Part shown: positions 1 to 64,000 of the stretch, piece by piece | Layout of the letters: every line of letters begins with the position of its first letter | Numbering within the stretch: position 1 is the first letter of the stretch | Origin: an uncultured Chthonomonas sp. | GTDB taxonomy: Bacteria; Armatimonadota; Chthonomonadetes; Chthonomonadales; CAJBBX01 | DNA length: 64,000 nucleotides | Assembly: GCA_903951425.1 (NCBI GenBank) | Contig: CAJBBX010000132.1 | Span: forward strand, 1 to 64,000 | Direction of reading: 5' to 3' | The notes under the pieces: model-generated | The model's database searches: none | What the model was told of the DNA's origin: nothing | What the model saw: only the letters and a program-made list of their open reading frames with translations | Translations under genes and position numbers: made by a program

Positions 1-367
1 CGCCACCGCCACCGCCGCCATATCCGCCGCCGCCGCCGCTGCCGCCGTAGCCGCCGCCGCCGCTGCGGTTGCCGTAACCGCCGCCGCCGCCGCCGCCAAA
101 GCCGCGGCCGCCGCCGCTATCACGCTCGCGGGCCTCGTTCACCACCAGGGTGCGGCCGCCCAGCGTGGAGCCATTCAGCTTGTCCATCGCCAGCTGCGCC
201 TCGGATGCGTCCGCCATCTCCACGAACGCGAAGCCCTTGGGCTGGCCCGTCTCCCTGTCCTTGATGACATCAACGCCGTTGACCTGCCCAAACTGCGCGA
301 ACAAGTCCTCAAGCTGCGTCTCGGTCACCGAATAGGGCAAGCTACCGACGTAGATCCTCTTCGCCAT
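1..367 (-). CDS. RRM-type RNA-binding protein with glycine-rich tail (3' end outside window)
   Basis: A single RNA recognition motif fills residues 4-82. RNP2 reads IYVGSL at residues 5-10 and RNP1 reads KGFAFVEM near residue 46, the aromatic positions that stack on RNA bases. After NEARERDSGGG the protein becomes a low-complexity Gly/Tyr/Asn/Arg tail that runs off the window, so the C-terminus is not seen. The start ATG follows a GGGAG motif. This architecture is that of the small single-RRM proteins of cyanobacteria and several other bacterial phyla, often cold-induced and thought to act as RNA chaperones in the cytoplasm; specific targets are unknown. The GCC/CCG repetition on the plus strand at 1-110 is simply the Gly-rich coding sequence. 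Confidence 0.93.
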   Translation of the reverse strand, partial: MAKRIYVGSLPYSVTETQLEDLFAQFGQVNGVDVIKDRETGQPKGFAFVEMADASEAQLAMDKLNGSTLGGRTLVVNEARERDSGGGRGFGGGGGGGYGNRSGGGGYGGSGGGGGYGGGGGG

Positions 368-447
368 CTCCCATCCTTTCGGGCCACCCACGGGCCCATG
401 AAGGCTTGGGATGGCTCTCACCCGCGCGGCCGATCCGCACAGATCAC

Positions 448-459
448 ACAGTGTACTGT
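448..459. promoter_or_regulatory. Short palindrome upstream of the RRM gene
   Basis: ACAGT-GT-ACTGT is a perfect 5-bp inverted repeat about 80 bp upstream of the RRM start, in the 148-bp gap before the response-regulator stop. On the minus strand it overlaps TACAGT and TACACT, which could serve as a -10 element. No convincing -35 is visible. It may be an operator or only part of a promoter. Confidence 0.25.
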
Positions 460-515
460 ATCGCGGGGAAGTTCCGCCTGTTACGTTCCGAACTGCGCGA
501 AATCGCGGCCGTGGG

Positions 516-890
516 CTACTGCTTGCCCAGCGTCTCGTCGACGATCTTCAGCAGTTCGTCGCCGCGGAACGGCTTGGTCATGAAGGCGATGGCCCCGCCC
601 TGCTCGGCCATCTGCTTGTTGGACTGCGACCCATGGGCGGAGAGGAAGATGATGGGGGCGAACATGGTCTTGGCGTTGGCGCGGAGGCGGCGCGCCACAT
701 CGAAGCCCGTACCGCCGGGCATGCTGATGTCGAGGATCACGAGGTCGGGCTCGTCGCGCACCGCAACGTGCATGGCCATGGCCGCATCGGTGGCAAAAGT
801 GACGCCGTAGCCGGCCGACCGAAGCCGCATTGCGACGGCCCGGATGATCTCCTGCTCGTCGTCCACGATCATCACCGTGGCCTTTGCCAT
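516..890 (-). CDS. Single-domain response regulator (CheY-like)
   Basis: This 124-residue protein is a stand-alone receiver domain. The acidic pocket is D10/D11, the phospho-acceptor D54 lies in VILDISMPGG, the switch Ser is S84 (LSAHG), and the conserved Lys is K106 (MTKPF). It has no output domain, so it should act by protein contact or as a phosphotransfer intermediate. The start has GGAGGTGAGGGAT directly upstream. It is the last gene of an apparent Pat-kinase-regulator operon, 103 bp behind the hybrid kinase, and is the obvious candidate partner for that kinase, whose own receiver lacks the normal Asp. Confidence 0.93.
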   Translation of the reverse strand: MAKATVMIVDDEQEIIRAVAMRLRSAGYGVTFATDAAMAMHVAVRDEPDLVILDISMPGGTGFDVARRLRANAKTMFAPIIFLSAHGSQSNKQMAEQGGAIAFMTKPFRGDELLKIVDETLGKQ

Positions 891-993
891 ATCCCTCACC
901 TCCAGGCCGCGAGCCGCCGAAGCATCCCGCCGCTTCGTGCAGCTTACCCAACTTGGAGCCGGAAAGAGCGCAACCCAGGTGCCGCCCGGCGCC

Positions 994-2487
994 CTACACA
1001 GGGATACTGAAGCGCTCGCAGACCTTGGCCAGCCCTTCGTCGGCCGACGTGTTGCGCGAGAGTTCAGCGACCGCATACTCCAAGGCCCCGTCCTCCGGGG
1101 CCAGGGCCGCCGACGTACGACCCAGGCCACGCAGCGCCGACATGGCACGCGCCCGGCCCATGGGCATGGCAAACGCGACGAAGCACTCGCATACCGAGAT
1201 GACGCCGTCGCCCGGGCTGTCGAGGGCAGTCCGCATGGCATCGTGGATCGCGACGAGGCTGCGCTCGCGGCGCTCCGGCGCCGCCGAGGCCAGCCCTTCG
1301 GCGTAGACCACCGCCAGCACCAGGGGCGCAGCGCCGGCGCGAACGGTGCGCCAGGTGTCGGTGACCACGGCCTGCAGTTCGGCGCCCTCATGGTAGGCAG
1401 GCAGCGAATAGCCGAACCGGCTACCCTTGCCTGGCTCGCTGGAGACCCATACGGAGCCACCGTGCAGCTCCACCAGCCGCCGCGTGATGGCCAGGCCCAG
1501 CCCTGTGCCCCGGATGCCCGGGCCGGATTCGCGGTCGACCTGCACGAAGGCCTCGAAGACCCGCTCCTGGTCGTGCTCGGCGATGCCGCGGCCCGTGTCT
1601 TCAACCTCCACCCAGAGCAGGTGCTGGTCGAACCCGGGGCGGATCGTGATGGAGCCGCCCTCGGGCGTGAACTTGGTCGCATTGCCCAGCAGGTTCACCA
1701 TCACCTGCTCAATCTTCGCGGCATCGCAGACGGCGTCCGGGAGGCCATCGGGCAGTTCCAGCGTCAGGGTCTGTCCCTTGCCTTCGCACATGGGCCGGAA
1801 ATCGCTGGCGCACTGCCGGAGCAGGGCCGCCATGCTGGTGCGACGGCGATGGAGCTCTGCCTCCTGCCGGCCCAGGCGGGTCATGTCGAGCAGGTCGTTG
1901 AGGAGCTGGGCCAGCCTGTCGCAGTTCCGCTGCGCCGAGGTGAGGCACTCGGTCTGGTCCTGCGTCATCGGCCCTGCCAAGCCGTCGAGGACGAGGGTGA
2001 CAAACTCGCGGATAATGGCCAGCGGCGTGCGCATCTCGTGCGACGCGGTAGCGATGAAATCGGACTTCTGGCGGTCGAAGGCCTGCAGCGTCTCGACGAT
2101 GCCGTGCCGCTCGATGGCGTGGCGGATGCTGCGCGCCAGGGTGACGCCGTCGGTCTGGCCCCTAACCAGGACGTCGTCGGCCCCGGCTTGGATTGCGCGG
2201 ATCGAGCCCGCCTCGTCGTCCTGACGCGACCACACGATGGTGGTCACCTGCGGCGCCTGCCGGCGGACGCGCTGGAGGGTGTTGAGCCCGCGGCTGTCGG
2301 GCAGGTTCAGCTCCAGCAGGGCCACATCGAAGGGCTCCTCGGCGAGGAACTTCAGGGCGTGGGCCAGCTGGCGGACGTGGAGTATCTGGAACTGGCTACC
2401 CGCACGCTCGGCCAGCGCCGTGCGCAGGGCAGCGGCGTTGGCCGGGTCGTCATCTACCAGCAGAATCCGGGTCGGTTCGCCATCCAT
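994..2487 (-). CDS. Hybrid histidine kinase with N-terminal receiver-like domain and degenerate GGDEF-like tail
   Basis: The 497-residue soluble protein has a receiver-like domain at 1-125, HisKA with the phospho-accepting H150 (TASHEMRTPL), and HATPase_c with N box around N265/N269, G1 box DTGRGI at 297-302 and G2 box GTGLGL at 327-332. The receiver keeps D12-D14 and S87, but the phospho-acceptor position is Glu (E59 in LLELNLPD) and the conserved Lys is Arg (R109). Residues 385-497 look like a GGDEF fold by spacing: a LAVVYAEG strand, CECFVAF where RGDEF would stand, then TSADEGLAKVCERF. The signature itself is absent, so cyclase activity is unlikely. No membrane segment is seen. It starts 24 bp after the Pat-like gene and precedes a single-domain response regulator. 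The GGDEF assignment is inference. Confidence 0.9.
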   Translation of the reverse strand: MDGEPTRILLVDDDPANAAALRTALAERAGSQFQILHVRQLAHALKFLAEEPFDVALLELNLPDSRGLNTLQRVRRQAPQVTTIVWSRQDDEAGSIRAIQAGADDVLVRGQTDGVTLARSIRHAIERHGIVETLQAFDRQKSDFIATASHEMRTPLAIIREFVTLVLDGLAGPMTQDQTECLTSAQRNCDRLAQLLNDLLDMTRLGRQEAELHRRRTSMAALLRQCASDFRPMCEGKGQTLTLELPDGLPDAVCDAAKIEQVMVNLLGNATKFTPEGGSITIRPGFDQHLLWVEVEDTGRGIAEHDQERVFEAFVQVDRESGPGIRGTGLGLAITRRLVELHGGSVWVSSEPGKGSRFGYSLPAYHEGAELQAVVTDTWRTVRAGAAPLVLAVVYAEGLASAAPERRERSLVAIHDAMRTALDSPGDGVISVCECFVAFAMPMGRARAMSALRGLGRTSAALAPEDGALEYAVAELSRNTSADEGLAKVCERFSIPV

Positions 2488-2511
2488 CGTGGTTGGTTGC
2501 GCTCCAGTGCG

Positions 2512-5271
2512 CTACAGGTCGAGGCGCGCCTTCGCCATATCGTCGCCCATTGCCAGCTTGAGGACGAAGCCCAGCTTCTGGCAGACACGCTGCATCGGGT
2601 AGTTCTCGGGCAGGATGTCGGCGAGTACGCAGCCGAGCTTCTCGTCGCGGGCGACATCCAGCAGCCGGCTCAGGAGTTCGGTGCCCAGGCCGTTGCCGTG
2701 GTAGGCATCGTTGACTAGCAGCGAGAACTCGGACTCGTTGGTGCCGTGGATTTTGCTGAGCCGGGAGATGCCGAGGATGCGCGCCTTACCCGTGCCGGGA
2801 TCGACGTTCTCGGCGACGAGGGCGATCTCGCGGTCGTAGTCGTTGAAGCAGATGCGGATCATACGCTCGTGCGCCACTCGCTGGCTCAGCTTCATGGCGT
2901 GGAAGAAGCGCATGTAGACGCTCTGGTCGGAGAGCGTGGCGTGGAAGTCCACCACCAGCGGCTCGTCCTCGGGGCGGATCGGGCGGATGAGCACCTCGGT
3001 GCCGTCGCGCATGGTCCACTTGGTTGTGTATTGCATGGGGTAGGGCCGGATGGAGAGCCGCGGCAGGTCGTCGTCGGGTAGCGAGGCGTCGTGGAGCGAT
3101 ACCCGGGCTCCCAACGCCAGCGGACCGTGGGAGGAGACGAGCAGCGGGTCGATGCGGATCTCGCGGATGCGGCGCTGCTCGACGACCAGGTAGCTGAACC
3201 GGACGATCAGGTGCTCCAGCGCGGCCAGGTCCACGGGCTCGTCGCCATGCTCCCCGAGCAGGGCCGAGTAGATGCGGGTCTGCTCCAGCATGCGGCGCGC
3301 CAACGTGGTGGTCTGCGGCGGCAGGGCCAGCACCTCGTCCTTCAGCGCGGCGCCCAGACGGCCGCCGGCTCCGAGGTAGAGTACCGGGCCGAACTGGTGG
3401 TCGATCCGGCTACCCAGGACGATCTCGTACCCCGCGCGCTTCACCATGGGCTGGATGCTGACCCCCAGGAAGCCCTTCACGCCCAGCCGCGACGTCACGG
3501 AGTCGCGCACCGTCCGGAAGGCCTTGCGGACGGCGTCGCCGTTCAGCAGGTTCAGCTGCACGCCGAGGATGCCCGTCTCCTGGGTGATGGCCTGGCGGAT
3601 CGCCTTCATCACCACCGGGTAGCCCACAGCGCGAGCGTAGCGGACGGCCTGCTCCTCCTCGGTTGCGACCAGGTTCTCCACGGTGGGGATGCCGTACGCC
3701 GAGAGGAGCCGTTCGGCCTCACTCCAGGAGAGGAGTGTGCGCTTCATGGCCTGAGCGACCTGGATGACCTCGGTGGCGCGCTCCCGGTCCGACTCGTCGC
3801 CTGGGTCGGGAGCCATGGTCGCCGTCTCATAGATGCCGCGCAGGTTGTAGGTGTACTGCCACATGTAGCTGAAGGCGCGGGCGGCGCTGTCGGCGTAGGG
3901 GTAGGTCGGGATGCCGGCGTGGTTCAGGATGGTCGTGCCCGCGGCCACGTCGGCGCCGCCCATCCAGGTGGCGAGGATAGGCTTGTCGCGCAGCTTGGCC
4001 AGGGGCCGCAAGGCCTCGGCAGTCTCGGTGGGCTTGGTGAGGGCCTGGCCGGTAAGGATCACCACGATGCCGTCGGTGTTGGGGTCCTGCGAGACGATCT
4101 GCACGGCGGAGGCGTACCGCTCGGGGTCGGCGTCGCCAAGGATATCGATGGGATTGGCGCGGCTCCAGGCCGAGGGCATCGCTTCGTCCAGCGCGGCAAC
4201 GGTCTCGGGGCTCAGCGAGGCGAGCTTGCCGCCGTTGCGGATCACCGAGTCAGTGGCAATGACGCCCGGTCCGCCGGCATTCGAGACGATGGCTAGGCGC
4301 GGGCCCTTGGGCCGCGGCTGGCGCGCCAGCACCTCCGCCATGTAGAAGAGGTCGGCGACCTTCTCCACGCGGAGCACGCCGCAACGGCGGAAGGCCGCCT
4401 CCAGCACCTCGTCGCTCCCGGCGTCGGAGCCGGTGTGCGACTGGGAGGCGAGGGCCGCCTCGGGGGTGCGCCCGGCCTTGATGACGATGATGGGCTTGGA
4501 GAGCGCCACTTCGCGGGCAGCTGAAAGGAAGGCGCGCGCATCGCCGATCGACTCCATGTAGATGACGATGCTGCGGGTGTTGGGGTCGTTGCCCAGATAG
4601 TCGATCAGGTCTCCCCAGCCCACATCGACCATGGAGCCCACGGAGATGAACGCGCTAAAGCCCACCAGGTCGTTGATACTCCAGGCGAGCGTGGCGGTGG
4701 AGAGTGCGTTGCTCTGGCTGATGAAGCCCACGGTGCCGCGCAGGGGCATGGCCGGCGCGCAGGAGGCGTTCAGCCCGCTGCTGGTACACATGACGCCCAG
4801 GCTGCCGGGACCCAGGATGCGCATGCGGGCCGCGCGAGCCGCCGCCACGATGAGCGGGGCCTGCTCGACGCCCTCGGAGCCCATGTCGCGGAAGCCCGCC
4901 GAGGTGATGATGGCGCTGGGAACGCCCACGGCGCCGCACTCGGCCACCAGGCCGGGCACCGTCTCTGCCGCCGTGGCGATGATGGCCAGGTCGATCTTCT
5001 CTGGCACCTCGCCCACCGTCGGGTAAGCCCTGATCCCGTGTACCTGGCCGCACTCGGCGTTCACCGGGAAGACCATGCCGCCGAACGGGCTGGCGATGAG
5101 GTTCCGCACGATGGTGCTGCCGGCGCTGTCCGGGTCCTCCGTGGCGCCGATGACGGCCACGGTGCGCGGCGCGAAGAAGGGCTCGAGGCCGCGTTTCCCT
5201 TGTCGAAGGATATCGCTGGCAGTCTCAGGGCTGGGCCGACCGTTGGCCTGCTGTGCCGCGTCCGGTTGCAT
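2512..5271 (-). CDS. Pat-like protein: ADP-forming acyl-CoA synthetase fused to GNAT acetyltransferase
   Basis: The 919-residue protein has a CoA-binding Rossmann domain near residue 35 ([15 protein letters not shown]), a succinyl-CoA-ligase-like region with H279 in [12 protein letters not shown], an ATP-grasp region near residue 600, and a GNAT domain at 754-919 with the acetyl-CoA loop [10 protein letters not shown] and an upstream NESEFSLLV strand. The order matches Pat/PatZ (YfiQ) lysine acetyltransferases, which acetylate acetyl-CoA synthetase and other enzymes. H279 sits where ADP-forming acyl-CoA synthetases carry the phosphorylated His, so this copy may also be a working synthetase. 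The start chosen has AAAGGATG upstream; an open frame continues further upstream but shows no protein-like sequence. It leads an operon with a histidine kinase and response regulator. Confidence 0.9.
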
Positions 5272-5337
5272 GAGGATGCATCCTTTCTGAGCGCTGACGC
5301 TCGAACCTTGCCCGGAATCGTCGCTGGAGGAACAACG

Positions 5338-5367
5338 ATTATGGGTGAGCACGGCGCAGTGTGTCAA
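5338..5367 (-). promoter_or_regulatory. Predicted sigma70-type promoter of the Pat-like operon
   Basis: On the minus strand TTGACA is followed after 18 bp by CATAAT, a near-consensus promoter. It would place the transcript start about 60 bp before the Pat-like ATG. It lies in the 150-bp divergent gap shared with the amidohydrolase gene. Confidence 0.6.
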
Positions 5368-5421
5368 CGCGCCGGAGTGCATCGCCCACTCCTCGATACG
5401 CATTAGGGGTAACCTGTCGGC

Positions 5422-6342
5422 ATGACACGCAGGGAGTTCACGGTGGGAGCCGCCGCCGCCGCGCTCAGCGCCCCGGACGCCGCCCTCGCCCGCAAGCCGG
5501 AACCCATCATCGACACGCACCAGCACCTCTGGGATGCCTCCCTGCCGGCGCCGCCGTGGGTGCCGGCGGAGGGGCCGCTGGCCGGGAGCCACTCGCTCGC
5601 ACGCTACAACGCCGAGACGGCGGGGCTGGGTATCGAGCGCACGCTCTATATGGAGATCGCCGTGCGCGACGAGGACCTGGAGGCCGAGGCAGAGGCCGTG
5701 GTCGCCCTCTGCAAGCGCAAGGAGAAGCCTCTCGTCGGCGCCGTCCTGGGCGGCAGGCCGGCCGACCCCGCGTTCGGCGACTACCTGCGCAAGCACGCCT
5801 CGAGTTCCCACGTGAAGGGCGTTCGACAGATCCTCCACGGCGCCACCCCGCAGGGGACCTGCCTGCAGCCCGATTACGTACGCGGCCTATGCGTGCTGGG
5901 CGAGAAGGGCCTCTGTTTCGACATCTGCCTCCCGGCCGCCTTCCTGTCCGACGGCGCCGCACTGGCCGACGCCTGCCCGGCGACGCGGCTGGTGCTGGAC
6001 CATTGCGGCAACCCCAACGTCCAGGCGACGGACCAGACCCAGTGGCGGCGCGACATCGACGCGCTGGCCAAGCGCGCCAACGTAAGCTGCAAGATCAGCG
6101 GCCTGGTGAGCTCGGTTCGCAAGGGCGCCTGGTCAGCCGAGGACCTCGCGCCGTTCGTCGAGCACTGCGCCCGCGCCTTCGGCCCCGACCGCATCGTCTT
6201 CGGCGGCGACTGGCCCGTCTGTACCCTGGGCGCCGAGTTGGCGGAGTGGGTGCTCGCCCTGCGACAGATCATCGCCCCGTGGCCGGTGGGATACCGCCGG
6301 AAGCTCCTGCGTGAGAACGCCATCAAGATCTACCGACTCTGA
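5422..6342 (+). CDS. Secreted amidohydrolase-family protein (fuconolactonase-like TIM barrel)
   Basis: The 306-residue protein belongs to the amidohydrolase_2 group that contains L-fuconolactonase and related sugar-lactone or 2-pyrone hydrolases. DTHQHLW (residues 31-37) supplies the first metal-ligand pair, DHCGNPN lies mid-domain, and FGGDWPVC near residue 258 holds the late catalytic Asp. The N-terminus [17 protein letters not shown] looks like a Tat signal (RRE-F followed by a short hydrophobic stretch), so the enzyme is probably exported folded. AGGGG precedes the ATG. It lies 16 bp upstream of a beta-helix protein, probably in one transcript. Given the rhamnose and fucose genes nearby a sugar-lactone substrate is plausible but unproven. 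Confidence 0.85.
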
Positions 6343-6358
6343 GAGGGAGGATCCACCC

Positions 6359-7696
6359 ATGCCGAGCCTGCTTCCGTACGCGCTGCTGGCAGTAGCGGTC
6401 GCCCTGGCCGCCGCAGCCGGGGCCGATGCGCCCAAGAAGGCGTCCAAGCCGGCCAAGCCCGCGGCCCCGACCAAGCCACTGGGCCTCAACGGGCTGACGG
6501 TGACGGACAAGAAGTTCGGCGCCAAGGCCGACGGGAAGACCGACGACACGGCCGCCTTCCAGAAGGCCCTCGATGCGGCTGCCAGGGCGGGCGGCGGCGT
6601 GGTCTTCGCGCCGCGCGGAAACTACCTCTTCAAGGGCCGCCTCAACGTGCCCGCCGCCGTCACGCTCAAGGGCATCTGGGAGTCCGTGCCCTCGCACAAC
6701 GGCGTCCGCGACGCCGGCATGCCGCTACCCACCGATGACGGCACCACCTTCCTGGTGACGGGTGACGCGGGGACCGAAGATGCGCCCGCGTTCATCACGC
6801 TGAACACGAACTCCACGCTGAAGGGCGTGGTTCTCTACTACCCGAACCAGATCGTCGATGACGTCCCGGTGGCCTATCCCTGGGCCCTCGCCATGCGCGG
6901 CAAGAACCCCGCCGTGCTGGACGTGGAACTGCTGAACCCCTACAACGGGATCGATGCCAGCCAGAACGAGCGGCACCTCATCCGGAATGTCAGCGGGCAG
7001 CCCCTCCGCCGCGGGGTCTGGATCGATAGCATCTACGATATCGGTCGGTTGGAGAACGTCCACTTCAACCCCTGGTGGTCCATGAAGCCCAAGCTCTTCA
7101 CATGGCAGCAGCAGAACGGCGAGGCCTTCATCTTCGGCCGCACCGACTGGCACTACGTCCACAACACCTTCTGCTTCGGCTACAAGGTGGGCTATCGGTT
7201 CATGGAGACCAAGGCCGGGGCCACCAACGGCAATTTCCTGGGGATCGGCGCCGACGACTGCTACACCGCGGTCCTGATCGAGCAGAGCGCACCCTTTGGC
7301 ATCATGATCACCAACGGCGAGTTCGTCTCGTTCCACGGCCCGGACCCCACCATGGTCGCCGTGGGGCCGAAGCATAGCGGCAGCGTGCGCTTCGTGAACT
7401 GCGCCTTCTGGGGTCCCTGCAATCAGATCGCAAAGATAGACGGCAAGGGCACCGTGGGCTTCGGCGACTGCACCTTCACCCACTGGGACAGCAAACGCGA
7501 GGGCCGGTACGCCCTGCAGGTCGCAGGCGGCACGGTTCTGGTGCGCGGCTGCGAGTTCCGCGAGAACAAGGCGCAGGTGGAGCTGGGCCCCAACGTGCGC
7601 CGCGCCGTCATCACGGGGAACGTGATGACGGGCGAAGAGCGGATCAAGAACGACAGCGCCGGCAGCGTGAAGGTCGGCGACAACGCCGCCGGTTAG
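6359..7696 (+). CDS. Secreted right-handed beta-helix protein (pectate lyase superfamily 3-like)
   Basis: The 445-residue protein begins with a signal peptide (MPSLLPYALLAVAVALAAAAGA) and a Lys/Pro/Ala linker. It then shows the hallmark start of the pectate-lyase-3/GH28-like beta-helix family: VTDKKFGAKADGKTDDTAAFQKAL at about 46-69 followed by GGGVVFAPRGNYLFKG. The rest is short repetitive beta strands. Active-site residues of a known lyase or hydrolase family could not be assigned, so polysaccharide binding or cleavage is inferred from the fold. An in-frame ATG 48 bp upstream overlaps the previous gene; the chosen start has GAGAGGGAGG in front and yields a clean signal peptide. Confidence 0.85.
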   Translation: MPSLLPYALLAVAVALAAAAGADAPKKASKPAKPAAPTKPLGLNGLTVTDKKFGAKADGKTDDTAAFQKALDAAARAGGGVVFAPRGNYLFKGRLNVPAAVTLKGIWESVPSHNGVRDAGMPLPTDDGTTFLVTGDAGTEDAPAFITLNTNSTLKGVVLYYPNQIVDDVPVAYPWALAMRGKNPAVLDVELLNPYNGIDASQNERHLIRNVSGQPLRRGVWIDSIYDIGRLENVHFNPWWSMKPKLFTWQQQNGEAFIFGRTDWHYVHNTFCFGYKVGYRFMETKAGATNGNFLGIGADDCYTAVLIEQSAPFGIMITNGEFVSFHGPDPTMVAVGPKHSGSVRFVNCAFWGPCNQIAKIDGKGTVGFGDCTFTHWDSKREGRYALQVAGGTVLVRGCEFRENKAQVELGPNVRRAVITGNVMTGEERIKNDSAGSVKVGDNAAG

Positions 7697-7747
7697 GTTG
7701 GGCCACATGCGTGAGTGCCGACTGAACTGCCTTGGTGGGGCCTGCCT

Positions 7748-10438
7748 GTGACCCGGCCCCGGGGCTTTCGGCTGTTCTGCTCGGCGGTGGGCGCCGCCTT
7801 GGTCTGGGCGGCGACCCCTCCGTGCCGCGCCATCGGCCCGGAGCCGCCGCCCCGGGGCCTCTGGCTCCTTCCTCGCAAGGACGCCGGCAATACGGCCCGG
7901 GCCGACCTGCCGGGGCGCATGTCCACGGCGCCCCGCGAGGTCTGGTCGGTGGGCGGCGGCCGCGACGCCTTCGCCGTCTGCAAGCGGGTGCTCCTGGGCG
8001 GCGTTCCGCACTACTTTGGGCAGGTGCGGTCGGCCATCCGACTGGCCGACGCGCGGGGCCGCACCATCTGGCAGAACGCCAGGATGGCCGTGACCGGCGT
8101 CCTGGGGGTGGGCAACCTCCGGGGGCTCGGCGGCGTGGAGGCCGTCGTCACCGTTGGATCGACCGCGGCAGCCATGGTTGATGTCGCCACAGGCGAGGTC
8201 GTCTGGACCTGGAGCCCGCCGAACGGCGCCTACCTGGGCTCCTGCAAGCTTCTGGTCCGGCCCACCGACTCCCGCTTCGTCTGTTTCCCGCTCAACACGC
8301 TCAGCGGCTACTGCTTCCGGCTGGGCGGCGAATCCAGGGTCCCTGAGATGCTGTGGGAGCGGACCTACGCCGGCGCCTACTGGGCCGGGTATGGGCCGCA
8401 GATCGTCCTGGCGGACATGGACAACGACAGCCGCCCCGAGGTGGTGGTGGCCGGCAAGCCGGGCTACGTCGGCGTCGCCGACCTGGATACGGGCGCCATG
8501 CGGTTTGACCTGCACTACAAGGTCACCGACGGCCCGGACATTGGGCGACCCTACGGCCTGCTGACGGTGCAGGACCTGGACGGCGACGGGTACAGGGATG
8601 TGGTGATGGCCTCATGCCAGGTCGAGGAGTATGTCGGCGTCGTCCGCAATGCAGGCGGGAAGGCACTGGCTCTCGCCTGGTCGCAGTTCGTGGAGAAGGA
8701 CTATCCCGACGACCGTGTGGAGCTTCGCCCCAACATCACGTCGATCGCGGACATCGACGGCAACGGCAAGCCGGAGCTGTTGGTGGGCCTCTACAACACC
8801 ACCGGCGACGGGAAGTGGCATACCGTGGCGTTCGACCCCATGGGCGGCTACTCGGAGCGCCGGATGGACCTGGCGGGCCGCTTCTTCTGGGGTTGCTGGG
8901 ATATGGACGGCGACGGCGTAGCCGAGGTGGTCACAAGCTCTGAGGCTGCCCGGCGCCCGGCCCCCTCCACCTGTTACCAGATCGTGGACGGCCGCACCGG
9001 GCGCGACCTCTCTTCTGCGAGCAACGCAGCGCTCACGACATGGACAGGGCCTACGCGCGACGATACCGGGTTCATGGGACTTCGGGCATCACCGGTCTTT
9101 GTGGCCGGGGCTGACGGCGGCCTGCTCATCCGGCGCCGGGGCGGATCCGAGGAGCTCTGGCGCCTGTCCCGCCGGGGCGGCAGCTTCCGCAAGCACCGCA
9201 TCGGCGCCGGGGCCCGGTCGGCGCTGCTCTCCATGGTGTCGCCCGACCTGGCGGGTGTGGAGCAGGGCTTCCGGGGCGCCGATGCTTCCGGGGGCGCCGA
9301 TGCCGCCAATGCCCGGGTCAGCATGGCGTCCGGCGTGCGCGAGCTGGTCGTCGAGACGTCGGATGGACGCACCGTAGGAGGCGTGCCGGACTGGCGCCGG
9401 CCCGGCCGGTTCCGGACGAGTTGGTCCATGCCCGGCGCCATGCCCAGCATCTGGATCGGGTCCGATGGGCGGCGAGTCGTCTGCACAGCCGGGCCCGCGG
9501 CGGAGGAACTGCATATCGGCGTGCCGGAGGCGGGCTCCCGCAGGCCGGCCGCGCTGAGGCGCGTGCCCGTGCCGTTCCCGGTCTACCTGAACGCCATCAC
9601 ACGTAGCGGCTCCACACTGCTTCCGTTCGGCGACGAGGCCATGCACCTCTTCGTGGGCCTCCAGACAGGCGTCCACACGCTGGCTTCCGCCCTCTACGAC
9701 GAGGCCGGCAAGGAACTCTGGCTCAACAAGGCGACCGGGCCATACCCGCGGTCGGCGGCAGCCGCCAGGCTCAGCCCCGACGCCGCGTGGTCGCTGGTAG
9801 TGAATGACCACTACAACAAGGCGATCTACCGTTTGGACGGCAGCACGCTTGTGGACCTGCCCTACGGCTCGTACCGCGGCGGCGCCATGGTCAACAGCCC
9901 GTACGCCCTGCCGATCGTCGGTCCGTTCAGCCCGGGCGGCGCTCTTCGTATCCTCTTCACGCCAGGACTGGACACGGTCCAGGCCCTCGATGCGTCCGGC
10001 GCGATCCTGATGAACCGCTTCTTCAACACATATGAGTTCGAGTACTGCGGTTCCGCCGTGGCCTCCCTCCGGCCGGGCGCTTGGGACGTTGCCATGGTCA
10101 ACCACGACGGGGTCATGCACTGCGTGGACGCACTGGCCGGGCAGTCCCGCTGGACACTGGACCTGGGGACCAAGGCGGCGATCTTCAATGTCTCCTCGGT
10201 GGATGTGGACGGCGACGGCCGGGACAACTTCATCGTAGGCCTGCCTACAGGAGACCTGCTCGCGCTGGATGAGCGTGACGGCAAGGGCGTGGTGCTGTGG
10301 CGCAAGAGCTTCCCGGCGGGCATTCGGGATGCCTTCGCCGCGGACCTGGACGGCGACGGGTACTCAGAGATCATCGTCGAGACTGAGGACGGCCGCGTGC
10401 GTGTACTCGCGGCCGTCCCGAGCTCCAGGCGCTCGTAG
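7748..10438 (+). CDS. Secreted FG-GAP/VCBS-repeat beta-propeller protein
   Basis: The roughly 896-residue exported protein contains at least six calcium-binding FG-GAP style loops: DMDNDSRPE, DLDGDGYRD, DIDGNGKPE, DMDGDGVAE, DVDGDGRDN and DLDGDGYSE. Each is followed by a hydrophobic strand such as VVVAG or ELLVGLY. These repeats form integrin-alpha-like propellers used for adhesion or ligand binding outside the cell. The first residues MTRPRGFRLFCSAVGAALVWA resemble a signal peptide. The start is taken at GTG with GGTGGGG seven bases upstream; another GTG lies 33 bp earlier. The middle third (about residues 430-600) is not recognisable. It is convergent with the DUF349 gene and may share a transcript with the beta-helix gene 51 bp upstream. 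Confidence 0.85.
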   Translation: MTRPRGFRLFCSAVGAALVWAATPPCRAIGPEPPPRGLWLLPRKDAGNTARADLPGRMSTAPREVWSVGGGRDAFAVCKRVLLGGVPHYFGQVRSAIRLADARGRTIWQNARMAVTGVLGVGNLRGLGGVEAVVTVGSTAAAMVDVATGEVVWTWSPPNGAYLGSCKLLVRPTDSRFVCFPLNTLSGYCFRLGGESRVPEMLWERTYAGAYWAGYGPQIVLADMDNDSRPEVVVAGKPGYVGVADLDTGAMRFDLHYKVTDGPDIGRPYGLLTVQDLDGDGYRDVVMASCQVEEYVGVVRNAGGKALALAWSQFVEKDYPDDRVELRPNITSIADIDGNGKPELLVGLYNTTGDGKWHTVAFDPMGGYSERRMDLAGRFFWGCWDMDGDGVAEVVTSSEAARRPAPSTCYQIVDGRTGRDLSSASNAALTTWTGPTRDDTGFMGLRASPVFVAGADGGLLIRRRGGSEELWRLSRRGGSFRKHRIGAGARSALLSMVSPDLAGVEQGFRGADASGGADAANARVSMASGVRELVVETSDGRTVGGVPDWRRPGRFRTSWSMPGAMPSIWIGSDGRRVVCTAGPAAEELHIGVPEAGSRRPAALRRVPVPFPVYLNAITRSGSTLLPFGDEAMHLFVGLQTGVHTLASALYDEAGKELWLNKATGPYPRSAAAARLSPDAAWSLVVNDHYNKAIYRLDGSTLVDLPYGSYRGGAMVNSPYALPIVGPFSPGGALRILFTPGLDTVQALDASGAILMNRFFNTYEFEYCGSAVASLRPGAWDVAMVNHDGVMHCVDALAGQSRWTLDLGTKAAIFNVSSVDVDGDGRDNFIVGLPTGDLLALDERDGKGVVLWRKSFPAGIRDAFAADLDGDGYSEIIVETEDGRVRVLAAVPSSRRS

Positions 10439-10454
10439 CGGCGGTCGGCGATCG

Positions 10455-12161
10455 TCAGCCGCGCTGGCGGGCCCGAATGTCCTTGATGCGCTCCTTGAGC
10501 TCGCGGATGCGGGCCTCGGCCTCGCTGATCTTCGAGGTCCTCTCGATGATCCATCCGGTGACGATGGCGGAGAACTCGTCGTTGCGGGCCTTGTCGCGCC
10601 GGTATTCGTCCTGCGCGATGCCGTCTCGCATGGTCTCGATAAACTGCTCCTGCTTCTCGATCTGCTCTTCCCAGCGCTTGATGTTGGTCTCCACACGGGT
10701 CACGCGCTCGGCGTCGGCCGCCGCGAAGACGGCGTCGATGGCTGCACGGAAGCGCTGCCACAGGGCGTCGGACTCGGCGCGTGGCACCTCGCCGATGGTC
10801 TTCCACTGCGCCTGAAGCTCCCGGACCCGCTCCCGCGCCGCGCCGAAGTCAGGCTCGCGAACCAGGGCTTCGGCCTCCTCGCAGAGGCGCGCCTTGGCGT
10901 CGCGGTGCGCGCGGCGCTCCCGATCCTGCTCGGCGAAGTGGGTCCTGCGTCGGTCGTAGAAGCCGGTCCGCGCAGCCTGGAACCGCTCCCAGACGGCGGC
11001 CTCCTGGTCCCGAGGGCCCGGCCCGGCGGCCTTCCACTCCTCCAGCAGGGCGCCCATGGCCTCGGTGGTCTTCTTCCAGTCGGTGGACGGCGCCAGCTCC
11101 TCGGCGCGCTCACAGAGCGCCTTCTTCACCTCCAGGTTTGTCTTGCGCGCCCGGTCCTGCTCCGTGAAGTGGGCCTGGCGGCGGTGGTTGAAGGTCTTGC
11201 GGGCGGCGTGCAGCCTCTCCCAGAGCGCCTGCTCCGGCTCGCGCGGCGCGGGTCCGGCCTGCTTCCACTCATCAACGATCGCCTGGAGCCTCTCCCAGGC
11301 GGCCTTCCAGTCCTCGCTGACGCTGAGCGCCTCGGCCTCTGCGCACAGGGCCGTCTTGCGCTCGAGGCTGGCCTCGCGGCCCCGCTCCAGTTCGTCGTGG
11401 TGCTCCCGGCGGCGGGCGTAGTAGCGGTCGCGGGCGGCCTGTAGGCGACCCCAGAGATGGTCGCCGTCCTCGCGTGAGACAGGGCCGACCAGCTTCCAGC
11501 GCTCCATAATGTCGCGGAGCCCGTCGGGGCCGTGGGGCCAATCGTCAGACTCGGCGATGGCCTCAGCCTCCACGCAGAGCTCGACCTTGGCGGCGGCGTT
11601 GGCCTTCATCTCATCGTGCGCGGCATGCTCCAGAGCCTTTAGGGGTTGGAGGAGGCGGCTGAAGTCGCCCAGCGCGTTGGCGCGCCGCATGAAGGTGGTG
11701 CAGGCATGGACCTCAGCCATGAGCGGCTGCTTGGGCGACGCGGCGTTGACCCGATCCTCAAGCTCACGCACTTCTTCAACGAGGTCTTCGAAGCGGAGCA
11801 TGTAGTAGGCCGGAGCGGCGGCGGCGTTGGGGCCGCGGACCTGGCCGATGGCCCTGTTCTGCTCGGGCGTGGCGCCTAGGAGGATGACGTGGCCCTCCTC
11901 GTTGACGTAACCCCATTCAGGCCGCACTCCCTCGACATCGGGGCCGTAGGCCTTCAGGTCGACGACGACGCCGAGTTCGGTCTCGCCGGCGCCGTCGCGC
12001 CCGAAGCGGGAAACCGCACCGTCCGCGTCGAGCCGCCCCAGGCCTGGGTCCTCGGGGCCGGAGCCCTGCTTGAAGATGCGTCCGTCAGGAGTGGCATGGC
12101 CGACGACGTCGTCGTACTGGCCTGGCTGCCCAAGGATGTCGGTGTTGGCGCATTCGCTCAT
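10455..12161 (-). CDS. DUF349-repeat coiled-coil protein
   Basis: The 568-residue protein has an N-terminal region of about 110 residues rich in Gly and Asp, then helical repeats of the DUF349 type. Four or more copies end in a W-K-x-x-G-P-x-x-R or WKTIGEVPR turn followed by LW-x-R-(F/L), spaced about 75 residues apart. The last 80 residues are a charged coiled coil (RWEEQIEKQEQFIETM, then EAEARIRELKERIKDI). No signal peptide is seen, so it is likely cytoplasmic. Members of this repeat family are poorly characterised, and no catalytic residues are visible. A conserved 25-bp element shared with the GH78 gene lies 36-60 bp upstream of the ATG. Confidence 0.85.
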   Translation of the reverse strand: MSECANTDILGQPGQYDDVVGHATPDGRIFKQGSGPEDPGLGRLDADGAVSRFGRDGAGETELGVVVDLKAYGPDVEGVRPEWGYVNEEGHVILLGATPEQNRAIGQVRGPNAAAAPAYYMLRFEDLVEEVRELEDRVNAASPKQPLMAEVHACTTFMRRANALGDFSRLLQPLKALEHAAHDEMKANAAAKVELCVEAEAIAESDDWPHGPDGLRDIMERWKLVGPVSREDGDHLWGRLQAARDRYYARRREHHDELERGREASLERKTALCAEAEALSVSEDWKAAWERLQAIVDEWKQAGPAPREPEQALWERLHAARKTFNHRRQAHFTEQDRARKTNLEVKKALCERAEELAPSTDWKKTTEAMGALLEEWKAAGPGPRDQEAAVWERFQAARTGFYDRRRTHFAEQDRERRAHRDAKARLCEEAEALVREPDFGAARERVRELQAQWKTIGEVPRAESDALWQRFRAAIDAVFAAADAERVTRVETNIKRWEEQIEKQEQFIETMRDGIAQDEYRRDKARNDEFSAIVTGWIIERTSKISEAEARIRELKERIKDIRARQRG

Positions 12162-12196
12162 GGCATTACCTATCCAAGACCGGTGGTAGCATCAAC

Positions 12197-12221
12197 CTGC
12201 TTCCCTCTGGTATACCGCACC
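12197..12221 (-). promoter_or_regulatory. Copy 1 of a 25-bp conserved upstream element (DUF349 gene)
   Basis: The minus strand carries GGTGCGGTATACC, then A-GAG-G, then GAAGCAG. A second copy with 23 of 25 identical bases stands before the GH78 gene. The core GGTATACC is self-complementary and contains a TATACC -10-like hexamer on both strands, so this may be a promoter, an operator or both. Confidence 0.45.
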
Positions 12222-12260
12222 ATGCAGGGCTTTCGGTATGCTATCGTGCGGCCCCGCCCT

Positions 12261-15200
12261 TCATCGCGCCTTCGAGCCGCGGCTCAAGGGGCCCGTGAAC
12301 CGGTACTTGCCGGAGCCGACCTCGTACACCGCGCATCCGTCCTCCATCCGCAGGAACCGCACATGCGCAGATGACGCCGTCGGCCGCCCGGACTCGCGCA
12401 CCTCGGCCGCGGCCTGCGCCGGCGTCCAGACCTCCGCCGTGGAGCCGCACGGGATCATCACGCTCAGCGCGAACGCGCCGCCGGCCTTGCGCCAGTGGGC
12501 TGCCACCATCCCGTAGGGCGTTCGCGTGCCGGCGCGGGCCCAGGCGATGCCCTCGACGGCGTGGGGCCGCACGATGATGCGCCTGTAGCCCGGCTGCCCG
12601 GGGTCGGGCCGGATGCCGCCCAGCGCCTCGAACATCCACGCGCCGACGGCGCCCAGCGACGTGAAGTTATACGCGCTGCCGTTCCACGCCTCCCACAGGT
12701 TCGTTCCGCCATCGCGCACCATGTGGCCCCAGCCGGGGTACTCCTCGGTTGCGGCCATGCAGTACGCCAGGTCGGCGCGCCCGCAGGCGGTGAGGGCGCG
12801 CAGCACATACTGGTAGCCCACGAAACCCGCGCTGATGTGCCCCTTCCGCTCGACCGCGTTCTCCACCAGGCGCTGCAGGATCGCCGCCCGCCGCTCGACC
12901 GGCGCCAGACCCAGCGCGAGAGGCATGGCCTGCGCCGACTGGCTGTCCCGGGCATACCGGCCGGCGGCCGGGTCCAGGAAGCGAGCGTTGTAGGCCGCCT
13001 TGATCCGCTCGGCCAGGCGCCCGTAACGTTCGGCGTCGTCGGCCCGATGGAGCAGCCGCGCCGCGCGGGCCACCTGCACGGCATAGTGGTAGTAGGCAAT
13101 GGTCGAACACTGGACGATAGGTGTGCGCGTGGAGCGTCCTCCGTCTGCGCCCACCTCCAGCCAGTCGCCCAGCCACCAGTCCAGGAACGGCCACTCTTTC
13201 GTGGTGCCGGCAAGGTAGTCCACGTACCGCTTCATGGGACCGTACGAGCGCCGCAGCACATCGACGTCGCCGTAGTAGGTGGCGATGAACCAGGGGATCT
13301 CTACCACTACGCCCGCCCACCACGGGTCCGACCAGTCCGGCGGGGCGCCGTTGGGGAGCGACTTGCCCCAGATCGCGGTAGGGTTGATGGGCGGCACGTG
13401 ACCGTTGGGCTCCTGCGAGTCGAGCACGTCATCGAGCCACTTGCGGGCGAAGGTCTCGTAGTCGAAGTTCATGATCGCGGGCTCCACGGTGTTGTGGGCG
13501 TCCTCGGTCCAGTTCACCTTCTCGCGGGCCGGCTCGGTCTGGATGCTGTGGTGGCAATTGAGGATCGACAGCCGCACCGCCTGCTGTATCCGGTTTAGCA
13601 CGGGGTTGGAGCACTCGAAGGAGCCCGCGCTCTGAAGGTCGGTGTGGACGGCCAGCCCCACAAGCGTGCCGGGACCGGGCTTCTGCGCCAGGCCGCGGAC
13701 CTGCACGTAGCGGAACCCGTGGTAGGTGAAGCGGGGCTCAAAGACATCCGCCGGGCCGCCGCTAAGGATTAGCTCGCCGGTCTGGTACCGCCCGTTGGTA
13801 TGGCTGGTGAGGCTCTTCACGCTGATCGTGCCGTCGGCGTTCAGGTTTTCGTCGAAGTCCAACACGACCTTGGAACCGGCCGGGCCCCTGGCGGTCAGCC
13901 GTGCATAGCCGGCGATATGGCGGCCCAGGTCGAACACATGGACACCGGGCTTCGGCTCTGTGATGCGTACCGGTCGGATGCGCTCAGTGACCCGGATCGG
14001 CGGGATGGCCTGCGGCACGAGCCTGCCTTTGGGCGCCGGAACCGCTACCACGCGGGGCCACGCGCGGTCATCAAAACCCGGCATCGCCCACCGGGGCTCG
14101 ACCATGCGGGCGTCGTAGGTCTCGCCGCCGCGTACGCAGTTGAAGATGATCGGGCTCTTGCCCCGGCGCCACGTCGTGTCCGACGTCACCACCTGGACGC
14201 GGCCGTCCGTCCGCTCTATGCGGATGTGCAGGAGCAGCTTGGGCGGGCCGACCCACGAGGCCTTCTCATAGCCGAACAGGTCCGGCGTGGACGGCCGGTA
14301 CCATCCGCTGCCCAGCAGGGCCCCAACGGTGTTGGGGCCCTTGCGGAGGTTTCGGGTCACGTCGTAGGTTCGGTAGCAGACCCGCTTGTTGTAGTCGGTC
14401 CAGGCGGGGTCGAGCACGCTGTCGCCGATCTTGGCGCCGTTGATGCTCAGCTCGCAGTAGCCCAGCCCGCAGACGAAGGCGGTGGCCCGGCGAATCCCGG
14501 CGCCGATCGTCACCTCTTTGCGGAGCATGGGCGCCGCGTAGCGGTCGGTGTCGGAGGAGCCCGTCGCCAGGCGTCCGTCGGTGAGCTGCGCGTGGCCCCA
14601 GCCCCATTGCTCCACGGTGTCCCGTGCGGCGACGGGAGCGCCCAGGGCCGCGTTGCGCCCGCCCGAGAGCGCCTGCAGTTCGGAGAGCCCGAAGCAGTAG
14701 GGCCGCTCGCGCGAGCCGCGGTTCCAGAGCTTGCCGACGCTCAGCCGCACGTATCTGCCGCGCAGCCCGGCTGGCCGGAAGACCACCGGCGATAGGCCCG
14801 GGTTGGGGTAATCCTCAGACTGGTGGTCGGCGACCATGCGCGGCGACGCGAAGGCCTGGTCGTCGTCCACCTCCAGCCGGAACCTCAGCGGAAAGCCGAA
14901 GCCCGCCACGCCGTCATGGTTCAGCGGGATCAGGCGGATCGCATCGATCGGCATGGCGCGGCCCAGGTCGACCTGCACCCACTTGGCGTCATCGGCAGCG
15001 GCGGCCTCCTCCGCGTGGTAGCCGAGGCCCACCGAGGGCGCGTCCGCCTCCGCGCGGGCGGCGATCCAGATGGCTCGCCAATCCTCGCGACGCGGCAGCC
15101 CCACCACCCACCAGGCCGGCGCACTCCAATTCGAGGCCGCTCCGCCGGCGCCCCAGACCCGTACGCGCCACCAGCACCGGGCCGCTGCCGGCAGCCGTCG

Positions 15201-15506
15201 ACCGCCGTAGGGCACGTAGTTCGAGCGCGTGGAGCGGACGCGCCCGCTATCCCACAGGTCCGCCGCGCCCGCGGCAAGCCGTACGGGGCTCGAGGCGGCC
15301 TGCACCTGGTAGGCTGTCTGCCTCTCGCCACGGGCCGGCGAGGTCACCACCCAACTGAGCCGCGGGCGCGGCTCATCGACCCCGAGCGGGTTCACGCGCG
15401 CCTCGCAGCGCGGGTCGGTGAGGCCCGGCCCGGCCCGACCGGCGTGCGATGCGGCGGACGCCGCCAGGATCAGGGCCGCCGCCGCGACGATGGTGCGAAT
15501 ACGCAT
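12261..15506 (-). CDS. Secreted alpha-L-rhamnosidase (GH78) with discoidin-like insert
   Basis: The 1081-residue protein has a signal peptide (MRIRTIVAAAALILAASAASHA) and the classic start of bacterial GH78 enzymes (LTDPRCEARVNPLGVDEPRPRLSW). An F5/8-type-C-like insert follows at about 150-240 (AKWVQVDLGRAMPIDAIRLI), then beta-sandwich domains, and an alpha/alpha barrel with the motif EPAREKVNWTEDAH. Compared with the usual D-C-P-x-R-E-x-x-G-W-T-G-D, the Cys is missing and the leading acid is Glu. A later NLWEAWNG segment holds the other expected carboxylate. The enzyme would release L-rhamnose from pectin side chains or plant glycosides outside the cytoplasm. AAGGAG precedes the chosen ATG. 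Confidence 0.92.
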   Translation of the reverse strand: MRIRTIVAAAALILAASAASHAGRAGPGLTDPRCEARVNPLGVDEPRPRLSWVVTSPARGERQTAYQVQAASSPVRLAAGAADLWDSGRVRSTRSNYVPYGGRRLPAAARCWWRVRVWGAGGAASNWSAPAWWVVGLPRREDWRAIWIAARAEADAPSVGLGYHAEEAAAADDAKWVQVDLGRAMPIDAIRLIPLNHDGVAGFGFPLRFRLEVDDDQAFASPRMVADHQSEDYPNPGLSPVVFRPAGLRGRYVRLSVGKLWNRGSRERPYCFGLSELQALSGGRNAALGAPVAARDTVEQWGWGHAQLTDGRLATGSSDTDRYAAPMLRKEVTIGAGIRRATAFVCGLGYCELSINGAKIGDSVLDPAWTDYNKRVCYRTYDVTRNLRKGPNTVGALLGSGWYRPSTPDLFGYEKASWVGPPKLLLHIRIERTDGRVQVVTSDTTWRRGKSPIIFNCVRGGETYDARMVEPRWAMPGFDDRAWPRVVAVPAPKGRLVPQAIPPIRVTERIRPVRITEPKPGVHVFDLGRHIAGYARLTARGPAGSKVVLDFDENLNADGTISVKSLTSHTNGRYQTGELILSGGPADVFEPRFTYHGFRYVQVRGLAQKPGPGTLVGLAVHTDLQSAGSFECSNPVLNRIQQAVRLSILNCHHSIQTEPAREKVNWTEDAHNTVEPAIMNFDYETFARKWLDDVLDSQEPNGHVPPINPTAIWGKSLPNGAPPDWSDPWWAGVVVEIPWFIATYYGDVDVLRRSYGPMKRYVDYLAGTTKEWPFLDWWLGDWLEVGADGGRSTRTPIVQCSTIAYYHYAVQVARAARLLHRADDAERYGRLAERIKAAYNARFLDPAAGRYARDSQSAQAMPLALGLAPVERRAAILQRLVENAVERKGHISAGFVGYQYVLRALTACGRADLAYCMAATEEYPGWGHMVRDGGTNLWEAWNGSAYNFTSLGAVGAWMFEALGGIRPDPGQPGYRRIIVRPHAVEGIAWARAGTRTPYGMVAAHWRKAGGAFALSVMIPCGSTAEVWTPAQAAAEVRESGRPTASSAHVRFLRMEDGCAVYEVGSGKYRFTGPLSRGSKAR

Positions 15507-15527
15507 GGAACGCTCCTTGCAGCCGAT

Positions 15528-15552
15528 CTGCTTCGCTCCGGTATACCGCACC
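15528..15552 (-). promoter_or_regulatory. Copy 2 of the 25-bp conserved upstream element (GH78/MATE divergent region)
   Basis: This copy begins 21 bp upstream of the GH78 start and reads GGTGCGGTATACC, G-GAG-C, GAAGCAG on the minus strand. It sits in the 67-bp gap between divergent genes. The self-complementary GGTATACC could supply a -10 hexamer in both directions. A GGTATGCT follows about 18 bp further on the plus strand, as it does (13 bp further) beside copy 1. Confidence 0.45.
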
Positions 15553-15573
15553 GTGCGCGGCCGTCGCTGCGGT

Positions 15574-16917
15574 ATGCTGTGGCTCACGTCCGCACGAGGT
15601 GTCCCGCCCATCACCGCACAACAAGCCCATCGGCCGAGCGCGCCATCAGTGCACGGCCTCTTCCTCCTCTGGCTCCCGCTGGCCGTTAGCTTTGAGCTGA
15701 TGATGCTGGAGGGGCCTGCCTTCCAAGGCGTCATGGGCCGCCTGCCGGACCCGGCCCTGAACCTCGCGGCATGGGGCCTCGCCATGGGCATCTCGCTGCT
15801 CATCGAGAGCCCCGTCATCATGCTCCTGGGCACCGCCGTGGCCCTGGCGCGCGACGCCGACTCGTTCGCCGCGCTCCGCCGCTTCATGCTGACCCTCTGC
15901 GCGGGATGCACGGCGGTGACCGCCATGGTCGCCTTCACTCCGCTCTATGACCTGGTGGCCCGCGGTATCATGGGCCAGCCCGAAGACATCGTGGCGGCTG
16001 CGCGCCCGGCGCTCCAGTCCATGCTCTTCTGGTCGGCGGCCATCGGCTGGCGGCGCTTCTACCAGGGCGTCCTGGTGAGCCACGGCCACACGCGCTGGGT
16101 CACCTATGGCACGGTGGTGCGCCTGGTCGCGGCCGTCGGCACGGCTGTGGGCCTGATGCTCTGGGGACATCTCACGGGCGTGCAGGTGGCGGCACTGGCC
16201 ATCATGGCGGCGGTGGTATCGGAAGCCATCATGACCACCCTCTTTGCACGGCCCATCGTCCGGCGCGAGGTACTGACGCTCCGCCGCACCGACCTGCAGC
16301 CGGTCACGCAGGGAGCCATCTGGCGCTACCACCTGCCCCTTGCGGCCACCTCCATGCTGGCCCTGATCGCCGGACCCATGACCGCGGCCGCGCTGGCCCG
16401 CCTTCCCGACCCGCGGGCGGCGCTGGCGGCATGGCCTGTGGCGTTCATGGCCCTGCTGGTCATCCGCGGCGGGGCCATGGCGTACCAGGAGATCACCGTC
16501 TCGCAGGCCAGGATGGCCGGGGCGCCGCCCGTCCTGCGCACCTTCGCCTGGTGGCTGGGATGGGGATGCACGGCCCTCACGCTGGCGCTGCTGGCGACGC
16601 CGCTGCTGAGCCTCTACCTCCGCTCCGTGGTCCACGTTCCGGCGGAGTTGCACGGGCTCGTGCGGCTGGCCGTGCTGCTCGGCATCGCGCTTCCGCTACT
16701 GACGGCGCTGGCAAGCTGGGTGCGCGGCCTGCTCATGGCCTCGGGAAAGACCACGGACGTCTACCGCGCCATGGTGGTGGGCCTGACCTGCCACGCGGCC
16801 CTGCTGGCCGCAGGCGTCGCCCTGCGCGCACCGGCCATGTGGGTGGCGTCCGCAGCCATGACGGCGGCGGCGGCCGTCGAGTTCGCCGTTCTGGCCGCCC
16901 GCGCCAGGCGGGGGTGA
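15574..16917 (+). CDS. MATE-like multidrug or polysaccharide exporter, integral membrane
   Basis: About 447 residues with roughly 12 hydrophobic segments and few charged residues, typical of the MATE/flippase superfamily. RRFYQGVLVSHGHTRWVTYGTVVRLVA, in the first half, is the sort of segment seen after TM5-6 in MATE-like and ANK-like carriers, with a similar repeat in the second half. Substrate cannot be told. The ATG used overlaps a possible -10 (TATGCT); a GTG 75 bp downstream would remove about 25 residues of non-hydrophobic N-terminus and start directly before the first membrane segment, so the start is uncertain. It is divergent from the rhamnosidase gene across the shared 25-bp element. 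Confidence 0.78.
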   Translation: MLWLTSARGVPPITAQQAHRPSAPSVHGLFLLWLPLAVSFELMMLEGPAFQGVMGRLPDPALNLAAWGLAMGISLLIESPVIMLLGTAVALARDADSFAALRRFMLTLCAGCTAVTAMVAFTPLYDLVARGIMGQPEDIVAAARPALQSMLFWSAAIGWRRFYQGVLVSHGHTRWVTYGTVVRLVAAVGTAVGLMLWGHLTGVQVAALAIMAAVVSEAIMTTLFARPIVRREVLTLRRTDLQPVTQGAIWRYHLPLAATSMLALIAGPMTAAALARLPDPRAALAAWPVAFMALLVIRGGAMAYQEITVSQARMAGAPPVLRTFAWWLGWGCTALTLALLATPLLSLYLRSVVHVPAELHGLVRLAVLLGIALPLLTALASWVRGLLMASGKTTDVYRAMVVGLTCHAALLAAGVALRAPAMWVASAAMTAAAAVEFAVLAARARRG

Positions 16918-16991
16918 ACGCCGCCTGCGGCGCTCGACGTTCCCGCGGTTCGGTCGATGGGCCGTTCCACTCCTCCTCGTGGCCCTTCGCG

Positions 16992-17021
16992 TTGACTTCC
17001 GAGCGGGTGCGCGGCTATCAT
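16992..17021 (+). promoter_or_regulatory. Predicted sigma70-type promoter upstream of glyS
   Basis: TTGACT is followed after 18 bp by TATCAT, preceded by a GGC. It lies about 70 bp upstream of the glyS ATG in a 174-bp gap and probably drives glyS and the genes behind it. Confidence 0.6.
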
Positions 17022-17091
17022 ACGGCGCTCGGCGTGTCTGCCCTGCTGGGGGTTGCCTACGCCTGCACTATCCTGCTACCGAGGTCGCGCC

Positions 17092-19275
17092 ATGCCCAAG
17101 CTAGTCTTTGAAATCGGCACCGAGGAGATGCCCGCCGGGGCCATCGGCTCGGCCATCGAGCAGCTTCGGGCCTCCGTGGAGGGCCTGCTGGCTGAACGCC
17201 GCCTACCTGCTTCGGCGGTGACCGCCTTCGGCACGCCGCGCCGCCTGGTGGTGGTGGCCGACGACGTGCCCGCCCACCAGCCCGACGTCACCCGCGAGGT
17301 GAAGGGGCCTTCGGCGCAGGCGGCCTTCGGTCCCGACGGCGCGCCGTCCGGCGCCGCCATCGGCTTTGCGCGGAAGCAGGGCGTACCCGTTGAGTCGCTG
17401 GTCCGGATCGAGACGCCGCAGGGAACCTACGTGCAGGCGACCGTCGTGGACAAGGGCAAGCCGGCGACCGAGGCCCTGGCCGCGCCGCTGGGCGCCGCCG
17501 TGACCTCGCTCACGTTCCCCAAGCTCATGCGCTGGGGTTCGGGTGGCATCCGCTACGTTCGGCCCATCCGGTGGCTCCTCGCCCTGGTGGGCTCCGAGGT
17601 CTGCCCGGTGCAGGTGGCCGGCATCGCCGCAGGGCGCCTCTCGCGCGGGCACCGATACCTGGCTCCGGACGAGTTCGAGGTGGCTGCTGCCGACGCGCTG
17701 CTGCCGCTCCTCCGCGAGCGTTTCGTGATGCTCGACCCGGCCGAGCGCCGCGCGGCAATCCGCACCCAGGCCGAGGCCCTCGCCGCCGAGATCAGCGGCC
17801 GCGTGCCCTGGGATGAGGAGCTGCTGGACGAGAACGTCTTCCTCGTGGAGTGGCCCACGGCCCTGCGCGGGGCCATCGAGGAGCGCTTCCTCACGCTGCC
17901 GCGCCCGGTCCTGGTGACAGCCATGAAGAAGCACCAGCGCTTCTTCCCCGTCGAAGGCGCTGACGGAGCGCTGCTGCCCTGCTTCATCGCTGTTCGCAAC
18001 GGCGGCTCGGACCATCTCGACACGGTGCGCGCCGGTAACGAGCGCGTGCTTACCGCCCGCTTTGCCGATGCCGCCTTCTTCCACGCCGACGACCAGAAGC
18101 AGCCGCTTGTCCGCTTCATCGACAACCTCGACCGACTGCTCTTCCAGGAGAAGCTGGGCACGCTGGCCGAAAAGCGCCGCCGCCTGCAGGCCCTGGCCGG
18201 TCCGCTGGCCGATGCCGCGGGGATGTCCGGCGCCGACCGCGAGAGGGCGCTTCAGGCCGCCAGCCTCTGCAAGGCCGACCTGACGACCCGCATGGTGATC
18301 GAGCTGCCCGCGCTGCAGGGCATCATCGGCCGCGAGTACGCGCTGGCCGGCGGCGAGGATCTTGCCATGGCGTGTGCCATCGCCGAGCACTACATGCCCC
18401 GCTCCTCCGGCGACGCCATCCCCGCAAGCCCGGTCGGGCGGCTCCTGGCCCTGGCTGACCGCATCGACACGCTGGCCGGGTACGCCGGCATCGGCATCAT
18501 GCCGTCGGGCTCCAGCGACCCGTTTGGCCTGCGGCGCGCCGCACAGGGCGTAGTGCAGATTCTCGCGGGAGAACCGGCCATGCCGGGCATCTCCGAACTG
18601 GCGATCCTGGCGGCTGACGCCTACCATCGCGTCAACGACCTCACGTTCGATGTGGAGGCGCTCTGCGCGGCCCTGCGCGGCCTCTTCGAACAGCGCATCA
18701 CCGGCACGCTGCTTGAGCGCGGCCTCCGGCACGACCTGGTGGCGGCGGCGCTCTCGGGCGGCCCCAGTTCCACGACCATCGTCTACTGCACCATGCGCCG
18801 TGCCGAAGTGCTCCAGCAACTCTGCAGTCGTCCCGACTTCGTGCCCACCGTGCAGACGGCCGCCCGCGTGGCCAACATCCTGCGGTCGTCCGACATGGCG
18901 CCGGTCCGGTCCGGTCTGCCCGGCAAGGAGGCCGTGCTCGGCGGCGCGGACCACGCCGTCTCGCGTTCGGTGGCCATGTTGGAGACCGAAGCTCGCCGGG
19001 TCCGCACCGACAGCCTCGTCGAGCCTACCGAGAAGGTTCTCTACGAGGCCGCCTTCAGCGCCATCCCCCGCGTGGCCCACGCCGCTGCGGCGTACGACTT
19101 CGAGAAGCTCTACGGCATCCTCGGCGAGCTCAGCGCTCCCGTTTCCGCGCTGTTCGACGCCGTCATGGTCATGGCGGAAGACCCGGCCGTGCGCCGCAAC
19201 CGGTTGGCGCTGCTGGGTTTCGTAGACAGCCTCTTCAAGACCCTGGCCGACTTCACCAAGGTCGTCGTGGCCTAG
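17092..19275 (+). CDS. glyS: Glycyl-tRNA synthetase beta subunit
   Basis: The 727-residue protein starts with the family signature LVFEIGTEEMPAGAI and contains TPRRLVVVADD and KGP near residue 80, MRWGSGGIRYVRPIRWLLALVG near residue 143, and MKKHQRFFPVEG near 280. Length matches the beta subunit of the alpha2-beta2 enzyme, which binds tRNA-Gly and helps charge it with glycine. The start is preceded by GAGG. The alpha-subunit gene (glyQ), often directly upstream, is not in this window, so the operon is split here or the partner lies elsewhere. The next gene begins 13 bp after the stop. Confidence 0.97.
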   Translation: MPKLVFEIGTEEMPAGAIGSAIEQLRASVEGLLAERRLPASAVTAFGTPRRLVVVADDVPAHQPDVTREVKGPSAQAAFGPDGAPSGAAIGFARKQGVPVESLVRIETPQGTYVQATVVDKGKPATEALAAPLGAAVTSLTFPKLMRWGSGGIRYVRPIRWLLALVGSEVCPVQVAGIAAGRLSRGHRYLAPDEFEVAAADALLPLLRERFVMLDPAERRAAIRTQAEALAAEISGRVPWDEELLDENVFLVEWPTALRGAIEERFLTLPRPVLVTAMKKHQRFFPVEGADGALLPCFIAVRNGGSDHLDTVRAGNERVLTARFADAAFFHADDQKQPLVRFIDNLDRLLFQEKLGTLAEKRRRLQALAGPLADAAGMSGADRERALQAASLCKADLTTRMVIELPALQGIIGREYALAGGEDLAMACAIAEHYMPRSSGDAIPASPVGRLLALADRIDTLAGYAGIGIMPSGSSDPFGLRRAAQGVVQILAGEPAMPGISELAILAADAYHRVNDLTFDVEALCAALRGLFEQRITGTLLERGLRHDLVAAALSGGPSSTTIVYCTMRRAEVLQQLCSRPDFVPTVQTAARVANILRSSDMAPVRSGLPGKEAVLGGADHAVSRSVAMLETEARRVRTDSLVEPTEKVLYEAAFSAIPRVAHAAAAYDFEKLYGILGELSAPVSALFDAVMVMAEDPAVRRNRLALLGFVDSLFKTLADFTKVVVA

Positions 19276-19288
19276 CCGGAGGAGCGCC

Positions 19289-20125
19289 ATGAGCAGCCTC
19301 ACCCTTCCGCTGGTCCATGTCGTCGCCGATACGCTCCCCGAGGCCTGGGAGCGCGCCGTGCTGCAGACCTGGGAGACCGGCGCCGAGATCGCGACGCAGT
19401 ATGACGCCGAGGGCGACCCGCCCAGCCGCGACGCCATCGCCGCCCTCGTGGTACGCGACCCCTTCGCCGACCCGCGCATCCACCGGGGCCTGCCCGGCGG
19501 CATCGACCAGCTGGAGTCCTATCGCCAGGAGGTGGTGGACGGCATCCACGACCACTGGGTCGATCCCGAGGCCGGCAAGTGGGAGTACACCTACCACGAT
19601 CGGCTGGTGAACTACACCACGCCCGGCTGCCCTGCCACCGACCAGCTCGACGGCATGGTCCAGGCCCTTGCTCAGGCGCCCCACACGCGCCGCGCCCAGG
19701 CGATCCTCTGGAAGCCGTGGGAGGACATGGGCATCGTCGACCCGCCCTGCCTCCAGCGCGTCTGGTGCCGCGTCTTTGGAGACGAACTGGTGATGAACGT
19801 GCACATGCGCAGCAACGACGCCTTCAAGGCTGCGTTTATGAACATGTACGCCTTCACCGAGCTGCAGTCCGAGCTGGCCCGCAAGCTCTCGGCGAGGCTG
19901 GGACGCACCATCCGCCCGGGGCAGTACACCCACATGGCGGATTCGTTCCACATCTACGGGTCATACTTCGGCGAGTTCAAGGCGTTTCTCGACCTCGTCG
20001 GCTCCCGTCCATTCGAGAAGAGAACATTCCGCATGGCGGACGTGGAAGAGATCCTGGCGGAGGCGCGGGCACAGGTGCTGCGGTCCGTAGAGGAAGAGAA
20101 GCGCACCGGCCGCAAGGGCTTGTAG
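19289..20125 (+). CDS. Thymidylate synthase family protein
   Basis: The 278-residue protein shows the thymidylate synthase core in order. RRAQAILWKPWEDM is near residue 132. DPPCLQRVWCRVFGDELVMNVHMRSNDAFKAAFMNMYAF follows at about 152-190, with the nucleophile Cys in PPC, an R-S-x-D phosphate/ligand motif, and Asn at the position that selects dUMP over dCMP. Next comes PGQYTHMADSFHIYGSYF, matching the D-x-H-x-Y motif. The N-terminal half (RIHRGLPGG, then YRQEVVDGIHDHW) is unlike E. coli ThyA and closer to divergent archaeal-type homologues. It could methylate dUMP for DNA synthesis or be a hydroxymethylase variant. It follows glyS with GGAGGAGC between, so it is co-transcribed. Confidence 0.85.
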   Translation: MSSLTLPLVHVVADTLPEAWERAVLQTWETGAEIATQYDAEGDPPSRDAIAALVVRDPFADPRIHRGLPGGIDQLESYRQEVVDGIHDHWVDPEAGKWEYTYHDRLVNYTTPGCPATDQLDGMVQALAQAPHTRRAQAILWKPWEDMGIVDPPCLQRVWCRVFGDELVMNVHMRSNDAFKAAFMNMYAFTELQSELARKLSARLGRTIRPGQYTHMADSFHIYGSYFGEFKAFLDLVGSRPFEKRTFRMADVEEILAEARAQVLRSVEEEKRTGRKGL

Positions 20126-20166
20126 CGCTGCACGGCTCGCCGCCGCGGGAAGGAAGATGGACGACC

Positions 20167-20952
20167 ATGCATTTCCACGGTCCGATCCTGCATAGGGCAG
20201 CCGCCCTGGCGGCCTGCGCGCTGGCCATTGGCGCGGCCGGCGCCCAGGCGCCGACCCCGCCGCAGACCCCGCCGCCGCCCGCCCCCGCCGCCGGGGAGGC
20301 GGCCGAGGGGTTGCGCAAGGTGCTCCAGGTCTACGCCACGGCCAAGACCTACCAGGCGACCTGGTCCTACTCGCTCACCAAGGGCGGGGAGGTGCAGAAG
20401 ATGAACCTGGAGGTGCGCGCCAAGCCGCCCTCGCGGCTCACCTTCCGCGTGATGCCCGCGCCCGGCGGCAAGGTTGCCAAGGGCTCCAAGGAAACGCCAC
20501 TCCCCGAAATGACGGTGAACATCGACGGCACGACCGCCTGCTTTGTCAACGCCGGCGAGAGCGTCTACTTCCAGGTGCCCTTCCCGCCTGGATCGCGCAT
20601 CGCGCCGCTCCACTTCTTCCCGCAGATCCCCGATGCGTCCGATGTGAAGCGCATGCCCGATGCCACGGTGGCCGGCAAGACCTACGTCGTCCTCGAGGCC
20701 CGCCGCGCCGACGGCAGCGTGGCGCGGATCGAGATCGACCCCACGGTCCTCCGCATCAAGCGCATCGTCCAGGAGAGCATGGTGGGCCTCAGCCGCGTGA
20801 CCTCAGTGCTCATGGTGGAGAAAGAGGTCTTCGACGCCGAGATCCCGGACGCGAAGTTCGCCTACAAGCCGCCCAAGGGCTACAAGGAGATGCCTGCGCC
20901 GCCCGAGTCCGGCGCCCTCTTCGCACCTCCGGCGCCGGCCGCCGCCAAGTGA
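20167..20952 (+). CDS. Secreted LolA/DUF2092-like protein
   Basis: The 261-residue protein has a signal peptide (HRAAALAACALAIGAAGAQA), a proline-rich linker, then a beta-rich domain. YATAKTYQATWSYSLTKGG opens the domain, a RLTFRV strand and a VAGKTYVVLEARRADGSVARIEIDP strand pair follow, and it ends in FDAEIPDAKFAYKPPKGYKEM. This last pattern is typical of LolA-like or MucB/RseB-like half-barrels that bind lipid or lipoprotein tails in the periplasm. Pro/Ala-rich ends flank the domain. GGGAAGGAAG lies upstream of the ATG. The ligand is unknown. A second protein of similar design is encoded about 3.6 kb downstream. Confidence 0.75.
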   Translation: MHFHGPILHRAAALAACALAIGAAGAQAPTPPQTPPPPAPAAGEAAEGLRKVLQVYATAKTYQATWSYSLTKGGEVQKMNLEVRAKPPSRLTFRVMPAPGGKVAKGSKETPLPEMTVNIDGTTACFVNAGESVYFQVPFPPGSRIAPLHFFPQIPDASDVKRMPDATVAGKTYVVLEARRADGSVARIEIDPTVLRIKRIVQESMVGLSRVTSVLMVEKEVFDAEIPDAKFAYKPPKGYKEMPAPPESGALFAPPAPAAAK

Positions 20953-20977
20953 GCCGCGCCGAGGCGGGCGGGCGCCC

Positions 20978-22339
20978 GTGAACATCGTCGTCATCCTGGT
21001 CGATACGCTCCGCGCCGACCACCTGGGTTGCTACGGCTACCCCAAGCCCACCAGCCCGGCCATCGACGCGCTGGCCGCCAACGCCGTGGTATACGAGCAG
21101 TGCCTTGCCCCGGGCATCCCCACCACGCCGGCGCACGCCACGCTCTACACCGGCCTGCACCCGATGGAGCACAATATCGTCTGCCACGGCGGCTCAACGG
21201 ACCTGGTGCGCACCATTCCCGTACTGCCCGAGTTGCTCCAGCAGGCAGGCTATACCACCTGCGCGGTGGACAACCTGTACGACCTGAAGCCCTGGCTCTC
21301 GCGGGGCTACGAGTTCTACATCAACCCGTCGCACAAGCACCGGATGCGGCTGCTGATGACCAGCGAAGAGGTCAACCACCGGGCGATCGAGTGGATACGG
21401 GGCCACGCAGCCGAGCCCTTCTTCCTGTTCGTCCACTACTGGGAGCCGCATACGCCCTACCTGCCGCCGGGCCGGCTTCGCACGTTCTACTCGGGCGCCG
21501 ATCCGTTCGATCCGGAGCACACCAGCCTGGCCGGCATCCGGCGCACGCCTTTCTGGGGCATGTGGGGCGACACCTGGTTCAAGAAGCTGGGGCCCATCAC
21601 TGACGCCGATTACGTCACCGCGCTCTACGACGGCGAGATTCGCCACGCCGACGAGGGGGTCGGAGCCCTGCTCCAGTCGCTTGAGGACGCGGGCATCGCC
21701 GACGACACGGTGGTCCTCCTCACCGCCGACCACGGCGAGGTAATGGCCCGGAACGGCATCTACTTCGACCACCACGGGCTGTATGAGGACAACATCCATG
21801 TGCCCCTCATCGCCCGCATCCCCGGCCGCGCGCCCGCCCGCGTGCCGGAGATGGTGACGCACATGGACATCGCGCCCACGCTGCTCGGCCTCGCCGGAGC
21901 GCCGAAGCCCGCCAACTTGCCGGGCATCGACCTCTTCGCGCCCGACGCCGATCTGGGCGCACCGGAGCGGGCGAGCGTCGTCTCCTGCGAGGCCACCTGG
22001 CAGGCCAAGTGGTGCCTCCGAACCGAAACCCGCAAGCTCATCCTCTCCCGCGCGCCGGACCGCTACGGCACCCCCCGCCGCGAGCTTTACGACCTGGCCG
22101 ACGATCCCGGCGAGACGCGCAACCTGGCAGACGCGCGGCCCGCCGAAGCCGACGCCATGGAGTTGGAGTTGGAGGCGTGGATCGCCGGCGAACTGGTTCG
22201 CACCGGACGCGACAGAGACCCGCTGGTAGCGCAGGGCATCACGCTCGGCCGCCGGTGGGACGACTGGCTGGACCGCAACCCCGCCCTGCGGGACGAGACC
22301 AACAGCAGGACCGGCTTCCAGCCGGAAGGCACATCATAA
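20978..22339 (+). CDS. Sulfatase-fold enzyme with Thr at the nucleophile position
   Basis: The 453-residue protein has the alkaline-phosphatase/sulfatase fold: NIVVILVDTLRADHLGCYGY at the N-terminus with the metal ligand D9, ADHGE near residue 250, and a C-terminal DLADDPGETRNLA typical of arylsulfatases. The usual C/S-x-P-x-R formylglycine motif is T49-T-P-A-H53 here, so there is no Cys or Ser to become formylglycine. Thr is the nucleophile in related phosphotransferases, so a phosphatase, phosphodiesterase or phosphotransferase role is possible. The GTG start is 26 bp after the LolA-like gene; no signal peptide is evident. Part of a long plus-strand operon. Confidence 0.82.
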   Translation: MNIVVILVDTLRADHLGCYGYPKPTSPAIDALAANAVVYEQCLAPGIPTTPAHATLYTGLHPMEHNIVCHGGSTDLVRTIPVLPELLQQAGYTTCAVDNLYDLKPWLSRGYEFYINPSHKHRMRLLMTSEEVNHRAIEWIRGHAAEPFFLFVHYWEPHTPYLPPGRLRTFYSGADPFDPEHTSLAGIRRTPFWGMWGDTWFKKLGPITDADYVTALYDGEIRHADEGVGALLQSLEDAGIADDTVVLLTADHGEVMARNGIYFDHHGLYEDNIHVPLIARIPGRAPARVPEMVTHMDIAPTLLGLAGAPKPANLPGIDLFAPDADLGAPERASVVSCEATWQAKWCLRTETRKLILSRAPDRYGTPRRELYDLADDPGETRNLADARPAEADAMELELEAWIAGELVRTGRDRDPLVAQGITLGRRWDDWLDRNPALRDETNSRTGFQPEGTS

Positions 22340-22364
22340 TCAATCACGTGGAGGATACGCAATC

Positions 22365-23192
22365 ATGTACACGGCCCTAAGCCCCGGCGCGCTCGGCATG
22401 TCGGTCGGCAGTCTCAAGGAGGGCATCGCCCTGGCGGCCTCGGCCGGCTACGGTGGCCTGGAGATCTCGATCCACGAGGTGCAGTCCCTGATCGCCTCCG
22501 AAGGCGCCGCCGCCGTCCGCGCCCTGTTCGACGGCGCCGGCGTCAAGCCCGCCGCGTGGGGCCTTCCCGTGGCCTGGAGCGGCCCTGAAGAGGAGTGGAA
22601 GCAGGGCATTGAGGCCCTGAAGGGCTACGCCGCCGCCGCCGAGGCCCTCGGCTGCGACCGCACGATGACCTGGATCCTCTCCGGCTCCAACGACCGCACC
22701 TTCGAGCAGAACCTGGCGTTCCATGTCGAGCGCTTCACGCCCATCGCGGCCGTGCTGAACGACCACGGCGTGCGCCTGGGCTTGGAGTTCCTCGGCCCGC
22801 AGACGATCTACAAGGGCTTCGCGCACCGCTTCGTCCATACCATGGCGGGCATGCTGGAGATGGGCGATCAGATCGGCCCCAACGTGGGCCTGCTGCTGGA
22901 CTGCTGGCACTGGTACACCGCCGGCGGCACGCTGGAGGAGCTGGCGAAACTGGACCAGAAGCGCGTCGTATATGTCCATGTGAACGACGCGCCCGTGGGC
23001 GTCGCCCTTGAGGACCATATCGACAACCAGCGCGGCCTCCCCGGCGCCACCGGCGTCATCGACCTGCCGGGCTTCCTGCGGGCGCTGGACGGGATCGGCT
23101 ACGACGGCCCCGTGACGCCCGAGCCCTTCGGCAACCCGGCCACCTGGGCCGCTGATGCGTTGCGCGGCGTCTGGGCCAAAGCCGGCCTGTAG
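22365..23192 (+). CDS. Sugar phosphate isomerase/epimerase-like TIM barrel
   Basis: The 275-residue protein is of the xylose-isomerase-like (AP endonuclease 2) superfamily. The N-terminal SLKEGIALAASAGYGGLEI segment, VRLGLEFLGP (metal Glu) near residue 146, LLLDCWHWY near 180, VVYVHVNDAP near 205 and VTPEPFG near 247 give the expected metal-binding series at the barrel mouth. Such enzymes isomerise or epimerise sugars, inositols or hydroxypyruvate; the substrate is not evident. It begins with ATG 25 bp after the sulfatase-fold gene, with a GGAGGATACG site. Confidence 0.85.
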   Translation: MYTALSPGALGMSVGSLKEGIALAASAGYGGLEISIHEVQSLIASEGAAAVRALFDGAGVKPAAWGLPVAWSGPEEEWKQGIEALKGYAAAAEALGCDRTMTWILSGSNDRTFEQNLAFHVERFTPIAAVLNDHGVRLGLEFLGPQTIYKGFAHRFVHTMAGMLEMGDQIGPNVGLLLDCWHWYTAGGTLEELAKLDQKRVVYVHVNDAPVGVALEDHIDNQRGLPGATGVIDLPGFLRALDGIGYDGPVTPEPFGNPATWAADALRGVWAKAGL

Positions 23193-23204
23193 GAGAACCT
23201 GCCC

Positions 23205-24512
23205 ATGCCAGCCAATCGCCGCGCCCTCCCGGCGGCCCTCGCTGCCTGCGCGGCGCTCGGCGCCCTGGCGCTGACCCCGGCCCCCTGCATCGCGGGGCCG
23301 GGGCTCAGTCCAGCCGTGCGCCGGTCCGTCTTCGACAGCATCTGGACAAAGATCCGAGACAAGTACTTCGACGCCAAGATGAACGGGGTCGACTGGAACG
23401 CCGTTCGCCTGCGCTACCGGCCCAAGCTGGCCGGGCTCAAGGACGATGCCGCCTTCTACGGCCTCCTGCAGCAGATGGTCGGCGAGCTGAAGCAGTCGCA
23501 CTTCGGCGTCATCCCGCCCGACGAGTACCTGGCCGAAGACGAGCGCGCCGGCGCGCACCATGTGGGCGTCACGGGCATCACGGCGCGGCTAATTGAGGGG
23601 CTGCCGCTGGTCAGCGCGGTGGAGCCTGGCTCCGCCGCCGCCGAGGCTGGGGTGAAGCCCGGCTGGGAAGTCGTGGAGATCGCCGGCAAGCCCGTGAAGC
23701 CCATCATTGACGCCGTCATGGCCCGACGCAAGCTCACGGAGACCGGCAGGCGGCTCCAGGTTCGCATGGCGTTGGGGGCGCGGCTCACTGCACCGGTCGG
23801 CACGTCGGGTTCCATTACATTCCGTACTTCCGACGGTGAGACCCGCACTGTGCAAGTGGAGCGGCGGCGCCCCTCAGGCGAGCCTGTGCGGTTCGGCGAA
23901 CTGCCCGCCATGTACACGCGGTTCGAGACGCGGCGGCTGGCCTCCGGCGTGGCCTACGTCGGGTTCAACGTCTTCATGATGCCCGTGCTGGAGCCGTTCC
24001 GCAAGGCCGTGGCCGAGGCGGCCGGGGCGCCGGGGCTCATCATCGACCTGCGCGGCAACCCCGGCGGCATCGGCGGAATGGCCTCCGCAGCGGGTTCCAG
24101 CCTCACCAAGGTGCAGAAGAGCCTGGGGACCATGCGCATGCGGGCGGGGGCCATCAACTTCGTCATGTTCCCGCGGGAGGACGCCTACACGGGCCCTGTG
24201 GCGATCCTGACCGACGAGCTCTCCGCCAGCACCTCCGAGGTGATGGCCGGCGGCCTGCAGGACCTGAAGCGCGCCCGCACCGTGGGCGGCCGCACGGCGG
24301 GCATGGTGCTGCCCTCCATGGTTGAGCGCCTGCCCGGAGGCATCCGCCTGCAATACGCCGTGGCCGACTTCCGCACGCCAAACGGCGTCCTGCTGGAGGG
24401 CCGGGGCGTACAGCCGGATGTACCGGTGATCGAGACCCGTACCGACCTGGCCGCCGGACGCGACCCCGTGCTCGAGGCCGCCGAGGCCGCGCTGCTGCGG
24501 TCCGCAAAGTAG
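23205..24512 (+). CDS. Secreted S41-family peptidase (C-terminal processing protease-like, no catalytic Lys)
   Basis: The 435-residue protein has a signal peptide, an N-terminal helical cap with QSHFGVIPP (H99), a PDZ-like domain at about 118-220 (LPLVSAVEPGSAAAEAGVKPGWEVVEI), and a protease core: DLRGNPGG at 281-288 and the nucleophile motif S340-A-S342-T-S344-E. Classical C-terminal processing proteases pair the Ser with a Lys 25 residues later; here that position is M367 (GGRTAGMVLPS). This resembles S41 members that use Ser and His, with H99 a candidate. The enzyme should act in the periplasm. It lies 12 bp behind the isomerase-like gene. Confidence 0.87.
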   Translation: MPANRRALPAALAACAALGALALTPAPCIAGPGLSPAVRRSVFDSIWTKIRDKYFDAKMNGVDWNAVRLRYRPKLAGLKDDAAFYGLLQQMVGELKQSHFGVIPPDEYLAEDERAGAHHVGVTGITARLIEGLPLVSAVEPGSAAAEAGVKPGWEVVEIAGKPVKPIIDAVMARRKLTETGRRLQVRMALGARLTAPVGTSGSITFRTSDGETRTVQVERRRPSGEPVRFGELPAMYTRFETRRLASGVAYVGFNVFMMPVLEPFRKAVAEAAGAPGLIIDLRGNPGGIGGMASAAGSSLTKVQKSLGTMRMRAGAINFVMFPREDAYTGPVAILTDELSASTSEVMAGGLQDLKRARTVGGRTAGMVLPSMVERLPGGIRLQYAVADFRTPNGVLLEGRGVQPDVPVIETRTDLAAGRDPVLEAAEAALLRSAK

Positions 24513-24543
24513 CGAAACCACGCGCAATCCCAGAGGAGACGCC

Positions 24544-25272
24544 ATGAGAAGCCATAAGCCTGCGGTCGCCCTGCTGATGCTGGCCACCGCCCTTCCCGCC
24601 CTGGCGGGACCGAAGCTCACCGCCGAGCAGGTGCTGGACAAGCACGTCGCCGCGACCGGCGGGCGCGCCGCCTACGAGCGCATCAAGTCCACCGTGACCA
24701 AGGCCACAGCCAAGCTGGCGGCCCAGGGCATCGGCGGGCCCATGGAGATATACGCGAAGTACCCGAACAAGATGCTAACCGTGCAGACGCTCAGCGGCAT
24801 CGGCGAGACCCGGCAGGGCTACGACGGCAAGGTGGCCTGGTCCAAGGATCCACTCCAGGGCCTTCGCAAGCTGAGCGGCCCCGAGGCCGAGCTGGTGGCG
24901 CGCGGAGCGGTCTTCAACACGCAGCTCAACTGGCGCAAGGCGTTCCCCAAGGTGGCCCTGCTTGCGGACAAGAAGATCGGCGCCGCCACCTGCTACGTGG
25001 TGAAGCTCGCGCCCGAGGTGGGCCAGCCGCTCCTGCAGTACTTCGACCAGAAGACCTTCTACATGGTGCGGATGGACATGACCTTCGAGGGCCCGCAGGG
25101 CAAGATGGCCATCGAGACCACCATCGGCGACTACCGCCCGGTGGACGGCGTGAAGGTGCCCTTCTCCATGCGCCAGAAGATCGGCGGCGCGGCCGAGATG
25201 GTGGTGACGCTAACCTCCGTGAAGAACAACGTGCCCATCGACGACACGATGTTCGCCATGCCCAAGAAGTAG
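24544..25272 (+). CDS. Secreted LolA/LolB-fold-like lipoprotein-sorting type protein
   Basis: The 242-residue protein has a short signal peptide (KPAVALLMLATALPALAG), then AEQVLDKHVAATGGRAAYERIKS, the common opening of a secreted LolA-like family often found beside peptidases. The remainder alternates beta strands, with DYRPVDGVKVPFSMRQKIG and VKNNVPIDDTMFAMPKK at the end. These proteins are thought to bind lipids or fatty acyl groups in the periplasm; no enzyme motif is present. It follows the S41 peptidase by 31 bp with a GAGGAGAC site and is probably the last gene of the glyS-led run, since a stem-loop follows. Confidence 0.72.
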   Translation: MRSHKPAVALLMLATALPALAGPKLTAEQVLDKHVAATGGRAAYERIKSTVTKATAKLAAQGIGGPMEIYAKYPNKMLTVQTLSGIGETRQGYDGKVAWSKDPLQGLRKLSGPEAELVARGAVFNTQLNWRKAFPKVALLADKKIGAATCYVVKLAPEVGQPLLQYFDQKTFYMVRMDMTFEGPQGKMAIETTIGDYRPVDGVKVPFSMRQKIGGAAEMVVTLTSVKNNVPIDDTMFAMPKK

Positions 25273-25302
25273 CCGCCGCGCACCTCCCGGGCGGGTTGGC
25301 AA

Positions 25303-25330
25303 GGGCCGGACCGAGGCAATGGTCCGGCCC
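25303..25330. terminator. Perfect 10-bp stem-loop after the LolA-like gene
   Basis: GGGCCGGACC and GGTCCGGCCC flank an 8-base loop. It starts 30 bp past the stop codon and just before the next promoter region. No T-tract follows, so it may be a Rho-independent terminator of the kind common in high-GC bacteria, or a transcript-stabilising hairpin. Confidence 0.5.
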
Positions 25331-25346
25331 CACCGCCGCTATCCTG

Positions 25347-25352
25347 TATAAT
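25347..25352 (+). promoter_or_regulatory. Possible -10 element for the kinase cluster
   Basis: A perfect TATAAT lies 64 bp before the chosen start of the PAS kinase gene. No recognisable -35 stands 16-19 bp upstream, where the arm of the preceding stem-loop is found. Confidence 0.3.
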
Positions 25353-25416
25353 GGGGTGCTTGGACGCTGCACGCTTCAACCCAGATCTCCCTGCCATGGG
25401 CAGGACGGAGCCCAGT

Positions 25417-27786
25417 ATGAGTGACCGGCCTGGAGGTATCACCCCTCCGGCCCCGCCCACCGCAGGTGCGTATGTGCTCGTTGTGGACGACAACGCCGCA
25501 CACACGCATATCCTCGTTCGCGAACTTGAGGCGAGCGGACACAACATGCGGGCGGTCACCGCCGCGAGCCTGGCCGAGGCCAAGCAGCGCATAGCGCAGG
25601 ACCCGCCTGCCGTTGCGGTCGTTGACCTGAACCTCCCCGATGGCCTGGCTACCGAACTCCTCACGTCGCCTGCCGAGGATGGGCCGTTCCCGATCATCAT
25701 CATGACGGCCGCCGGGTCTGAGGAGATGGCTGCAACGGCCATCCGCGCCGGCGCGCACGACTACCTCGTGAAGTCGCCGCAGGCCTTTGCCGGCATCGGG
25801 CGCACCGTCCGGACCGTCTTGCGCGAGTGGCGCCACATCCAGGCTGGCCGCGTCGCCGTGGATGCGCTGGCGGCCAGCGAGGCCCAGTATCGCGAGTTGT
25901 TGAATGCGACGGGTAACGGCATTTTCGTTAAAGATCCCGACCTGCGGTACGTACTCGCCAACGCGGTGCACGCCCAGAGGCTGGGCCTGGAACCCTCTGA
26001 CCTGTACGGCCGGACCGATGCCGATCTGCTGCCGGCTGAAGAGAGTGAGCGGTATGCGGCCGTGGATCGTTCCGTGCTCGAAACCGGTGAGTCCGTCACA
26101 CTGGAGGAGACGCACAACGGCCGCACTTACGAGACCCGCAAGTTCCCGGTCCGCCTCACTGACGGCCGCACCGGGATCGCGGCCGATGTTCGCGACGTCA
26201 CAGCTCCTAGAGCGGCGGCCGCCGAGATGGCCCGGCTCGCTGCAGCAGTCGATCAGTTCTCCGAATCCGTGATGATCACCGAGCCGGACGGGTCTGTCGT
26301 CTACGCCAATCCGGCCTTCGAGCGGAGCATCGGCTACACACGCGCCGAGGTCATGGGCCGGAACCCCCGCGTCTGGAAGAGTGGCCTGCAGGACGCCCGT
26401 TTCTACGCGGGGCTCTGGACTACGCTGCGGGAGGGGCGTACTTGGCGCGGCCGGTTCATCAACCGGCGCAAAGACGGATCGCTTATCCACGAAGACGCCG
26501 TCCTGTCGCCGTTGCGCGACGCGACCGGTCGTCTGATGGGCTATGCCTCTGTGAAGCGCGACGTGACCGACGAGGTGCTTGCCGAACGCGCCCAGCGGCA
26601 AGGCCAGAAGCTGGAGGCCCTGGGCACCCTGGCCGCTGGCATCGCCCATGACTTCAATAACGTGCTTCAAAACATTATGACGATGGCGGAGAGCTCCCTG
26701 GCGGACGTGCCCGAGGCGAGTGCAGCCCGAGCCGACCTGGAGGCCATTCGGGAGGCCTGCGGCCGGGCCGGAGGGCTGATCCGGCAGATCCGGACATTCA
26801 CTCGCGCAGAAGAGGACGACAAGCTACAGGCCATCGACGCCTGCCCCGTAGTATCCGAGGCGCTCCGGCTGATCCGAGGAGCCGTCCCACCCTCGGTCAG
26901 CCTCCATGCGGTGCTTCCGCGGGTGCCCTGCCGTGTTGTGGCCGACCCTGTGCAGTTGCATCAGGTTGTCATGAACCTCTGCACCAATGCATGCCAATCC
27001 GTGCAGCGCGGGGAGCGAGCCATGGTTACCGTGTCGCTGTCGTTGGAGCAGCTTGACGCCCTCGGCGCGGCCAATGTGCGCGAGACGGCCGCGGGCGGCA
27101 CCGCGTCCGCCGGTGTGCCCGGGCGCTTCGTGGTCCTCCGGGTCGAAGATACGGGCTCCGGCATTGCGCCGGATCATCTTGAGCGCATCTTCGACCCGTA
27201 CTTCAGCACCAAGTCCGGGGTCTCCAACACGGGTCTGGGTCTTGCCGTTGTGCATGGCATCGTCAGGTCGCACCATGCGGCCATCACGGTCCGGAGCGAG
27301 CCGGGCGTAGGCAGCGCCTTCTCGGTCTACTTCGTCGCCGTCGAGGAAGAGGCGGAGACTGCGGTCCATGTCGATCCCGTTGCCGAAGCGGCGCCGGTCG
27401 GAACAGAAGCGCTGATGTATGTGGACGATGAGCCGGGCATCTGCCATGCATCACGGCGTAGCCTGGAGCGGCTCGGGTACCGGGTCGTGGCCTACACGTC
27501 GCCGGAGGAGGCGCTGGAGCGCCTGCGGGCCGATCCCGGCGCGTTCGACATGCTCATAACCGACATGGCCATGCCGGAGATGACGGGTCTGGAGCTCTAC
27601 ACCCAGGCCCGGACTGCACAGCCGATGATGCGCGCTATCATCTGTACCGGCTTCAGCGACCAGGCGGCCGCCGAGGCCGCCGAAGCCGCCGGCGTCTCCG
27701 CCGTGCTCGGCAAGCCCATCTCGATCCGGGACATCGCCGTCGCGGTCCGCCTAGCCCTGGACGGGTCGCGTCCCGAGGGGGCCTGA
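25417..27786 (+). CDS. Hybrid PAS sensor histidine kinase with receivers at both ends
   Basis: The roughly 789-residue protein has an N-terminal receiver (D24/D25, D70 in VVDLNLPDG), two PAS domains at about 150-265 and 278-395 (the second with ESVMITEPDGSVVYANPAF and GRNPRVWKSG), HisKA of the HDFNN type with H411 (LAAGIAHDFNNVLQ), HATPase_c with DTGSGI and GLGLAVVHGIV, and a C-terminal receiver with D716 (ITDMAMPE). It has no membrane segment, so it senses a cytoplasmic or diffusible signal. Both receivers keep the phospho-acceptor Asp. The ATG chosen has GGACGGAG upstream; an earlier ATG overlaps TATAAT. The next kinase gene starts 3 bp after its stop. Confidence 0.92.
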   Translation: MSDRPGGITPPAPPTAGAYVLVVDDNAAHTHILVRELEASGHNMRAVTAASLAEAKQRIAQDPPAVAVVDLNLPDGLATELLTSPAEDGPFPIIIMTAAGSEEMAATAIRAGAHDYLVKSPQAFAGIGRTVRTVLREWRHIQAGRVAVDALAASEAQYRELLNATGNGIFVKDPDLRYVLANAVHAQRLGLEPSDLYGRTDADLLPAEESERYAAVDRSVLETGESVTLEETHNGRTYETRKFPVRLTDGRTGIAADVRDVTAPRAAAAEMARLAAAVDQFSESVMITEPDGSVVYANPAFERSIGYTRAEVMGRNPRVWKSGLQDARFYAGLWTTLREGRTWRGRFINRRKDGSLIHEDAVLSPLRDATGRLMGYASVKRDVTDEVLAERAQRQGQKLEALGTLAAGIAHDFNNVLQNIMTMAESSLADVPEASAARADLEAIREACGRAGGLIRQIRTFTRAEEDDKLQAIDACPVVSEALRLIRGAVPPSVSLHAVLPRVPCRVVADPVQLHQVVMNLCTNACQSVQRGERAMVTVSLSLEQLDALGAANVRETAAGGTASAGVPGRFVVLRVEDTGSGIAPDHLERIFDPYFSTKSGVSNTGLGLAVVHGIVRSHHAAITVRSEPGVGSAFSVYFVAVEEEAETAVHVDPVAEAAPVGTEALMYVDDEPGICHASRRSLERLGYRVVAYTSPEEALERLRADPGAFDMLITDMAMPEMTGLELYTQARTAQPMMRAIICTGFSDQAAAEAAEAAGVSAVLGKPISIRDIAVAVRLALDGSRPEGA

Positions 27787-27788
27787 CC

Positions 27789-29552
27789 ATGCGGCTGCGC
27801 GTGGCGCTCGCCGGCGTGACGCCGCGCATGGCGGTGGCGGCGTATGGCCTGCTCTCCGCCGCTGTGGTCGTATCTGGGTTAGTCTCGTCCGCCCGGTACG
27901 AGGACGAATACGTCAGCGCCATCCGGCAGCAGCTGCAGGCCGCCACCACGCTGAAAGCCGAGGGCCTGCAGCGATGGCGCCACGAGCGCATCTCCGACAT
28001 CACGGCGCTGGTCCAGAACCCGGTCTTCCAGACCGAGGCGAGCCGCCTCGCATCCGGCAAGACCGACTCGCAAGCCGCCCTGCGGGCCTGGCTGGGGAAC
28101 TACCTGCGCTACCAAGCGTACGACCGCGTGGAGTTGCGCGACTGCGCGGGACGGTTGCTGATCGCCTGCGCCAAGCCGGGCCGCGAGCCTTGGGACGACA
28201 CGGCGGCCCTGGTTGCCAGCGCGACGGCCGAGCCCGTCCTGCAGGACCTCCATAGGCATGCCTCGGGCCACGCTTTCATGGCCTCTTGCGCCGCTGTCGC
28301 CGGCGGCAAGCGGTGCTGCGTGGTCCTCTTGCGCATGCCCGCGGACGCCTTCATCTACCCCTACCTCCACGAATGGCCCGCGGCCAGCCGCACCGCCGAG
28401 ACGCTGATGGTCCGGCGCGAGGGCGACAAGGTCCGCTTCATCAGCGGCCTGCGGTTTGGCGTCGGTCCCGCGTTCCAGACCCGGGCCCTGGCGGCTGCGC
28501 CCGACATGCCTGCCGCACGCGCCGCCCTCGGGCACAGCGGCCCCATTGACGGCGTGGACTACCGCGGGCATCCGGTGTTGGCGCATACCCTGCAGATTCC
28601 GGGGTCTCCCTGGGCCCTGGTGGCGCGGGTGGACAGGGACGAGGTCTACGCGCCCATCCGGGTCAGGCGCGCGGCCACGGCAGTACTCATCGGCGCCCTG
28701 CTGCTGGCCGGCGCAGGCGTACTCACGTGGGTACGCCACTTGCAGTCCGAGGCGCTGTACCGGGAGCGCCTGGCCGGCGCCGAGGCCCTGCGGCAGAGCG
28801 AGGCCAAACTGCGCATCCGCAATGCCGAACTCCAACGCATCGCGTACACGATCTCGCATGACCTCAAGAGCCCGCTCGTTACGGTCCTCACCTTCGTGGG
28901 CTTCGTGCGCGACGACATAGCGAACGGTAACGAGGAGCGCGTACAGCAGGACCTCGACTTCATCAGCCAGGGCGCCACCCGCATGAGCGCCCTGCTCGAT
29001 GCGCTGCTTCACTTCACTCGGGTGGGCGCCCAGACGCCGGGCGCGGAGCCGATCCGCTATTCGGCGCTGATCGCCGAGGTGGTCGGCGCGCTGGCCGGCC
29101 GCATCCATGACAGTGGCGTCGACATCCGGGTGGCCCCGGCCGAGTTCATGCTCTACGGCGATCGCGTGCGCCTGGGCGAGATCTGGCAGAACCTCATTGA
29201 GAACTCGCTGAAATACATGGGCGAGCAGCCCGATCCCACGGTCTGCATCGGGGTCGAGGGCTCGGGGCCCGAGGCGCGCTTCAGCGTGCGGGACAACGGG
29301 ATCGGCGTTGAGCCGAAGCTGCAGCAGAAGGTGTTCGACCTGTTCCAGAAGCTGGACCCGGCGACCGAGGGCACCGGCGTGGGGCTGGCGGTGGTGAAAC
29401 GGTTGGTGGAGAGCTACGGCGGCTCGGCCACCTTCGCGTCCGAAGGGATCGGCCTGGGTGCTGAAGTGAGCTTCACCCTACCCATGGCATGGACGACCGA
29501 GCGCGCCGCCGACACGCCGCCCGATGACCAAGGAGCGCAAGCGACATCATGA
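27789..29552 (+). CDS. Membrane sensor histidine kinase (phytochrome-kinase-type core)
   Basis: The 587-residue protein has a first membrane segment at about 14-34, a periplasmic sensor of about 260 residues (Cache-like by position), a second membrane segment at about 299-318, a short coiled coil, HisKA with H357 (YTISHDLKSPLVTVLTFVGF) and HATPase_c with NLIENSLKYM, DNGIGV and GTGVGLAVVKRLVESYGG. The HisKA sequence is the kind paired with Rcp1-like response regulators, and such a regulator is encoded directly downstream with a 4-bp overlap. The Cys-rich stretch ASCAAVAGGKRCC in the sensor is unusual. The signal is unknown. Confidence 0.9.
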   Translation: MRLRVALAGVTPRMAVAAYGLLSAAVVVSGLVSSARYEDEYVSAIRQQLQAATTLKAEGLQRWRHERISDITALVQNPVFQTEASRLASGKTDSQAALRAWLGNYLRYQAYDRVELRDCAGRLLIACAKPGREPWDDTAALVASATAEPVLQDLHRHASGHAFMASCAAVAGGKRCCVVLLRMPADAFIYPYLHEWPAASRTAETLMVRREGDKVRFISGLRFGVGPAFQTRALAAAPDMPAARAALGHSGPIDGVDYRGHPVLAHTLQIPGSPWALVARVDRDEVYAPIRVRRAATAVLIGALLLAGAGVLTWVRHLQSEALYRERLAGAEALRQSEAKLRIRNAELQRIAYTISHDLKSPLVTVLTFVGFVRDDIANGNEERVQQDLDFISQGATRMSALLDALLHFTRVGAQTPGAEPIRYSALIAEVVGALAGRIHDSGVDIRVAPAEFMLYGDRVRLGEIWQNLIENSLKYMGEQPDPTVCIGVEGSGPEARFSVRDNGIGVEPKLQQKVFDLFQKLDPATEGTGVGLAVVKRLVESYGGSATFASEGIGLGAEVSFTLPMAWTTERAADTPPDDQGAQATS

Positions 29553-29983
29553 CCGGAGAAGCCATCACCATCCTGCTCGTGGAGGACGACGCGGCCCACG
29601 CCGAGATCGTCCGCCGCAACCTGGAGCAGTCGCATCTGGCCAACCGCCTCGTCCACGTAGGTGACGGGCAGCAGGCGCTGGACTACCTGCGCCGCACGGG
29701 CAAGTTCCCCGATGCCGCGCGCCCGGGCCTGATCCTCCTTGACCTGCGCCTGCCGAGGGTAGACGGGCTGGAAGTCCTCCGCGAGATCAAGGAGGATGCC
29801 GACCTGGCCTCCATTCCGGTGGTTGTCCTCACCACCTCGGCGGCCGAGTCTGACGTGGCCCAGGCCTATAGCTACCGCGCCAACAGCTACCTGGTCAAGC
29901 CGGTAGACTTCGGCCAGTTCGTCGACCTGATGAAGACGCTGGGCTACTACTGGCTGATCTGGAACCGTTACCCGGCGGAGTGA
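29549..29983 (+). CDS. Rcp1-like single-domain response regulator
   Basis: The 144-residue receiver has ILLVEDD (D13/D14 pocket), D65 in LILLDLRLPRVDG, TTSAAESD for the switch Thr/Ser and VKPVDFGQF with the conserved Lys. The insertion QALDYLRRTGKFPDAARPGLILLD is characteristic of the Rcp1 family that accepts phosphate from phytochrome-type kinases. No output domain is present. The ATGA overlap with the kinase gene indicates translational coupling and makes it the cognate partner. Confidence 0.93.
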   Translation: MTGEAITILLVEDDAAHAEIVRRNLEQSHLANRLVHVGDGQQALDYLRRTGKFPDAARPGLILLDLRLPRVDGLEVLREIKEDADLASIPVVVLTTSAAESDVAQAYSYRANSYLVKPVDFGQFVDLMKTLGYYWLIWNRYPAE

Positions 29984-30028
29984 AGCGGGAAGGAGGCCGT
30001 GGCTCTCATGATGCCGACGCGGCACGAC

Positions 30029-30095
30029 CTCCTACGCCCAGCCTCAGTCGCAGTGGAAGAGCTCCTCCATGCCGGCCCACCAGCGCTGCGTCTCC
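30029..30095. repeat. Direct repeat copy A: displaced rhaM 3' end
   Basis: The first 54 bases match 33284-33337 at 50 of 54 positions without gaps. The match then continues with the segment ending at 33407, skipping 57 bases between two copies of CGGCCCACCA. It includes the 15 bases beyond the rhaM stop codon as well as its last codons. With copy B it brackets the NACHT gene. It lies in the 332-bp gap after the response regulator, which otherwise holds only short repeats and one hairpin. Confidence 0.85.
30044..30095 (-). pseudogene. Remnant of L-rhamnose mutarotase gene (last 16 codons)
   Basis: The minus strand reads ETQRWWAGMEELFHCD and a stop, the same C-terminal residues as the intact mutarotase 3.2 kb away but lacking the 19 residues that lie between its two Trp-Trp motifs. 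The loss is explained by deletion between the CGGCCCACCA repeats. Upstream of this stretch the similarity to rhaM ends abruptly. It cannot be functional. Confidence 0.8.
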
Positions 30096-30160
30096 AGGTG
30101 CGGCACCAGACCATAATCTCCACGCGGCCCAACGACCGGCCCGACCAGCCCGCCCGGCAT

Positions 30161-30187
30161 CGGCCGTGCGACGGCCGTGCGACGGCC
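30161..30187. repeat. Short tandem repeat, 11-bp unit
   Basis: The unit CGGCCGTGCGA is present 2.5 times head to tail, in the noncoding gap next to the NACHT gene. Confidence 0.7.
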
Positions 30188-30263
30188 AGGGCGGCAACAA
30201 ATCCGGCGCGGCCAAATCGGCGGCGCTACGCGCCGCACCAACGTCAAGGTCAACGTCAACACC

Positions 30264-30284
30264 GAGCCGCGCTGCGCACGGCTC
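30264..30284. other. Hairpin 31 bp downstream of the NACHT stop codon
   Basis: GAGCCGCGC and GCACGGCTC pair over nine positions (eight Watson-Crick plus one wobble) around the loop TGC. No T-tract is present in either direction. It could be a terminator for the NACHT gene, or correspond to the inverted repeat that follows variable regions in diversity-generating retroelements. Confidence 0.4.
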
Positions 30285-30315
30285 AAGTGGTAAGGCCGCA
30301 AAGCCGCAAGCCGTA

Positions 30316-33276
30316 TTAAACAGTCCTGGCGCCGCGGAAACCGTGGCTGCCGCCGCGGTTGACCGGGAAGCCGTCGAGGCGGTAGGCACACCGGAAGTAG
30401 TCCGGGCCGACGCCGAGGCCGTAGCTCCACGACCCGCCGCGCAGCACACGGGAGACACCCGTCTGCTTATCATCGACATCCCTGCCATACGGGTTGGAGC
30501 ACCACTCCCACACATTGCCGGCCATGTCGTAGCAACCGCAGCGACTGACGCCGGAGGCGTAGCTACCCACGGCCACGGTGCCGGCCAGCCGGGTGTCGAC
30601 GGAGTTCGCGCACGCGGCGGGGTCCCACTCGTCGCCCCATGGGTACGCGCGACGCCGCCTCGTCGCCTGATCCCAGCTCGCGGCCCACTCCCACTCCTCC
30701 TCGGTGGGAAGCCGGCCGCCGGTCCATTCGCAGTAGTCGCGGGCATCGAACCAGGAGACGTTCACCATGGGGTGGTTGTCGATCCAGCCCCATGGCGGCG
30801 GCTTCGGCATCCGCCGGCCGGTAACCTCCGTGAACTCACGGTACTGAGCTACCGTCACGGGGTACTTGCCCAGTTGGAACGGTCGAATCTCGACGGCGCC
30901 AATAGGCGCGCCCAACTCGCAGGCGCCGCCCGGAACGTCTACGTACTCCTGGCCGTTCAGGCGCCCGCCCAACGCCCGTAGCAGCTCAATCCGCAGGCCG
31001 GGGTCGCGATCCATGGCCGGAACATACTCGAGTAGCGCCGCGCGTGCGCCGTCGCTGTCCATCAGCGCCAGCGCCGCCGTACACCAACGCAGCGTCGCAG
31101 GCGCCGCCGACGCGTCGTACCGCAGGTGCGGCATGGCCATCCCGCCTGCGCGGGCGACCATCTCCGCGTCGGACCGGGTCTTGAGAGGGAAGACGTCGGC
31201 CAGGCGGGCCTCCACCTGACTGCGCAGGCCCTGTTCAAGCTCCACGACCGTCTCCAGACACGCGGCGCCCAGAAGCGACCGTCGGACCCGCTCCCGCCGG
31301 CGCCATACCGGCGGGTTCAGGAGCGTCTTGATGATCCGCTCCGCATCCCTCTTGCCCGCGATGCCGGCCGCCAGCGCTATGATCTCGCCTTCGCCCGGCC
31401 GCGAGGCGAGGGCATCCAGGGGACCGAAGTGGCGCTCCCGCACAAAGGCCTCGGCCGCCAGGTAGTCGCGGAGCACCAGGTGGGCGAAATCCACCACGCC
31501 GGCAGCGGGCTCGCGCATCACCCCTGTCCGATGGGTGAGGAGGCGCAGGACATGCCCGGCCCCCATGCCCTGCGGCATACCGCGCAGGCCGGCCACGCGG
31601 GGTTCCAGCCAGAGCAGGACCTCGTCCCACTTCTGATCCCTGCAATCGGCCTGCACCATCCAGAGCGCCGCATCCTGGAGCAGACGCAGCTTCGCATCCT
31701 GTTCCAGCCGGGGGTAGTCCTGGTCGATCGTCACGGTGCGTTCGCGGTCACGGCGGTCTACCAACATCTCACAGCAAGCCCGATAGAGTTGCATCCGTAC
31801 CCTGGGCAAGTGCCTATGGGTCTCGTGATAGAGGGCGCAGAGCAGGGCGCAGAGGAGCGGCGTGGTGGCCAGGGCGCGCAGCGAATGGTCGCCGACGATC
31901 TGTTTGACCAGCGAACCGGCATCGGCAAGCAGCGCCGCCTTCTCACCGTCTTCCGTGACCCCCTCGGCAACCGCCTTGTGCCACTGCTCGACGAAGGTGG
32001 CCACGTTATGCTCACGCATGGGCATCAGCATGGCTTCGGCGAAGTCGCTCGCCTTCAGCCAGCCGTCCTTGGCGGCGTAGGGCCGCGAAGTGACCACGTA
32101 GCGAGCCTCCGGGAAGGTCTCTACAAGGCCAATGATCCAGTCCCTGGCCTTCTCCTGAGCGGCTTCAGACAGCTCGTCCACGCCGTCCAGGATGATGATC
32201 GCACGCTTCATCTGGGTCTGCACCCATCCGGGCGGCACGGCGCCGCCGTAGTTGGGCGCGGCGCACTTCGGGAACCCCTCGGGAGCGGGAAACTCTCCAT
32301 CGGGGAACCGCCGCATCTTGATGAAGAAGGGCACGAGGCCCTGAAGTTCGGGCGCCTGTTCCAGCTGGTCCTGCTTGGCGGCCCGCACGGCAAGCCACTG
32401 GCCAAGGGTGGTCTTGCCGGAGCCCGCGGCGCCGTGGATCAGCAGGCGCGGGTGCGCACGAACCACCTGATCCACGAACGAGGTCTCGGACGCCTCCCGG
32501 GCATCGCGTCCGGCCTCACCCACGCCGAGAGTCACATACGCAACGCTCAGCGACCAGCGGCGGCAGCTGTTCAGCGTGGCCCCAAACAGCTCCACACGAT
32601 CCAGCTCCCGAGCGACCTCCGAGCAGTACTGCTCGTGGAAGTGCTGCCAGTCCTCGTTCCTGCTGCTGCTGAGGGATTGCTCGAGCACCAGGACCCAGCC
32701 CTGCACCATCGCCTCAAGCTTCGCGTGACACTCGGCCTCCCGCCGAGCCAACTCACGCACGGCTGGCCGAGCAGGCATGGTGTCGATCACCGACATGAGG
32801 CGGATGCTGTAGTCTCTGAGGGTGCGCTCCAGATACTGCTGCTCGGCAGGGCCAAAGTCGCGCCATGCCGGTGTGCCCGGCGCGGTGTCCTTCCTCTTAG
32901 GGGCGAACGCACCCTCGCGAAGCCGCGCATAGATCGTCTCGGGGTTCAGCATTGGATCGCGGAGCAACTCAGGTGTCGGCGCGTGGAGCTGGATGGCATC
33001 GCGAAAGGCCAGCGCCAACGGCTCCACCGACTCAGGCGAGAGCCCGCTGGCCTGGGTGGCAAAGATGCGCCGCATTTCGGCCTCGACCTTCTCGCCGGCC
33101 GACTCCAGTACGCGCTTGGTCTTCCTGGCATCAGCTTCATCCTGGGTCAGCGCCCTGGCCAGGTCCAGCACATCCATGGCGGCCTGCTGCAGTACGTTGC
33201 CGTCCAGATAGTACGTGGCCACAGCCTTGATCACGGCGCCTGCCACCGAGCCCGCGATAATCGTCTCTACAGGCAT
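30316..33276 (-). CDS. NACHT ATPase with C-terminal FGE-sulfatase-like (C-type-lectin-fold) domain
   Basis: The 986-residue protein has an N-terminal helical region of about 270 residues without recognised catalytic motifs. The NACHT module has Walker A HGAAGSGKTT at 281-290, Walker B IIILDGVDELS at 360-370 and VVTSRPY near 394. A helical region follows, and from about 795 to the end there is a formylglycine-generating-enzyme-like domain (VDVPGGACELG, GRLPTEEEWEWAA, YDMAGNVWEWCSN, RVLRGGSW, GFRGARTV). The paired catalytic cysteines of true FGE are absent, so this domain should bind ligand. Domain order matches NLR-like STAND proteins: effector, switch ATPase, sensor. Known bacterial NACHT proteins can defend against phage; that role here is inferred. 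GGAGG six bases before the ATG lies inside the repeat shared with rhaM. Confidence 0.88.
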   Translation of the reverse strand: MPVETIIAGSVAGAVIKAVATYYLDGNVLQQAAMDVLDLARALTQDEADARKTKRVLESAGEKVEAEMRRIFATQASGLSPESVEPLALAFRDAIQLHAPTPELLRDPMLNPETIYARLREGAFAPKRKDTAPGTPAWRDFGPAEQQYLERTLRDYSIRLMSVIDTMPARPAVRELARREAECHAKLEAMVQGWVLVLEQSLSSSRNEDWQHFHEQYCSEVARELDRVELFGATLNSCRRWSLSVAYVTLGVGEAGRDAREASETSFVDQVVRAHPRLLIHGAAGSGKTTLGQWLAVRAAKQDQLEQAPELQGLVPFFIKMRRFPDGEFPAPEGFPKCAAPNYGGAVPPGWVQTQMKRAIIILDGVDELSEAAQEKARDWIIGLVETFPEARYVVTSRPYAAKDGWLKASDFAEAMLMPMREHNVATFVEQWHKAVAEGVTEDGEKAALLADAGSLVKQIVGDHSLRALATTPLLCALLCALYHETHRHLPRVRMQLYRACCEMLVDRRDRERTVTIDQDYPRLEQDAKLRLLQDAALWMVQADCRDQKWDEVLLWLEPRVAGLRGMPQGMGAGHVLRLLTHRTGVMREPAAGVVDFAHLVLRDYLAAEAFVRERHFGPLDALASRPGEGEIIALAAGIAGKRDAERIIKTLLNPPVWRRRERVRRSLLGAACLETVVELEQGLRSQVEARLADVFPLKTRSDAEMVARAGGMAMPHLRYDASAAPATLRWCTAALALMDSDGARAALLEYVPAMDRDPGLRIELLRALGGRLNGQEYVDVPGGACELGAPIGAVEIRPFQLGKYPVTVAQYREFTEVTGRRMPKPPPWGWIDNHPMVNVSWFDARDYCEWTGGRLPTEEEWEWAASWDQATRRRRAYPWGDEWDPAACANSVDTRLAGTVAVGSYASGVSRCGCYDMAGNVWEWCSNPYGRDVDDKQTGVSRVLRGGSWSYGLGVGPDYFRCAYRLDGFPVNRGGSHGFRGARTV
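30343..30426 (-). other. Candidate hypervariable (DGR-type) region of the NACHT protein
   Basis: These 28 codons (residues 951-978) lie between the GGSW and GFR landmarks. In DGR target proteins of this fold the same stretch is the variable region, and variation arises at template adenines, typically AAC codons, leaving a C in the third position. Here 24 of 28 codons end in C, including the first seven (Ser-Tyr-Gly-Leu-Gly-Val-Gly), against 22 of 48 in the codons just upstream. No template repeat or reverse transcriptase is seen in the window, so the assignment is tentative. Confidence 0.4.
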
Positions 33277-33283
33277 CCATGCC

Positions 33284-33407
33284 CTCCTACACCCACCGTC
33301 AATCGCAGTGGAAGAGCTCCTCCATGCCGGCCCACCACTCGCCCTCGTTGCGGGTGGGTAGGGGCTCCTGCAGGGGTTTGCACTCGGCCCACCAGCGCTG
33401 CGTCTCC
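33284..33407. repeat. Direct repeat copy B within the rhaM 3' end
   Basis: This is the partner of the repeat at 30029. Matching parts are 33284-33337 and 33385-33407; the intervening 57 bases are absent from copy A. It covers the last codons of the intact mutarotase, the 15 bases beyond its stop, and the ribosome binding site of the NACHT gene. Confidence 0.8.
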
Positions 33408-33622
33408 GGGTCGGCGGCCATGGCGGCCATGTCGCCGTCGAAGTCGTCGCCGTGGTACTCGAACGTGGCGAAGAGCCAGCCGTCCTTGTGGTAGATCGTG
33501 TAGTTGCGGATGCCGCACTCGGTGATCTTCGCCAGCACCGTGGGCCAGACCGCCCGATGCAGCTCCGAATACCGCTCCAACGCGCCCGGCTGTAGGCGCA
33601 GGACCTGCCCGTACCGCTTCAT
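33299..33622 (-). CDS. rhaM: L-rhamnose mutarotase
   Basis: The 107-residue protein has the DUF718/RhaM fold. RYGQVLRLQPGALERYSELHRAVWPTVL carries the expected His, RNYTIYHKDGWLFATFEYHG forms the central strands, and DPETQRWWAECKPLQEPL is followed by the second Trp pair EGEWW. It interconverts the alpha and beta anomers of L-rhamnose, speeding use of sugar released by the rhamnosidase or captured by the binding protein encoded 25 bp upstream, with which it is co-oriented. Length is close to the 104 residues of E. coli RhaM. Its 3' end is duplicated on the far side of the NACHT gene. Confidence 0.92.
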   Translation of the reverse strand: MKRYGQVLRLQPGALERYSELHRAVWPTVLAKITECGIRNYTIYHKDGWLFATFEYHGDDFDGDMAAMAADPETQRWWAECKPLQEPLPTRNEGEWWAGMEELFHCD

Positions 33623-33647
33623 CGTCGCTCTCCTCTCCTCTGCGCGC

Positions 33648-34823
33648 TTACCACTGCGCGGGCATGTACTTGCCCACGTCGTCCTTGGTGATGACCCGCT
33701 TCGGCAGGTAGTAGACCGGATTGCCGATCTTCTTGCCGTTGAGCCAGTCGGCGGCGAGGCTCATGGGCAGGGCGCCATCGGCCTCGGCGGACTGGTAGGT
33801 GATGGCGTTGAGCTTGCCCGCCTTCACGAAGTCCATCCCGACCTTGCTGTTGCCCGCCGCCACGCGGATGATGTCGTCGCGCTTGGCGGCCTTGATCGCC
33901 TCGTTGATGCCGATCTGCGCGCCGGAGTCGTCGGCGCTGACGATGCCCTTGAGCTCCTTGCCGAACCGCGTGATCCAGTCCGAGACGGCCTGCATGGTGG
34001 GCTCGGCCTGCAGCTTGGTGGCCTGCATGTCGAGGCACTTCATCTTCGGCGCGATCTTCTTCAGCTCGCTGGTGATGGCGAAGGTGCGCGAGAAGAAGGG
34101 GGAGCTGCCGGGCATGTGCCGCACGATGGTGTAGCCGCCCTCGTAGTGCATCAGCTCGGCGAACTTCTTGGCGAGCATGCGGAACTGGCCCCAGTCGTCC
34201 GGGCCGGTCCAGGTGAGCAGGTACTTCATCCCGTCGTCGATGGGGATGAGGTTGCTGGCGATGACCGGGATGCGCGCCTGGTGGAGCTTGCGCAGGAGCG
34301 GCACCACGGCGGTGGCGTCCACGGGCAGGATGATGACCAGGTCGGGCCGCTCGTTGATGGCCTGGTCCACCTGCTGCGACTGGAGGTTGATGTCGTTGTT
34401 CGCCACCAGCGTCTTGAGTTCTATGCCGTAGGCGTCGGCCACCTTCTGCATGCCCTTGGTGTAGGCGGTCAGGTAGGGGTGGTCCATGAAGCGGAGGCAG
34501 AGGACGCGCTTGCCCCGTGCCCCTCCGGCGGGCGGCTCGGGCTGCGGCAGCTTGTCCGACTTCCAGCCGGCGTACTCGATGTCGAACCAGTGCAGGGCGT
34601 CATCCTCGGGCAGCGCTTTGGGGTCGGCCGGCCGCGCGGGCGGCGTGAGCGGCGCCGTGTCGACGATGACGAGCGGCTGCCCGTCACCCGACTTGAGCGT
34701 GGAGACATCGACCTTCGGCCCGGACGGAGTAGGCGCCGGGGGCTTGTCGCCGCCCTTGCCGCTGCATCCCACCAGGAGCGCCACGGCCGCCACGGCGGCC
34801 ATCGCCATCGTCACAGATCTCAT
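33648..34823 (-). CDS. Sugar ABC transporter substrate-binding lipoprotein
   Basis: The 391-residue protein has a lipoprotein signal (AAVALLVGCS, lipidated at Cys) and a Pro-rich linker. A type-1 periplasmic binding fold of the ribose/rhamnose group follows: KRVLCLRFMDHPYLTAYTKGMQKVADAYGIELKTL, then QQVDQAINERPDLVIILPVDATAVVPLLRKLHQARIPVIASN and VSADDSGAQIGINEAIKAAKRDDIIRVA. GGGAGGA precedes the chosen ATG; upstream open frame lacks protein character. It is followed by rhaM, so L-rhamnose is the likely ligand, by analogy with RhaS. No permease or ATPase for it is present in the window. Confidence 0.87.
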   Translation of the reverse strand: MRSVTMAMAAVAAVALLVGCSGKGGDKPPAPTPSGPKVDVSTLKSGDGQPLVIVDTAPLTPPARPADPKALPEDDALHWFDIEYAGWKSDKLPQPEPPAGGARGKRVLCLRFMDHPYLTAYTKGMQKVADAYGIELKTLVANNDINLQSQQVDQAINERPDLVIILPVDATAVVPLLRKLHQARIPVIASNLIPIDDGMKYLLTWTGPDDWGQFRMLAKKFAELMHYEGGYTIVRHMPGSSPFFSRTFAITSELKKIAPKMKCLDMQATKLQAEPTMQAVSDWITRFGKELKGIVSADDSGAQIGINEAIKAAKRDDIIRVAAGNSKVGMDFVKAGKLNAITYQSAEADGALPMSLAADWLNGKKIGNPVYYLPKRVITKDDVGKYMPAQW

Positions 34824-34892
34824 CGTATCCTCCCGCACGGCGCAGGCGGATTGCCCGCGCGATTCACCCCAACCTTCGGCACACCGGCTCCC

Positions 34893-34939
34893 GGCGTTCG
34901 GGGCCGTGCACACTGTTCGACGTCGACGCCCCGAACGCC
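34893..34939. promoter_or_regulatory. 12-bp inverted repeat in divergent promoter region
   Basis: GGCGTTCGGGGC and GCCCCGAACGCC are exact complements separated by 23 bases that themselves contain the palindrome TCGACGTCGA. The repeat lies 70 bp upstream of the sugar-binding protein gene and 75 bp upstream of the Rpn-like gene. It could be an operator (two half sites for a dimeric regulator, or a looped structure) or a cruciform; no clear -35/-10 was found for either gene. Confidence 0.45.
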
Positions 34940-35014
34940 TGCATGGCGGCGCGTGCGCGGCCCCATCGGTGTACACTGAGCCGTTGCACTGCCTACGGGC
35001 GTTGGAGACGCTGA

Positions 35015-35927
35015 GTGGACCACGACCAGATCTGGAAGGAAGTGCTGACGGAGTTCTTCGGTGAGTTCATGGAGCTCTTCTTCCCGCGCATCGCCGAGCA
35101 GATCGACCTCGCGACGGTGGAGTTCAGCAATCCGGAGCTCTTTGCCGACCCGCCCACCGGTGGTGTTCGAAGGCCGGACCTGGTCGCCGAGGTCGCCTGC
35201 CGCGACGGCAAGCGCGAGCTGATCGTGATTCATGTGGAGGTGCAGAGCGGCCGCGACCCGGAAGTGGACCGGCGCATGTGGGAGTACTACTGCCTTCTGC
35301 GCTTCCGGAAGAAGCTGCCGGTGCTGCCGACCGTGCTCTACCTGGCGCCGGGACGCGCAGGCCTGGCGCTCGAGACCTACCGCGAAGAGCTGTTCGGCGA
35401 CACCTACTGCACGCTGCGCTACTGGGCGGTGGCGCTTCCGAGTTTCGAGGTGGCGCAGTTCCTGAACTCAGCGAACCTGCTGGCGCCGGCCGTCCCTGAT
35501 GCGGCCGGGCAGCCTGGGCCCGGCCCAGCACAAGCTCGAGGCGCTGCGAGCCGTTGCGGCAGCCCAGACCAACGAAGCGCGGCGATACATCCTGGCGGGC
35601 GTGGTGGGTGCGTATATGGTATTGTCGGACGAGCAGGAGGCCGTCTTCGCACGACTCGCCGCGATGCGGCCCGACACAGAGGTAACCAGCATGGTGAACA
35701 TCTTCGAACAGAAGGGCATCGAGAAGGGCATCGAGAGGGGCATCGCGGAGGGCCTGCTCGCCGGCCAGCGCCGGTCCCTGCTTGCACAGATGCGCAGCAA
35801 GCTCGGCGAACTGCCTGAGGAAGTGACGGCGCGCATCCAGGGCATCAGTGATCCCGAGCGGCTGGACGCGCTGCTGATGGCGATCCTCAAGGCCGACACG
35901 CTGGAGGAGATGACGGCCCTGATGTAG
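35015..35927 (+). pseudogene. Rpn-family PD-(D/E)XK nuclease, frameshifted
   Basis: The first part (GTG start, GGAGAC upstream) encodes the Rpn/PDDEXK_2 domain: RRPDLVAEVACRDGKRELIVIHVEVQS holds the catalytic Asp and the E-x-Q pair, followed by MWEYYCLLRFRKKLPVLPTVLYL. Around 35485-35500 the reading frame shifts. The expected continuation (LGPAQHKLEALRAVAAAQTNEARRYIL, then a DUF4351-type tail with KGIEKGIERGIAEGL) is in the next frame, as if one extra base were present near GGCCGTCCC. Joined, it would be about 304 residues, a normal length. Rpn proteins are DNA nucleases that promote RecA-independent recombination, and some act in defence. The shift may be a real mutation, an assembly error, or programmed. 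Confidence 0.75.
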
Positions 35928-36038
35928 GAACCCGGCGCCCCGCTTCGCCGATGCCATCCGACCGGTTCGCCTGCCGCAAGGAGAATCGGCGCCAGACCGC
36001 GAATGGTAGGCCCACTTCCGTGGGATTGGGGGCGTGCC

Positions 36039-39000
36039 ATGCGTTTGTGGATGTTGGTCGCGGCGGTCGCCGCATTGTGCCTGACCGGACGCGCGGCAGC
36101 CGCGGGCGCCGAGGTGGACCTGACCCGGGCCGAGATCGTGCTGGGCGCCGGGGCCGACCGGCTGGAGGCCCTGGCCGCCCGCGAACTGCAGCGCTACCTG
36201 GGGCTCATGGGCGCAGGGCGCTGCCGCATCGTGCCGCAGGCGCAGGGCGCCGGACCGCGCCTCGTGCTGGGCACTCCGCGCTCCAGCAGCGACGTGGCGC
36301 GCCTGGTGGCTGCGACGAAGACGGTCGGCTCGCTGGGCGACGAAGGCTACCTGCTCCACACGCGGCCGGGCCGGGTCACGCTGGCCGCCGCCACGCCGCG
36401 GGGCGTGCTGTGGGCCGTCTACGGACTGCTGGAGCGGCTGGGCGTGGGCTTCTATCTGGGAGGCGACGCGCTGGCCGGCGCAGGCCCGGCGCGACTGCCG
36501 GTGGGGCTGACGCTGTTGGAGCGGCCCGCTCTGAAGGTGCGCGGGAGCCTCCCCTGGTACAACTTCCTCAACAGCCCCACCACTTGGGACCGCGACGACT
36601 TCCGCTTCTTCTTCGACCAGATGGCCCGGATGCGGATGAACTTCGTGGGCTTCCACAGCTACGACTCGGAGCCCTTCTGCGCCTACGAGTTCGGCGGCAA
36701 GCTGATCGGCGGCGAGCCGCTGGTCACCGCGCACGACTACGGCTGGGGCACCATGGAGGGGCTGGCCACCCGCGACTTCGGCTTCGGTACCGGTGAGATG
36801 TTCAACGGCCCCGAGTTCGGCTCGAAGCCGGCCACGCAGCCCGGCTCCCGCGAGCAGCAGATCCGGCGCCAGCAGGCGCTCCTGGCCGAGGGCCTAACCT
36901 ACGCCCGTTCGCGCGGCCTGCACGTCTGCGTCGGCTTCGAGGTGATGGGCGACCCGACCCACCCCGATGCCCAGGCGCGGCTGGAGGCGCGGCTCACGGC
37001 GCTCATGAAGGCCTACCCGATGCTCGACACCGTCTGGATCTGGCAGTCCGAGGGCCTGGGCGGCGGATCGGACATCGCCGCGCCGGGCTCGCCCATGGAG
37101 CTGGCGGTGGCGCGCCATGGCGGCGCTTTCGCCTACTTGGAGAGCCCGGCCCGCATCCACGAGGCGGTGCGCGTCATGCTCTACTCGCGGCTGGCCCACG
37201 GCATCCTGCGGCGCCTGGCGCCGAAGGTCCGCATGGCCGTCAGCGGTTGGGGCGGGGACAAGTGGATGCGCTTCAGCGACTTCTACCTGGGCCTCGACAA
37301 GATGCTCCCGCCGGACGTCATCTTCGCCGCGCTGGACAACATCGACCCGAGCATGGCTACTACGGTGGCCGACGCCTACGGCAAGCTCAGCCCTGGCCGC
37401 GAGCGGTGGCCCATCCCCTGGTGGGAGTCCGACGGAGGCTACTCGAGGCGCGACCAGTGGGGCCCTCAGACCAACGCCGCGCCCTTCCTGCACCTCTGCC
37501 GCGACGTGCTCAGGAAGGGGTGCCAGGGTATGCTGGCCATCCACTGGCGTAGCCGCGACGTGGAGGAGGCCGCCGCGCTCCAGGCCCGCTTCGCCTGGGA
37601 CACGAGCCTCACCTACGAGGGCTTCTTTGACCGCTTCGCGCGCGCCTGCTACGGCCCGAACTGGGCGGCCGAGATGAGCTCTATCCACCGCGAATTGGAG
37701 GCGCTGGGGCCACGATGGACCGGGGCGCCGGGGCAGGTCGAGTGCGGCGGCTTTGAGTGGTTCAGCGAGGGGCGGCTGCCGCTACCGGGCAACCTCGCCA
37801 AGCTGGCGGCGCTGAGTAGCCGCATCGACCGGGTCCGCCGCGGCATGGTCGCCGGCGGCGAGACGGCCGGGCTGGAGCGCATCGACTGGCTCCTCGCCAC
37901 CATCGACTGGCTGGGGACCTACGATGAAGCCGCAGTAGCGCTGCGGCCCCGGGGTCCCGTGGACACCGCCCTGAACCGCGCCGAGGAGGCCAAGCGCACG
38001 GGAGACGCGGCTGCCTGCGCCTCGGCGGCGGCCGAGGCCGGCGCGGCGTTCCGAGCCGCGCCGCTGGGTCGGGCCATGAAGGCCTTCGCGCGGAAGATCA
38101 GCACTCGAGGCGAGTGGGGCGCGCTGGCGACCATCAACGTGAAGGCCTATGCGGCATATCGTCGAATCGTGGTGCGCCTGCGGGCGGTTGGCGGCGACCC
38201 GGGGCCCGAGGAGCGCGCCCTGCCCGCGTCCGTGGTAGCTCGCATCCAGATGCAGACGCCGGCCGGCCTGGTGGAGCCCCGCAAGTCCGTGGCCGTTGAG
38301 GCGGTCCTGCTGGGCAACACTGCGGGCCTCCGCGTTCGGTACCGGCCGGCCGGCGTCGGGACCTGGCGCACCGCGCCCATGTCGAACAGCTTCGCCAGGA
38401 CCTGGACAGGGGTCATCCCTGCCTCGGCGGTGGACGTCCACGGCATCGAGTATGTTGTGGAGGCGGTCGACGGCGCCGGCAGGGCAGTAGCGACGTCGCA
38501 GGTCTGGACCGCATCGGCTGTGACCATCCCAGATGTGCGCCCGTTCGCCCTGGCCGGAAGCCGGAAGCCCGCGCCGGTGCGGAACCTGACCGCCACAGCC
38601 GCGCCGGACTACGAGGTGCGGCTGGCATGGGAGGCCGCCACGCCCGGCGCCATGTGCGAAGTGACCCGTACGCCGCCCTGGCAGGGAGGCGCCACAGTCC
38701 GCACGGCGCTGGGCGAGCTATGCGACGTGCAGACCGTCGCCGGGGTGGCGCTACGGTACGAAGTGGCCGAGGTAGTCGGCGGCAAGCGCGGTTCCATGGC
38801 GACGGCCTCGGTGACGGTGCCCACGCTGGCGCCTCGGTCCGCTCCCGGCGGCCTGGAGGCGCGGGCCGGCGCCGGCAAGGTCCGGCTGACGTGGGCTCCT
38901 GTCCAGGGCCGTGTGCGAGGGTACCGCGTCTACCGCTCAGAAGCGGGCGGCGAGGCGGTCTGCATCACGCCGGAGCCCATCGCCGCGCCGCTGATCCTTG

Positions 39001-39671
39001 ACACCAGGGTCACGGCGCAGCGCGAGTACGCCTACACCGTCTCGGTGGTCGACCGGGGTGGTCGCGAGGGCGAGCGGTCGGAGCCGGTCCGGGCGGTCGC
39101 ACTGGAGCGGCCCTCGGGTCCGGTCTTCGAGGCGCGGCTCACCGGCCAGGCGCCCGGTGGGACGCTGCAGCCGCCCGCGGTCCTGACGGACGAGGGCCTC
39201 CAGACCCAGTCAGGCGGCTGGGTCGCCTACGCCAACCGGCCCGACTTCGCGCTGGAGGGCGAGTTCAGCGTCTCCATGCGCTTCAAGGCCGCCTCGGTCG
39301 ATGCCATCCCCGTGCTGGCCAGCTGCGGCGAGTTCGCGAAGCAGGGCTGGTTCGTGCAAATCCTGGCGCAAGGCCTCCGCTTCTCGTTGGGCGGCGAGAA
39401 CGTGATGGACGCCGGCCGCATCGAGGCGGGCCGCTGGTATCACGTGGCTTGCACGTATGACGGCGCCAGGATGCGCGTCTTCATCGACGGCAAGGAGGCG
39501 GGCAGCCGCCCGGCGCCGGTGATCGACTTCCGGCCCTGGCCCGGCCCGCTCTACGTGGGCCACTATCACCTCCGCGAGGAGATGTACCAGTTCCGGGGCC
39601 TGCTGCGGGACCTGCGCCTCTACGCCTTCGCCCTGACGCCGGAGGAGGTCGCCGCCGAAGCGGGTAGGTAG
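36039..39671 (+). CDS. Secreted alpha-glucuronidase-like glycoside hydrolase with Fn3 and LamG domains
   Basis: The 1210-residue protein has a signal peptide (MRLWMLVAAVAALCLTGRAAAA). A GH67/GH20-type N-terminal domain follows at about 25-135 (RLEALAARELQRYL, PRLVLGTPRSS, DEGYLLHTRPGRVTLAAATPRGVLWAVYGLLERLG). The (beta/alpha)8-type catalytic region is at about 165-600 (FFFDQMARMRMNFVGFHSYD, LDTVWIWQSEGLG, IPWWESDG). Two or three Fn3-like domains follow at about 700-1010, and a LamG/concanavalin-like domain at about 1030-1205 (GEFSVSMRFKAASVDAIPVL, RWYHVACTYDGARMRVFIDGKEAG). The catalytic Glu could not be fixed with certainty. It probably acts on uronic-acid-bearing plant glycans outside the cell. 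GGGGGC precedes the ATG; a longer start 36 bp upstream lacks a signal peptide. Confidence 0.8.
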   Translation: MRLWMLVAAVAALCLTGRAAAAGAEVDLTRAEIVLGAGADRLEALAARELQRYLGLMGAGRCRIVPQAQGAGPRLVLGTPRSSSDVARLVAATKTVGSLGDEGYLLHTRPGRVTLAAATPRGVLWAVYGLLERLGVGFYLGGDALAGAGPARLPVGLTLLERPALKVRGSLPWYNFLNSPTTWDRDDFRFFFDQMARMRMNFVGFHSYDSEPFCAYEFGGKLIGGEPLVTAHDYGWGTMEGLATRDFGFGTGEMFNGPEFGSKPATQPGSREQQIRRQQALLAEGLTYARSRGLHVCVGFEVMGDPTHPDAQARLEARLTALMKAYPMLDTVWIWQSEGLGGGSDIAAPGSPMELAVARHGGAFAYLESPARIHEAVRVMLYSRLAHGILRRLAPKVRMAVSGWGGDKWMRFSDFYLGLDKMLPPDVIFAALDNIDPSMATTVADAYGKLSPGRERWPIPWWESDGGYSRRDQWGPQTNAAPFLHLCRDVLRKGCQGMLAIHWRSRDVEEAAALQARFAWDTSLTYEGFFDRFARACYGPNWAAEMSSIHRELEALGPRWTGAPGQVECGGFEWFSEGRLPLPGNLAKLAALSSRIDRVRRGMVAGGETAGLERIDWLLATIDWLGTYDEAAVALRPRGPVDTALNRAEEAKRTGDAAACASAAAEAGAAFRAAPLGRAMKAFARKISTRGEWGALATINVKAYAAYRRIVVRLRAVGGDPGPEERALPASVVARIQMQTPAGLVEPRKSVAVEAVLLGNTAGLRVRYRPAGVGTWRTAPMSNSFARTWTGVIPASAVDVHGIEYVVEAVDGAGRAVATSQVWTASAVTIPDVRPFALAGSRKPAPVRNLTATAAPDYEVRLAWEAATPGAMCEVTRTPPWQGGATVRTALGELCDVQTVAGVALRYEVAEVVGGKRGSMATASVTVPTLAPRSAPGGLEARAGAGKVRLTWAPVQGRVRGYRVYRSEAGGEAVCITPEPIAAPLILDTRVTAQREYAYTVSVVDRGGREGERSEPVRAVALERPSGPVFEARLTGQAPGGTLQPPAVLTDEGLQTQSGGWVAYANRPDFALEGEFSVSMRFKAASVDAIPVLASCGEFAKQGWFVQILAQGLRFSLGGENVMDAGRIEAGRWYHVACTYDGARMRVFIDGKEAGSRPAPVIDFRPWPGPLYVGHYHLREEMYQFRGLLRDLRLYAFALTPEEVAAEAGR

Positions 39672-39750
39672 GCCTGGCGGCGATAGAACGGTCCGGGGCG
39701 GGTACAACGGTGTATCCTGCCTCATCTGATTGCCGCCAGGGAGTGCCGCC

Positions 39751-40974
39751 ATGCACCCAGCCACACGCCGCTCTGCCATGCTTGCCGCAGCTGCGCTGGT
39801 CGTTGCCGCCTATGCCGTCGCCGCTCCGCCCGCAGCCCGGCGGCCGGGCTCTGCCGCCGCCCCCAAGCGTGCGCCGGCGCCGCCGGCGAAGAAGGGAGCC
39901 ACCATGAACACCGACGTCGGCCTCTTTCCCGGAATGGCCTCGCTGCCCCTCATCACCGGCGCACGGACCCGCTCGGTCTGCGCCGAGAACCCCACCGGCG
40001 GGAAGGGCAAGGGCGGCATGGCTATCCCCGACCTCACCGAGAAGCAGTGGCCCGCCTCCGGCCGCGCCGCCGACAACCTGGGCCAAGGCTGGAAGGTACG
40101 CCCGTTCATCCGCGTCAACGCCGGCCAGACCGCCACGCTCATGGACGTGAAGGGCCCCGGCGTCATCCAGCACATCTGGCTCGTCGAGGGGCTCAACCGC
40201 GAACTGGTTCTGCGGTTCTACTGGGACGGCGAGGAGGCGCCCTCCATCGAGGTGCCGGCGCCGGACTTCTTCGCCGTGGGCAACGGCCGCTTCGCCCGCG
40301 TCAACTCGTTGGCCGTCACGGTGAACCCGGCCAACGCCCTCAGCTGCTTCTGGCCCATGCCCTTCCACAAGCGCGCCCGCGTGACGCTGACGAACGAGGG
40401 CGGTAAGGACGTCGAGCTGGTGGCTTACCAGATCACCTACGCCGAGACCCCGGTGCCGGCCAACGCGGGGATGCTGCATGCCCAGTACCGCCGGGCCACG
40501 ACGGAGGAGGTGAACCCATACGTCATCCTCGACGGCGTACGCGGCGCGGGCCGCTATGTGGGCACCTTCCTTTCCTGGATCCAGAAGGAGAAGGGCTGGT
40601 TCGGCGAGGGCGAGATCAAGTTCTACCTTGACGGCGACAAGCAGTTTCCCACTATCTGCGGGACCGGCACCGAGGACTACTTCCTGGGCAGCTACGGCTT
40701 CCCCGAACCCTACAGCACGGCCTACGCCGGCACGGTGCTTCCCTCCAGCGACGCCGCCGAGCCGCCCACGCCCTGGAGCCTCTACCGCTGGCACATCGCC
40801 GACCCGATCCAGTTCGCAAGCGACCTGCGCGTCACGATCCAGGCCCTCGGTTGGGGCAAGGACGGCAAGTATAAGAAGATGGCCGACGACATCTCCTCGG
40901 TGGCCTACTGGTACCAGCAAGAGCCCCACGCCGCATTCCCCAGGCTGCCGAGCGCGGCCGAGAGGATGCGGTAA
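39751..40974 (+). CDS. Secreted GH172 (DUF2961) glycoside hydrolase
   Basis: The 407-residue protein has a signal peptide and an Ala/Pro/Lys-rich linker, then the DUF2961 core. GPGVIQHIWLVEG is near residue 133, a jelly-roll strand LRFYWDGEEAPSIEVPAPDFFA follows, and GWFGEGEIKFYLDGD and TICGTGTEDYFLGSYGF at about 287-320 carry the two conserved Glu residues. Characterised GH172 enzymes act on alpha-fructofuranosyl or alpha-arabinofuranosyl linkages, including difructose anhydrides and arabinan. AGGGAGTG precedes the ATG. TATCCT about 33 bp upstream may be a -10, without a clear -35. It forms a cluster with other secreted hydrolases. Confidence 0.88.
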   Translation: MHPATRRSAMLAAAALVVAAYAVAAPPAARRPGSAAAPKRAPAPPAKKGATMNTDVGLFPGMASLPLITGARTRSVCAENPTGGKGKGGMAIPDLTEKQWPASGRAADNLGQGWKVRPFIRVNAGQTATLMDVKGPGVIQHIWLVEGLNRELVLRFYWDGEEAPSIEVPAPDFFAVGNGRFARVNSLAVTVNPANALSCFWPMPFHKRARVTLTNEGGKDVELVAYQITYAETPVPANAGMLHAQYRRATTEEVNPYVILDGVRGAGRYVGTFLSWIQKEKGWFGEGEIKFYLDGDKQFPTICGTGTEDYFLGSYGFPEPYSTAYAGTVLPSSDAAEPPTPWSLYRWHIADPIQFASDLRVTIQALGWGKDGKYKKMADDISSVAYWYQQEPHAAFPRLPSAAERMR

Positions 40975-41007
40975 GGACCCGGGCCGAAGGCAACAAGGGG
41001 AAGGAAG

Positions 41008-43104
41008 ATGCCCGCCATGAACGCTCAGGTCCTGATCTGCGCCTTGCTGTCGGCCGCGCTGTCGGCCTCGGCCGCCCCCATCTTCCATGTGGCGCCGGGC
41101 GGCGACGACGGCGGCCCCGGCTCTGCCAGGCGGCCGTTCGCCAGCCTGGAGCGGGCGCGCGACGCTGTGCGGTCGCTGGGGAAGCGCGATGGGGCCCGGG
41201 TCGTGCTGCACGCGGGGTCCTATGAGCGCTCCTCGAGCTTCGATCTGACCGAGGCCGACGGCGGCGCGCCGGGCCGCCCGGTTGTCTGGGAGGCCGCGCC
41301 GCGCGACGAGGTGCGGGTGCTGGGCGGCCGGGTGGCGCCTGCATCGCTCTTCCAGCCGGCCTCCGATGCTTCGATCGTGGATCGGCTCGATCCTGCCGCC
41401 CGAGGCCACGTCCTCGTCGCGGGCTTCGATGCTCTGGGCCTGAAGGGCTCCGAGGCGTTCCCCACCACCTACCACGGCGCGCCGCCCGGGCCGGAGCTCT
41501 TCTTCAACGGTGAGCGGCTACGGCTGGCCTGCTGGCCCAACAAGGGCTGGGCGCGCATCGCCCGTGTGGTGGACCCCGGTTCCGAGCCGAGGGAGGGCGA
41601 CATGGCCGGCCGACTGCCGGTCTTCGCGTACGACGGCGGCCGCCCTACCCGCTGGAAGGCCGACGCGGGCGTCTGGCTCCAGGGCTACTGGCGCTTCGAC
41701 TGGTACGACCAGGTCATCAAGGTCGGCGCCATCGACGCGGCGGCCCGCACCATCACGCTGGCCGCGCCGCATGTCTACTCGCTGAAGCCCGGCAACCCCT
41801 CGCCCCGCCGGTTCCGCGCGCTCAACGTGCTGGAGGAGCTGGACGAGCCCGGCGAGTTCGTCATCGATGTGGCGGGCCGCCGCGTCTTCCTCTGGCCGCC
41901 GACCGACCCGTCCGCCGCGCGGGTGGAGGTCTCCACGCTGAACGCGCCGGTCATCGCCCTGCGCGGCGCGTCGGACCTCACCATCAGGGGCCTCGCCGTG
42001 GAGTGCGGCCTCGCCGGCGGCATCGAGGTCGAGGGCGGACGGAATTGCGTCATCGACGCTTGCCGGGTCGGGAACCTGCGCCACACCGGCGTCCGGGTGA
42101 CCGGTGGGACGATGCATCGGGTGCAGAACTGCGACGTCCACGACACGGGCACGGGCGGGCTGGAGATGCAGGGCGGCGACCGCAAGACGCTGCAGCCGGC
42201 CGGCCACCAGGCGCTGAACAACCACATATGGCGCTTCTCCATGCACCAGTTCACCAGCGCCTACGGGCTCATCCTGGGCGGCGTGGGGAACCGGGCGGCC
42301 AACAACCTGATCCACGACGCTCCGCACCAGGCCGTCTCGCTGGTCGGCAACGACCACGTCTTCGAGCTGAACGAGGTGCACAGCGTCTGCATGGAGACGG
42401 ACGACTGCGGCGCGCTCTACAAGGGCCGGAACCCCTCCTGCCGGGGCAACCTGATCCGCTGGAACTACTGGCACGACATCGGGAGCCCCATGGGCCACGG
42501 CAACGCGGCCGTCTACTTCGACGACGGCGACGGCGGCGACACGGTCCTCGGCAATGTCTTCGTGCGGTGCGGCGACCCCGGCATCGGCTCGTTCGGCACG
42601 GTCTTCTCCCACGGCGGCCACGACATCCGGGCCGACAACAACCTCTTCGTGGAGTGCAAGCGCGCCCTGGGGTCGGCGCCGTGGGACTACCCGCGCTGGC
42701 TCGACGCGGTGCGCGGTGGGCAGGACTGCTTCTTCACCGAGAAGCTGCGCAAGGAGGTCGACATCACCCGACCACCGTACACCACGCGCTACCCGGAGCT
42801 GGCGGGCTTCATGGACCCCAAGCCCGAGACGCCCCGCGTCAACCGCGCCGCCCGCAGTATCCTGGTCCGGTGCGGCCAGGTCTCCGGCGGCGCCTGGCTA
42901 CTGGAGCCCAACTCAACCTGGTGCACCAATGAAGACCCCGGCTTCGTGGACATGGCCGCCGGCAACTACGCGCTGAAGAAGGGCGCCGAAGCCTTCCGCC
43001 GAGTACCGGGCTTCCAGCCCATTCCGTTCGGGAGGATGGGGCTGCAGCGGCCCACGGCAGTGCGGTCAGTAAGGCCACCGGGGTCCGGGCCCGGACCTCA
43101 CTGA
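41008..43104 (+). CDS. Secreted parallel beta-helix glycoside hydrolase-like protein (GH141-like)
   Basis: The 698-residue protein has a signal peptide (VLICALLSAALSASA) and IFHVAPGGDDGGPGSARRPFASLERARDAV, the usual entry of right-handed beta-helix enzymes. A long series of helix rungs follows (LTIRGLAVECG, GIEVEGGRNCVIDACRVGN, HTGVRVTGG). METDDCGALYKGRNPSCRGNLIRWNYWHDIGSP near residue 452 matches the conserved acidic active-site region of GH141-type proteins, which include alpha-L-fucosidase and xylanase activities. The start ATG has AAGGGG seven bases upstream; an ATG three codons later is equally possible. Its last 12 codons overlap an inverted repeat. Confidence 0.78.
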   Translation: MPAMNAQVLICALLSAALSASAAPIFHVAPGGDDGGPGSARRPFASLERARDAVRSLGKRDGARVVLHAGSYERSSSFDLTEADGGAPGRPVVWEAAPRDEVRVLGGRVAPASLFQPASDASIVDRLDPAARGHVLVAGFDALGLKGSEAFPTTYHGAPPGPELFFNGERLRLACWPNKGWARIARVVDPGSEPREGDMAGRLPVFAYDGGRPTRWKADAGVWLQGYWRFDWYDQVIKVGAIDAAARTITLAAPHVYSLKPGNPSPRRFRALNVLEELDEPGEFVIDVAGRRVFLWPPTDPSAARVEVSTLNAPVIALRGASDLTIRGLAVECGLAGGIEVEGGRNCVIDACRVGNLRHTGVRVTGGTMHRVQNCDVHDTGTGGLEMQGGDRKTLQPAGHQALNNHIWRFSMHQFTSAYGLILGGVGNRAANNLIHDAPHQAVSLVGNDHVFELNEVHSVCMETDDCGALYKGRNPSCRGNLIRWNYWHDIGSPMGHGNAAVYFDDGDGGDTVLGNVFVRCGDPGIGSFGTVFSHGGHDIRADNNLFVECKRALGSAPWDYPRWLDAVRGGQDCFFTEKLRKEVDITRPPYTTRYPELAGFMDPKPETPRVNRAARSILVRCGQVSGGAWLLEPNSTWCTNEDPGFVDMAAGNYALKKGAEAFRRVPGFQPIPFGRMGLQRPTAVRSVRPPGSGPGPH

Positions 43105-43106
43105 CA
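43064..43106. repeat. Inverted GTCAGT/ACTGAC element with embedded 16-bp palindrome
   Basis: GGTCAGT at the left and ACTGAC at the right enclose GGTCCGGGCCCGGACC, a perfect 16-bp palindrome. It spans the stop codon of the beta-helix gene and could act as a terminator. The GTCAGT word recurs in the intergenic regions near 51.8 kb and 54.3 kb. Confidence 0.5.
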
Positions 43107-43258
43107 TCACTGTCGGCGGCTACGCTTTGCCGGCGCCGCACATTTATCGGCTACGCAAGCCATCGGGCAACCATGCTCTGACCGTTGTCCCTGAGTGAGG
43201 GGCCCGGGAGCCGGGTTGCCTCCAAGGCCCCACGATCGTCCCATCCCAGCCGGGGAAA

Positions 43259-43289
43259 GTGACAATCTTGAGGTCCCGTACGGTAGCAT
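43259..43289 (+). promoter_or_regulatory. Possible promoter of the alpha-L-fucosidase gene
   Basis: GTGACA and TAGCAT are separated by 19 bp, about 80 bp upstream of the fucosidase ATG, in a 264-bp gap that otherwise shows no gene. The spacing is long, so this is a weak call. Confidence 0.3.
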
Positions 43290-43368
43290 CTCCATAGCGC
43301 GGCAACGGGCCGGCGTTTTCGGCGTGCTTCGTGGCGGTCCCAACGTTATCGCGCGGGAGGTGCATCTC

Positions 43369-45033
43369 ATGGTCAGGGCGCTGGCGGCAGTGGGCTTGGC
43401 GGCGATCCTCGGATTGCCCGCCGCGGGTCAGTCGGCCTCCGGAGTTCCGGCCCCCAACGCCGCGAAGCTCCAGTGGTGGCGCGATGCGCGGTTCGGGATG
43501 TTCATCCACTGGGGCCCCGTGAGCATCAAGGGGACCGAGATCGGCTGGTCGCGCGGCGCCGACGTGCCGCAGGCGGAGTACGACGCGCTCTACAAGCAGT
43601 TCAACCCCACCGCGTTCAATGCCGACGAGTGGGTCCGCATCGCCAAGGCCGCCGGCATGAAGTACATGGTCTTCACGACCAAGCACCATGACGGCTTCTG
43701 CATGTTCGACACCAAGCAGACTGACCACAACATCATGGGCTCGCCCTTCAAGCGGGATGTGGTGAAGGAGCTGGCCGAGGCGTGCCGGAAAGGCGGCCTG
43801 GCGTTCGGCACCTACCACTCGGTCTGCGACTGGCACCACCCCGACTTCCCCTACGGCAGCCCCGGCGGTAGCACCAACAAGCCGAACCCGAGCCTTGACC
43901 GGTACGAGGTCTACCTCCGCAACCAGGTCTCCGAGCTGATCAACAACTACGGGCCGCTGCTGGTCATGTGGTTCGACGTCCCGCAGGGCTTCTCGCCCGA
44001 GCGCGGCAAGCGCGTGGTCGACTTCACGCGGATGCTCCAGCCGGACATCCTCGTGAACAACCGCAGCTCGGTGCCCGCCGACTTTGACACACCGGAGCAG
44101 ACCATCGGCGCCTACCAGGACTCGCGCCCCTGGGAGACCTGCATGACGATCTGCAACCAGTGGGCCTGGAAGCCCGGCGACGCCATGAAGCCCCTTTCGC
44201 AGTGCCTCCAGACGCTGGTGAAGTGCGCCGGCGGCGACGGCAACCTGCTCTTCAACGTGGGCCCCATGCCCACCGGCGAGATCGAGGCCCGGCAGGTGAA
44301 GCGGCTGGCCGAGATGGGCCGGTGGCTCGGGAGCTTCGGCAAGACCGTCTACGCCACCCGCGGCGGCCCCTACCGGCCCGGAGCCTGGGGCGCCTCCACG
44401 CGGCGCGACAAGACCATCTACCTCCACCTGATGAAGTGGGCCGACGGCTCCGTGACGCTGCCGGCGCTGCCCGCGCGGGTGCGGGGCTGGACCGTGGTGA
44501 CGGGCGGGCTCGCCCATGTTAAGCAGACCGCCGAAGGCCTCCGCATCTCGGCGCCACGCTCCACGCGGCGCGCCATCGACACGATCATCGCCCTCCACCT
44601 GGACCGCCCGGCGGCGGCCATCAAGCCCATCACCGTGGCGGGCGCCCTGAGCGCCAACGGCAAGGCATCGGCCAGCAACGTCTTCCAGAACATGGACGAG
44701 TACGCCGCCGAAGCCGCCATCGACGACAACCCGGCCTCACGCTGGGCCACCGACGCCGGCACGCACAACGCATGGCTGCAGGTGGACCTGACCAAGCCGC
44801 GCACCGTCGGCAAGGTGCGCATCCTGCAGCAGGCGCTCTACGCCGAGCGCATCCGCCGTTTCGAGTTGCTGGCCCGAGACACCGGCGAATGGACGACGGT
44901 CGCCACCGGCACGACCATTCCCGCCGAGTACGTGGCCACCTTCCCGGCCCTCACAGCCCGAAGCATCAAGCTGAACATCCTCGAAGCCACCGACGGCCCC
45001 ACTATCGACGAGCTGCAGGTTCTGCCGCCGTAG
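43369..45033 (+). CDS. Secreted alpha-L-fucosidase (GH29) with F5/8-type-C domain
   Basis: The 554-residue protein has a signal peptide and a GH29 catalytic barrel: WWRDARFGMFIHWGPVSIKG near 36, YMVFTTKHHDGFCMFDTK near 99, AFGTYHSVCDWHHPDFPYG near 145 and LLVMWFDVPQG with the nucleophile D203. GGDGNLLFNVGPMPTGEI closes the domain. From about residue 410 a discoidin (F5/8 type C) domain follows (DDNPASRWATDAGTHNAWLQVDLTKPRTVGKVRI) that probably binds glycan. The enzyme releases L-fucose by a retaining mechanism. GGGAGG stands before the chosen ATG. It is convergent with the NPCBM gene across an unusual inverted-repeat region. Confidence 0.94.
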   Translation: MVRALAAVGLAAILGLPAAGQSASGVPAPNAAKLQWWRDARFGMFIHWGPVSIKGTEIGWSRGADVPQAEYDALYKQFNPTAFNADEWVRIAKAAGMKYMVFTTKHHDGFCMFDTKQTDHNIMGSPFKRDVVKELAEACRKGGLAFGTYHSVCDWHHPDFPYGSPGGSTNKPNPSLDRYEVYLRNQVSELINNYGPLLVMWFDVPQGFSPERGKRVVDFTRMLQPDILVNNRSSVPADFDTPEQTIGAYQDSRPWETCMTICNQWAWKPGDAMKPLSQCLQTLVKCAGGDGNLLFNVGPMPTGEIEARQVKRLAEMGRWLGSFGKTVYATRGGPYRPGAWGASTRRDKTIYLHLMKWADGSVTLPALPARVRGWTVVTGGLAHVKQTAEGLRISAPRSTRRAIDTIIALHLDRPAAAIKPITVAGALSANGKASASNVFQNMDEYAAEAAIDDNPASRWATDAGTHNAWLQVDLTKPRTVGKVRILQQALYAERIRRFELLARDTGEWTTVATGTTIPAEYVATFPALTARSIKLNILEATDGPTIDELQVLPP

Positions 45034-45050
45034 GGGCTGGGGAAGGACCT

Positions 45051-45118
45051 ATGCGACCTATGGGACGGATGGGACGAATGCGCCACGCCCCATAGGTCGC
45101 ATGGGTCCCATCCGTCCC
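45051..45118. repeat. Interlocked inverted repeats between convergent genes
   Basis: Arm a1 (45051-45064, ATGCGACCTATGGG) is the exact complement of a2 (45089-45102). Arm b1 (45062-45075, GGGACGGATGGGAC) is the exact complement of b2 (45105-45118). The order is a1-b1-a2-b2 and a1 overlaps b1 by 3 bases, so the two 14-bp stems cannot both form fully. It may be a bidirectional terminator, or a copy of a dispersed repeat built from the words TGGGACGGA and GACCTAT. Confidence 0.75.
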
Positions 45119-45134
45119 GTGCCGCCTCGCCGTC

Positions 45135-47669
45135 CTACCGCGCGATCTTCACCATGGCGCAGCCCCGCCGTAGGGGCACGCGGAACGTGAGGGCGCCGCC
45201 CTGCCACACCGCTGAGACAGGCTCTTCGGCGATGCGGCCGGGGTGGAGCGCCGTCACCTTCGGGGCGCCGCCCACCGGGATGCCGCGCAGCGTGACGACG
45301 GCCTGCGTGGCCTCGCCGCCGAACGCCACGGGCAGCGCCCAGCCCTCGGGCGTCTCGAAGAGGTTCGCCCTCGCCGCCGAGCCCGCCACCTCCACGCAGC
45401 CCGGTGTCAGCACCCACCGCTTGCCGCGCATGGCGTCCATGAGCGGGCCGTAGTCCATGTAGTAGCGCTCCGCCCAGGCGTCGGGCCCGATGCAGTGGTT
45501 GTTGTACGGGTAGGGCGCCGTGGGGAAGGCCCCCATGTAGAGGTGCCGCTGGAAGAAGCTGTCGGGGTCCGGGTCGCGCAGGGTGCCGATCTGCGTCCAG
45601 GCCAGCACGGGCTTGCGGAGGCCCATGAGCGCCGCCCCGTTCAGTGCGCCTCCGTGGTCGCCGTGCTCGGTGTAGATGCCGTCCAGGTGGCGGCTCAGCT
45701 CCAGGCGCATGGTCATGGTATTGGCGAAGATGACCTTGTCGGCGGCGTGCATGAGCGGCCCGAGGCGGTCGGTGAAGGCCATCCAGGAGCGGTAGAGCGA
45801 CCGCGCGGGCTTGCCGTTGACCCAGCTCACGCCGTCGTCGCCGGCCGGGTTGTAGAGCCGCAGCCAGTCCAGCCGGTCGATGCAGACGCCGTCCGTATCG
45901 GGCAGCAGCGCGATGTTGCGCCGTGCCTGCTCCAGCATGAAGTCGCGGTAGGCCGGGTCGCCCACGTCCACGATCCAGGCGTTGTAGCAGGTGCCAATAT
46001 GGGGTGTGAGCGCGGCGTTGGGCAGCTTCAGCTTGAGGAATGCGAGGCCGTCCTTCCAGAGCGCCGGATCGGCGGCGCGGGCGGCGTCCACGGGGCGGTC
46101 GACGAGATTGCGGCCGTACTCGGTGACGTTGAAGTAGCTGAGGACGTGGAAGCCCTGCGCCTTCATCCAGAGCGCGTAGTCGTTCATGCGGCGCGCGGTG
46201 GTCCAGCCCTCCTTGCCGGGCGGGCAGGGCTCGTCGGCGGCTCGCGACCACTTCTCGTCGGGTGTGCGCACGGGCGGCAGGAACTGGCCCATGTAGGGGA
46301 AGTCATCCGAGAGCTTCCAGTTCGTGCGGAAGGCCATGGCGCGGAGCTTGTCGGCATCAACTGGCTGCTCGGAGCCGGAGTAGGCCGCCGTCCCGGCCAG
46401 TTCGTGGGCTCGGGGGTTGGACGCGTCGAAGAAGGCCGGGTATCGCGTCACCAGGGTCCGCAGCGCGCCGCGCCAGTGGGCCTCGTGGGGAGCCAACTCC
46501 ATGGCGAACCGCACGGTCTTGCCGCCGCCGAAGCGATGCCGCGACCGCGTCAGGCGCACGTCGCCGGAGGCCGTCAGGGCCAGCGAGAGGTCCAGCAGCA
46601 CGCCGTCCGGCGGGATGAGGAGCGTTGCGCCCTGGTCGGCGCGCGACGAGAGGAGCGACACCAGGGGCGCCACGATGAAGTCTGCACCCACGGGTCCCGC
46701 CTGCGTCACGTTGCCGTAGTGCCACGACCGCGACGTGAAGGCGATGGGCTCCAGCGGGTCGCGCCAGCGCCCGGGCTTCCGGTCAGGGTCGGACCAGGCG
46801 GCCCAGACCCGCGTGCCGGCAGTGTCGGAGCAGGTGAGGGTCGTGACCGCTGCCGCTGTCCATGGCTTGCCGTGCGACGTGACGGCCGTTTCCCAGCGCA
46901 ACACCCCGCCTGCGGGCCGCCAGGTAACGGCGATGGTGCAGGCGCGGCCGTCCGCTGCGGCCCAGCCGCGCGTGAAGGAGACGCCCCCGCTCGACCGGCG
47001 CATCCGGGCCGGGCCGGTGGGCCGGAAGCCCGCCAGCCGCCACTTGCCCGACATGCGCGGCTGCCTGCCGCCGTCGAGGCCCGCCAGGTCGCCGTCGTCG
47101 TCCAGCGACACCTTCAGCCCCGCGACGGAGAGCATCGCGCGGACCGGGCCCGGCGCATCGGCCGCCGCCGGAGGGCCAAGGAGCAGGGCGTCGCCCCAGT
47201 CGGCGTGGTCGCCGTTGATGTTGTCGCCGCCGTCGGTGGCGATGAGCCGAAGCTCACGCGCGCCTGTCAGGTCCACGTCCACGCGCCGGGCCGCCTCGCC
47301 GAAGCTCACCAGGCCGCTACGGTAGGCCTCGCGCCCGTCCACGGTGACGATGAACTCCACGGTGCCGAGCTTGTGCGGGATCATCGAGTCGTCGATGCCC
47401 ACCCACGCCTGGAAGCGCCGGTACGCTCCCTCCAGCTCGTAGACGATCTCCGACGGAGCGTGCGCGCCGATCCCCGTCTCGAACTCACGGCCGGCGATGC
47501 GCATAGGCGGTCCCACCACGTCGCTGTCCATGGCCGCCGCCGCGTAGCCCTGCTTCTCAATCGACGGGGTCAGGGTGCTGAGCGGCGTGGACTGGAGCGG
47601 CTGGGCCGCCGTCGGGAGGGCGGCGACCAGGGCGATGAGGGCCGGCAGCAACGGGGCGCGGTGACGCAT
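45135..47669 (-). CDS. Secreted NPCBM-domain glycan-active protein of unknown family
   Basis: The 844-residue protein has a signal peptide (LLPALIALVAALPTAA) and an NPCBM carbohydrate-binding module at about 25-165 (GIGAHAPSEIVYELEGAYRRFQAWVGIDDS, ARELRLIATDGGDNINGDHADWGDALLL). A beta-sandwich region follows, then from about 440 a barrel-like domain with YALWMKAQGFHVLSYFNVTEYG, LTPHIGTCYNAWIVDVGDPAYRDFM and LLPDTDGVCIDRLDWLRLYN. The DGVCIDRLDW strand resembles the nucleophile strand of clan GH-D/GH31-like hydrolases, but no family can be named. A small all-beta domain closes the protein. AGGAG precedes the ATG. Confidence 0.78.
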   Translation of the reverse strand: MRHRAPLLPALIALVAALPTAAQPLQSTPLSTLTPSIEKQGYAAAAMDSDVVGPPMRIAGREFETGIGAHAPSEIVYELEGAYRRFQAWVGIDDSMIPHKLGTVEFIVTVDGREAYRSGLVSFGEAARRVDVDLTGARELRLIATDGGDNINGDHADWGDALLLGPPAAADAPGPVRAMLSVAGLKVSLDDDGDLAGLDGGRQPRMSGKWRLAGFRPTGPARMRRSSGGVSFTRGWAAADGRACTIAVTWRPAGGVLRWETAVTSHGKPWTAAAVTTLTCSDTAGTRVWAAWSDPDRKPGRWRDPLEPIAFTSRSWHYGNVTQAGPVGADFIVAPLVSLLSSRADQGATLLIPPDGVLLDLSLALTASGDVRLTRSRHRFGGGKTVRFAMELAPHEAHWRGALRTLVTRYPAFFDASNPRAHELAGTAAYSGSEQPVDADKLRAMAFRTNWKLSDDFPYMGQFLPPVRTPDEKWSRAADEPCPPGKEGWTTARRMNDYALWMKAQGFHVLSYFNVTEYGRNLVDRPVDAARAADPALWKDGLAFLKLKLPNAALTPHIGTCYNAWIVDVGDPAYRDFMLEQARRNIALLPDTDGVCIDRLDWLRLYNPAGDDGVSWVNGKPARSLYRSWMAFTDRLGPLMHAADKVIFANTMTMRLELSRHLDGIYTEHGDHGGALNGAALMGLRKPVLAWTQIGTLRDPDPDSFFQRHLYMGAFPTAPYPYNNHCIGPDAWAERYYMDYGPLMDAMRGKRWVLTPGCVEVAGSAARANLFETPEGWALPVAFGGEATQAVVTLRGIPVGGAPKVTALHPGRIAEEPVSAVWQGGALTFRVPLRRGCAMVKIAR

Positions 47670-47726
47670 GGCGGGCTCCTGTTTGGAGGATGCCCCATGC
47701 TACCAGAACCAGCGCCCTGCGCGCCG

Positions 47727-48341
47727 CTACGGGTCGTCGAACTCGAGGGGCGGCGGAGGCGCCGGGGCGTCGGCGGGTGGCGTCACGGACGTGAACCGCT
47801 GGTTGCACCGCGTGCAGCGCACCGCCGGGACGAGGCCCTGCCCGTCGGGCCCCGTCGCCACTCCGTCAGGCGCCAGTTGGCCACCGCACTTGGTGCAGAA
47901 GATCGATCCGGCCGTGACATATCGAGGCGGCAGAGGCTGCGACGGCCGCTCGACGACCTCGGCCCCGGCGTACATCAGGAGCCACCCCGCCTGGCACCAG
48001 CCTCGCCCGTGCTTGAGCCCGCCCAGCGAGAGGATCGAGGCCCGGACGAACCAGAATGCAGCTATGAAGAAGATGTAGAGCATGGTGAGGTTGGCGCAGC
48101 CGCAGCAGTAGGGCGCCAGCATGTCGCCCAGCGCCATGGGGAAGGAGCGCCCCGGCAGGTTGCACATAGTCGTGGTGAGGACCAGGAGCGCGATCCCGGC
48201 CAGCGACAGGACGATGATCGCCACATCACCCGCCGTGCCGATGCCGTCCAAGAGGTTCGCGGCCGACCCGAATAGCCCGGCCATGGCCAGGCAGAACAAG
48301 ATGATCAGGAACAGCGGTCCGTACGCGACCCTCGGGATCAT
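47727..48341 (-). CDS. Membrane protein with C-terminal zinc ribbon
   Basis: The 204-residue protein has three or four membrane segments in its first 125 residues (LFLIILFCLAMAGLFGSAANLL, DVAIIVLSLAGIALLVLTTTM, LTMLYIFFIAAFWFVRASIL) and a cytoplasmic-type tail with two C-x-x-C pairs (FCTKCGG, VRCTRCNQRF) that would bind one zinc. The tail ends in a Pro-rich stretch. GGAGGCG precedes the ATG. No known family was recognised; the zinc ribbon suggests a sensor or scaffold. It is co-oriented with the NPCBM gene 57 bp downstream. Confidence 0.75.
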   Translation of the reverse strand: MIPRVAYGPLFLIILFCLAMAGLFGSAANLLDGIGTAGDVAIIVLSLAGIALLVLTTTMCNLPGRSFPMALGDMLAPYCCGCANLTMLYIFFIAAFWFVRASILSLGGLKHGRGWCQAGWLLMYAGAEVVERPSQPLPPRYVTAGSIFCTKCGGQLAPDGVATGPDGQGLVPAVRCTRCNQRFTSVTPPADAPAPPPPLEFDDP

Positions 48342-48409
48342 GGAGCGCCTCCGACCGGCGGTGCTATGTGCATGCTCTCATTCGACGCGTCACAGGGGAA
48401 TCCTCCCGC

Positions 48410-51400
48410 CTACCTCCCGGTTTCGCCGAACTCCAGCACGCCCCACAGGCTCGGGGTCAGTTCGGCTTCGCTAGGTATGTCGGACGTGATGCCGGTGGCC
48501 TTGTTGCGCCAGTAGACGCGCTGGACCGTCTCGCGCCCGTTGCCGCGCAGGATACCGATATCGCCCTTGATGCGCATGCCGGGCGCGGGCTTGATGCCGA
48601 GCATCTCCAGCGGGGCGGCGACCACGTAACCGCCCTTGCCGTCGGCTGAGAGCGTAACGCGGCCGCTCACGTCCTCGACCCGATCCAGCGTGACGGTCCG
48701 CCAGGGCGACGAGAAGGGGACCGGTTCGCGTGTGCCGAGCACGACCGCACGGTAGAGCCACGCCGCAGTCTTGTCGCCCACGACGCTGACCAAGAGGCGC
48801 GCATCACCCGCCACCGGTCTGGCCCGCTGTGGATCGGCAGTGGGATCGGCGCCGATCATCAGGTCCAAGCAGCCGCCGGTCCGGAAGATCGCGTTCGGCA
48901 GGGCGCCGGAGTTTCGAAGCAGTTCCCGGTCGCCTGTCCTGAACGCGGCATAGAGCGTGTCGCCCGACAGGGCGAGCGCGGCCTGCACGTCGTAGGGCTT
49001 GCTGTTGCTGTCGAAGTAGGCGGCCACGCCACGTTTGTCGATCGTAACCCACTCGGCTTTCGCCCAGTCCGGCCCGCCGTCGGCGAGGGCCACGCGCAGC
49101 GTCTCGGAGCCCCGCTGCCTCTGGCGGTCCGCCTCGGCACGGAGCCGCCATGCCGCCGCTTCCCGCAACGACGCGGCGGTGACCACGAGCGGCGCCGGCG
49201 CAATGCGGCGGATCGTCTCCAGGCCATCGACCCTCACGATGGAGGTCCGCCCGCCGTCGACGAGGTAGATGCGGCCGTCCGGTATCTGGCTGATGCTGGG
49301 CCAGAAGTTCTCGTCGTGCAGGGTCAGGCCATCCAGCCACATTCCCCGGCTTGCCACGGGCATGTTCCAGAGCGTTCCCTGCCGCTGGTCGCGGAAGAGC
49401 GTCGCGACGAAGAGGCCGTCGGCGGTGAATAGGTACATATTGCCCATGTTGCCGTTGATGGCCCAGAGCGGTCCGGCGTCGCCCGTGCGAGGCGTCACGA
49501 AGCCGCCGAGAAGACGCGTGGAGCCGATGATCTGCCCCGGCCGTTCCGGCGCAGGCGCTTCATGCGACGCATGGAGGCCCGGCCAGAGGCTGGGGTAGCT
49601 CCACATAGCCTTGCCGCGTAGCGCGCCTCCCACGCCCTCGGCGGCGAACGGCTTCGGCGCGTTGGTGAGCACTGTCCAACCGTTGGGCGCGGCCATGGCC
49701 TGATCGCCGCCGGATGAGGGAGGACCATTGGCGCCCGCCACCAGCGTCTCGCCGGCAGTGATGTCGTACAAGGGGGCACCGGACGCCGTGAAGCGGTGCG
49801 GCGCGAAGCGCATGGCACGATCATCCACGCGCGCGACGACGAACGAGAGGTCCGACATCACGGTGACGCCGCCCGTGGCCGCCTTGCGGAGCGAGACCTC
49901 GGCGGGCTGCATCCGGGCGTCGCCGTCCAGGTCGGACCAGGCGAACAGGCAGGCATTGCGCGAGGCGTCCCCCGCTGGGTCCACGCCCATGGGCCACCGC
50001 GACCGGAACGGCTCCGCCTTGAGCAGGCTCCAGTCGCCGGCCCGCCCCAGCGCCGCCACGGGCCGCGCCACGCCGCCCTGCACCTGCCAGACCATGGCGA
50101 TGGCCGCGCCGTTGGTCGGGTTCGATGTGTAGCAGTTGGTCAGGTAGCGGCGGCCGTGGTAGGTGATGGGCGTCTCCGGCGAGCCACCGCATCCGTAGCC
50201 GTCCGGCACGCCCAGCTCGTCTGCCGCGGGCCTGAAGAGTACGGTTCGGGGCGTGTCGGCGCCCTTGCGCCAGTCGAGCTGGAACTCCATGCCGGTGTAG
50301 ACGAAACGCGAGGGGTCGGATGGGTCGAGCGTTCCCCCGCCGCCGTACTGGCCCGGCCCGTAGAAGGCGCGCTTCACCTTGCCGTCCGGCGTCCAGACGC
50401 TCACGCGCTTTGGCGAGTAGTCACACTCCGTCACCCAGACGCACCCCGTCGCGTCGACGGCCACGCCCGCCGGGTTGTTCATATGGAGCGGGTCGTAGGG
50501 GCCCACGCGCGGCCGACCGGATCGGCCGATGGTTCGTAGTGGCTTACCCTCCGGCGACAGGACGACCACCTGGTGGCTGGAGCCGCGTTGGGTGATGTAG
50601 ACGAGACCGGAGGCATCCAGCGTGATTCCCCACGGCTCGTCCAGGCCCTGGCTGATGACCTCCTCTGTCCCCAGGCCCTGAGCGCCGATGTCGGAGAACC
50701 GGAGCAGGCGTCCGCCGCAGAGCGCCAGCAGGCGGCCCTGGGCGTCGAACGCCAGCCCGCGAGGCGAGATGATGCCACCGCCGCCGCATTGGCCGATGAC
50801 CTTGCCTTCGCGAGCATCCACGAGGAGTATCTGATTGAGCTGCGTCAGGCTCACTGCCATGAGGCCGTCGTGGCACGCGATTCCACCCATCTGCGCGCCC
50901 CAGTCGGCATCGCCGCCGGGCTGGGCGCCTCCGGGCAGGCGGGGCTCGAAGCGCCACTTCAGGATCGGCTTGTCGCCGCCTGCGGTCAGGCCGGTAATGC
51001 GGATCTCGCCCATCTTCGGCTTGGCCTGGTTCGGGTCGTCCGAGCTACTCCATGGCGATCCCACGTAGGCGTAGACGCCGGTGTTGCGCCTTCCGCCGCC
51101 GTCGGCGCATAGGAACGGCGCGGCGGTCCAGTTGCCTCCCACCCATCCCCGGCCGCCCACCTTCCGTCCTGTCAGGTCGACCCACGCCAGCCCGCTGCCG
51201 CCCTCGGAGACGAAGCTCCCGAGGAGGACCAGCGGCTTCCCGCCCGGTGCGCGGTCGCCCGGCACGAAGAGGGCCGATTGGGGCGGCGTGTGGTTGGTGA
51301 GCCAGCCGCCCTTCCCGTCAGCCGTCTCCCATGCCGGAGTTCCGCCGTTGTAGACCGAGAACTCATAGCGCAGGTGCAGAGCACTGCGCACAAGGCCCCG

Positions 51401-51715
51401 CACCCGGTACCGCCCCGGGCTCACCGGCCGCTCCGGGATCGAGTAGACGCCGTGGCGCGCGGCATCGGGATCGCGCGCGAGGTCGTCCGTACCGTCCCAC
51501 CAGGCCGTGTTGGGCCCAGCAGGGAAGCGCGTCTCGGAGACGAGGTTGCGCACCCGCCGGCCGTTCGCGTCCTCGATCACCAGCGTGACGAAGCCCGGCT
51601 CCTTCAGCGTGAAGCGAACCGGGACGGGTGGGTGGGGGACCGACGCCGGCTCAGGGGCGGGCATCGCGGCAGCAGCCGCCAGGGCGAGTAGCGCGGCGAG
51701 GCGCAGTGTGGTCAT
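48410..51715 (-). CDS. Secreted NHL/six-bladed beta-propeller protein
   Basis: The 1101-residue protein has a signal peptide (LRLAALLALAAAAAMPA). An Ig-like or FlgD-like N-terminal domain follows (VRFTLKEPGFVTLVIEDANGRRVRNLVSE with AGPNTAWWDGTDD), then a propeller with NHL-type strands (GIISPRGLAFDAQGRLLALCGGRLL, DEPWGITLDASGLVYITQRG, NNPAGVAVDATGCVWVTECD). The last 200 residues look like a carbohydrate-binding beta-sandwich (family 9-like by position: LDLMIGADPTADPQRARPVAGDARLLVSVVG). AAGGAGGT stands ahead of the ATG. Such large proteins are common in polysaccharide degraders and may bind glycans; no catalytic residues are evident. Confidence 0.82.
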   Translation of the reverse strand: MTTLRLAALLALAAAAAMPAPEPASVPHPPVPVRFTLKEPGFVTLVIEDANGRRVRNLVSETRFPAGPNTAWWDGTDDLARDPDAARHGVYSIPERPVSPGRYRVRGLVRSALHLRYEFSVYNGGTPAWETADGKGGWLTNHTPPQSALFVPGDRAPGGKPLVLLGSFVSEGGSGLAWVDLTGRKVGGRGWVGGNWTAAPFLCADGGGRRNTGVYAYVGSPWSSSDDPNQAKPKMGEIRITGLTAGGDKPILKWRFEPRLPGGAQPGGDADWGAQMGGIACHDGLMAVSLTQLNQILLVDAREGKVIGQCGGGGIISPRGLAFDAQGRLLALCGGRLLRFSDIGAQGLGTEEVISQGLDEPWGITLDASGLVYITQRGSSHQVVVLSPEGKPLRTIGRSGRPRVGPYDPLHMNNPAGVAVDATGCVWVTECDYSPKRVSVWTPDGKVKRAFYGPGQYGGGGTLDPSDPSRFVYTGMEFQLDWRKGADTPRTVLFRPAADELGVPDGYGCGGSPETPITYHGRRYLTNCYTSNPTNGAAIAMVWQVQGGVARPVAALGRAGDWSLLKAEPFRSRWPMGVDPAGDASRNACLFAWSDLDGDARMQPAEVSLRKAATGGVTVMSDLSFVVARVDDRAMRFAPHRFTASGAPLYDITAGETLVAGANGPPSSGGDQAMAAPNGWTVLTNAPKPFAAEGVGGALRGKAMWSYPSLWPGLHASHEAPAPERPGQIIGSTRLLGGFVTPRTGDAGPLWAINGNMGNMYLFTADGLFVATLFRDQRQGTLWNMPVASRGMWLDGLTLHDENFWPSISQIPDGRIYLVDGGRTSIVRVDGLETIRRIAPAPLVVTAASLREAAAWRLRAEADRQRQRGSETLRVALADGGPDWAKAEWVTIDKRGVAAYFDSNSKPYDVQAALALSGDTLYAAFRTGDRELLRNSGALPNAIFRTGGCLDLMIGADPTADPQRARPVAGDARLLVSVVGDKTAAWLYRAVVLGTREPVPFSSPWRTVTLDRVEDVSGRVTLSADGKGGYVVAAPLEMLGIKPAPGMRIKGDIGILRGNGRETVQRVYWRNKATGITSDIPSEAELTPSLWGVLEFGETGR

Positions 51716-51773
51716 CGGTGGACCTCCTTGTGGGCAACCTGCGAACGGCGCGCGCCTGTCGCCGCCATTTCCC

Positions 51774-51808
51774 GTTGGCACACAGCCAACACGGTCAGAC
51801 GCCTGACC
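51774..51808. promoter_or_regulatory. Two adjacent small stem-loops upstream of the NHL-protein gene
   Basis: GTTGGC-ACACA-GCCAAC and GGTCAG-ACGC-CTGACC are perfect 6-bp inverted repeats side by side in the 145-bp gap between the ABC permease stop and the NHL-protein start. They may be operators or a terminator for the permease gene. The second contains the GTCAG word seen at other intergenic sites, and ACTGAC follows near 51830. Confidence 0.4.
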
Positions 51809-51860
51809 TCATGATCGCACTCACGTCACTGACGGTTGGCGGTCACGCCCGCCTGCGGCC

Positions 51861-54281
51861 CTATTCACGCAACCGGATGGCCTCGGCCAGGTCCATGCGG
51901 CGGATGCGGCGCAGGCCCGGCCACTGGGCGATCACCACCACCAGCAGCACACCGACGCCGCTCTGGATGAAGGTGATGGGCGCCGTGATCAGCGCCATGG
52001 TGAAGCCCTCGGTGTTGCTTGCCTCGGTGAGGGCTCGGGCCATGAGCAGGCCGGGGTAGATCGCCATGGCGATGCCCAGCGCGGCCACCAGAGCATTCTC
52101 CACTGTCACCAGCTTGGCCACGTCGCGCATTCCGAAGCCCAGCGTGCGGAGGGTGGCCAACTCGCGCGTCCGCTCCCACAGCACAATGTCCGTCACCGTG
52201 TAGACCACCGCGAAAGCCATGGCCGCGCCCAGTCCGAACATGATGGCGATGAAGGTGTTGGCGAACGCCGTCAGGTCGGCGATCTGCTTGTTCAGCTCCT
52301 GCAGTGTCAGGACCAGGCCGATACCCTCGGTGCGGTAGAGCCGGCGGCGAACGTCCGGCAGGTGCTTCGGGTCGGCGCTGATCGCCATGCCGCCCACGGC
52401 GCCGGGGGGCATCTGCAGCCGCGACGCGAACCGCCGCTGCAACTCCTCCATGTCCATGTATACGGGCAGGCCCACCTGCGACCGGATACGCGTGCCGGCG
52501 CGCATGAGGGCCGAAGCCCGGCGGCCGACCACGTTCTGCGGGTAGGTGAGGCGCAGGGCGTCGCCGGTCTCCAGGTCGATGCGCTTGGCTAGCACGTCGC
52601 CGAAGAGCGCCGTCCCCGGCACGGGCAGTACGCGGCGCCCCGAGACGCTCCGCAGGATGCGGAGCCGCGAGTCGGCCACGATGCCCATGATCACCGTGTC
52701 CTTGCGCAGGGAGCCATGCTGCGCCCGGGCCGGGATGTCCAGCGTAGGCTCGGCGCGCAGGACGCCGGGCCAGTGCGAGACGGCCTCCACCCGGTTGCCC
52801 CCCTGCTCGGGGACGAACGCGACGGCCAGGTTGTACCGCTCGAAGTCGGCCAGCGACTCGGCGATGGAGGAGCCCATGCTGTCGCGGAAGGTCCCCGCGA
52901 TGATCATCAGCGCCACGGCCGAGGCGATGCCGGTGGCCATGCCGAGCGTCCGCATGGGGCGACGGAGCAAATTGCGGGCGGGGAGGCGCAGGTGGAGCGG
53001 AAGCCAGAGGCGCCAGACGCGCCCGGGTTGGCCGGCCATCTCACCGCGCATGGCGTCTGCTGGGGCGATGCGTGCCGCCTGGCGCGCCGGCGCTGCAGCT
53101 CCCGCCAGGCAGGCGGCCACCGAGAGGAAGAAGGCCGTCAGCGCGATGTCGGGCCGGGCTCCATCGGCGGTGAAGGGCGCGGGCATGATCTGGTCGTAGA
53201 GGCTCCCGAACCAGGCGCCGATGAGCGTTCCCAGCGCCACGCCGCCCAGCCCGCCCGTGACGCCGATGGCCAGACCCGCAAGCAGGTAGTGCCGCACGAC
53301 GGCCGAGGGGGCCAGGCCGCTAGCCCGAAGGAAGCCGATGATGCCCCGCTGTGCCTGCACCCAGCGCGACAGCATGAGCCCCACCGCCAGCGCGGCCGAG
53401 CCCAGGAAGAGGAGCGGCATGATCACCAAGAAGGGCTTGTTTCCCTCCAGGTCCGACTGCAGCAGGCGGTTGCTGGGCTGCTCGGGACGCAGCACCGGCG
53501 TCTCGGGTCCGTAGGCGTTGAGGCGCCGCTTCACGGCGGCTGCCACCTTCGCTTCGGCGCCGGGCGCGGTGCGTAGAACGACTTCGTTCACCTGCCCGGC
53601 CATGCCCAGCAGGGGCGCCAGGGTCTGTTCCGGCACGAAGAGGACGCCGAACGAGTCGGGAAGCGGCACGGGCATGGCGCCGCCCGGCACGGAGACGATG
53701 AACTCGGGGCTGGTGACGATGCCCACCACCGTGAACGCCACGCGCCGGCCCACGACGCGCGGGTAGATGCGGTCACCGCACCGGTATCGGTTGGCCTTGG
53801 CGAACTGGGCGTCGAGCAGGGCCTCGCGGCTTGCCGCGCCGCTGATGCGCCGGCCGGAGAGGATGCGCAGCTTGTTGATGGACGGTTCGCGTCCGGCGGG
53901 CATGGAGATGAGCCGGCCCAACGCCTTCGGTCGCCGCCCACCGGTCTGCTCCACCTCCAGTATCTCGGAGATACGCCCCTCCACGGCCGTGACGCCCGGT
54001 ACGCGGCGCAGGCTACCCACCGTGGCGGCGGGCGCACGGCGCAGGGGGATCCAGACATCACCGAAGGCGAGCTTGTCGTACGTAAGCTGGTAGGAGAGCC
54101 GCTGCCGCTCGTATGAGAGCATTGAGCCGTGATACCAGCCCACGCCCAGCGCCGAAACCACCGTGATGGCCAGGAACTGCCACCGGGCGGCGCGCAGGTC
54201 GCGGATCAGCTTCAGGCCCAGCCGTTGCATCAGCCGTGCCTCGGCGAGGCCGGCGCCGGAGTGGCTCGTCTCATGACCCAT
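51861..54281 (-). CDS. ABC exporter permease (FtsX/MacB type, duplicated domain)
   Basis: The 806-residue protein has an N-terminal membrane segment (FLAITVVSALGVGWYHGSML), a large extracytoplasmic domain (about 50-260), three membrane segments (MPLLFLGSAALAVGLMLSRW and following), a central linker, a second N-terminal-type membrane segment near 460, another extracytoplasmic domain, and three final segments (FANTFIAIMFGLGAAMAFAVVYTVTDIVLWERTRELATLRTLGF is the FtsX signature). This is the LolC/DevC-like class that moves lipids, lipoproteins or glycolipids or pulls substrates from the membrane. The matching ATPase and adaptor genes lie 4 kb away on the same strand, beyond three opposite-strand genes. 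GGAGG precedes the ATG. Confidence 0.88.
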   Translation of the reverse strand: MGHETSHSGAGLAEARLMQRLGLKLIRDLRAARWQFLAITVVSALGVGWYHGSMLSYERQRLSYQLTYDKLAFGDVWIPLRRAPAATVGSLRRVPGVTAVEGRISEILEVEQTGGRRPKALGRLISMPAGREPSINKLRILSGRRISGAASREALLDAQFAKANRYRCGDRIYPRVVGRRVAFTVVGIVTSPEFIVSVPGGAMPVPLPDSFGVLFVPEQTLAPLLGMAGQVNEVVLRTAPGAEAKVAAAVKRRLNAYGPETPVLRPEQPSNRLLQSDLEGNKPFLVIMPLLFLGSAALAVGLMLSRWVQAQRGIIGFLRASGLAPSAVVRHYLLAGLAIGVTGGLGGVALGTLIGAWFGSLYDQIMPAPFTADGARPDIALTAFFLSVAACLAGAAAPARQAARIAPADAMRGEMAGQPGRVWRLWLPLHLRLPARNLLRRPMRTLGMATGIASAVALMIIAGTFRDSMGSSIAESLADFERYNLAVAFVPEQGGNRVEAVSHWPGVLRAEPTLDIPARAQHGSLRKDTVIMGIVADSRLRILRSVSGRRVLPVPGTALFGDVLAKRIDLETGDALRLTYPQNVVGRRASALMRAGTRIRSQVGLPVYMDMEELQRRFASRLQMPPGAVGGMAISADPKHLPDVRRRLYRTEGIGLVLTLQELNKQIADLTAFANTFIAIMFGLGAAMAFAVVYTVTDIVLWERTRELATLRTLGFGMRDVAKLVTVENALVAALGIAMAIYPGLLMARALTEASNTEGFTMALITAPITFIQSGVGVLLVVVIAQWPGLRRIRRMDLAEAIRLRE

Positions 54282-54302
54282 AGTATGGCCTCCAAGCGGC
54301 CC

Positions 54303-54362
54303 GGTCAGTGTGGTCAGTGGTGTCAGTCCGGTCAGTCCGGTCACGCCCTTGACCCCACTGAC
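54303..54362. repeat. Tandem GTCAGT-word array in a divergent intergenic region
   Basis: Four copies of GTCAGT, in contexts such as GGTCAGTGT and GGTCAGTCC, are spaced 8-10 bp apart from 54304 to 54337, followed by GGTCACG, TTGACC and the complementary ACTGACG. It occupies the gap between the permease and DinB genes, immediately upstream of the DinB promoter, and may bind a regulator or be a relic repeat. Confidence 0.55.
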
Positions 54363-54394
54363 GCCGCTACCGGTGTCCGGCGCGGGCAAGCCCC

Positions 54395-54423
54395 TTGCAT
54401 CGCGGCGCGGAAACCGCTATGCT
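54395..54423 (+). promoter_or_regulatory. Predicted sigma70-type promoter of the DinB-like gene
   Basis: TTGCAT and TATGCT are separated by 17 bp, and the -10 ends 35 bp before the ATG. It is likely the promoter for the DinB, esterase and lyase-like genes that follow without large gaps. Confidence 0.55.
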
Positions 54424-54458
54424 TTGGGCGGAACGTACGCATCCGGAAGGAGCCGACC

Positions 54459-54923
54459 ATGACCGACCGCGAGATGATCGTCGACCTGCTTGGCCAGGTG
54501 ATCGAGGGCGAGGACTACCGGCCGTTGGACCAACTGCTCGACGACCTGGATCCCATGGACGCCTGCGACCGGCCCGAGGGCGCACCCTACTCTATCGCCA
54601 CGATCGCATGGCACACCTGGTTCTGGTGCAACCTCTGGAATGAGGGCATCTGCGGTGGGGAGAACCCGACTTTGGGCTGGGACCTCGATGCCACCTGGCC
54701 CGAGATTGGCCGCGGCGAGTGGGACAAGGTGCGCGGCGACCTCTACACCGCCCTGCAGCGGGCCGCGCTCCTTGCAGAGCAGGCCGACCTGGACCAGGTG
54801 GTCTGGGACGACCAGACCGTGGGCCACCTGCTGATGGAGGCCGCCGTCCATAGCGCCTACCACATCGGCCAGATTGCCCTGGCGCGCCAGTCCGCCGGCC
54901 TCTGGGTCGACCGGCAGCAGTAG
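54459..54923 (+). CDS. DinB-like four-helix-bundle protein
   Basis: The 154-residue protein has the DinB/YfiT pattern: an N-terminal helix, the first metal His H52 in IATIAWHTWFW, and the closing pair H131 and H135 in EAAVHSAYHIGQIALAR. The three His would bind Zn or Ni as in other family members. DinB-like proteins include thiol transferases and many uncharacterised enzymes; despite the name most are not DNA-damage proteins. GAAGGAG precedes the ATG and a good promoter lies just upstream. The next gene begins 5 bp after the stop. Confidence 0.85.
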   Translation: MTDREMIVDLLGQVIEGEDYRPLDQLLDDLDPMDACDRPEGAPYSIATIAWHTWFWCNLWNEGICGGENPTLGWDLDATWPEIGRGEWDKVRGDLYTALQRAALLAEQADLDQVVWDDQTVGHLLMEAAVHSAYHIGQIALARQSAGLWVDRQQ

Positions 54924-54928
54924 GCGGT

Positions 54929-56152
54929 ATGGCTACGCGCAGGGAGTTCCTGCAGGGCGCCACGGCCGCCGTCGGGGCGGCGGGAGCGATGGGTATGGAC
55001 CAGTCGTCAGCCGGGGCGGTCGCTGCGCCCACCGGGGCCGATGTGGGCTCGCTCTATCCCTTCGTCGCCTCGCAGGCGGCACGCGAGCCCGCGCTTTCCT
55101 GGCTTCGCCCCGCCGCTCGTGACCTGGCGGCCTGGAAGCGCCGCGCCCGCGGCAAGCTGCTCGACCTGCTCCACTACGCGCCGCCGCGTTGCGCCCCGAA
55201 TGCGGAACTGATCGAGCGGATCGACCGCGGCGACCACTTCCTCGAGCGCATCCGGTTCAACACGACGCCGGACGTGCGCGTACCTGCGTTCGTGCTGATC
55301 CCCAAGGGCGTTCGGCTCCCTGCGCCCGGCGTGGTGAACCTGCACGACCATGGCGGCTTCTACCTCTGGGGCAAGGAGAAGCTGGTGGCGCTACCCGGCG
55401 AGCACGCGGCGCTCACCGAGTTCCGCCGGACGAGCTACGAGGGCCGAAGCACCGCTGTGGAGCTATGCCGCCGCGGCAACGTGGTCATCGTCATCGACAT
55501 GTTCTACTGGGGCGAGCGACGCATGCTGCTGGACGACGACCCCGAGGAGTGGCGCACGCGCCCGGCATCCATGCCGAAGCAGTGCGTGCCCGATTTCAAC
55601 GCCCGCTCCGGCGCCGCTTGCCCGCTGGTGAACCACACCATCCAGGCCGCCGGCTTCACCTGGCCCGGTGTCATGCTCTGGGACGACCTGCGCACGCTGG
55701 ACTACCTCGCCTCGCGCCCCGAGGTCGACCCGAAGCGGCTGGCGTGCGTGGGGCTCTCCGTGGGCGGCTTCCGGTCCTGCCACCTGGCAGCGCTGGACGA
55801 TCGCATCAAGGCGGCCGTAGTGGTCGGGTGGATGACCTCGTTCCCGCACCAGCTGCACAAGCACACACGCTGGACCATCGGCGCGACGATGCTCGTCCCC
55901 GGCCTCTACCGGCATCTGGACTACCCGGATGTGGCCTCCATGGCCGCGCCGGCGCCGCTGCTGGTGATCAACGGCTCGCGCGATACGCTCTTCGCGCCCG
56001 AGGGCGTCCGGGCGGCGTTCGATAAGCTGGCCGCCTGTTGGGCCAAGGCCGGGGCGCCCGACCGCCTCCAGACCCGGCTCTACGATACGCCGCACGAGTT
56101 CAACACCGCGATGCAGGAGGAGGCGTGGGAGTGGCTCGAGCGCTGGTTGTAA
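54929..56152 (+). CDS. Tat-exported alpha/beta hydrolase (acetylxylan-esterase/dienelactone-hydrolase-like)
   Basis: The 407-residue protein begins MATRREFLQGATAAVGAAGA, a typical Tat signal. The alpha/beta-hydrolase core shows VVNLHDHGGFYLWGKEKL (oxyanion region), CVGLSVGGFRS with the nucleophile Ser near residue 275, NGSRDTLFAPEG with the acid Asp and YDTPHEF with the catalytic His. It resembles the large Abhydrolase_7/acetyl-xylan-esterase group. Deacetylation of plant polysaccharides is a reasonable role. It is between the DinB-like gene and a lyase-like gene whose start overlaps its last codons, so translation is coupled. Confidence 0.85.
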   Translation: MATRREFLQGATAAVGAAGAMGMDQSSAGAVAAPTGADVGSLYPFVASQAAREPALSWLRPAARDLAAWKRRARGKLLDLLHYAPPRCAPNAELIERIDRGDHFLERIRFNTTPDVRVPAFVLIPKGVRLPAPGVVNLHDHGGFYLWGKEKLVALPGEHAALTEFRRTSYEGRSTAVELCRRGNVVIVIDMFYWGERRMLLDDDPEEWRTRPASMPKQCVPDFNARSGAACPLVNHTIQAAGFTWPGVMLWDDLRTLDYLASRPEVDPKRLACVGLSVGGFRSCHLAALDDRIKAAVVVGWMTSFPHQLHKHTRWTIGATMLVPGLYRHLDYPDVASMAAPAPLLVINGSRDTLFAPEGVRAAFDKLAACWAKAGAPDRLQTRLYDTPHEFNTAMQEEAWEWLERWL

Positions 56153-58401
56153 CGGTGTCGCTTGCGGCGCTCGCCGTGCCTGCCCTGGCCGTCGACGTGG
56201 TGGTCACTCCCGCTGCGCCGGGGCTTCAGATCGTCCGCGTCTCCGTGCCGCTCCGCGATGGACTTCGGCGCCGGGGCGCCCATCTCGTCGCCACGAGCGC
56301 AGGCAAGCCCGTTCCGTGCGCCGATCGAGTGCTCACGTGGCATCCGAGCCGCACCACCGGCCAGCCCCTGTACGCCCGCCGCGCCCTGGTGACCTTCCCG
56401 TACCGGTTCGGCGCCGCGCCGGTCCGCTTCAGCTTCCGTCCAGGCGTGGGCCAGGGCACTTGGGCGCCGTTGCCTGTACTGGTGACGCTCGACCGGGCGG
56501 GCGCTGCCATCTCCTACGCCGATGGACACGTTTTCCGGGCTGACGTTCTCTGGCCTGCCGCCGATCCGGACTGCGCCGTTCGGCTGGAGGAGGTGGAGCG
56601 CAACGGCGCGTGCGCCTGGCAACGGCTGCACATCGAGGACAAGGCTTGGCCACGGGTCATCGAGGCGCGCTGGGATGCCGTGGGCCAGGTGACGCTGGTG
56701 GCGCACCTGCAGTCCACCGAGTCCGGCTTTGGCAGGGCGCCCGACCTGGGTTGGCGGCTGGAGGGTCGGGCGTCTCATGCCGCCCTGCGCGTGGCGGGCA
56801 AGGAGGAGCCGCTGACCGGGCCGGTCGAGCGCGGTTGTGCCGACGGCAAGCCCGCAACGCTCACACTGGACGGCGCCTACCGCGTGGAGCACCCCATGCA
56901 GCCGCTCAACCGGCGCGGCAAGCTGGAGGCGAGCCTCGACGCGGGCCGCCTCCGCTATCGTTACCTGCGCTGCACCGCCGCCGACCGCGTGCCCATGCAG
57001 GAACGGGCGTGGCGTCGCGCCGACATGGTGATCAGCCCGTCCTCGGTGGCTCCGCTTCGGCCGTCGCTGCTGCCCGCCCATACGGTACGCATCGGTTGGC
57101 GCGCGTGGGACGCACTCTATGGCTCGGGCGCGCCTGCGGACCTGGCCAAGCTGTCGCAACTGGCCGACCTGGCCCGCTTCCAGCGCGACGCCCTCGTCGC
57201 CTCGTCCACCGAGGGTGACGACGCGGGCAACGTCACGGGCTGGAACGAGGGTCAACCGCACGGCCCGGCCTTCGGCATGAACCGACTGAACCACGCCGCA
57301 GCTATACTCGACGAGGCGCGCCGAAGCGGCGACTGCCGCCTCACCGAGACGGCCCTGCTCTGGTGCGACAACTTCCACGACTTGTCGGTCTGGTGGGGCC
57401 CCGAGCAGCGCGGCGGCACGCGGTACAACAGCGTCGCCGCCATGGGGCAGGCCTCGCCGCCGTCCGATCCGCCCTTCATGTGGCGCTCGAACAGCTCCGT
57501 CACCTTCTGCACGAAGGGCTTCGCCGCCTTCTTCGAGGCATTCGAGGAGACCGGCGACCCGCGGATGCTGGAGGCCCTCCAGGCGCAGGTCGCCTACTCG
57601 GCGCAGTACCTCCATGCGGGCGCCGGTACCACGCGGAACGTGGGCTGCGTTCAGGACTTCCTCCGGCTCTATCGGTTCACCGGTGAGGCCCGGTATCTCG
57701 ATGAGGCGCTGCGCCTCTTTCGCGAGCTCCGCGCCTGCCTCAGCACGGGCGACCTCTTCACCGAGGGCGGCCAACCGATCCAGACGGACCCGCCCTTCAT
57801 CGAGGAGGATGCCCAGGGCTACCAGCATCCGTTCGCCAAGCCCTACATCATTGGATACGCGCTGGAGGGCCTGCCCCAGCTGCTCGGACTGCGCCCCGGC
57901 GAGCCGAAGCTCCGCCATACCGTGGAGGCCGTTGCGGGTTTCCTTGCCAGTTCGCAGGACCCCTGCGGCGGCTGGAGGTACCCGCACCCGCGCTCCAGCG
58001 GCGTGATCCTCAGCCAGGCCATGGAGCATGCGTGGCAACTGATGCAGGCCGGGAATGCCCTGGGGAGCGCCCCCGGGCGGCTGGACGCCGTCGAGCGCGT
58101 GCTGCGGCAGCGAGTGCAGGGATGGCTGCACCGAAAGTCGATCCTCAGCGGCGTCACGGGCTGGGAGCGGGCGACAGGCAAGGCGACCGCCGCGACGCAG
58201 ATCACCGCGCTCTATCGGCGCCCCGCGGACCGAGATGCCGCCCGCGACTACCGCGAAGGCAGGTTGGACGCCGGCGCGAGCCCGCCCGAGGGGCTGGCCG
58301 GGTTCGGCGATGTGCTGCGATGGTATCTGGCGCACCGTCCCGCCGCGCGCCTCCTGGCGCCGCCGAGGCCGGACGAGCCGCTGGGGCTACTGCTTCGGTA
58401 G
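56131..58401 (+). CDS. Secreted protein resembling exo-rhamnogalacturonan lyase (YetA/PL26-like)
   Basis: The roughly 756-residue protein has a signal peptide (ALVVTVSLAALAVPALA) and an all-beta N-terminal half (RVSVPLRDGLRRRGAHLVATSAGKPVPCADRVLTW; later strands of a sandwich). The C-terminal half has alpha/alpha-toroid character: YLDEALRLFRELRACLSTGDLF, HPFAKPYIIGYALEGLPQLLGLR and QDPCGGWRYPHPRSSGVILSQAMEHAWQLM. The RIFT-barrel, sandwich and toroid order is that of YetA/PL26-like proteins; family membership is likely but the catalytic residues were not identified. The GTG start with GGAGGAGG seven bases ahead overlaps the esterase gene by 22 bp. It would work with the rhamnosidase in pectin breakdown. 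Confidence 0.6.
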   Translation: MARALVVTVSLAALAVPALAVDVVVTPAAPGLQIVRVSVPLRDGLRRRGAHLVATSAGKPVPCADRVLTWHPSRTTGQPLYARRALVTFPYRFGAAPVRFSFRPGVGQGTWAPLPVLVTLDRAGAAISYADGHVFRADVLWPAADPDCAVRLEEVERNGACAWQRLHIEDKAWPRVIEARWDAVGQVTLVAHLQSTESGFGRAPDLGWRLEGRASHAALRVAGKEEPLTGPVERGCADGKPATLTLDGAYRVEHPMQPLNRRGKLEASLDAGRLRYRYLRCTAADRVPMQERAWRRADMVISPSSVAPLRPSLLPAHTVRIGWRAWDALYGSGAPADLAKLSQLADLARFQRDALVASSTEGDDAGNVTGWNEGQPHGPAFGMNRLNHAAAILDEARRSGDCRLTETALLWCDNFHDLSVWWGPEQRGGTRYNSVAAMGQASPPSDPPFMWRSNSSVTFCTKGFAAFFEAFEETGDPRMLEALQAQVAYSAQYLHAGAGTTRNVGCVQDFLRLYRFTGEARYLDEALRLFRELRACLSTGDLFTEGGQPIQTDPPFIEEDAQGYQHPFAKPYIIGYALEGLPQLLGLRPGEPKLRHTVEAVAGFLASSQDPCGGWRYPHPRSSGVILSQAMEHAWQLMQAGNALGSAPGRLDAVERVLRQRVQGWLHRKSILSGVTGWERATGKATAATQITALYRRPADRDAARDYREGRLDAGASPPEGLAGFGDVLRWYLAHRPAARLLAPPRPDEPLGLLLR

Positions 58402-58421
58402 CCCCGTGACAGGGCGCTACC
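58397..58421. terminator. Bidirectional stem-loop pairing two convergent stop codons
   Basis: GGTAGC-CCC and GGG-C-GCTACC pair around GTGACA with one bulged base. The left arm contains the TAG stop of the lyase-like gene and the right arm the TAG stop of the ABC ATPase gene on the other strand. No T-tract follows. Only 15 bp separate the two genes, so this hairpin may serve both transcripts. Confidence 0.4.
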
Positions 58422-59172
58422 AGCGCAACTGCGAGGGTGCCAAGGGCTCGGCGTTCACCTCGATCTCGGCCACCCGGCCGCTGCGGAGGTGGACGACGCG
58501 GTCGGCCATGCGGGTGATCTCGCTGTTGTGGGTCACCAGGAAGACCGTGTGGTCGAAGTCGCGGGTCACGGCGCGCATGGTCTCCAGCACCCTGATGCCC
58601 GTCTCGAAGTCCAGGCTGCCGGTGGGCTCGTCGGCAAGGATCAGGTCGGGCCGCTTCACCAGCGCACGGGCCAGGGCCACACGCTGCTGCTCGCCGCCGC
58701 TCAGGGCCGCCGGGAAGTGATCGGCGCGGTGCCCCAGGCCTACAGACTCAAGCACCTGGCCCACGTCGGCGGGGCTCTCGGCCAGTTCGGCCACTAACTC
58801 CACGTTCTCGCGGGCGGTGAGCGTGGGCACCAGGTTGAAGAACTGGAAGACGAAGCCCACCTTCTGGCGGCGGTAGCGGGTCAGTTCGGCCTCAGCCAGC
58901 CCCGCCAGGTCCTGCCCCGCCACGGTGATGGTGCCATTGGTGGGGTGGTCGAGGCCGCCGATGATATTCAGCAGCGTGGTCTTGCCGGAGCCGCTGGGTC
59001 CCACGAAGACGACGAACTCGCCTCGTGGCAGGTCCAGGCAGACATCGATGAGGGCGTGGACGGCCACCTCGCCCGTGCCGTAGAGCTTCTCCATGTGCTC
59101 CGTGCGCGCCAGCAACCCGTCAGGAGGGACGGACGCGGCGGGGCGAGGAGGCGATCGGCGGAGCCAGCTCAT
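58417..59172 (-). CDS. ABC exporter ATPase (LolD/MacB family)
   Basis: The roughly 251-residue ATPase has Walker A GPSGSGKTTLLN near residue 58, the Q-loop region VGFVFQFFNLVPTLTARENVEL, signature LSGGEQQRVALARAL, Walker B LILADEPTGSLD and the switch His in FLVTHN. The sequence is typical of the LolD/MacB/DevA group that powers FtsX-type permeases. Its ATG overlaps the stop of the adaptor gene (TGATG; a GTG one codon earlier is possible), so the two are translationally coupled. The permease of this type closest to it is encoded at 51861-54281. Confidence 0.93.
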   Translation of the reverse strand: MSWLRRSPPRPAASVPPDGLLARTEHMEKLYGTGEVAVHALIDVCLDLPRGEFVVFVGPSGSGKTTLLNIIGGLDHPTNGTITVAGQDLAGLAEAELTRYRRQKVGFVFQFFNLVPTLTARENVELVAELAESPADVGQVLESVGLGHRADHFPAALSGGEQQRVALARALVKRPDLILADEPTGSLDFETGIRVLETMRAVTRDFDHTVFLVTHNSEITRMADRVVHLRSGRVAEIEVNAEPLAPSQLRW

Positions 59173-60806
59173 CACTTCTGCGCCGCCGGGATAGGCTCGG
59201 CGCGGAGGCCTTCGGTGAGCGCCTCCTTACCGGAGATGACCACCTTCTGGCCGGACTGCAGGCCCGAGCGTATCTCGGTCTCGCGCCCGGACATGCGCCC
59301 CGCCTTCACGCTCCGCTTCCGCACCACGCCCTTCTCGGCCACCCAGACGAAGGAGCCGTTCTCGTCGTCCGTTACCGAGTCGGAGGCCACCAGCACGCAG
59401 TCCGACGCCAGCACGGCCCGGCCCGCCACATGGACCTCCATGCCCGGCTTCAGCACGGCCCGGCCGGCGGAACCCTCCAGATCCACGCGGACGCGCACGA
59501 TCCGCGCGCCGGTACGCACCTCGGTCTGCGGCACGGCCGTGCCACCGATGCGGGCGATCCGCCCCGGTAGCGGCCGCCCGGGATAGGCCGACGCCGAGAC
59601 CTCCACGGCGCGGCCCACGCGGATGGGCGCCAGGTCCTGCTCGTCCACCTCCGCGGAGACCCAGATGCGGCCCTGGTCGACCACCGTGAAGATCGGAGCT
59701 TGCGGCGAGGCCATATCGCCGGGGTCCACGTACCGGCGGCTGACGATGCCCGCGAAGGGGCTGCGCACCAGCCGCTCACCCATGATCGCCTGCGCCTGGT
59801 CCAGCCCTGCCGCGCCCTGCTGCGCTCCGGCCAGCGCGGCTTCGGCGTCCTGCCGCAGGGACTGCAGGCGCTTGCGCCCGGTCCGGGTCTCGGCCGCTGC
59901 CGCGCCTGCCGCGCGGACTGCAGCCTTGGCCTCGCTCACTTTGTCTGCCAGGATGTCGACGTTGGCCAGCAGGCCCTCGGCCACGGTCGCCTGCGCCTCG
60001 GCGGCCTTCAGACGTGCCCGGGCTGCGGCCACCTGGTCGGCGCGCGCGCCCTTCCCGGCCAGCGCTGCTGCCTTGCGACGGACTTCCAGCGCGGTCTGGG
60101 CCAGCGCAACGGCCTCGCGGGTGGCATCCACGTCGCGCTGGGCCGTGGCGCCCTGCTGGGTCAGCTCCTCGGCACGCGCCAAGTCGGCCTTCGCCCGGCG
60201 CAGGCTCGCCTCGGCGCCGGAGACCTCGGCCGCGGCCTGCTGGCGCTCCTCCTCGCGGGCGCCCTGCTCCAGGTCGCGCAAGGAGGCCTGCGCGGCTTCG
60301 ACGTCGGCCCTGGCTGCAGCCACGCGGGCGGGGGCAGATCGCTTCTCGGCTTCGTAGGCGGCGGCTGCCTGGTCGCGGCGGAGCTCGGCAGCGTAGACCT
60401 CGGTGCGTGCGCGGGTCTCGCGCTCCCGCAAGGCGTCGGCGAACTCGCCTACGAGGGCATCAGCGGACCGGCCCCGCGCGCGGGCGGCGGCCAGTCCGGC
60501 GTGGGCGCCGCTGACCACGGCCCGTGCGCTCTGCAGGTCGAGCTCAGCCAGCAGCGCGCCCGCCGCCACGGCGTCGCCCTCGCGCACGAGAACGCGCTCC
60601 ACGCGGCCGACCTGGGGGGAGGTGATGTCGGCGGTGACGGCCTCCACGTAACCCACGGCGGACCACTCGGCCACGAGCTCGCCTTGCCGGGCAGTGGAGG
60701 TCTCCACGGGACGCGGGCGGCGCGATGCGAGGAGCTGCCACGCTCCTACGCCGACGATGAGCAGTGCCGGCACGAGCCACTTCCTCAGTTGCCGCAAGGT
60801 AGGCAT
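59172..60806 (-). CDS. HlyD/DevB-type membrane fusion (adaptor) protein
   Basis: The 544-residue protein has an N-terminal membrane anchor (WLVPALLIVGVGAWQLLA) and a split lipoyl/barrel-sandwich domain (VGYVEAVTADITSPQVGRVERVLVREGDAVAAG, later ERLVRSPFAGIVSRRYVDPGDMASPQAPIFTVVD). Between them lies a very long Ala/Glu/Arg-rich coiled coil at about 90-340, then a beta barrel with PGRPLPGRIARIGGTAVPQTEVRTGARIVRVRVDL. The long hairpin is like that of adaptors reaching to an outer-membrane channel, so a diderm envelope is suggested. GGAGACAGGAT precedes the ATG. It lies 53 bp after the AAC(3)-like gene and is coupled to the ATPase. Confidence 0.9.
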   Translation of the reverse strand: MPTLRQLRKWLVPALLIVGVGAWQLLASRRPRPVETSTARQGELVAEWSAVGYVEAVTADITSPQVGRVERVLVREGDAVAAGALLAELDLQSARAVVSGAHAGLAAARARGRSADALVGEFADALRERETRARTEVYAAELRRDQAAAAYEAEKRSAPARVAAARADVEAAQASLRDLEQGAREEERQQAAAEVSGAEASLRRAKADLARAEELTQQGATAQRDVDATREAVALAQTALEVRRKAAALAGKGARADQVAAARARLKAAEAQATVAEGLLANVDILADKVSEAKAAVRAAGAAAAETRTGRKRLQSLRQDAEAALAGAQQGAAGLDQAQAIMGERLVRSPFAGIVSRRYVDPGDMASPQAPIFTVVDQGRIWVSAEVDEQDLAPIRVGRAVEVSASAYPGRPLPGRIARIGGTAVPQTEVRTGARIVRVRVDLEGSAGRAVLKPGMEVHVAGRAVLASDCVLVASDSVTDDENGSFVWVAEKGVVRKRSVKAGRMSGRETEIRSGLQSGQKVVISGKEALTEGLRAEPIPAAQK

Positions 60807-60859
60807 ATCCTGTCTCCAGATGACGGCTGGGGATGCACGAACTACCGTCCCGCCGTTCG

Positions 60860-61609
60860 TTACGTTTCGGGCGGCGGGTCCACGAAGTGGTACGGGTCGG
60901 AGTGCATGGTGCGCGTCACGGCGTCCAGCAGCGCCGCGGCCTCCATCAGGTGCGCCCCGGCGCGGCCCACCATGCCCGAACGGAGGTCCGGCTCCTGCAG
61001 CACGCCCCTGACGCGGGGATACTGCTGCAGCGTCGCGCCGAAGCCGTGCGGCGTGTAGACCTTGCGGAAGGTGCGGCCCGCCGCGTCCGTGATGGTGTAC
61101 TCGGTGTCGTGGCCCAGGGCGTACGGAGCGCCGACGATCTCCTCGATGGCGTGCATGCTGGTGTTGGGCGCCAATCCGCAACCGAGCATGAGGATCTGCC
61201 CGCCCTCGCCCAGGTTCCGGGTGAAGGGCGAGTTGGGGCCGCAGGGCGTGGTATCGAGGTGGTGGTCGCGCGTGATCTCGTCGGCCCGTGCGCCCGCGGC
61301 GCAGACCGAGTGCGTGGGGTGGAGGCTACGCACGGTGCCCGGCCGCAGGCGGAAGTACTCCGGCACCCAGCCGATGCAGACCGGCGTGTTCCGGGTGTCG
61401 TGGACCCAGGGCGGGTCCTGCAGGTAGGTGAGGGCCGGAATGAGGAGCGTGCCCTCCGGCCCCAGTGCGTCGAGCAGGGCGGCGATGATCGTCTCGGCAT
61501 GCGGCGCGCCCGTGGCCTTGAAGGAGCTATGTACGAACAGCAGCCCTCCGCGGCGAACGCCCATCCTGGCCAGGTCGGCCACCAGGCCGGGGCGGGTCAC
61601 GGGCTCCAT
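60860..61609 (-). CDS. AAC(3)-family N-acetyltransferase
   Basis: The 249-residue protein has the aminoglycoside 3-N-acetyltransferase fold: GLLFVHSSFKATG near residue 22, LLDALGPEGTLLIPALTY near 45, TPVCIGWVPEYFRLRPGTVRSLHPTHSVCAAG near 75-105 with the acetyl-CoA and catalytic His region, and ILMLGCGLAPNTSMHAIEEIVGAPY. Many members (YokD-like) do not act on aminoglycosides; the native substrate is unknown. Its ATG is one base from the pdhC stop, so it is translated as part of the dehydrogenase operon. Confidence 0.87.
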   Translation of the reverse strand: MEPVTRPGLVADLARMGVRRGGLLFVHSSFKATGAPHAETIIAALLDALGPEGTLLIPALTYLQDPPWVHDTRNTPVCIGWVPEYFRLRPGTVRSLHPTHSVCAAGARADEITRDHHLDTTPCGPNSPFTRNLGEGGQILMLGCGLAPNTSMHAIEEIVGAPYALGHDTEYTITDAAGRTFRKVYTPHGFGATLQQYPRVRGVLQEPDLRSGMVGRAGAHLMEAAALLDAVTRTMHSDPYHFVDPPPET

Positions 61610-61610
61610 G

Positions 61611-62858
61611 CTACGCCAGCAGGTTCAGCGGGCTCTCCAGCAGGCCCTTGATCTCCTGGAGGAACTTGGAGCCGAGGACGCCGTCCACCGTTCGGTGGTC
61701 GCAGGAGAGGGTTACGCGCATGCGCCGCCGGGCCACGAAGGCGCCGTCCGGCCCCACGGTCACCTCGGGCGCCGCCGCTCCCACGGCCAGGATGGCCGAC
61801 TGCGGCGGGCTGATGATGGCCGAGAACTCCTCGATGCCGAACATGCCCAGGTTGCTCACGGTGAAGGTGCCGGAGGACATGTCCTGCGGGGTCAGTTCGC
61901 CGTTGCGGGTCTTCACTGCCATGGCCCTGGCCGCCTGCGATATTTGGCGGAGGGTCTTGTGCCCGCAGTCCAGCAGGATGGGGATGCGCAGGCCGTCGTC
62001 GGTGCCCACGGCGATGCCGACGTTGATTGAGTCGAAGAAGCGCACCGTATCGTCGTCCACCACGGCGCAGTTCACACCGGGGTGGCGGGTGAGCGCCATG
62101 ACGCAGGCCTTGATGACGAGGTCGTTCACGGTGACCTTCCCGCCCTGCCACTGGGCGTTGAGGCTCACCAGCAGGTCCAGCGCCGCGTCCATGTCGATGG
62201 GCATGACGAGGTAGAAGTGCGGGATGGTCTGCTTGCTCTCGGTGGTGCGCCGTGCGATGGCCTTCCGCATGCGGCTGAGCGACTCGTCGCGGCCGGGAGG
62301 CAGTTCGCCGGCGCGGGAGGGCTGCGAAGCCGGAGCCGAGGGAGCCGTCACAGGTGGCGCCGTGCGCGACGCGGCCGCGGCCTCGACGTCGCGGGCGACC
62401 ACGCGGCCCACGCCGCCGCCGGTGCCGGTCACGGCGCTAATGTCCACGCCCAGCTCGCCGGCCTTCTTGCGAGCCAGCGGCGAGGATTTGATGCGCCCTC
62501 CGGCGGCGGGAGCGGCCGTCACGCCAGTGGAACGCCCCTTCTCCCCTTCTCCCCTGCGCCCCTTCTCTGCCTCACGAGCGGTGACGGGCGCGGGAGCCGA
62601 AGCGAGAGCGGGCTTCTCGTCGGGCGTGGCGCCCAGATAGGCGATCACCGCGCCCACGGCTACGGTCTCGCCTTCGGCGGCCACGATCTGCACGATGAAG
62701 CCGGCGTCCTCGGCGGGCATCTCCACGTCCGCCTTGTCGGTCTGGATCTCGGCGATAGGCTCCTCTACCTTAACCGCGTCGCCCACCTGCTTCAGCCAGC
62801 GGCGCAGGGTGCCTTCGGTCATTCCGTCGCCCATCTTGGGCATGCGAATCTCGAACAT
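61611..62858 (-). CDS. pdhC: Dihydrolipoamide acyltransferase (E2) of a pyruvate/2-oxoacid dehydrogenase complex
   Basis: The 415-residue protein has one lipoyl domain at 1-78 with the lipoylated K42 (QTDKADVEM), an Ala/Pro/Gly linker, an E3/E1-binding peripheral domain at about 120-160 (KSSPLARKKAGELGVDISAVTGTGGGVGRVVARDV), another linker, and the catalytic domain from about 190 with SCDHRTVDGVLGSKFLQ (His and Asp of the active site). It transfers the acyl group to CoA. It is 11 bp behind the E1-beta gene. The upstream open frame beyond this ATG is not protein-like. Confidence 0.93.
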   Translation of the reverse strand: MFEIRMPKMGDGMTEGTLRRWLKQVGDAVKVEEPIAEIQTDKADVEMPAEDAGFIVQIVAAEGETVAVGAVIAYLGATPDEKPALASAPAPVTAREAEKGRRGEGEKGRSTGVTAAPAAGGRIKSSPLARKKAGELGVDISAVTGTGGGVGRVVARDVEAAAASRTAPPVTAPSAPASQPSRAGELPPGRDESLSRMRKAIARRTTESKQTIPHFYLVMPIDMDAALDLLVSLNAQWQGGKVTVNDLVIKACVMALTRHPGVNCAVVDDDTVRFFDSINVGIAVGTDDGLRIPILLDCGHKTLRQISQAARAMAVKTRNGELTPQDMSSGTFTVSNLGMFGIEEFSAIISPPQSAILAVGAAAPEVTVGPDGAFVARRRMRVTLSCDHRTVDGVLGSKFLQEIKGLLESPLNLLA

Positions 62859-62869
62859 GGCGCCCTCCG

Positions 62870-63847
62870 TCAGTCGGTCACGCGCAGGGCCGCCGTGATG
62901 ACGTCCTGTTCGTTGGGTATGGCCGCGCTCTCCAGCTTTTTGGCGTAGGGCATCGGCACATCGGCGCCGCCCACGCGCAGCACGGGAGCGTCCAGGTCGT
63001 CGAAGCCCAGCTCGCCGATGCGGGCGGCGATCTCGGCGGCGGCGCCCACGTTGAGCCACTCCTCCTGGGTCACCACAACCCGATGCGTCTTGGCTACTGA
63101 GCCGAGGACCGTCTCCATGTCCAGCGGCGTCAGCGTCCGCAGGTCGATGACCTCGGCGGAGATGCCCATGTCATGCAGCGAGACGGCGGCCTTGAGGCAG
63201 GTGGAGACCATGTGCGAGTAGGCCACCAGTGTGACATCGGTGCCCTCGCGGACGATGGCGGCCTTGCCGAACGGGATCACAAAGTCCGGGTCCTCGGGCA
63301 CTTCGCCGCGCTGGGAGTAGAGGCCCGCGTGCTCCATGAAGATGACCGGGTTGGGGTCGCGGATGGCGTACTTCAGGAGGCCCTTGGCATCGGCAGCCGT
63401 GGCGGGCATGGCGACCTTGAGGCCGGGCACATGCATGAACCAGGCCTCAAGGCTCTGCGAGTGCTGCGCCGAGAGCTGATTGCCGGTGCCTGCCGGGCCG
63501 CGGAAGACCACCGGGCACTGGATACGCCCGCCGGACATGTAGGTGATCTTGGCCGCGTGGTTAACGATCTGGTCCATGGCCGAGAGGGCGAACGACCAGG
63601 TCATGAACTCGGCGATGGGCCTCAGGCCCGCCATGGCGGCGCCCGTGGCCATGCCGGCGATGCCGATCTCGCTGATGGGCGTATCGACAACCCGGTCGCG
63701 TCCGAAGCGTTGCATGAGCCCCTCGGTGACGCGGAAGGTCCCCTGGTACTGCCCGACCTCTTCGCCGCAGATGAAGACCGACGGGTCGCGTTCCATCTCC
63801 TCGGCCATGGCGAGGCGCAGGGCCTCGGCGTATCTCATGAGCGCCAT
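62870..63847 (-). CDS. pdhB: Pyruvate/2-oxoacid dehydrogenase E1 component, beta subunit
   Basis: The 325-residue protein shows the standard E1-beta sequence: YAEALRLAMAEEMERDPSVFICGEEVGQYQGTFRVTEGL, RVVDTPISEIGIAGMATGAAMAGLRPIAEFMTW, MSGGRIQCPVVFRGPAGTG, and VIDLRTLTPLDMETVLGSVAKTHRVVVTQEEW. It pairs with E1-alpha to decarboxylate pyruvate (or a branched-chain 2-oxoacid) on thiamine diphosphate. The GEEVG Glu that activates the cofactor is present. Start has GGGGGG upstream and is 4 bp after the E1-alpha stop. Confidence 0.95.
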   Translation of the reverse strand: MALMRYAEALRLAMAEEMERDPSVFICGEEVGQYQGTFRVTEGLMQRFGRDRVVDTPISEIGIAGMATGAAMAGLRPIAEFMTWSFALSAMDQIVNHAAKITYMSGGRIQCPVVFRGPAGTGNQLSAQHSQSLEAWFMHVPGLKVAMPATAADAKGLLKYAIRDPNPVIFMEHAGLYSQRGEVPEDPDFVIPFGKAAIVREGTDVTLVAYSHMVSTCLKAAVSLHDMGISAEVIDLRTLTPLDMETVLGSVAKTHRVVVTQEEWLNVGAAAEIAARIGELGFDDLDAPVLRVGGADVPMPYAKKLESAAIPNEQDVITAALRVTD

Positions 63848-63851
63848 GGCT

Positions 63852-64000
63852 CTAACCCCCCGTGCTCTCGGTGAAGACGTTCTCATAAAGGCTGTCCAGC
63901 GGCGGCTCGGGGCTCTGCTCGGCGAAGGCCACTGCCTCAGCGATCTCGGCCTCCACCTCCGCCTCCATGGCACGCTCATCGGCCTCGCCCAGAGCGTCTA
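63852..64000 (-). CDS. pdhA: E1 component alpha subunit, C-terminal end (partial)
   Basis: Only the last 48 codons are inside the window. They read MEAEVEAEIAEAVAFAEQSP followed by LDSLYENVF and end in ESTGG, the usual acidic helix and tail of E1-alpha of the pyruvate dehydrogenase complex. The gene order alpha, beta, E2 confirms the call. Confidence 0.9.
   Translation of the reverse strand, partial: DALGEADERAMEAEVEAEIAEAVAFAEQSPEPPLDSLYENVFTESTGG

Follow-up and report, generated by a model that had tools for sequence, protein, structure and literature searches.

The closest described counterpart of the protein considered here is SgmT of Myxococcus xanthus, a histidine kinase with a GAF sensor, a receiver placed between the kinase and the GGDEF domain, and a C-terminal GGDEF domain that combines a degenerate active site with an intact I-site, by which it binds c-di-GMP according to the account in PMC3509222. 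The kinase encoded in the 64,000-nucleotide stretch of DNA analyzed here (the window) resembles SgmT in being a histidine kinase with an apparent C-terminal GGDEF-type domain whose active site is degenerate. It differs in its N-terminal pseudo-receiver, in the absence of an I-site motif throughout its genus and in the lack of detectable c-di-GMP enzymes in the genome that encodes it; further, neither a GAF sensor domain nor a receiver after the kinase core was found in it, Pfam recovering only the REC-HisKA-HATPase series.

On the side of the receiver, pseudo-receivers are common and the control of the bacterial ones is called a mystery in PMC12632262. As presented in the same source, ShkA and CikA carry a pseudo-receiver inside the histidine kinase, where it governs autophosphorylation, that of ShkA binding c-di-GMP and that of CikA binding quinones and KaiB. 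The present pseudo-receiver is likewise kinase-bound, but unlike theirs is N-terminal and, in the structural model, joined to the His-bearing helix by a continuous helix. With the Asp-less receivers (ALRs) and pseudo-receivers described in PMC4395418 and PMC12632262 it shares the match to PF00072, a Glu in place of the Asp and an Arg in place of the Lys; it is set apart from ALRs in general by its location N-terminal to a HisKA kinase. ExsG, as portrayed in PMC3899027, also has at its N-terminus a receiver that feeds into the core of the kinase and is soluble, as the present kinase probably is too. However, the receiver of ExsG is phosphorylated on Asp62 and then inhibits the kinase, and ExsG belongs to the HWE family, whereas the core studied here matches HisKA (PF00512) and HATPase_c (PF02518) and no HWE model. 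Our literature search, which for the most part covered records without full texts, recovered no description of this protein or its domain combination. Both kinds of disarmed domain are already known separately; what is new is that one protein combines them and that it persists in a genus where no c-di-GMP enzymes are detected.

Architecture and genomic neighborhood of the kinase

The open reading frame lies at the coordinates given in the original prediction, 994-2487, but on the minus strand of this Armatimonadota sequence, and encodes a protein of 497 aa (Table 1). Its Pfam domains span residues 8-108 (Response_reg), 140-206 (HisKA) and 255-364 (HATPase_c). Residues 367-497 match no Pfam family over its cut-off, a sub-cut-off match to MobB (E 0.036) overlapping the start of this stretch, and NCBIfam returns only general kinase models, those listed all falling far below their cut-offs.

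Table 1. Features of the kinase gene and its neighbors, in window coordinates
Feature	Coordinates	Strand	Basis
Hybrid histidine kinase, REC-HisKA-HATPase-CT (CT, C-terminal domain), 497 aa	994..2487	minus	ORF list and Pfam
Pseudo-receiver, residues 8-108 by PF00072	2164..2466	minus	Pfam E 8.6e-18; dN/dS 0.059-0.073, three species pairs
Glu59 (codon GAG) at the phospho-Asp site	2311..2313	minus	KdpE alignment; Glu in 3/3 genus species
Arg88 (codon) at T+1, where Ala/Gly is usual	2224..2226	minus	3/3 genus species; norm from PMC12632262
Val106 (codon) at K-3, where the switch aromatic Tyr/Phe is usual	2170..2172	minus	3/3 genus species; norm from PMC12632262
Arg109 (codon AGG) in place of the conserved Lys	2161..2163	minus	This species only; Lys in both congeners
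Predicted continuous helix, residues 114-170, receiver alpha5 to His-bearing helix	1978..2148	minus	AlphaFold2 full-length model, block-mean pLDDT 60-81
HisKA with phospho-acceptor His150 (ASHEMRTP)	1870..2070	minus	Pfam; His150 invariant in 9/9 aligned rows
HATPase with N265/N269, D297/G299/G301, G327/G329/G331	1396..1725	minus	Pfam E 3.5e-28; motifs invariant in 9 rows
C-terminal domain with predicted degenerate GGDEF fold, residues 364-497	997..1398	minus	AlphaFold2, Foldseek, VIA-align
VCECF, residues 432-436, predicted beta-hairpin turn where GGDEF would be	1180..1194	minus	Model strand positions and sequence
Single-domain response regulator of 124 aa with the canonical Asp and Lys	516..890	minus	Pfam E 4.3e-25
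Acyl-CoA synthetase (ADP-forming) fused to GNAT acetyltransferase, provisional start codon	2512..5253	minus	Pfam; 24 bp upstream of kinase

The core carries the H-E-x-x-T-P signature of HisKA together with the N, G1 and G2 boxes of the ATPase, and its tabulated His, Asn, Asp and Gly residues are all invariant across the nine rows of the alignment; to judge by these residues it looks catalytically intact. Judged in the same manner, both the receiver and the C-terminal signaling domain that flank this core are non-catalytic, in agreement with the earlier view that one protein contains two such domains. The helix predicted to run from the receiver into the His-bearing helix would provide a direct route by which the receiver could control the kinase.

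The kinase is found in both congeners, G003 and G002, with 93% and 90% identity, whereas the family's nine other genomes give no match at E<=1e-60. Beyond the genus, in searches that scored the best 5 or the best 14 candidates per genome, such that more relatives may exist, the nearest receivers come from G028, G031 and G032 (41-43% identity) and the nearest kinase cores from G100 and G102 (51% and 50%). These different closest relatives of the receiver and the core suggest domain exchange.

Seven loci have the kinase with this type of C-terminal domain, namely those of the three genus members and of G100, G102, G072 and G219. In six of them a response regulator of the same family (35-57% identity) is encoded directly downstream on the same strand; the regulator of G072 lies on the opposite strand, at a distance of one gene. 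The downstream regulator has no output domain attached and, given this recurrent neighborhood, is the probable target of the phosphate from the kinase. The synthetase-GNAT gene precedes the kinase in all three species of the genus, and the three genes might form an operon linking protein acetylation to the two-component pair. The gene at 1-366 on the minus strand, which adjoins those of the kinase and the response regulator, encodes a glycine-rich protein of the RNA-recognition-motif type, its sequence in the congeners being MAKRIYVGSLPYSV...

The receiver-like domain

The receiver is recognized by PF00072, scoring 65 bits where the cut-off is 30.2. Alignment with the solved receiver of KdpE places E59 on the phospho-Asp and R109 on the conserved Lys, and the claim of a Glu at the acceptor position is thereby borne out. 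The companion claim, of Arg for Lys, holds for this species but is not conserved: the other two of the three species have Lys (AAG), marking it as a species-level change, and we dropped it as a defining feature. As for the conservation of Glu59 among orthologs, it is kept throughout the genus, but outside it Asp occupies the site in all eight receivers compared from seven relatives (G028, G031, G032, G102 twice, G072, G100 and G219), including that of G219, which is otherwise degenerate, and that of G100, whose reading frame begins inside the receiver and is incomplete at the N-terminus. Hence, Glu59 is a genus-level change.

The DD pair (D12/D13) and S87 are retained. In the bacterial survey of PMC12632262 the norm at T+1 is Ala/Gly and that at K-3 is Tyr/Phe; the genus has Arg88 and Val106, whereas G028, G031 and G032 have Gly at the former position and Phe, Tyr and Tyr, respectively, at the latter. 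Glu is the commonest residue at the Asp site of Asp-less receivers, at 26% according to PMC4395418, and Lys-to-Arg is given as a common pseudo-receiver change in PMC12632262. Taken together, two residues off the norm and two substitutions usual in Asp-less or pseudo-receivers typify the domain as a pseudo-receiver, for which ordinary phosphorylation would no longer be possible. Its dN/dS in the three species pairs of the genus is 0.059, 0.063 and 0.073, to be compared with 0.030, 0.056 and 0.029 for HisKA, 0.024, 0.065 and 0.062 for HATPase, and 0.188, 0.175 and 0.247 for the C-terminal domain; the values for the receiver denote strong purifying selection and thus a maintained pseudo-receiver.

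For the action of this domain on the kinase the original prediction had offered two options, a receiver locked on or one acting as a constant interaction surface, of which the latter fits better. Locking on by Glu is possible on the residues alone: in many receivers Glu can partly mimic the phosphorylated Asp (PMC12632262), and it is the residue found most often at this site in the Asp-less ones (PMC4395418); S87 and, in two of the three species, Lys109 would still be available to bind its carboxylate; and the ExsG kinase is controlled by the phosphorylation state of its N-terminal receiver (PMC3899027). Yet in all three species V106 stands in for the aromatic residue needed for Y-T coupling and T+1 is occupied by R88, suggesting that the phospho-switch relay itself is probably impaired, Lys109 has given way to Arg in the species at hand, and Glu at the Asp site is, per PMC4395418, often insufficient alone for constitutive activity. 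Moreover, since the phosphorylated receiver of ExsG inhibits its kinase, a mimic could equally mean locked off. We regard a phosphomimetic lock, with Glu59 fixing a phosphorylated-like conformation that keeps the kinase permanently on (or permanently off), as unlikely.

The possibility that the receiver and the C-terminal domain are functionless, decaying remnants, with the kinase working without them, derives some appeal from the C-terminal domain, where constraint is weaker (dN/dS 0.175-0.247) and the catalytic and inhibitory-site residues are gone; it is nevertheless improbable, as the receiver evolves at rates near those of the kinase core, the length of 497 aa and the gene order are unchanged across the three species, and even the dN/dS of the C-terminal domain is still well under 1. 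For the receiver in particular, its dN/dS rules out free decay. We give very little credence to an ordinary hybrid kinase with a weak but true receiver, in which Glu59 or another residue takes the phosphate: the retained D12/D13 pair, S87 and (in two species) Lys109 would suit it, but the Glu at the acceptor site and the Arg at T+1 speak against transfer, and we know of no established glutamyl phosphorylation in any receiver.

The C-terminal domain and its relatives

The proposal of a C-terminal GGDEF fold with a lost signature fared differently by method. Modeled in isolation as residues 364-497 from a seven-row alignment, the domain reached an AlphaFold2 pLDDT of 79.1 and a pTM of 0.71 in the best of five models (pLDDT 79.1, 74.0, 70.9, 50.8 and 49.2). 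A Foldseek search with this model placed GGDEF domains in the top rows, led by that of FimX (E 1.5e-3, TM 0.65), with nothing at E<=0.001 and a transposase and a few other proteins mixed in lower down. A second look with VIA-align gave, among the matches listed, GGDEF proteins in 50 of 50, with Z scores from 12.3 to 9.9 over 121-130 of the 134 residues. In contrast, the full-length AlphaFold2 model leaves this region mostly helical at a pLDDT of 43-62 and does not reproduce the GGDEF fold. Thus, structure prediction upholds the fold for the domain alone and not within the complete chain. Within the genus, neither an Asp at position 59 nor a fold for the isolated domain unrelated to GGDEF, the two outcomes that the original prediction had named as counting against it, was encountered.

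Comparisons at the sequence level do not recover the relationship from the domain of the window itself: when it was aligned with hhalign to 27 canonical GGDEF domains (30 loci minus three whose domain the motif script missed), 44 of 60 shuffles scored as high, and the two congeners and G102 likewise did no better than shuffles. For the single sequences of G219, G100 and G072, respectively, no more than 1, 2 and 0 of 60 shuffles scored as high, with the correct register against GGDEF in the first two but not in G072. Profile-profile comparison with the same 27 domains gave a probability of 0.5% for the seven-row alignment and 4.3% for the four rows outside the genus; the best PDB profile match of the alignment (E 0.62) was among unrelated proteins, and Pfam recognized no family in the C-terminal domain of any of the four relatives.

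The inhibitory-site motif supplies a different line of evidence. In three of the four relatives outside the genus (G100, G072 and G219) the Arg and Asp of RxxD precede the hairpin residue by exactly 13 and 10 positions, as they do in 24 of the 27 canonical GGDEF domains, and the motif is absent from G102 and from all three genus members; the hairpin was anchored by profile alignment in G100, G072 and G219 and by eye in G102 and the genus. With composition shuffles that treat the four domains as independent although they are homologs, RxxD in three of four was attained in 0 of 20,000 trials at the exact position and in 6 of 20,000 with three residues of slack. We consider it distinctly unlikely that the domain is no descendant of GGDEF but merely a common alpha/beta arrangement with RxxD by chance. 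Such a view could point to the lack of a sequence-profile match for the window and to the full-length model; against it stand the structural matches listed, all of them to GGDEF domains and covering nearly the whole domain, the exact register of RxxD in the distant relatives, and the hhalign scores of G219, G100 and G072, albeit with the wrong register in the last.

With VCECF at the turn that would hold GGDEF, neither catalysis nor a canonical inhibitory site is expected, and an active cyclase is ruled out by this turn together with the lack of any PF00990 match in the genome at E<=10. In the relatives, by analogy with SgmT and its RHPD version of the motif (PMC3509222), which three of them in as many other genomes likewise keep in RxxD form, the C-terminal domain may have bound c-di-GMP through RxxD. 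The wider kinase family looks SgmT-like; since the genus member lacks the I-site motif, it is a derived variant of the SgmT type and not a member.

A genome search with the C-terminal domain (997-1395) gave matches outside the genus of E 0.0035 or worse. Another 16 genomes gave weak matches (E 6e-5 to 0.1), which we left out of the set of relatives; most of the frames inspected were unrelated, and one weak hit, compared with Pfam alongside the four relatives, proved to be an ordinary PF00990 protein. Scattered kinases with the same GGDEF-like C-terminal domain, for which there is no Pfam model, form a small set found in four genomes (L057, L058, L059 and L060) of three other Armatimonadota families, each with the same type of response regulator nearby.

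c-di-GMP machinery of the genus and a proposed explanation

The genus is sampled by three species (G000, G002 and G003), all draft genomes of 5.6-6.1 Mb and 98-100% completeness, with G000, the source of the window, comprising 6.08 Mb in 188 contigs. GGDEF (PF00990) is detected at E<=0.001 in 276 of 291 Armatimonadota genomes, including all nine others of the family; the three genus genomes yield no match even at E<=10. PilZ and HD_5 are likewise absent from all three, and EAL exceeds its cut-off in none, a lone weak match of 23 bits in G000 being below it; the survey covered these four domains. The association of I-site and messenger is not strict, as G102 has lost RxxD yet has seven GGDEF matches in its genome. 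GGDEF is also lacking in G028, whose REC-kinase is the nearest among those without this C-terminal domain.

We consider it rather probable that the protein is an orphaned SgmT-like c-di-GMP-receptor kinase with a phosphorylation-independent N-terminal pseudo-receiver, an intact core and the downstream response regulator as its acceptor. Briefly, a soluble hybrid kinase would hand phosphate from its HisKA-HATPase core to the regulator encoded just downstream. Its pseudo-receiver, bearing E59, R88 and V106 (and here R109), would no longer be switched by phosphorylation of an Asp and might instead present a phosphorylation-independent regulatory surface, binding a protein or a ligand or possibly holding a fixed phospho-like state, which would be read out through the single helix leading from receiver alpha5 into the His-bearing helix. 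The ancestor of the C-terminal domain would be a GGDEF domain that was already without catalysis when the family spread and that served in the relatives as a c-di-GMP receptor through RxxD. In the genus devoid of detectable c-di-GMP machinery the RxxD site would have been lost too, and the domain would now be under weaker constraint, with a role in structure or interaction. The more specific historical scenario, in which a receptor kinase outlived the loss of c-di-GMP in its lineage, the C-terminal domain without its I-site was reused for interaction or ligand binding, and the receiver lost control by Asp, is put forward tentatively and with considerable doubt.

If that scenario is true, the kinase is run by two former switch domains, neither of which uses its original signal, in a genus from which the cyclases, phosphodiesterases and PilZ receptors are gone. 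A kinase of only 497 aa, with a pseudo-receiver fused to the His helix, an apparently intact core and a probable partner encoded next to it, offers a simple system for the question of Glu as a phosphomimic. Likewise, relatives with the I-site motif set against a genus without detectable c-di-GMP enzymes provide a natural test of what becomes of a receptor domain after the loss of its messenger.

The genus is in itself a case of apparent loss of c-di-GMP signaling in large genomes. Within the same family, G007, G008 and G009 (genera g5 and g6) have one GGDEF each and no EAL, PilZ or HD_5; they are possible intermediates, and the loss may have been stepwise.
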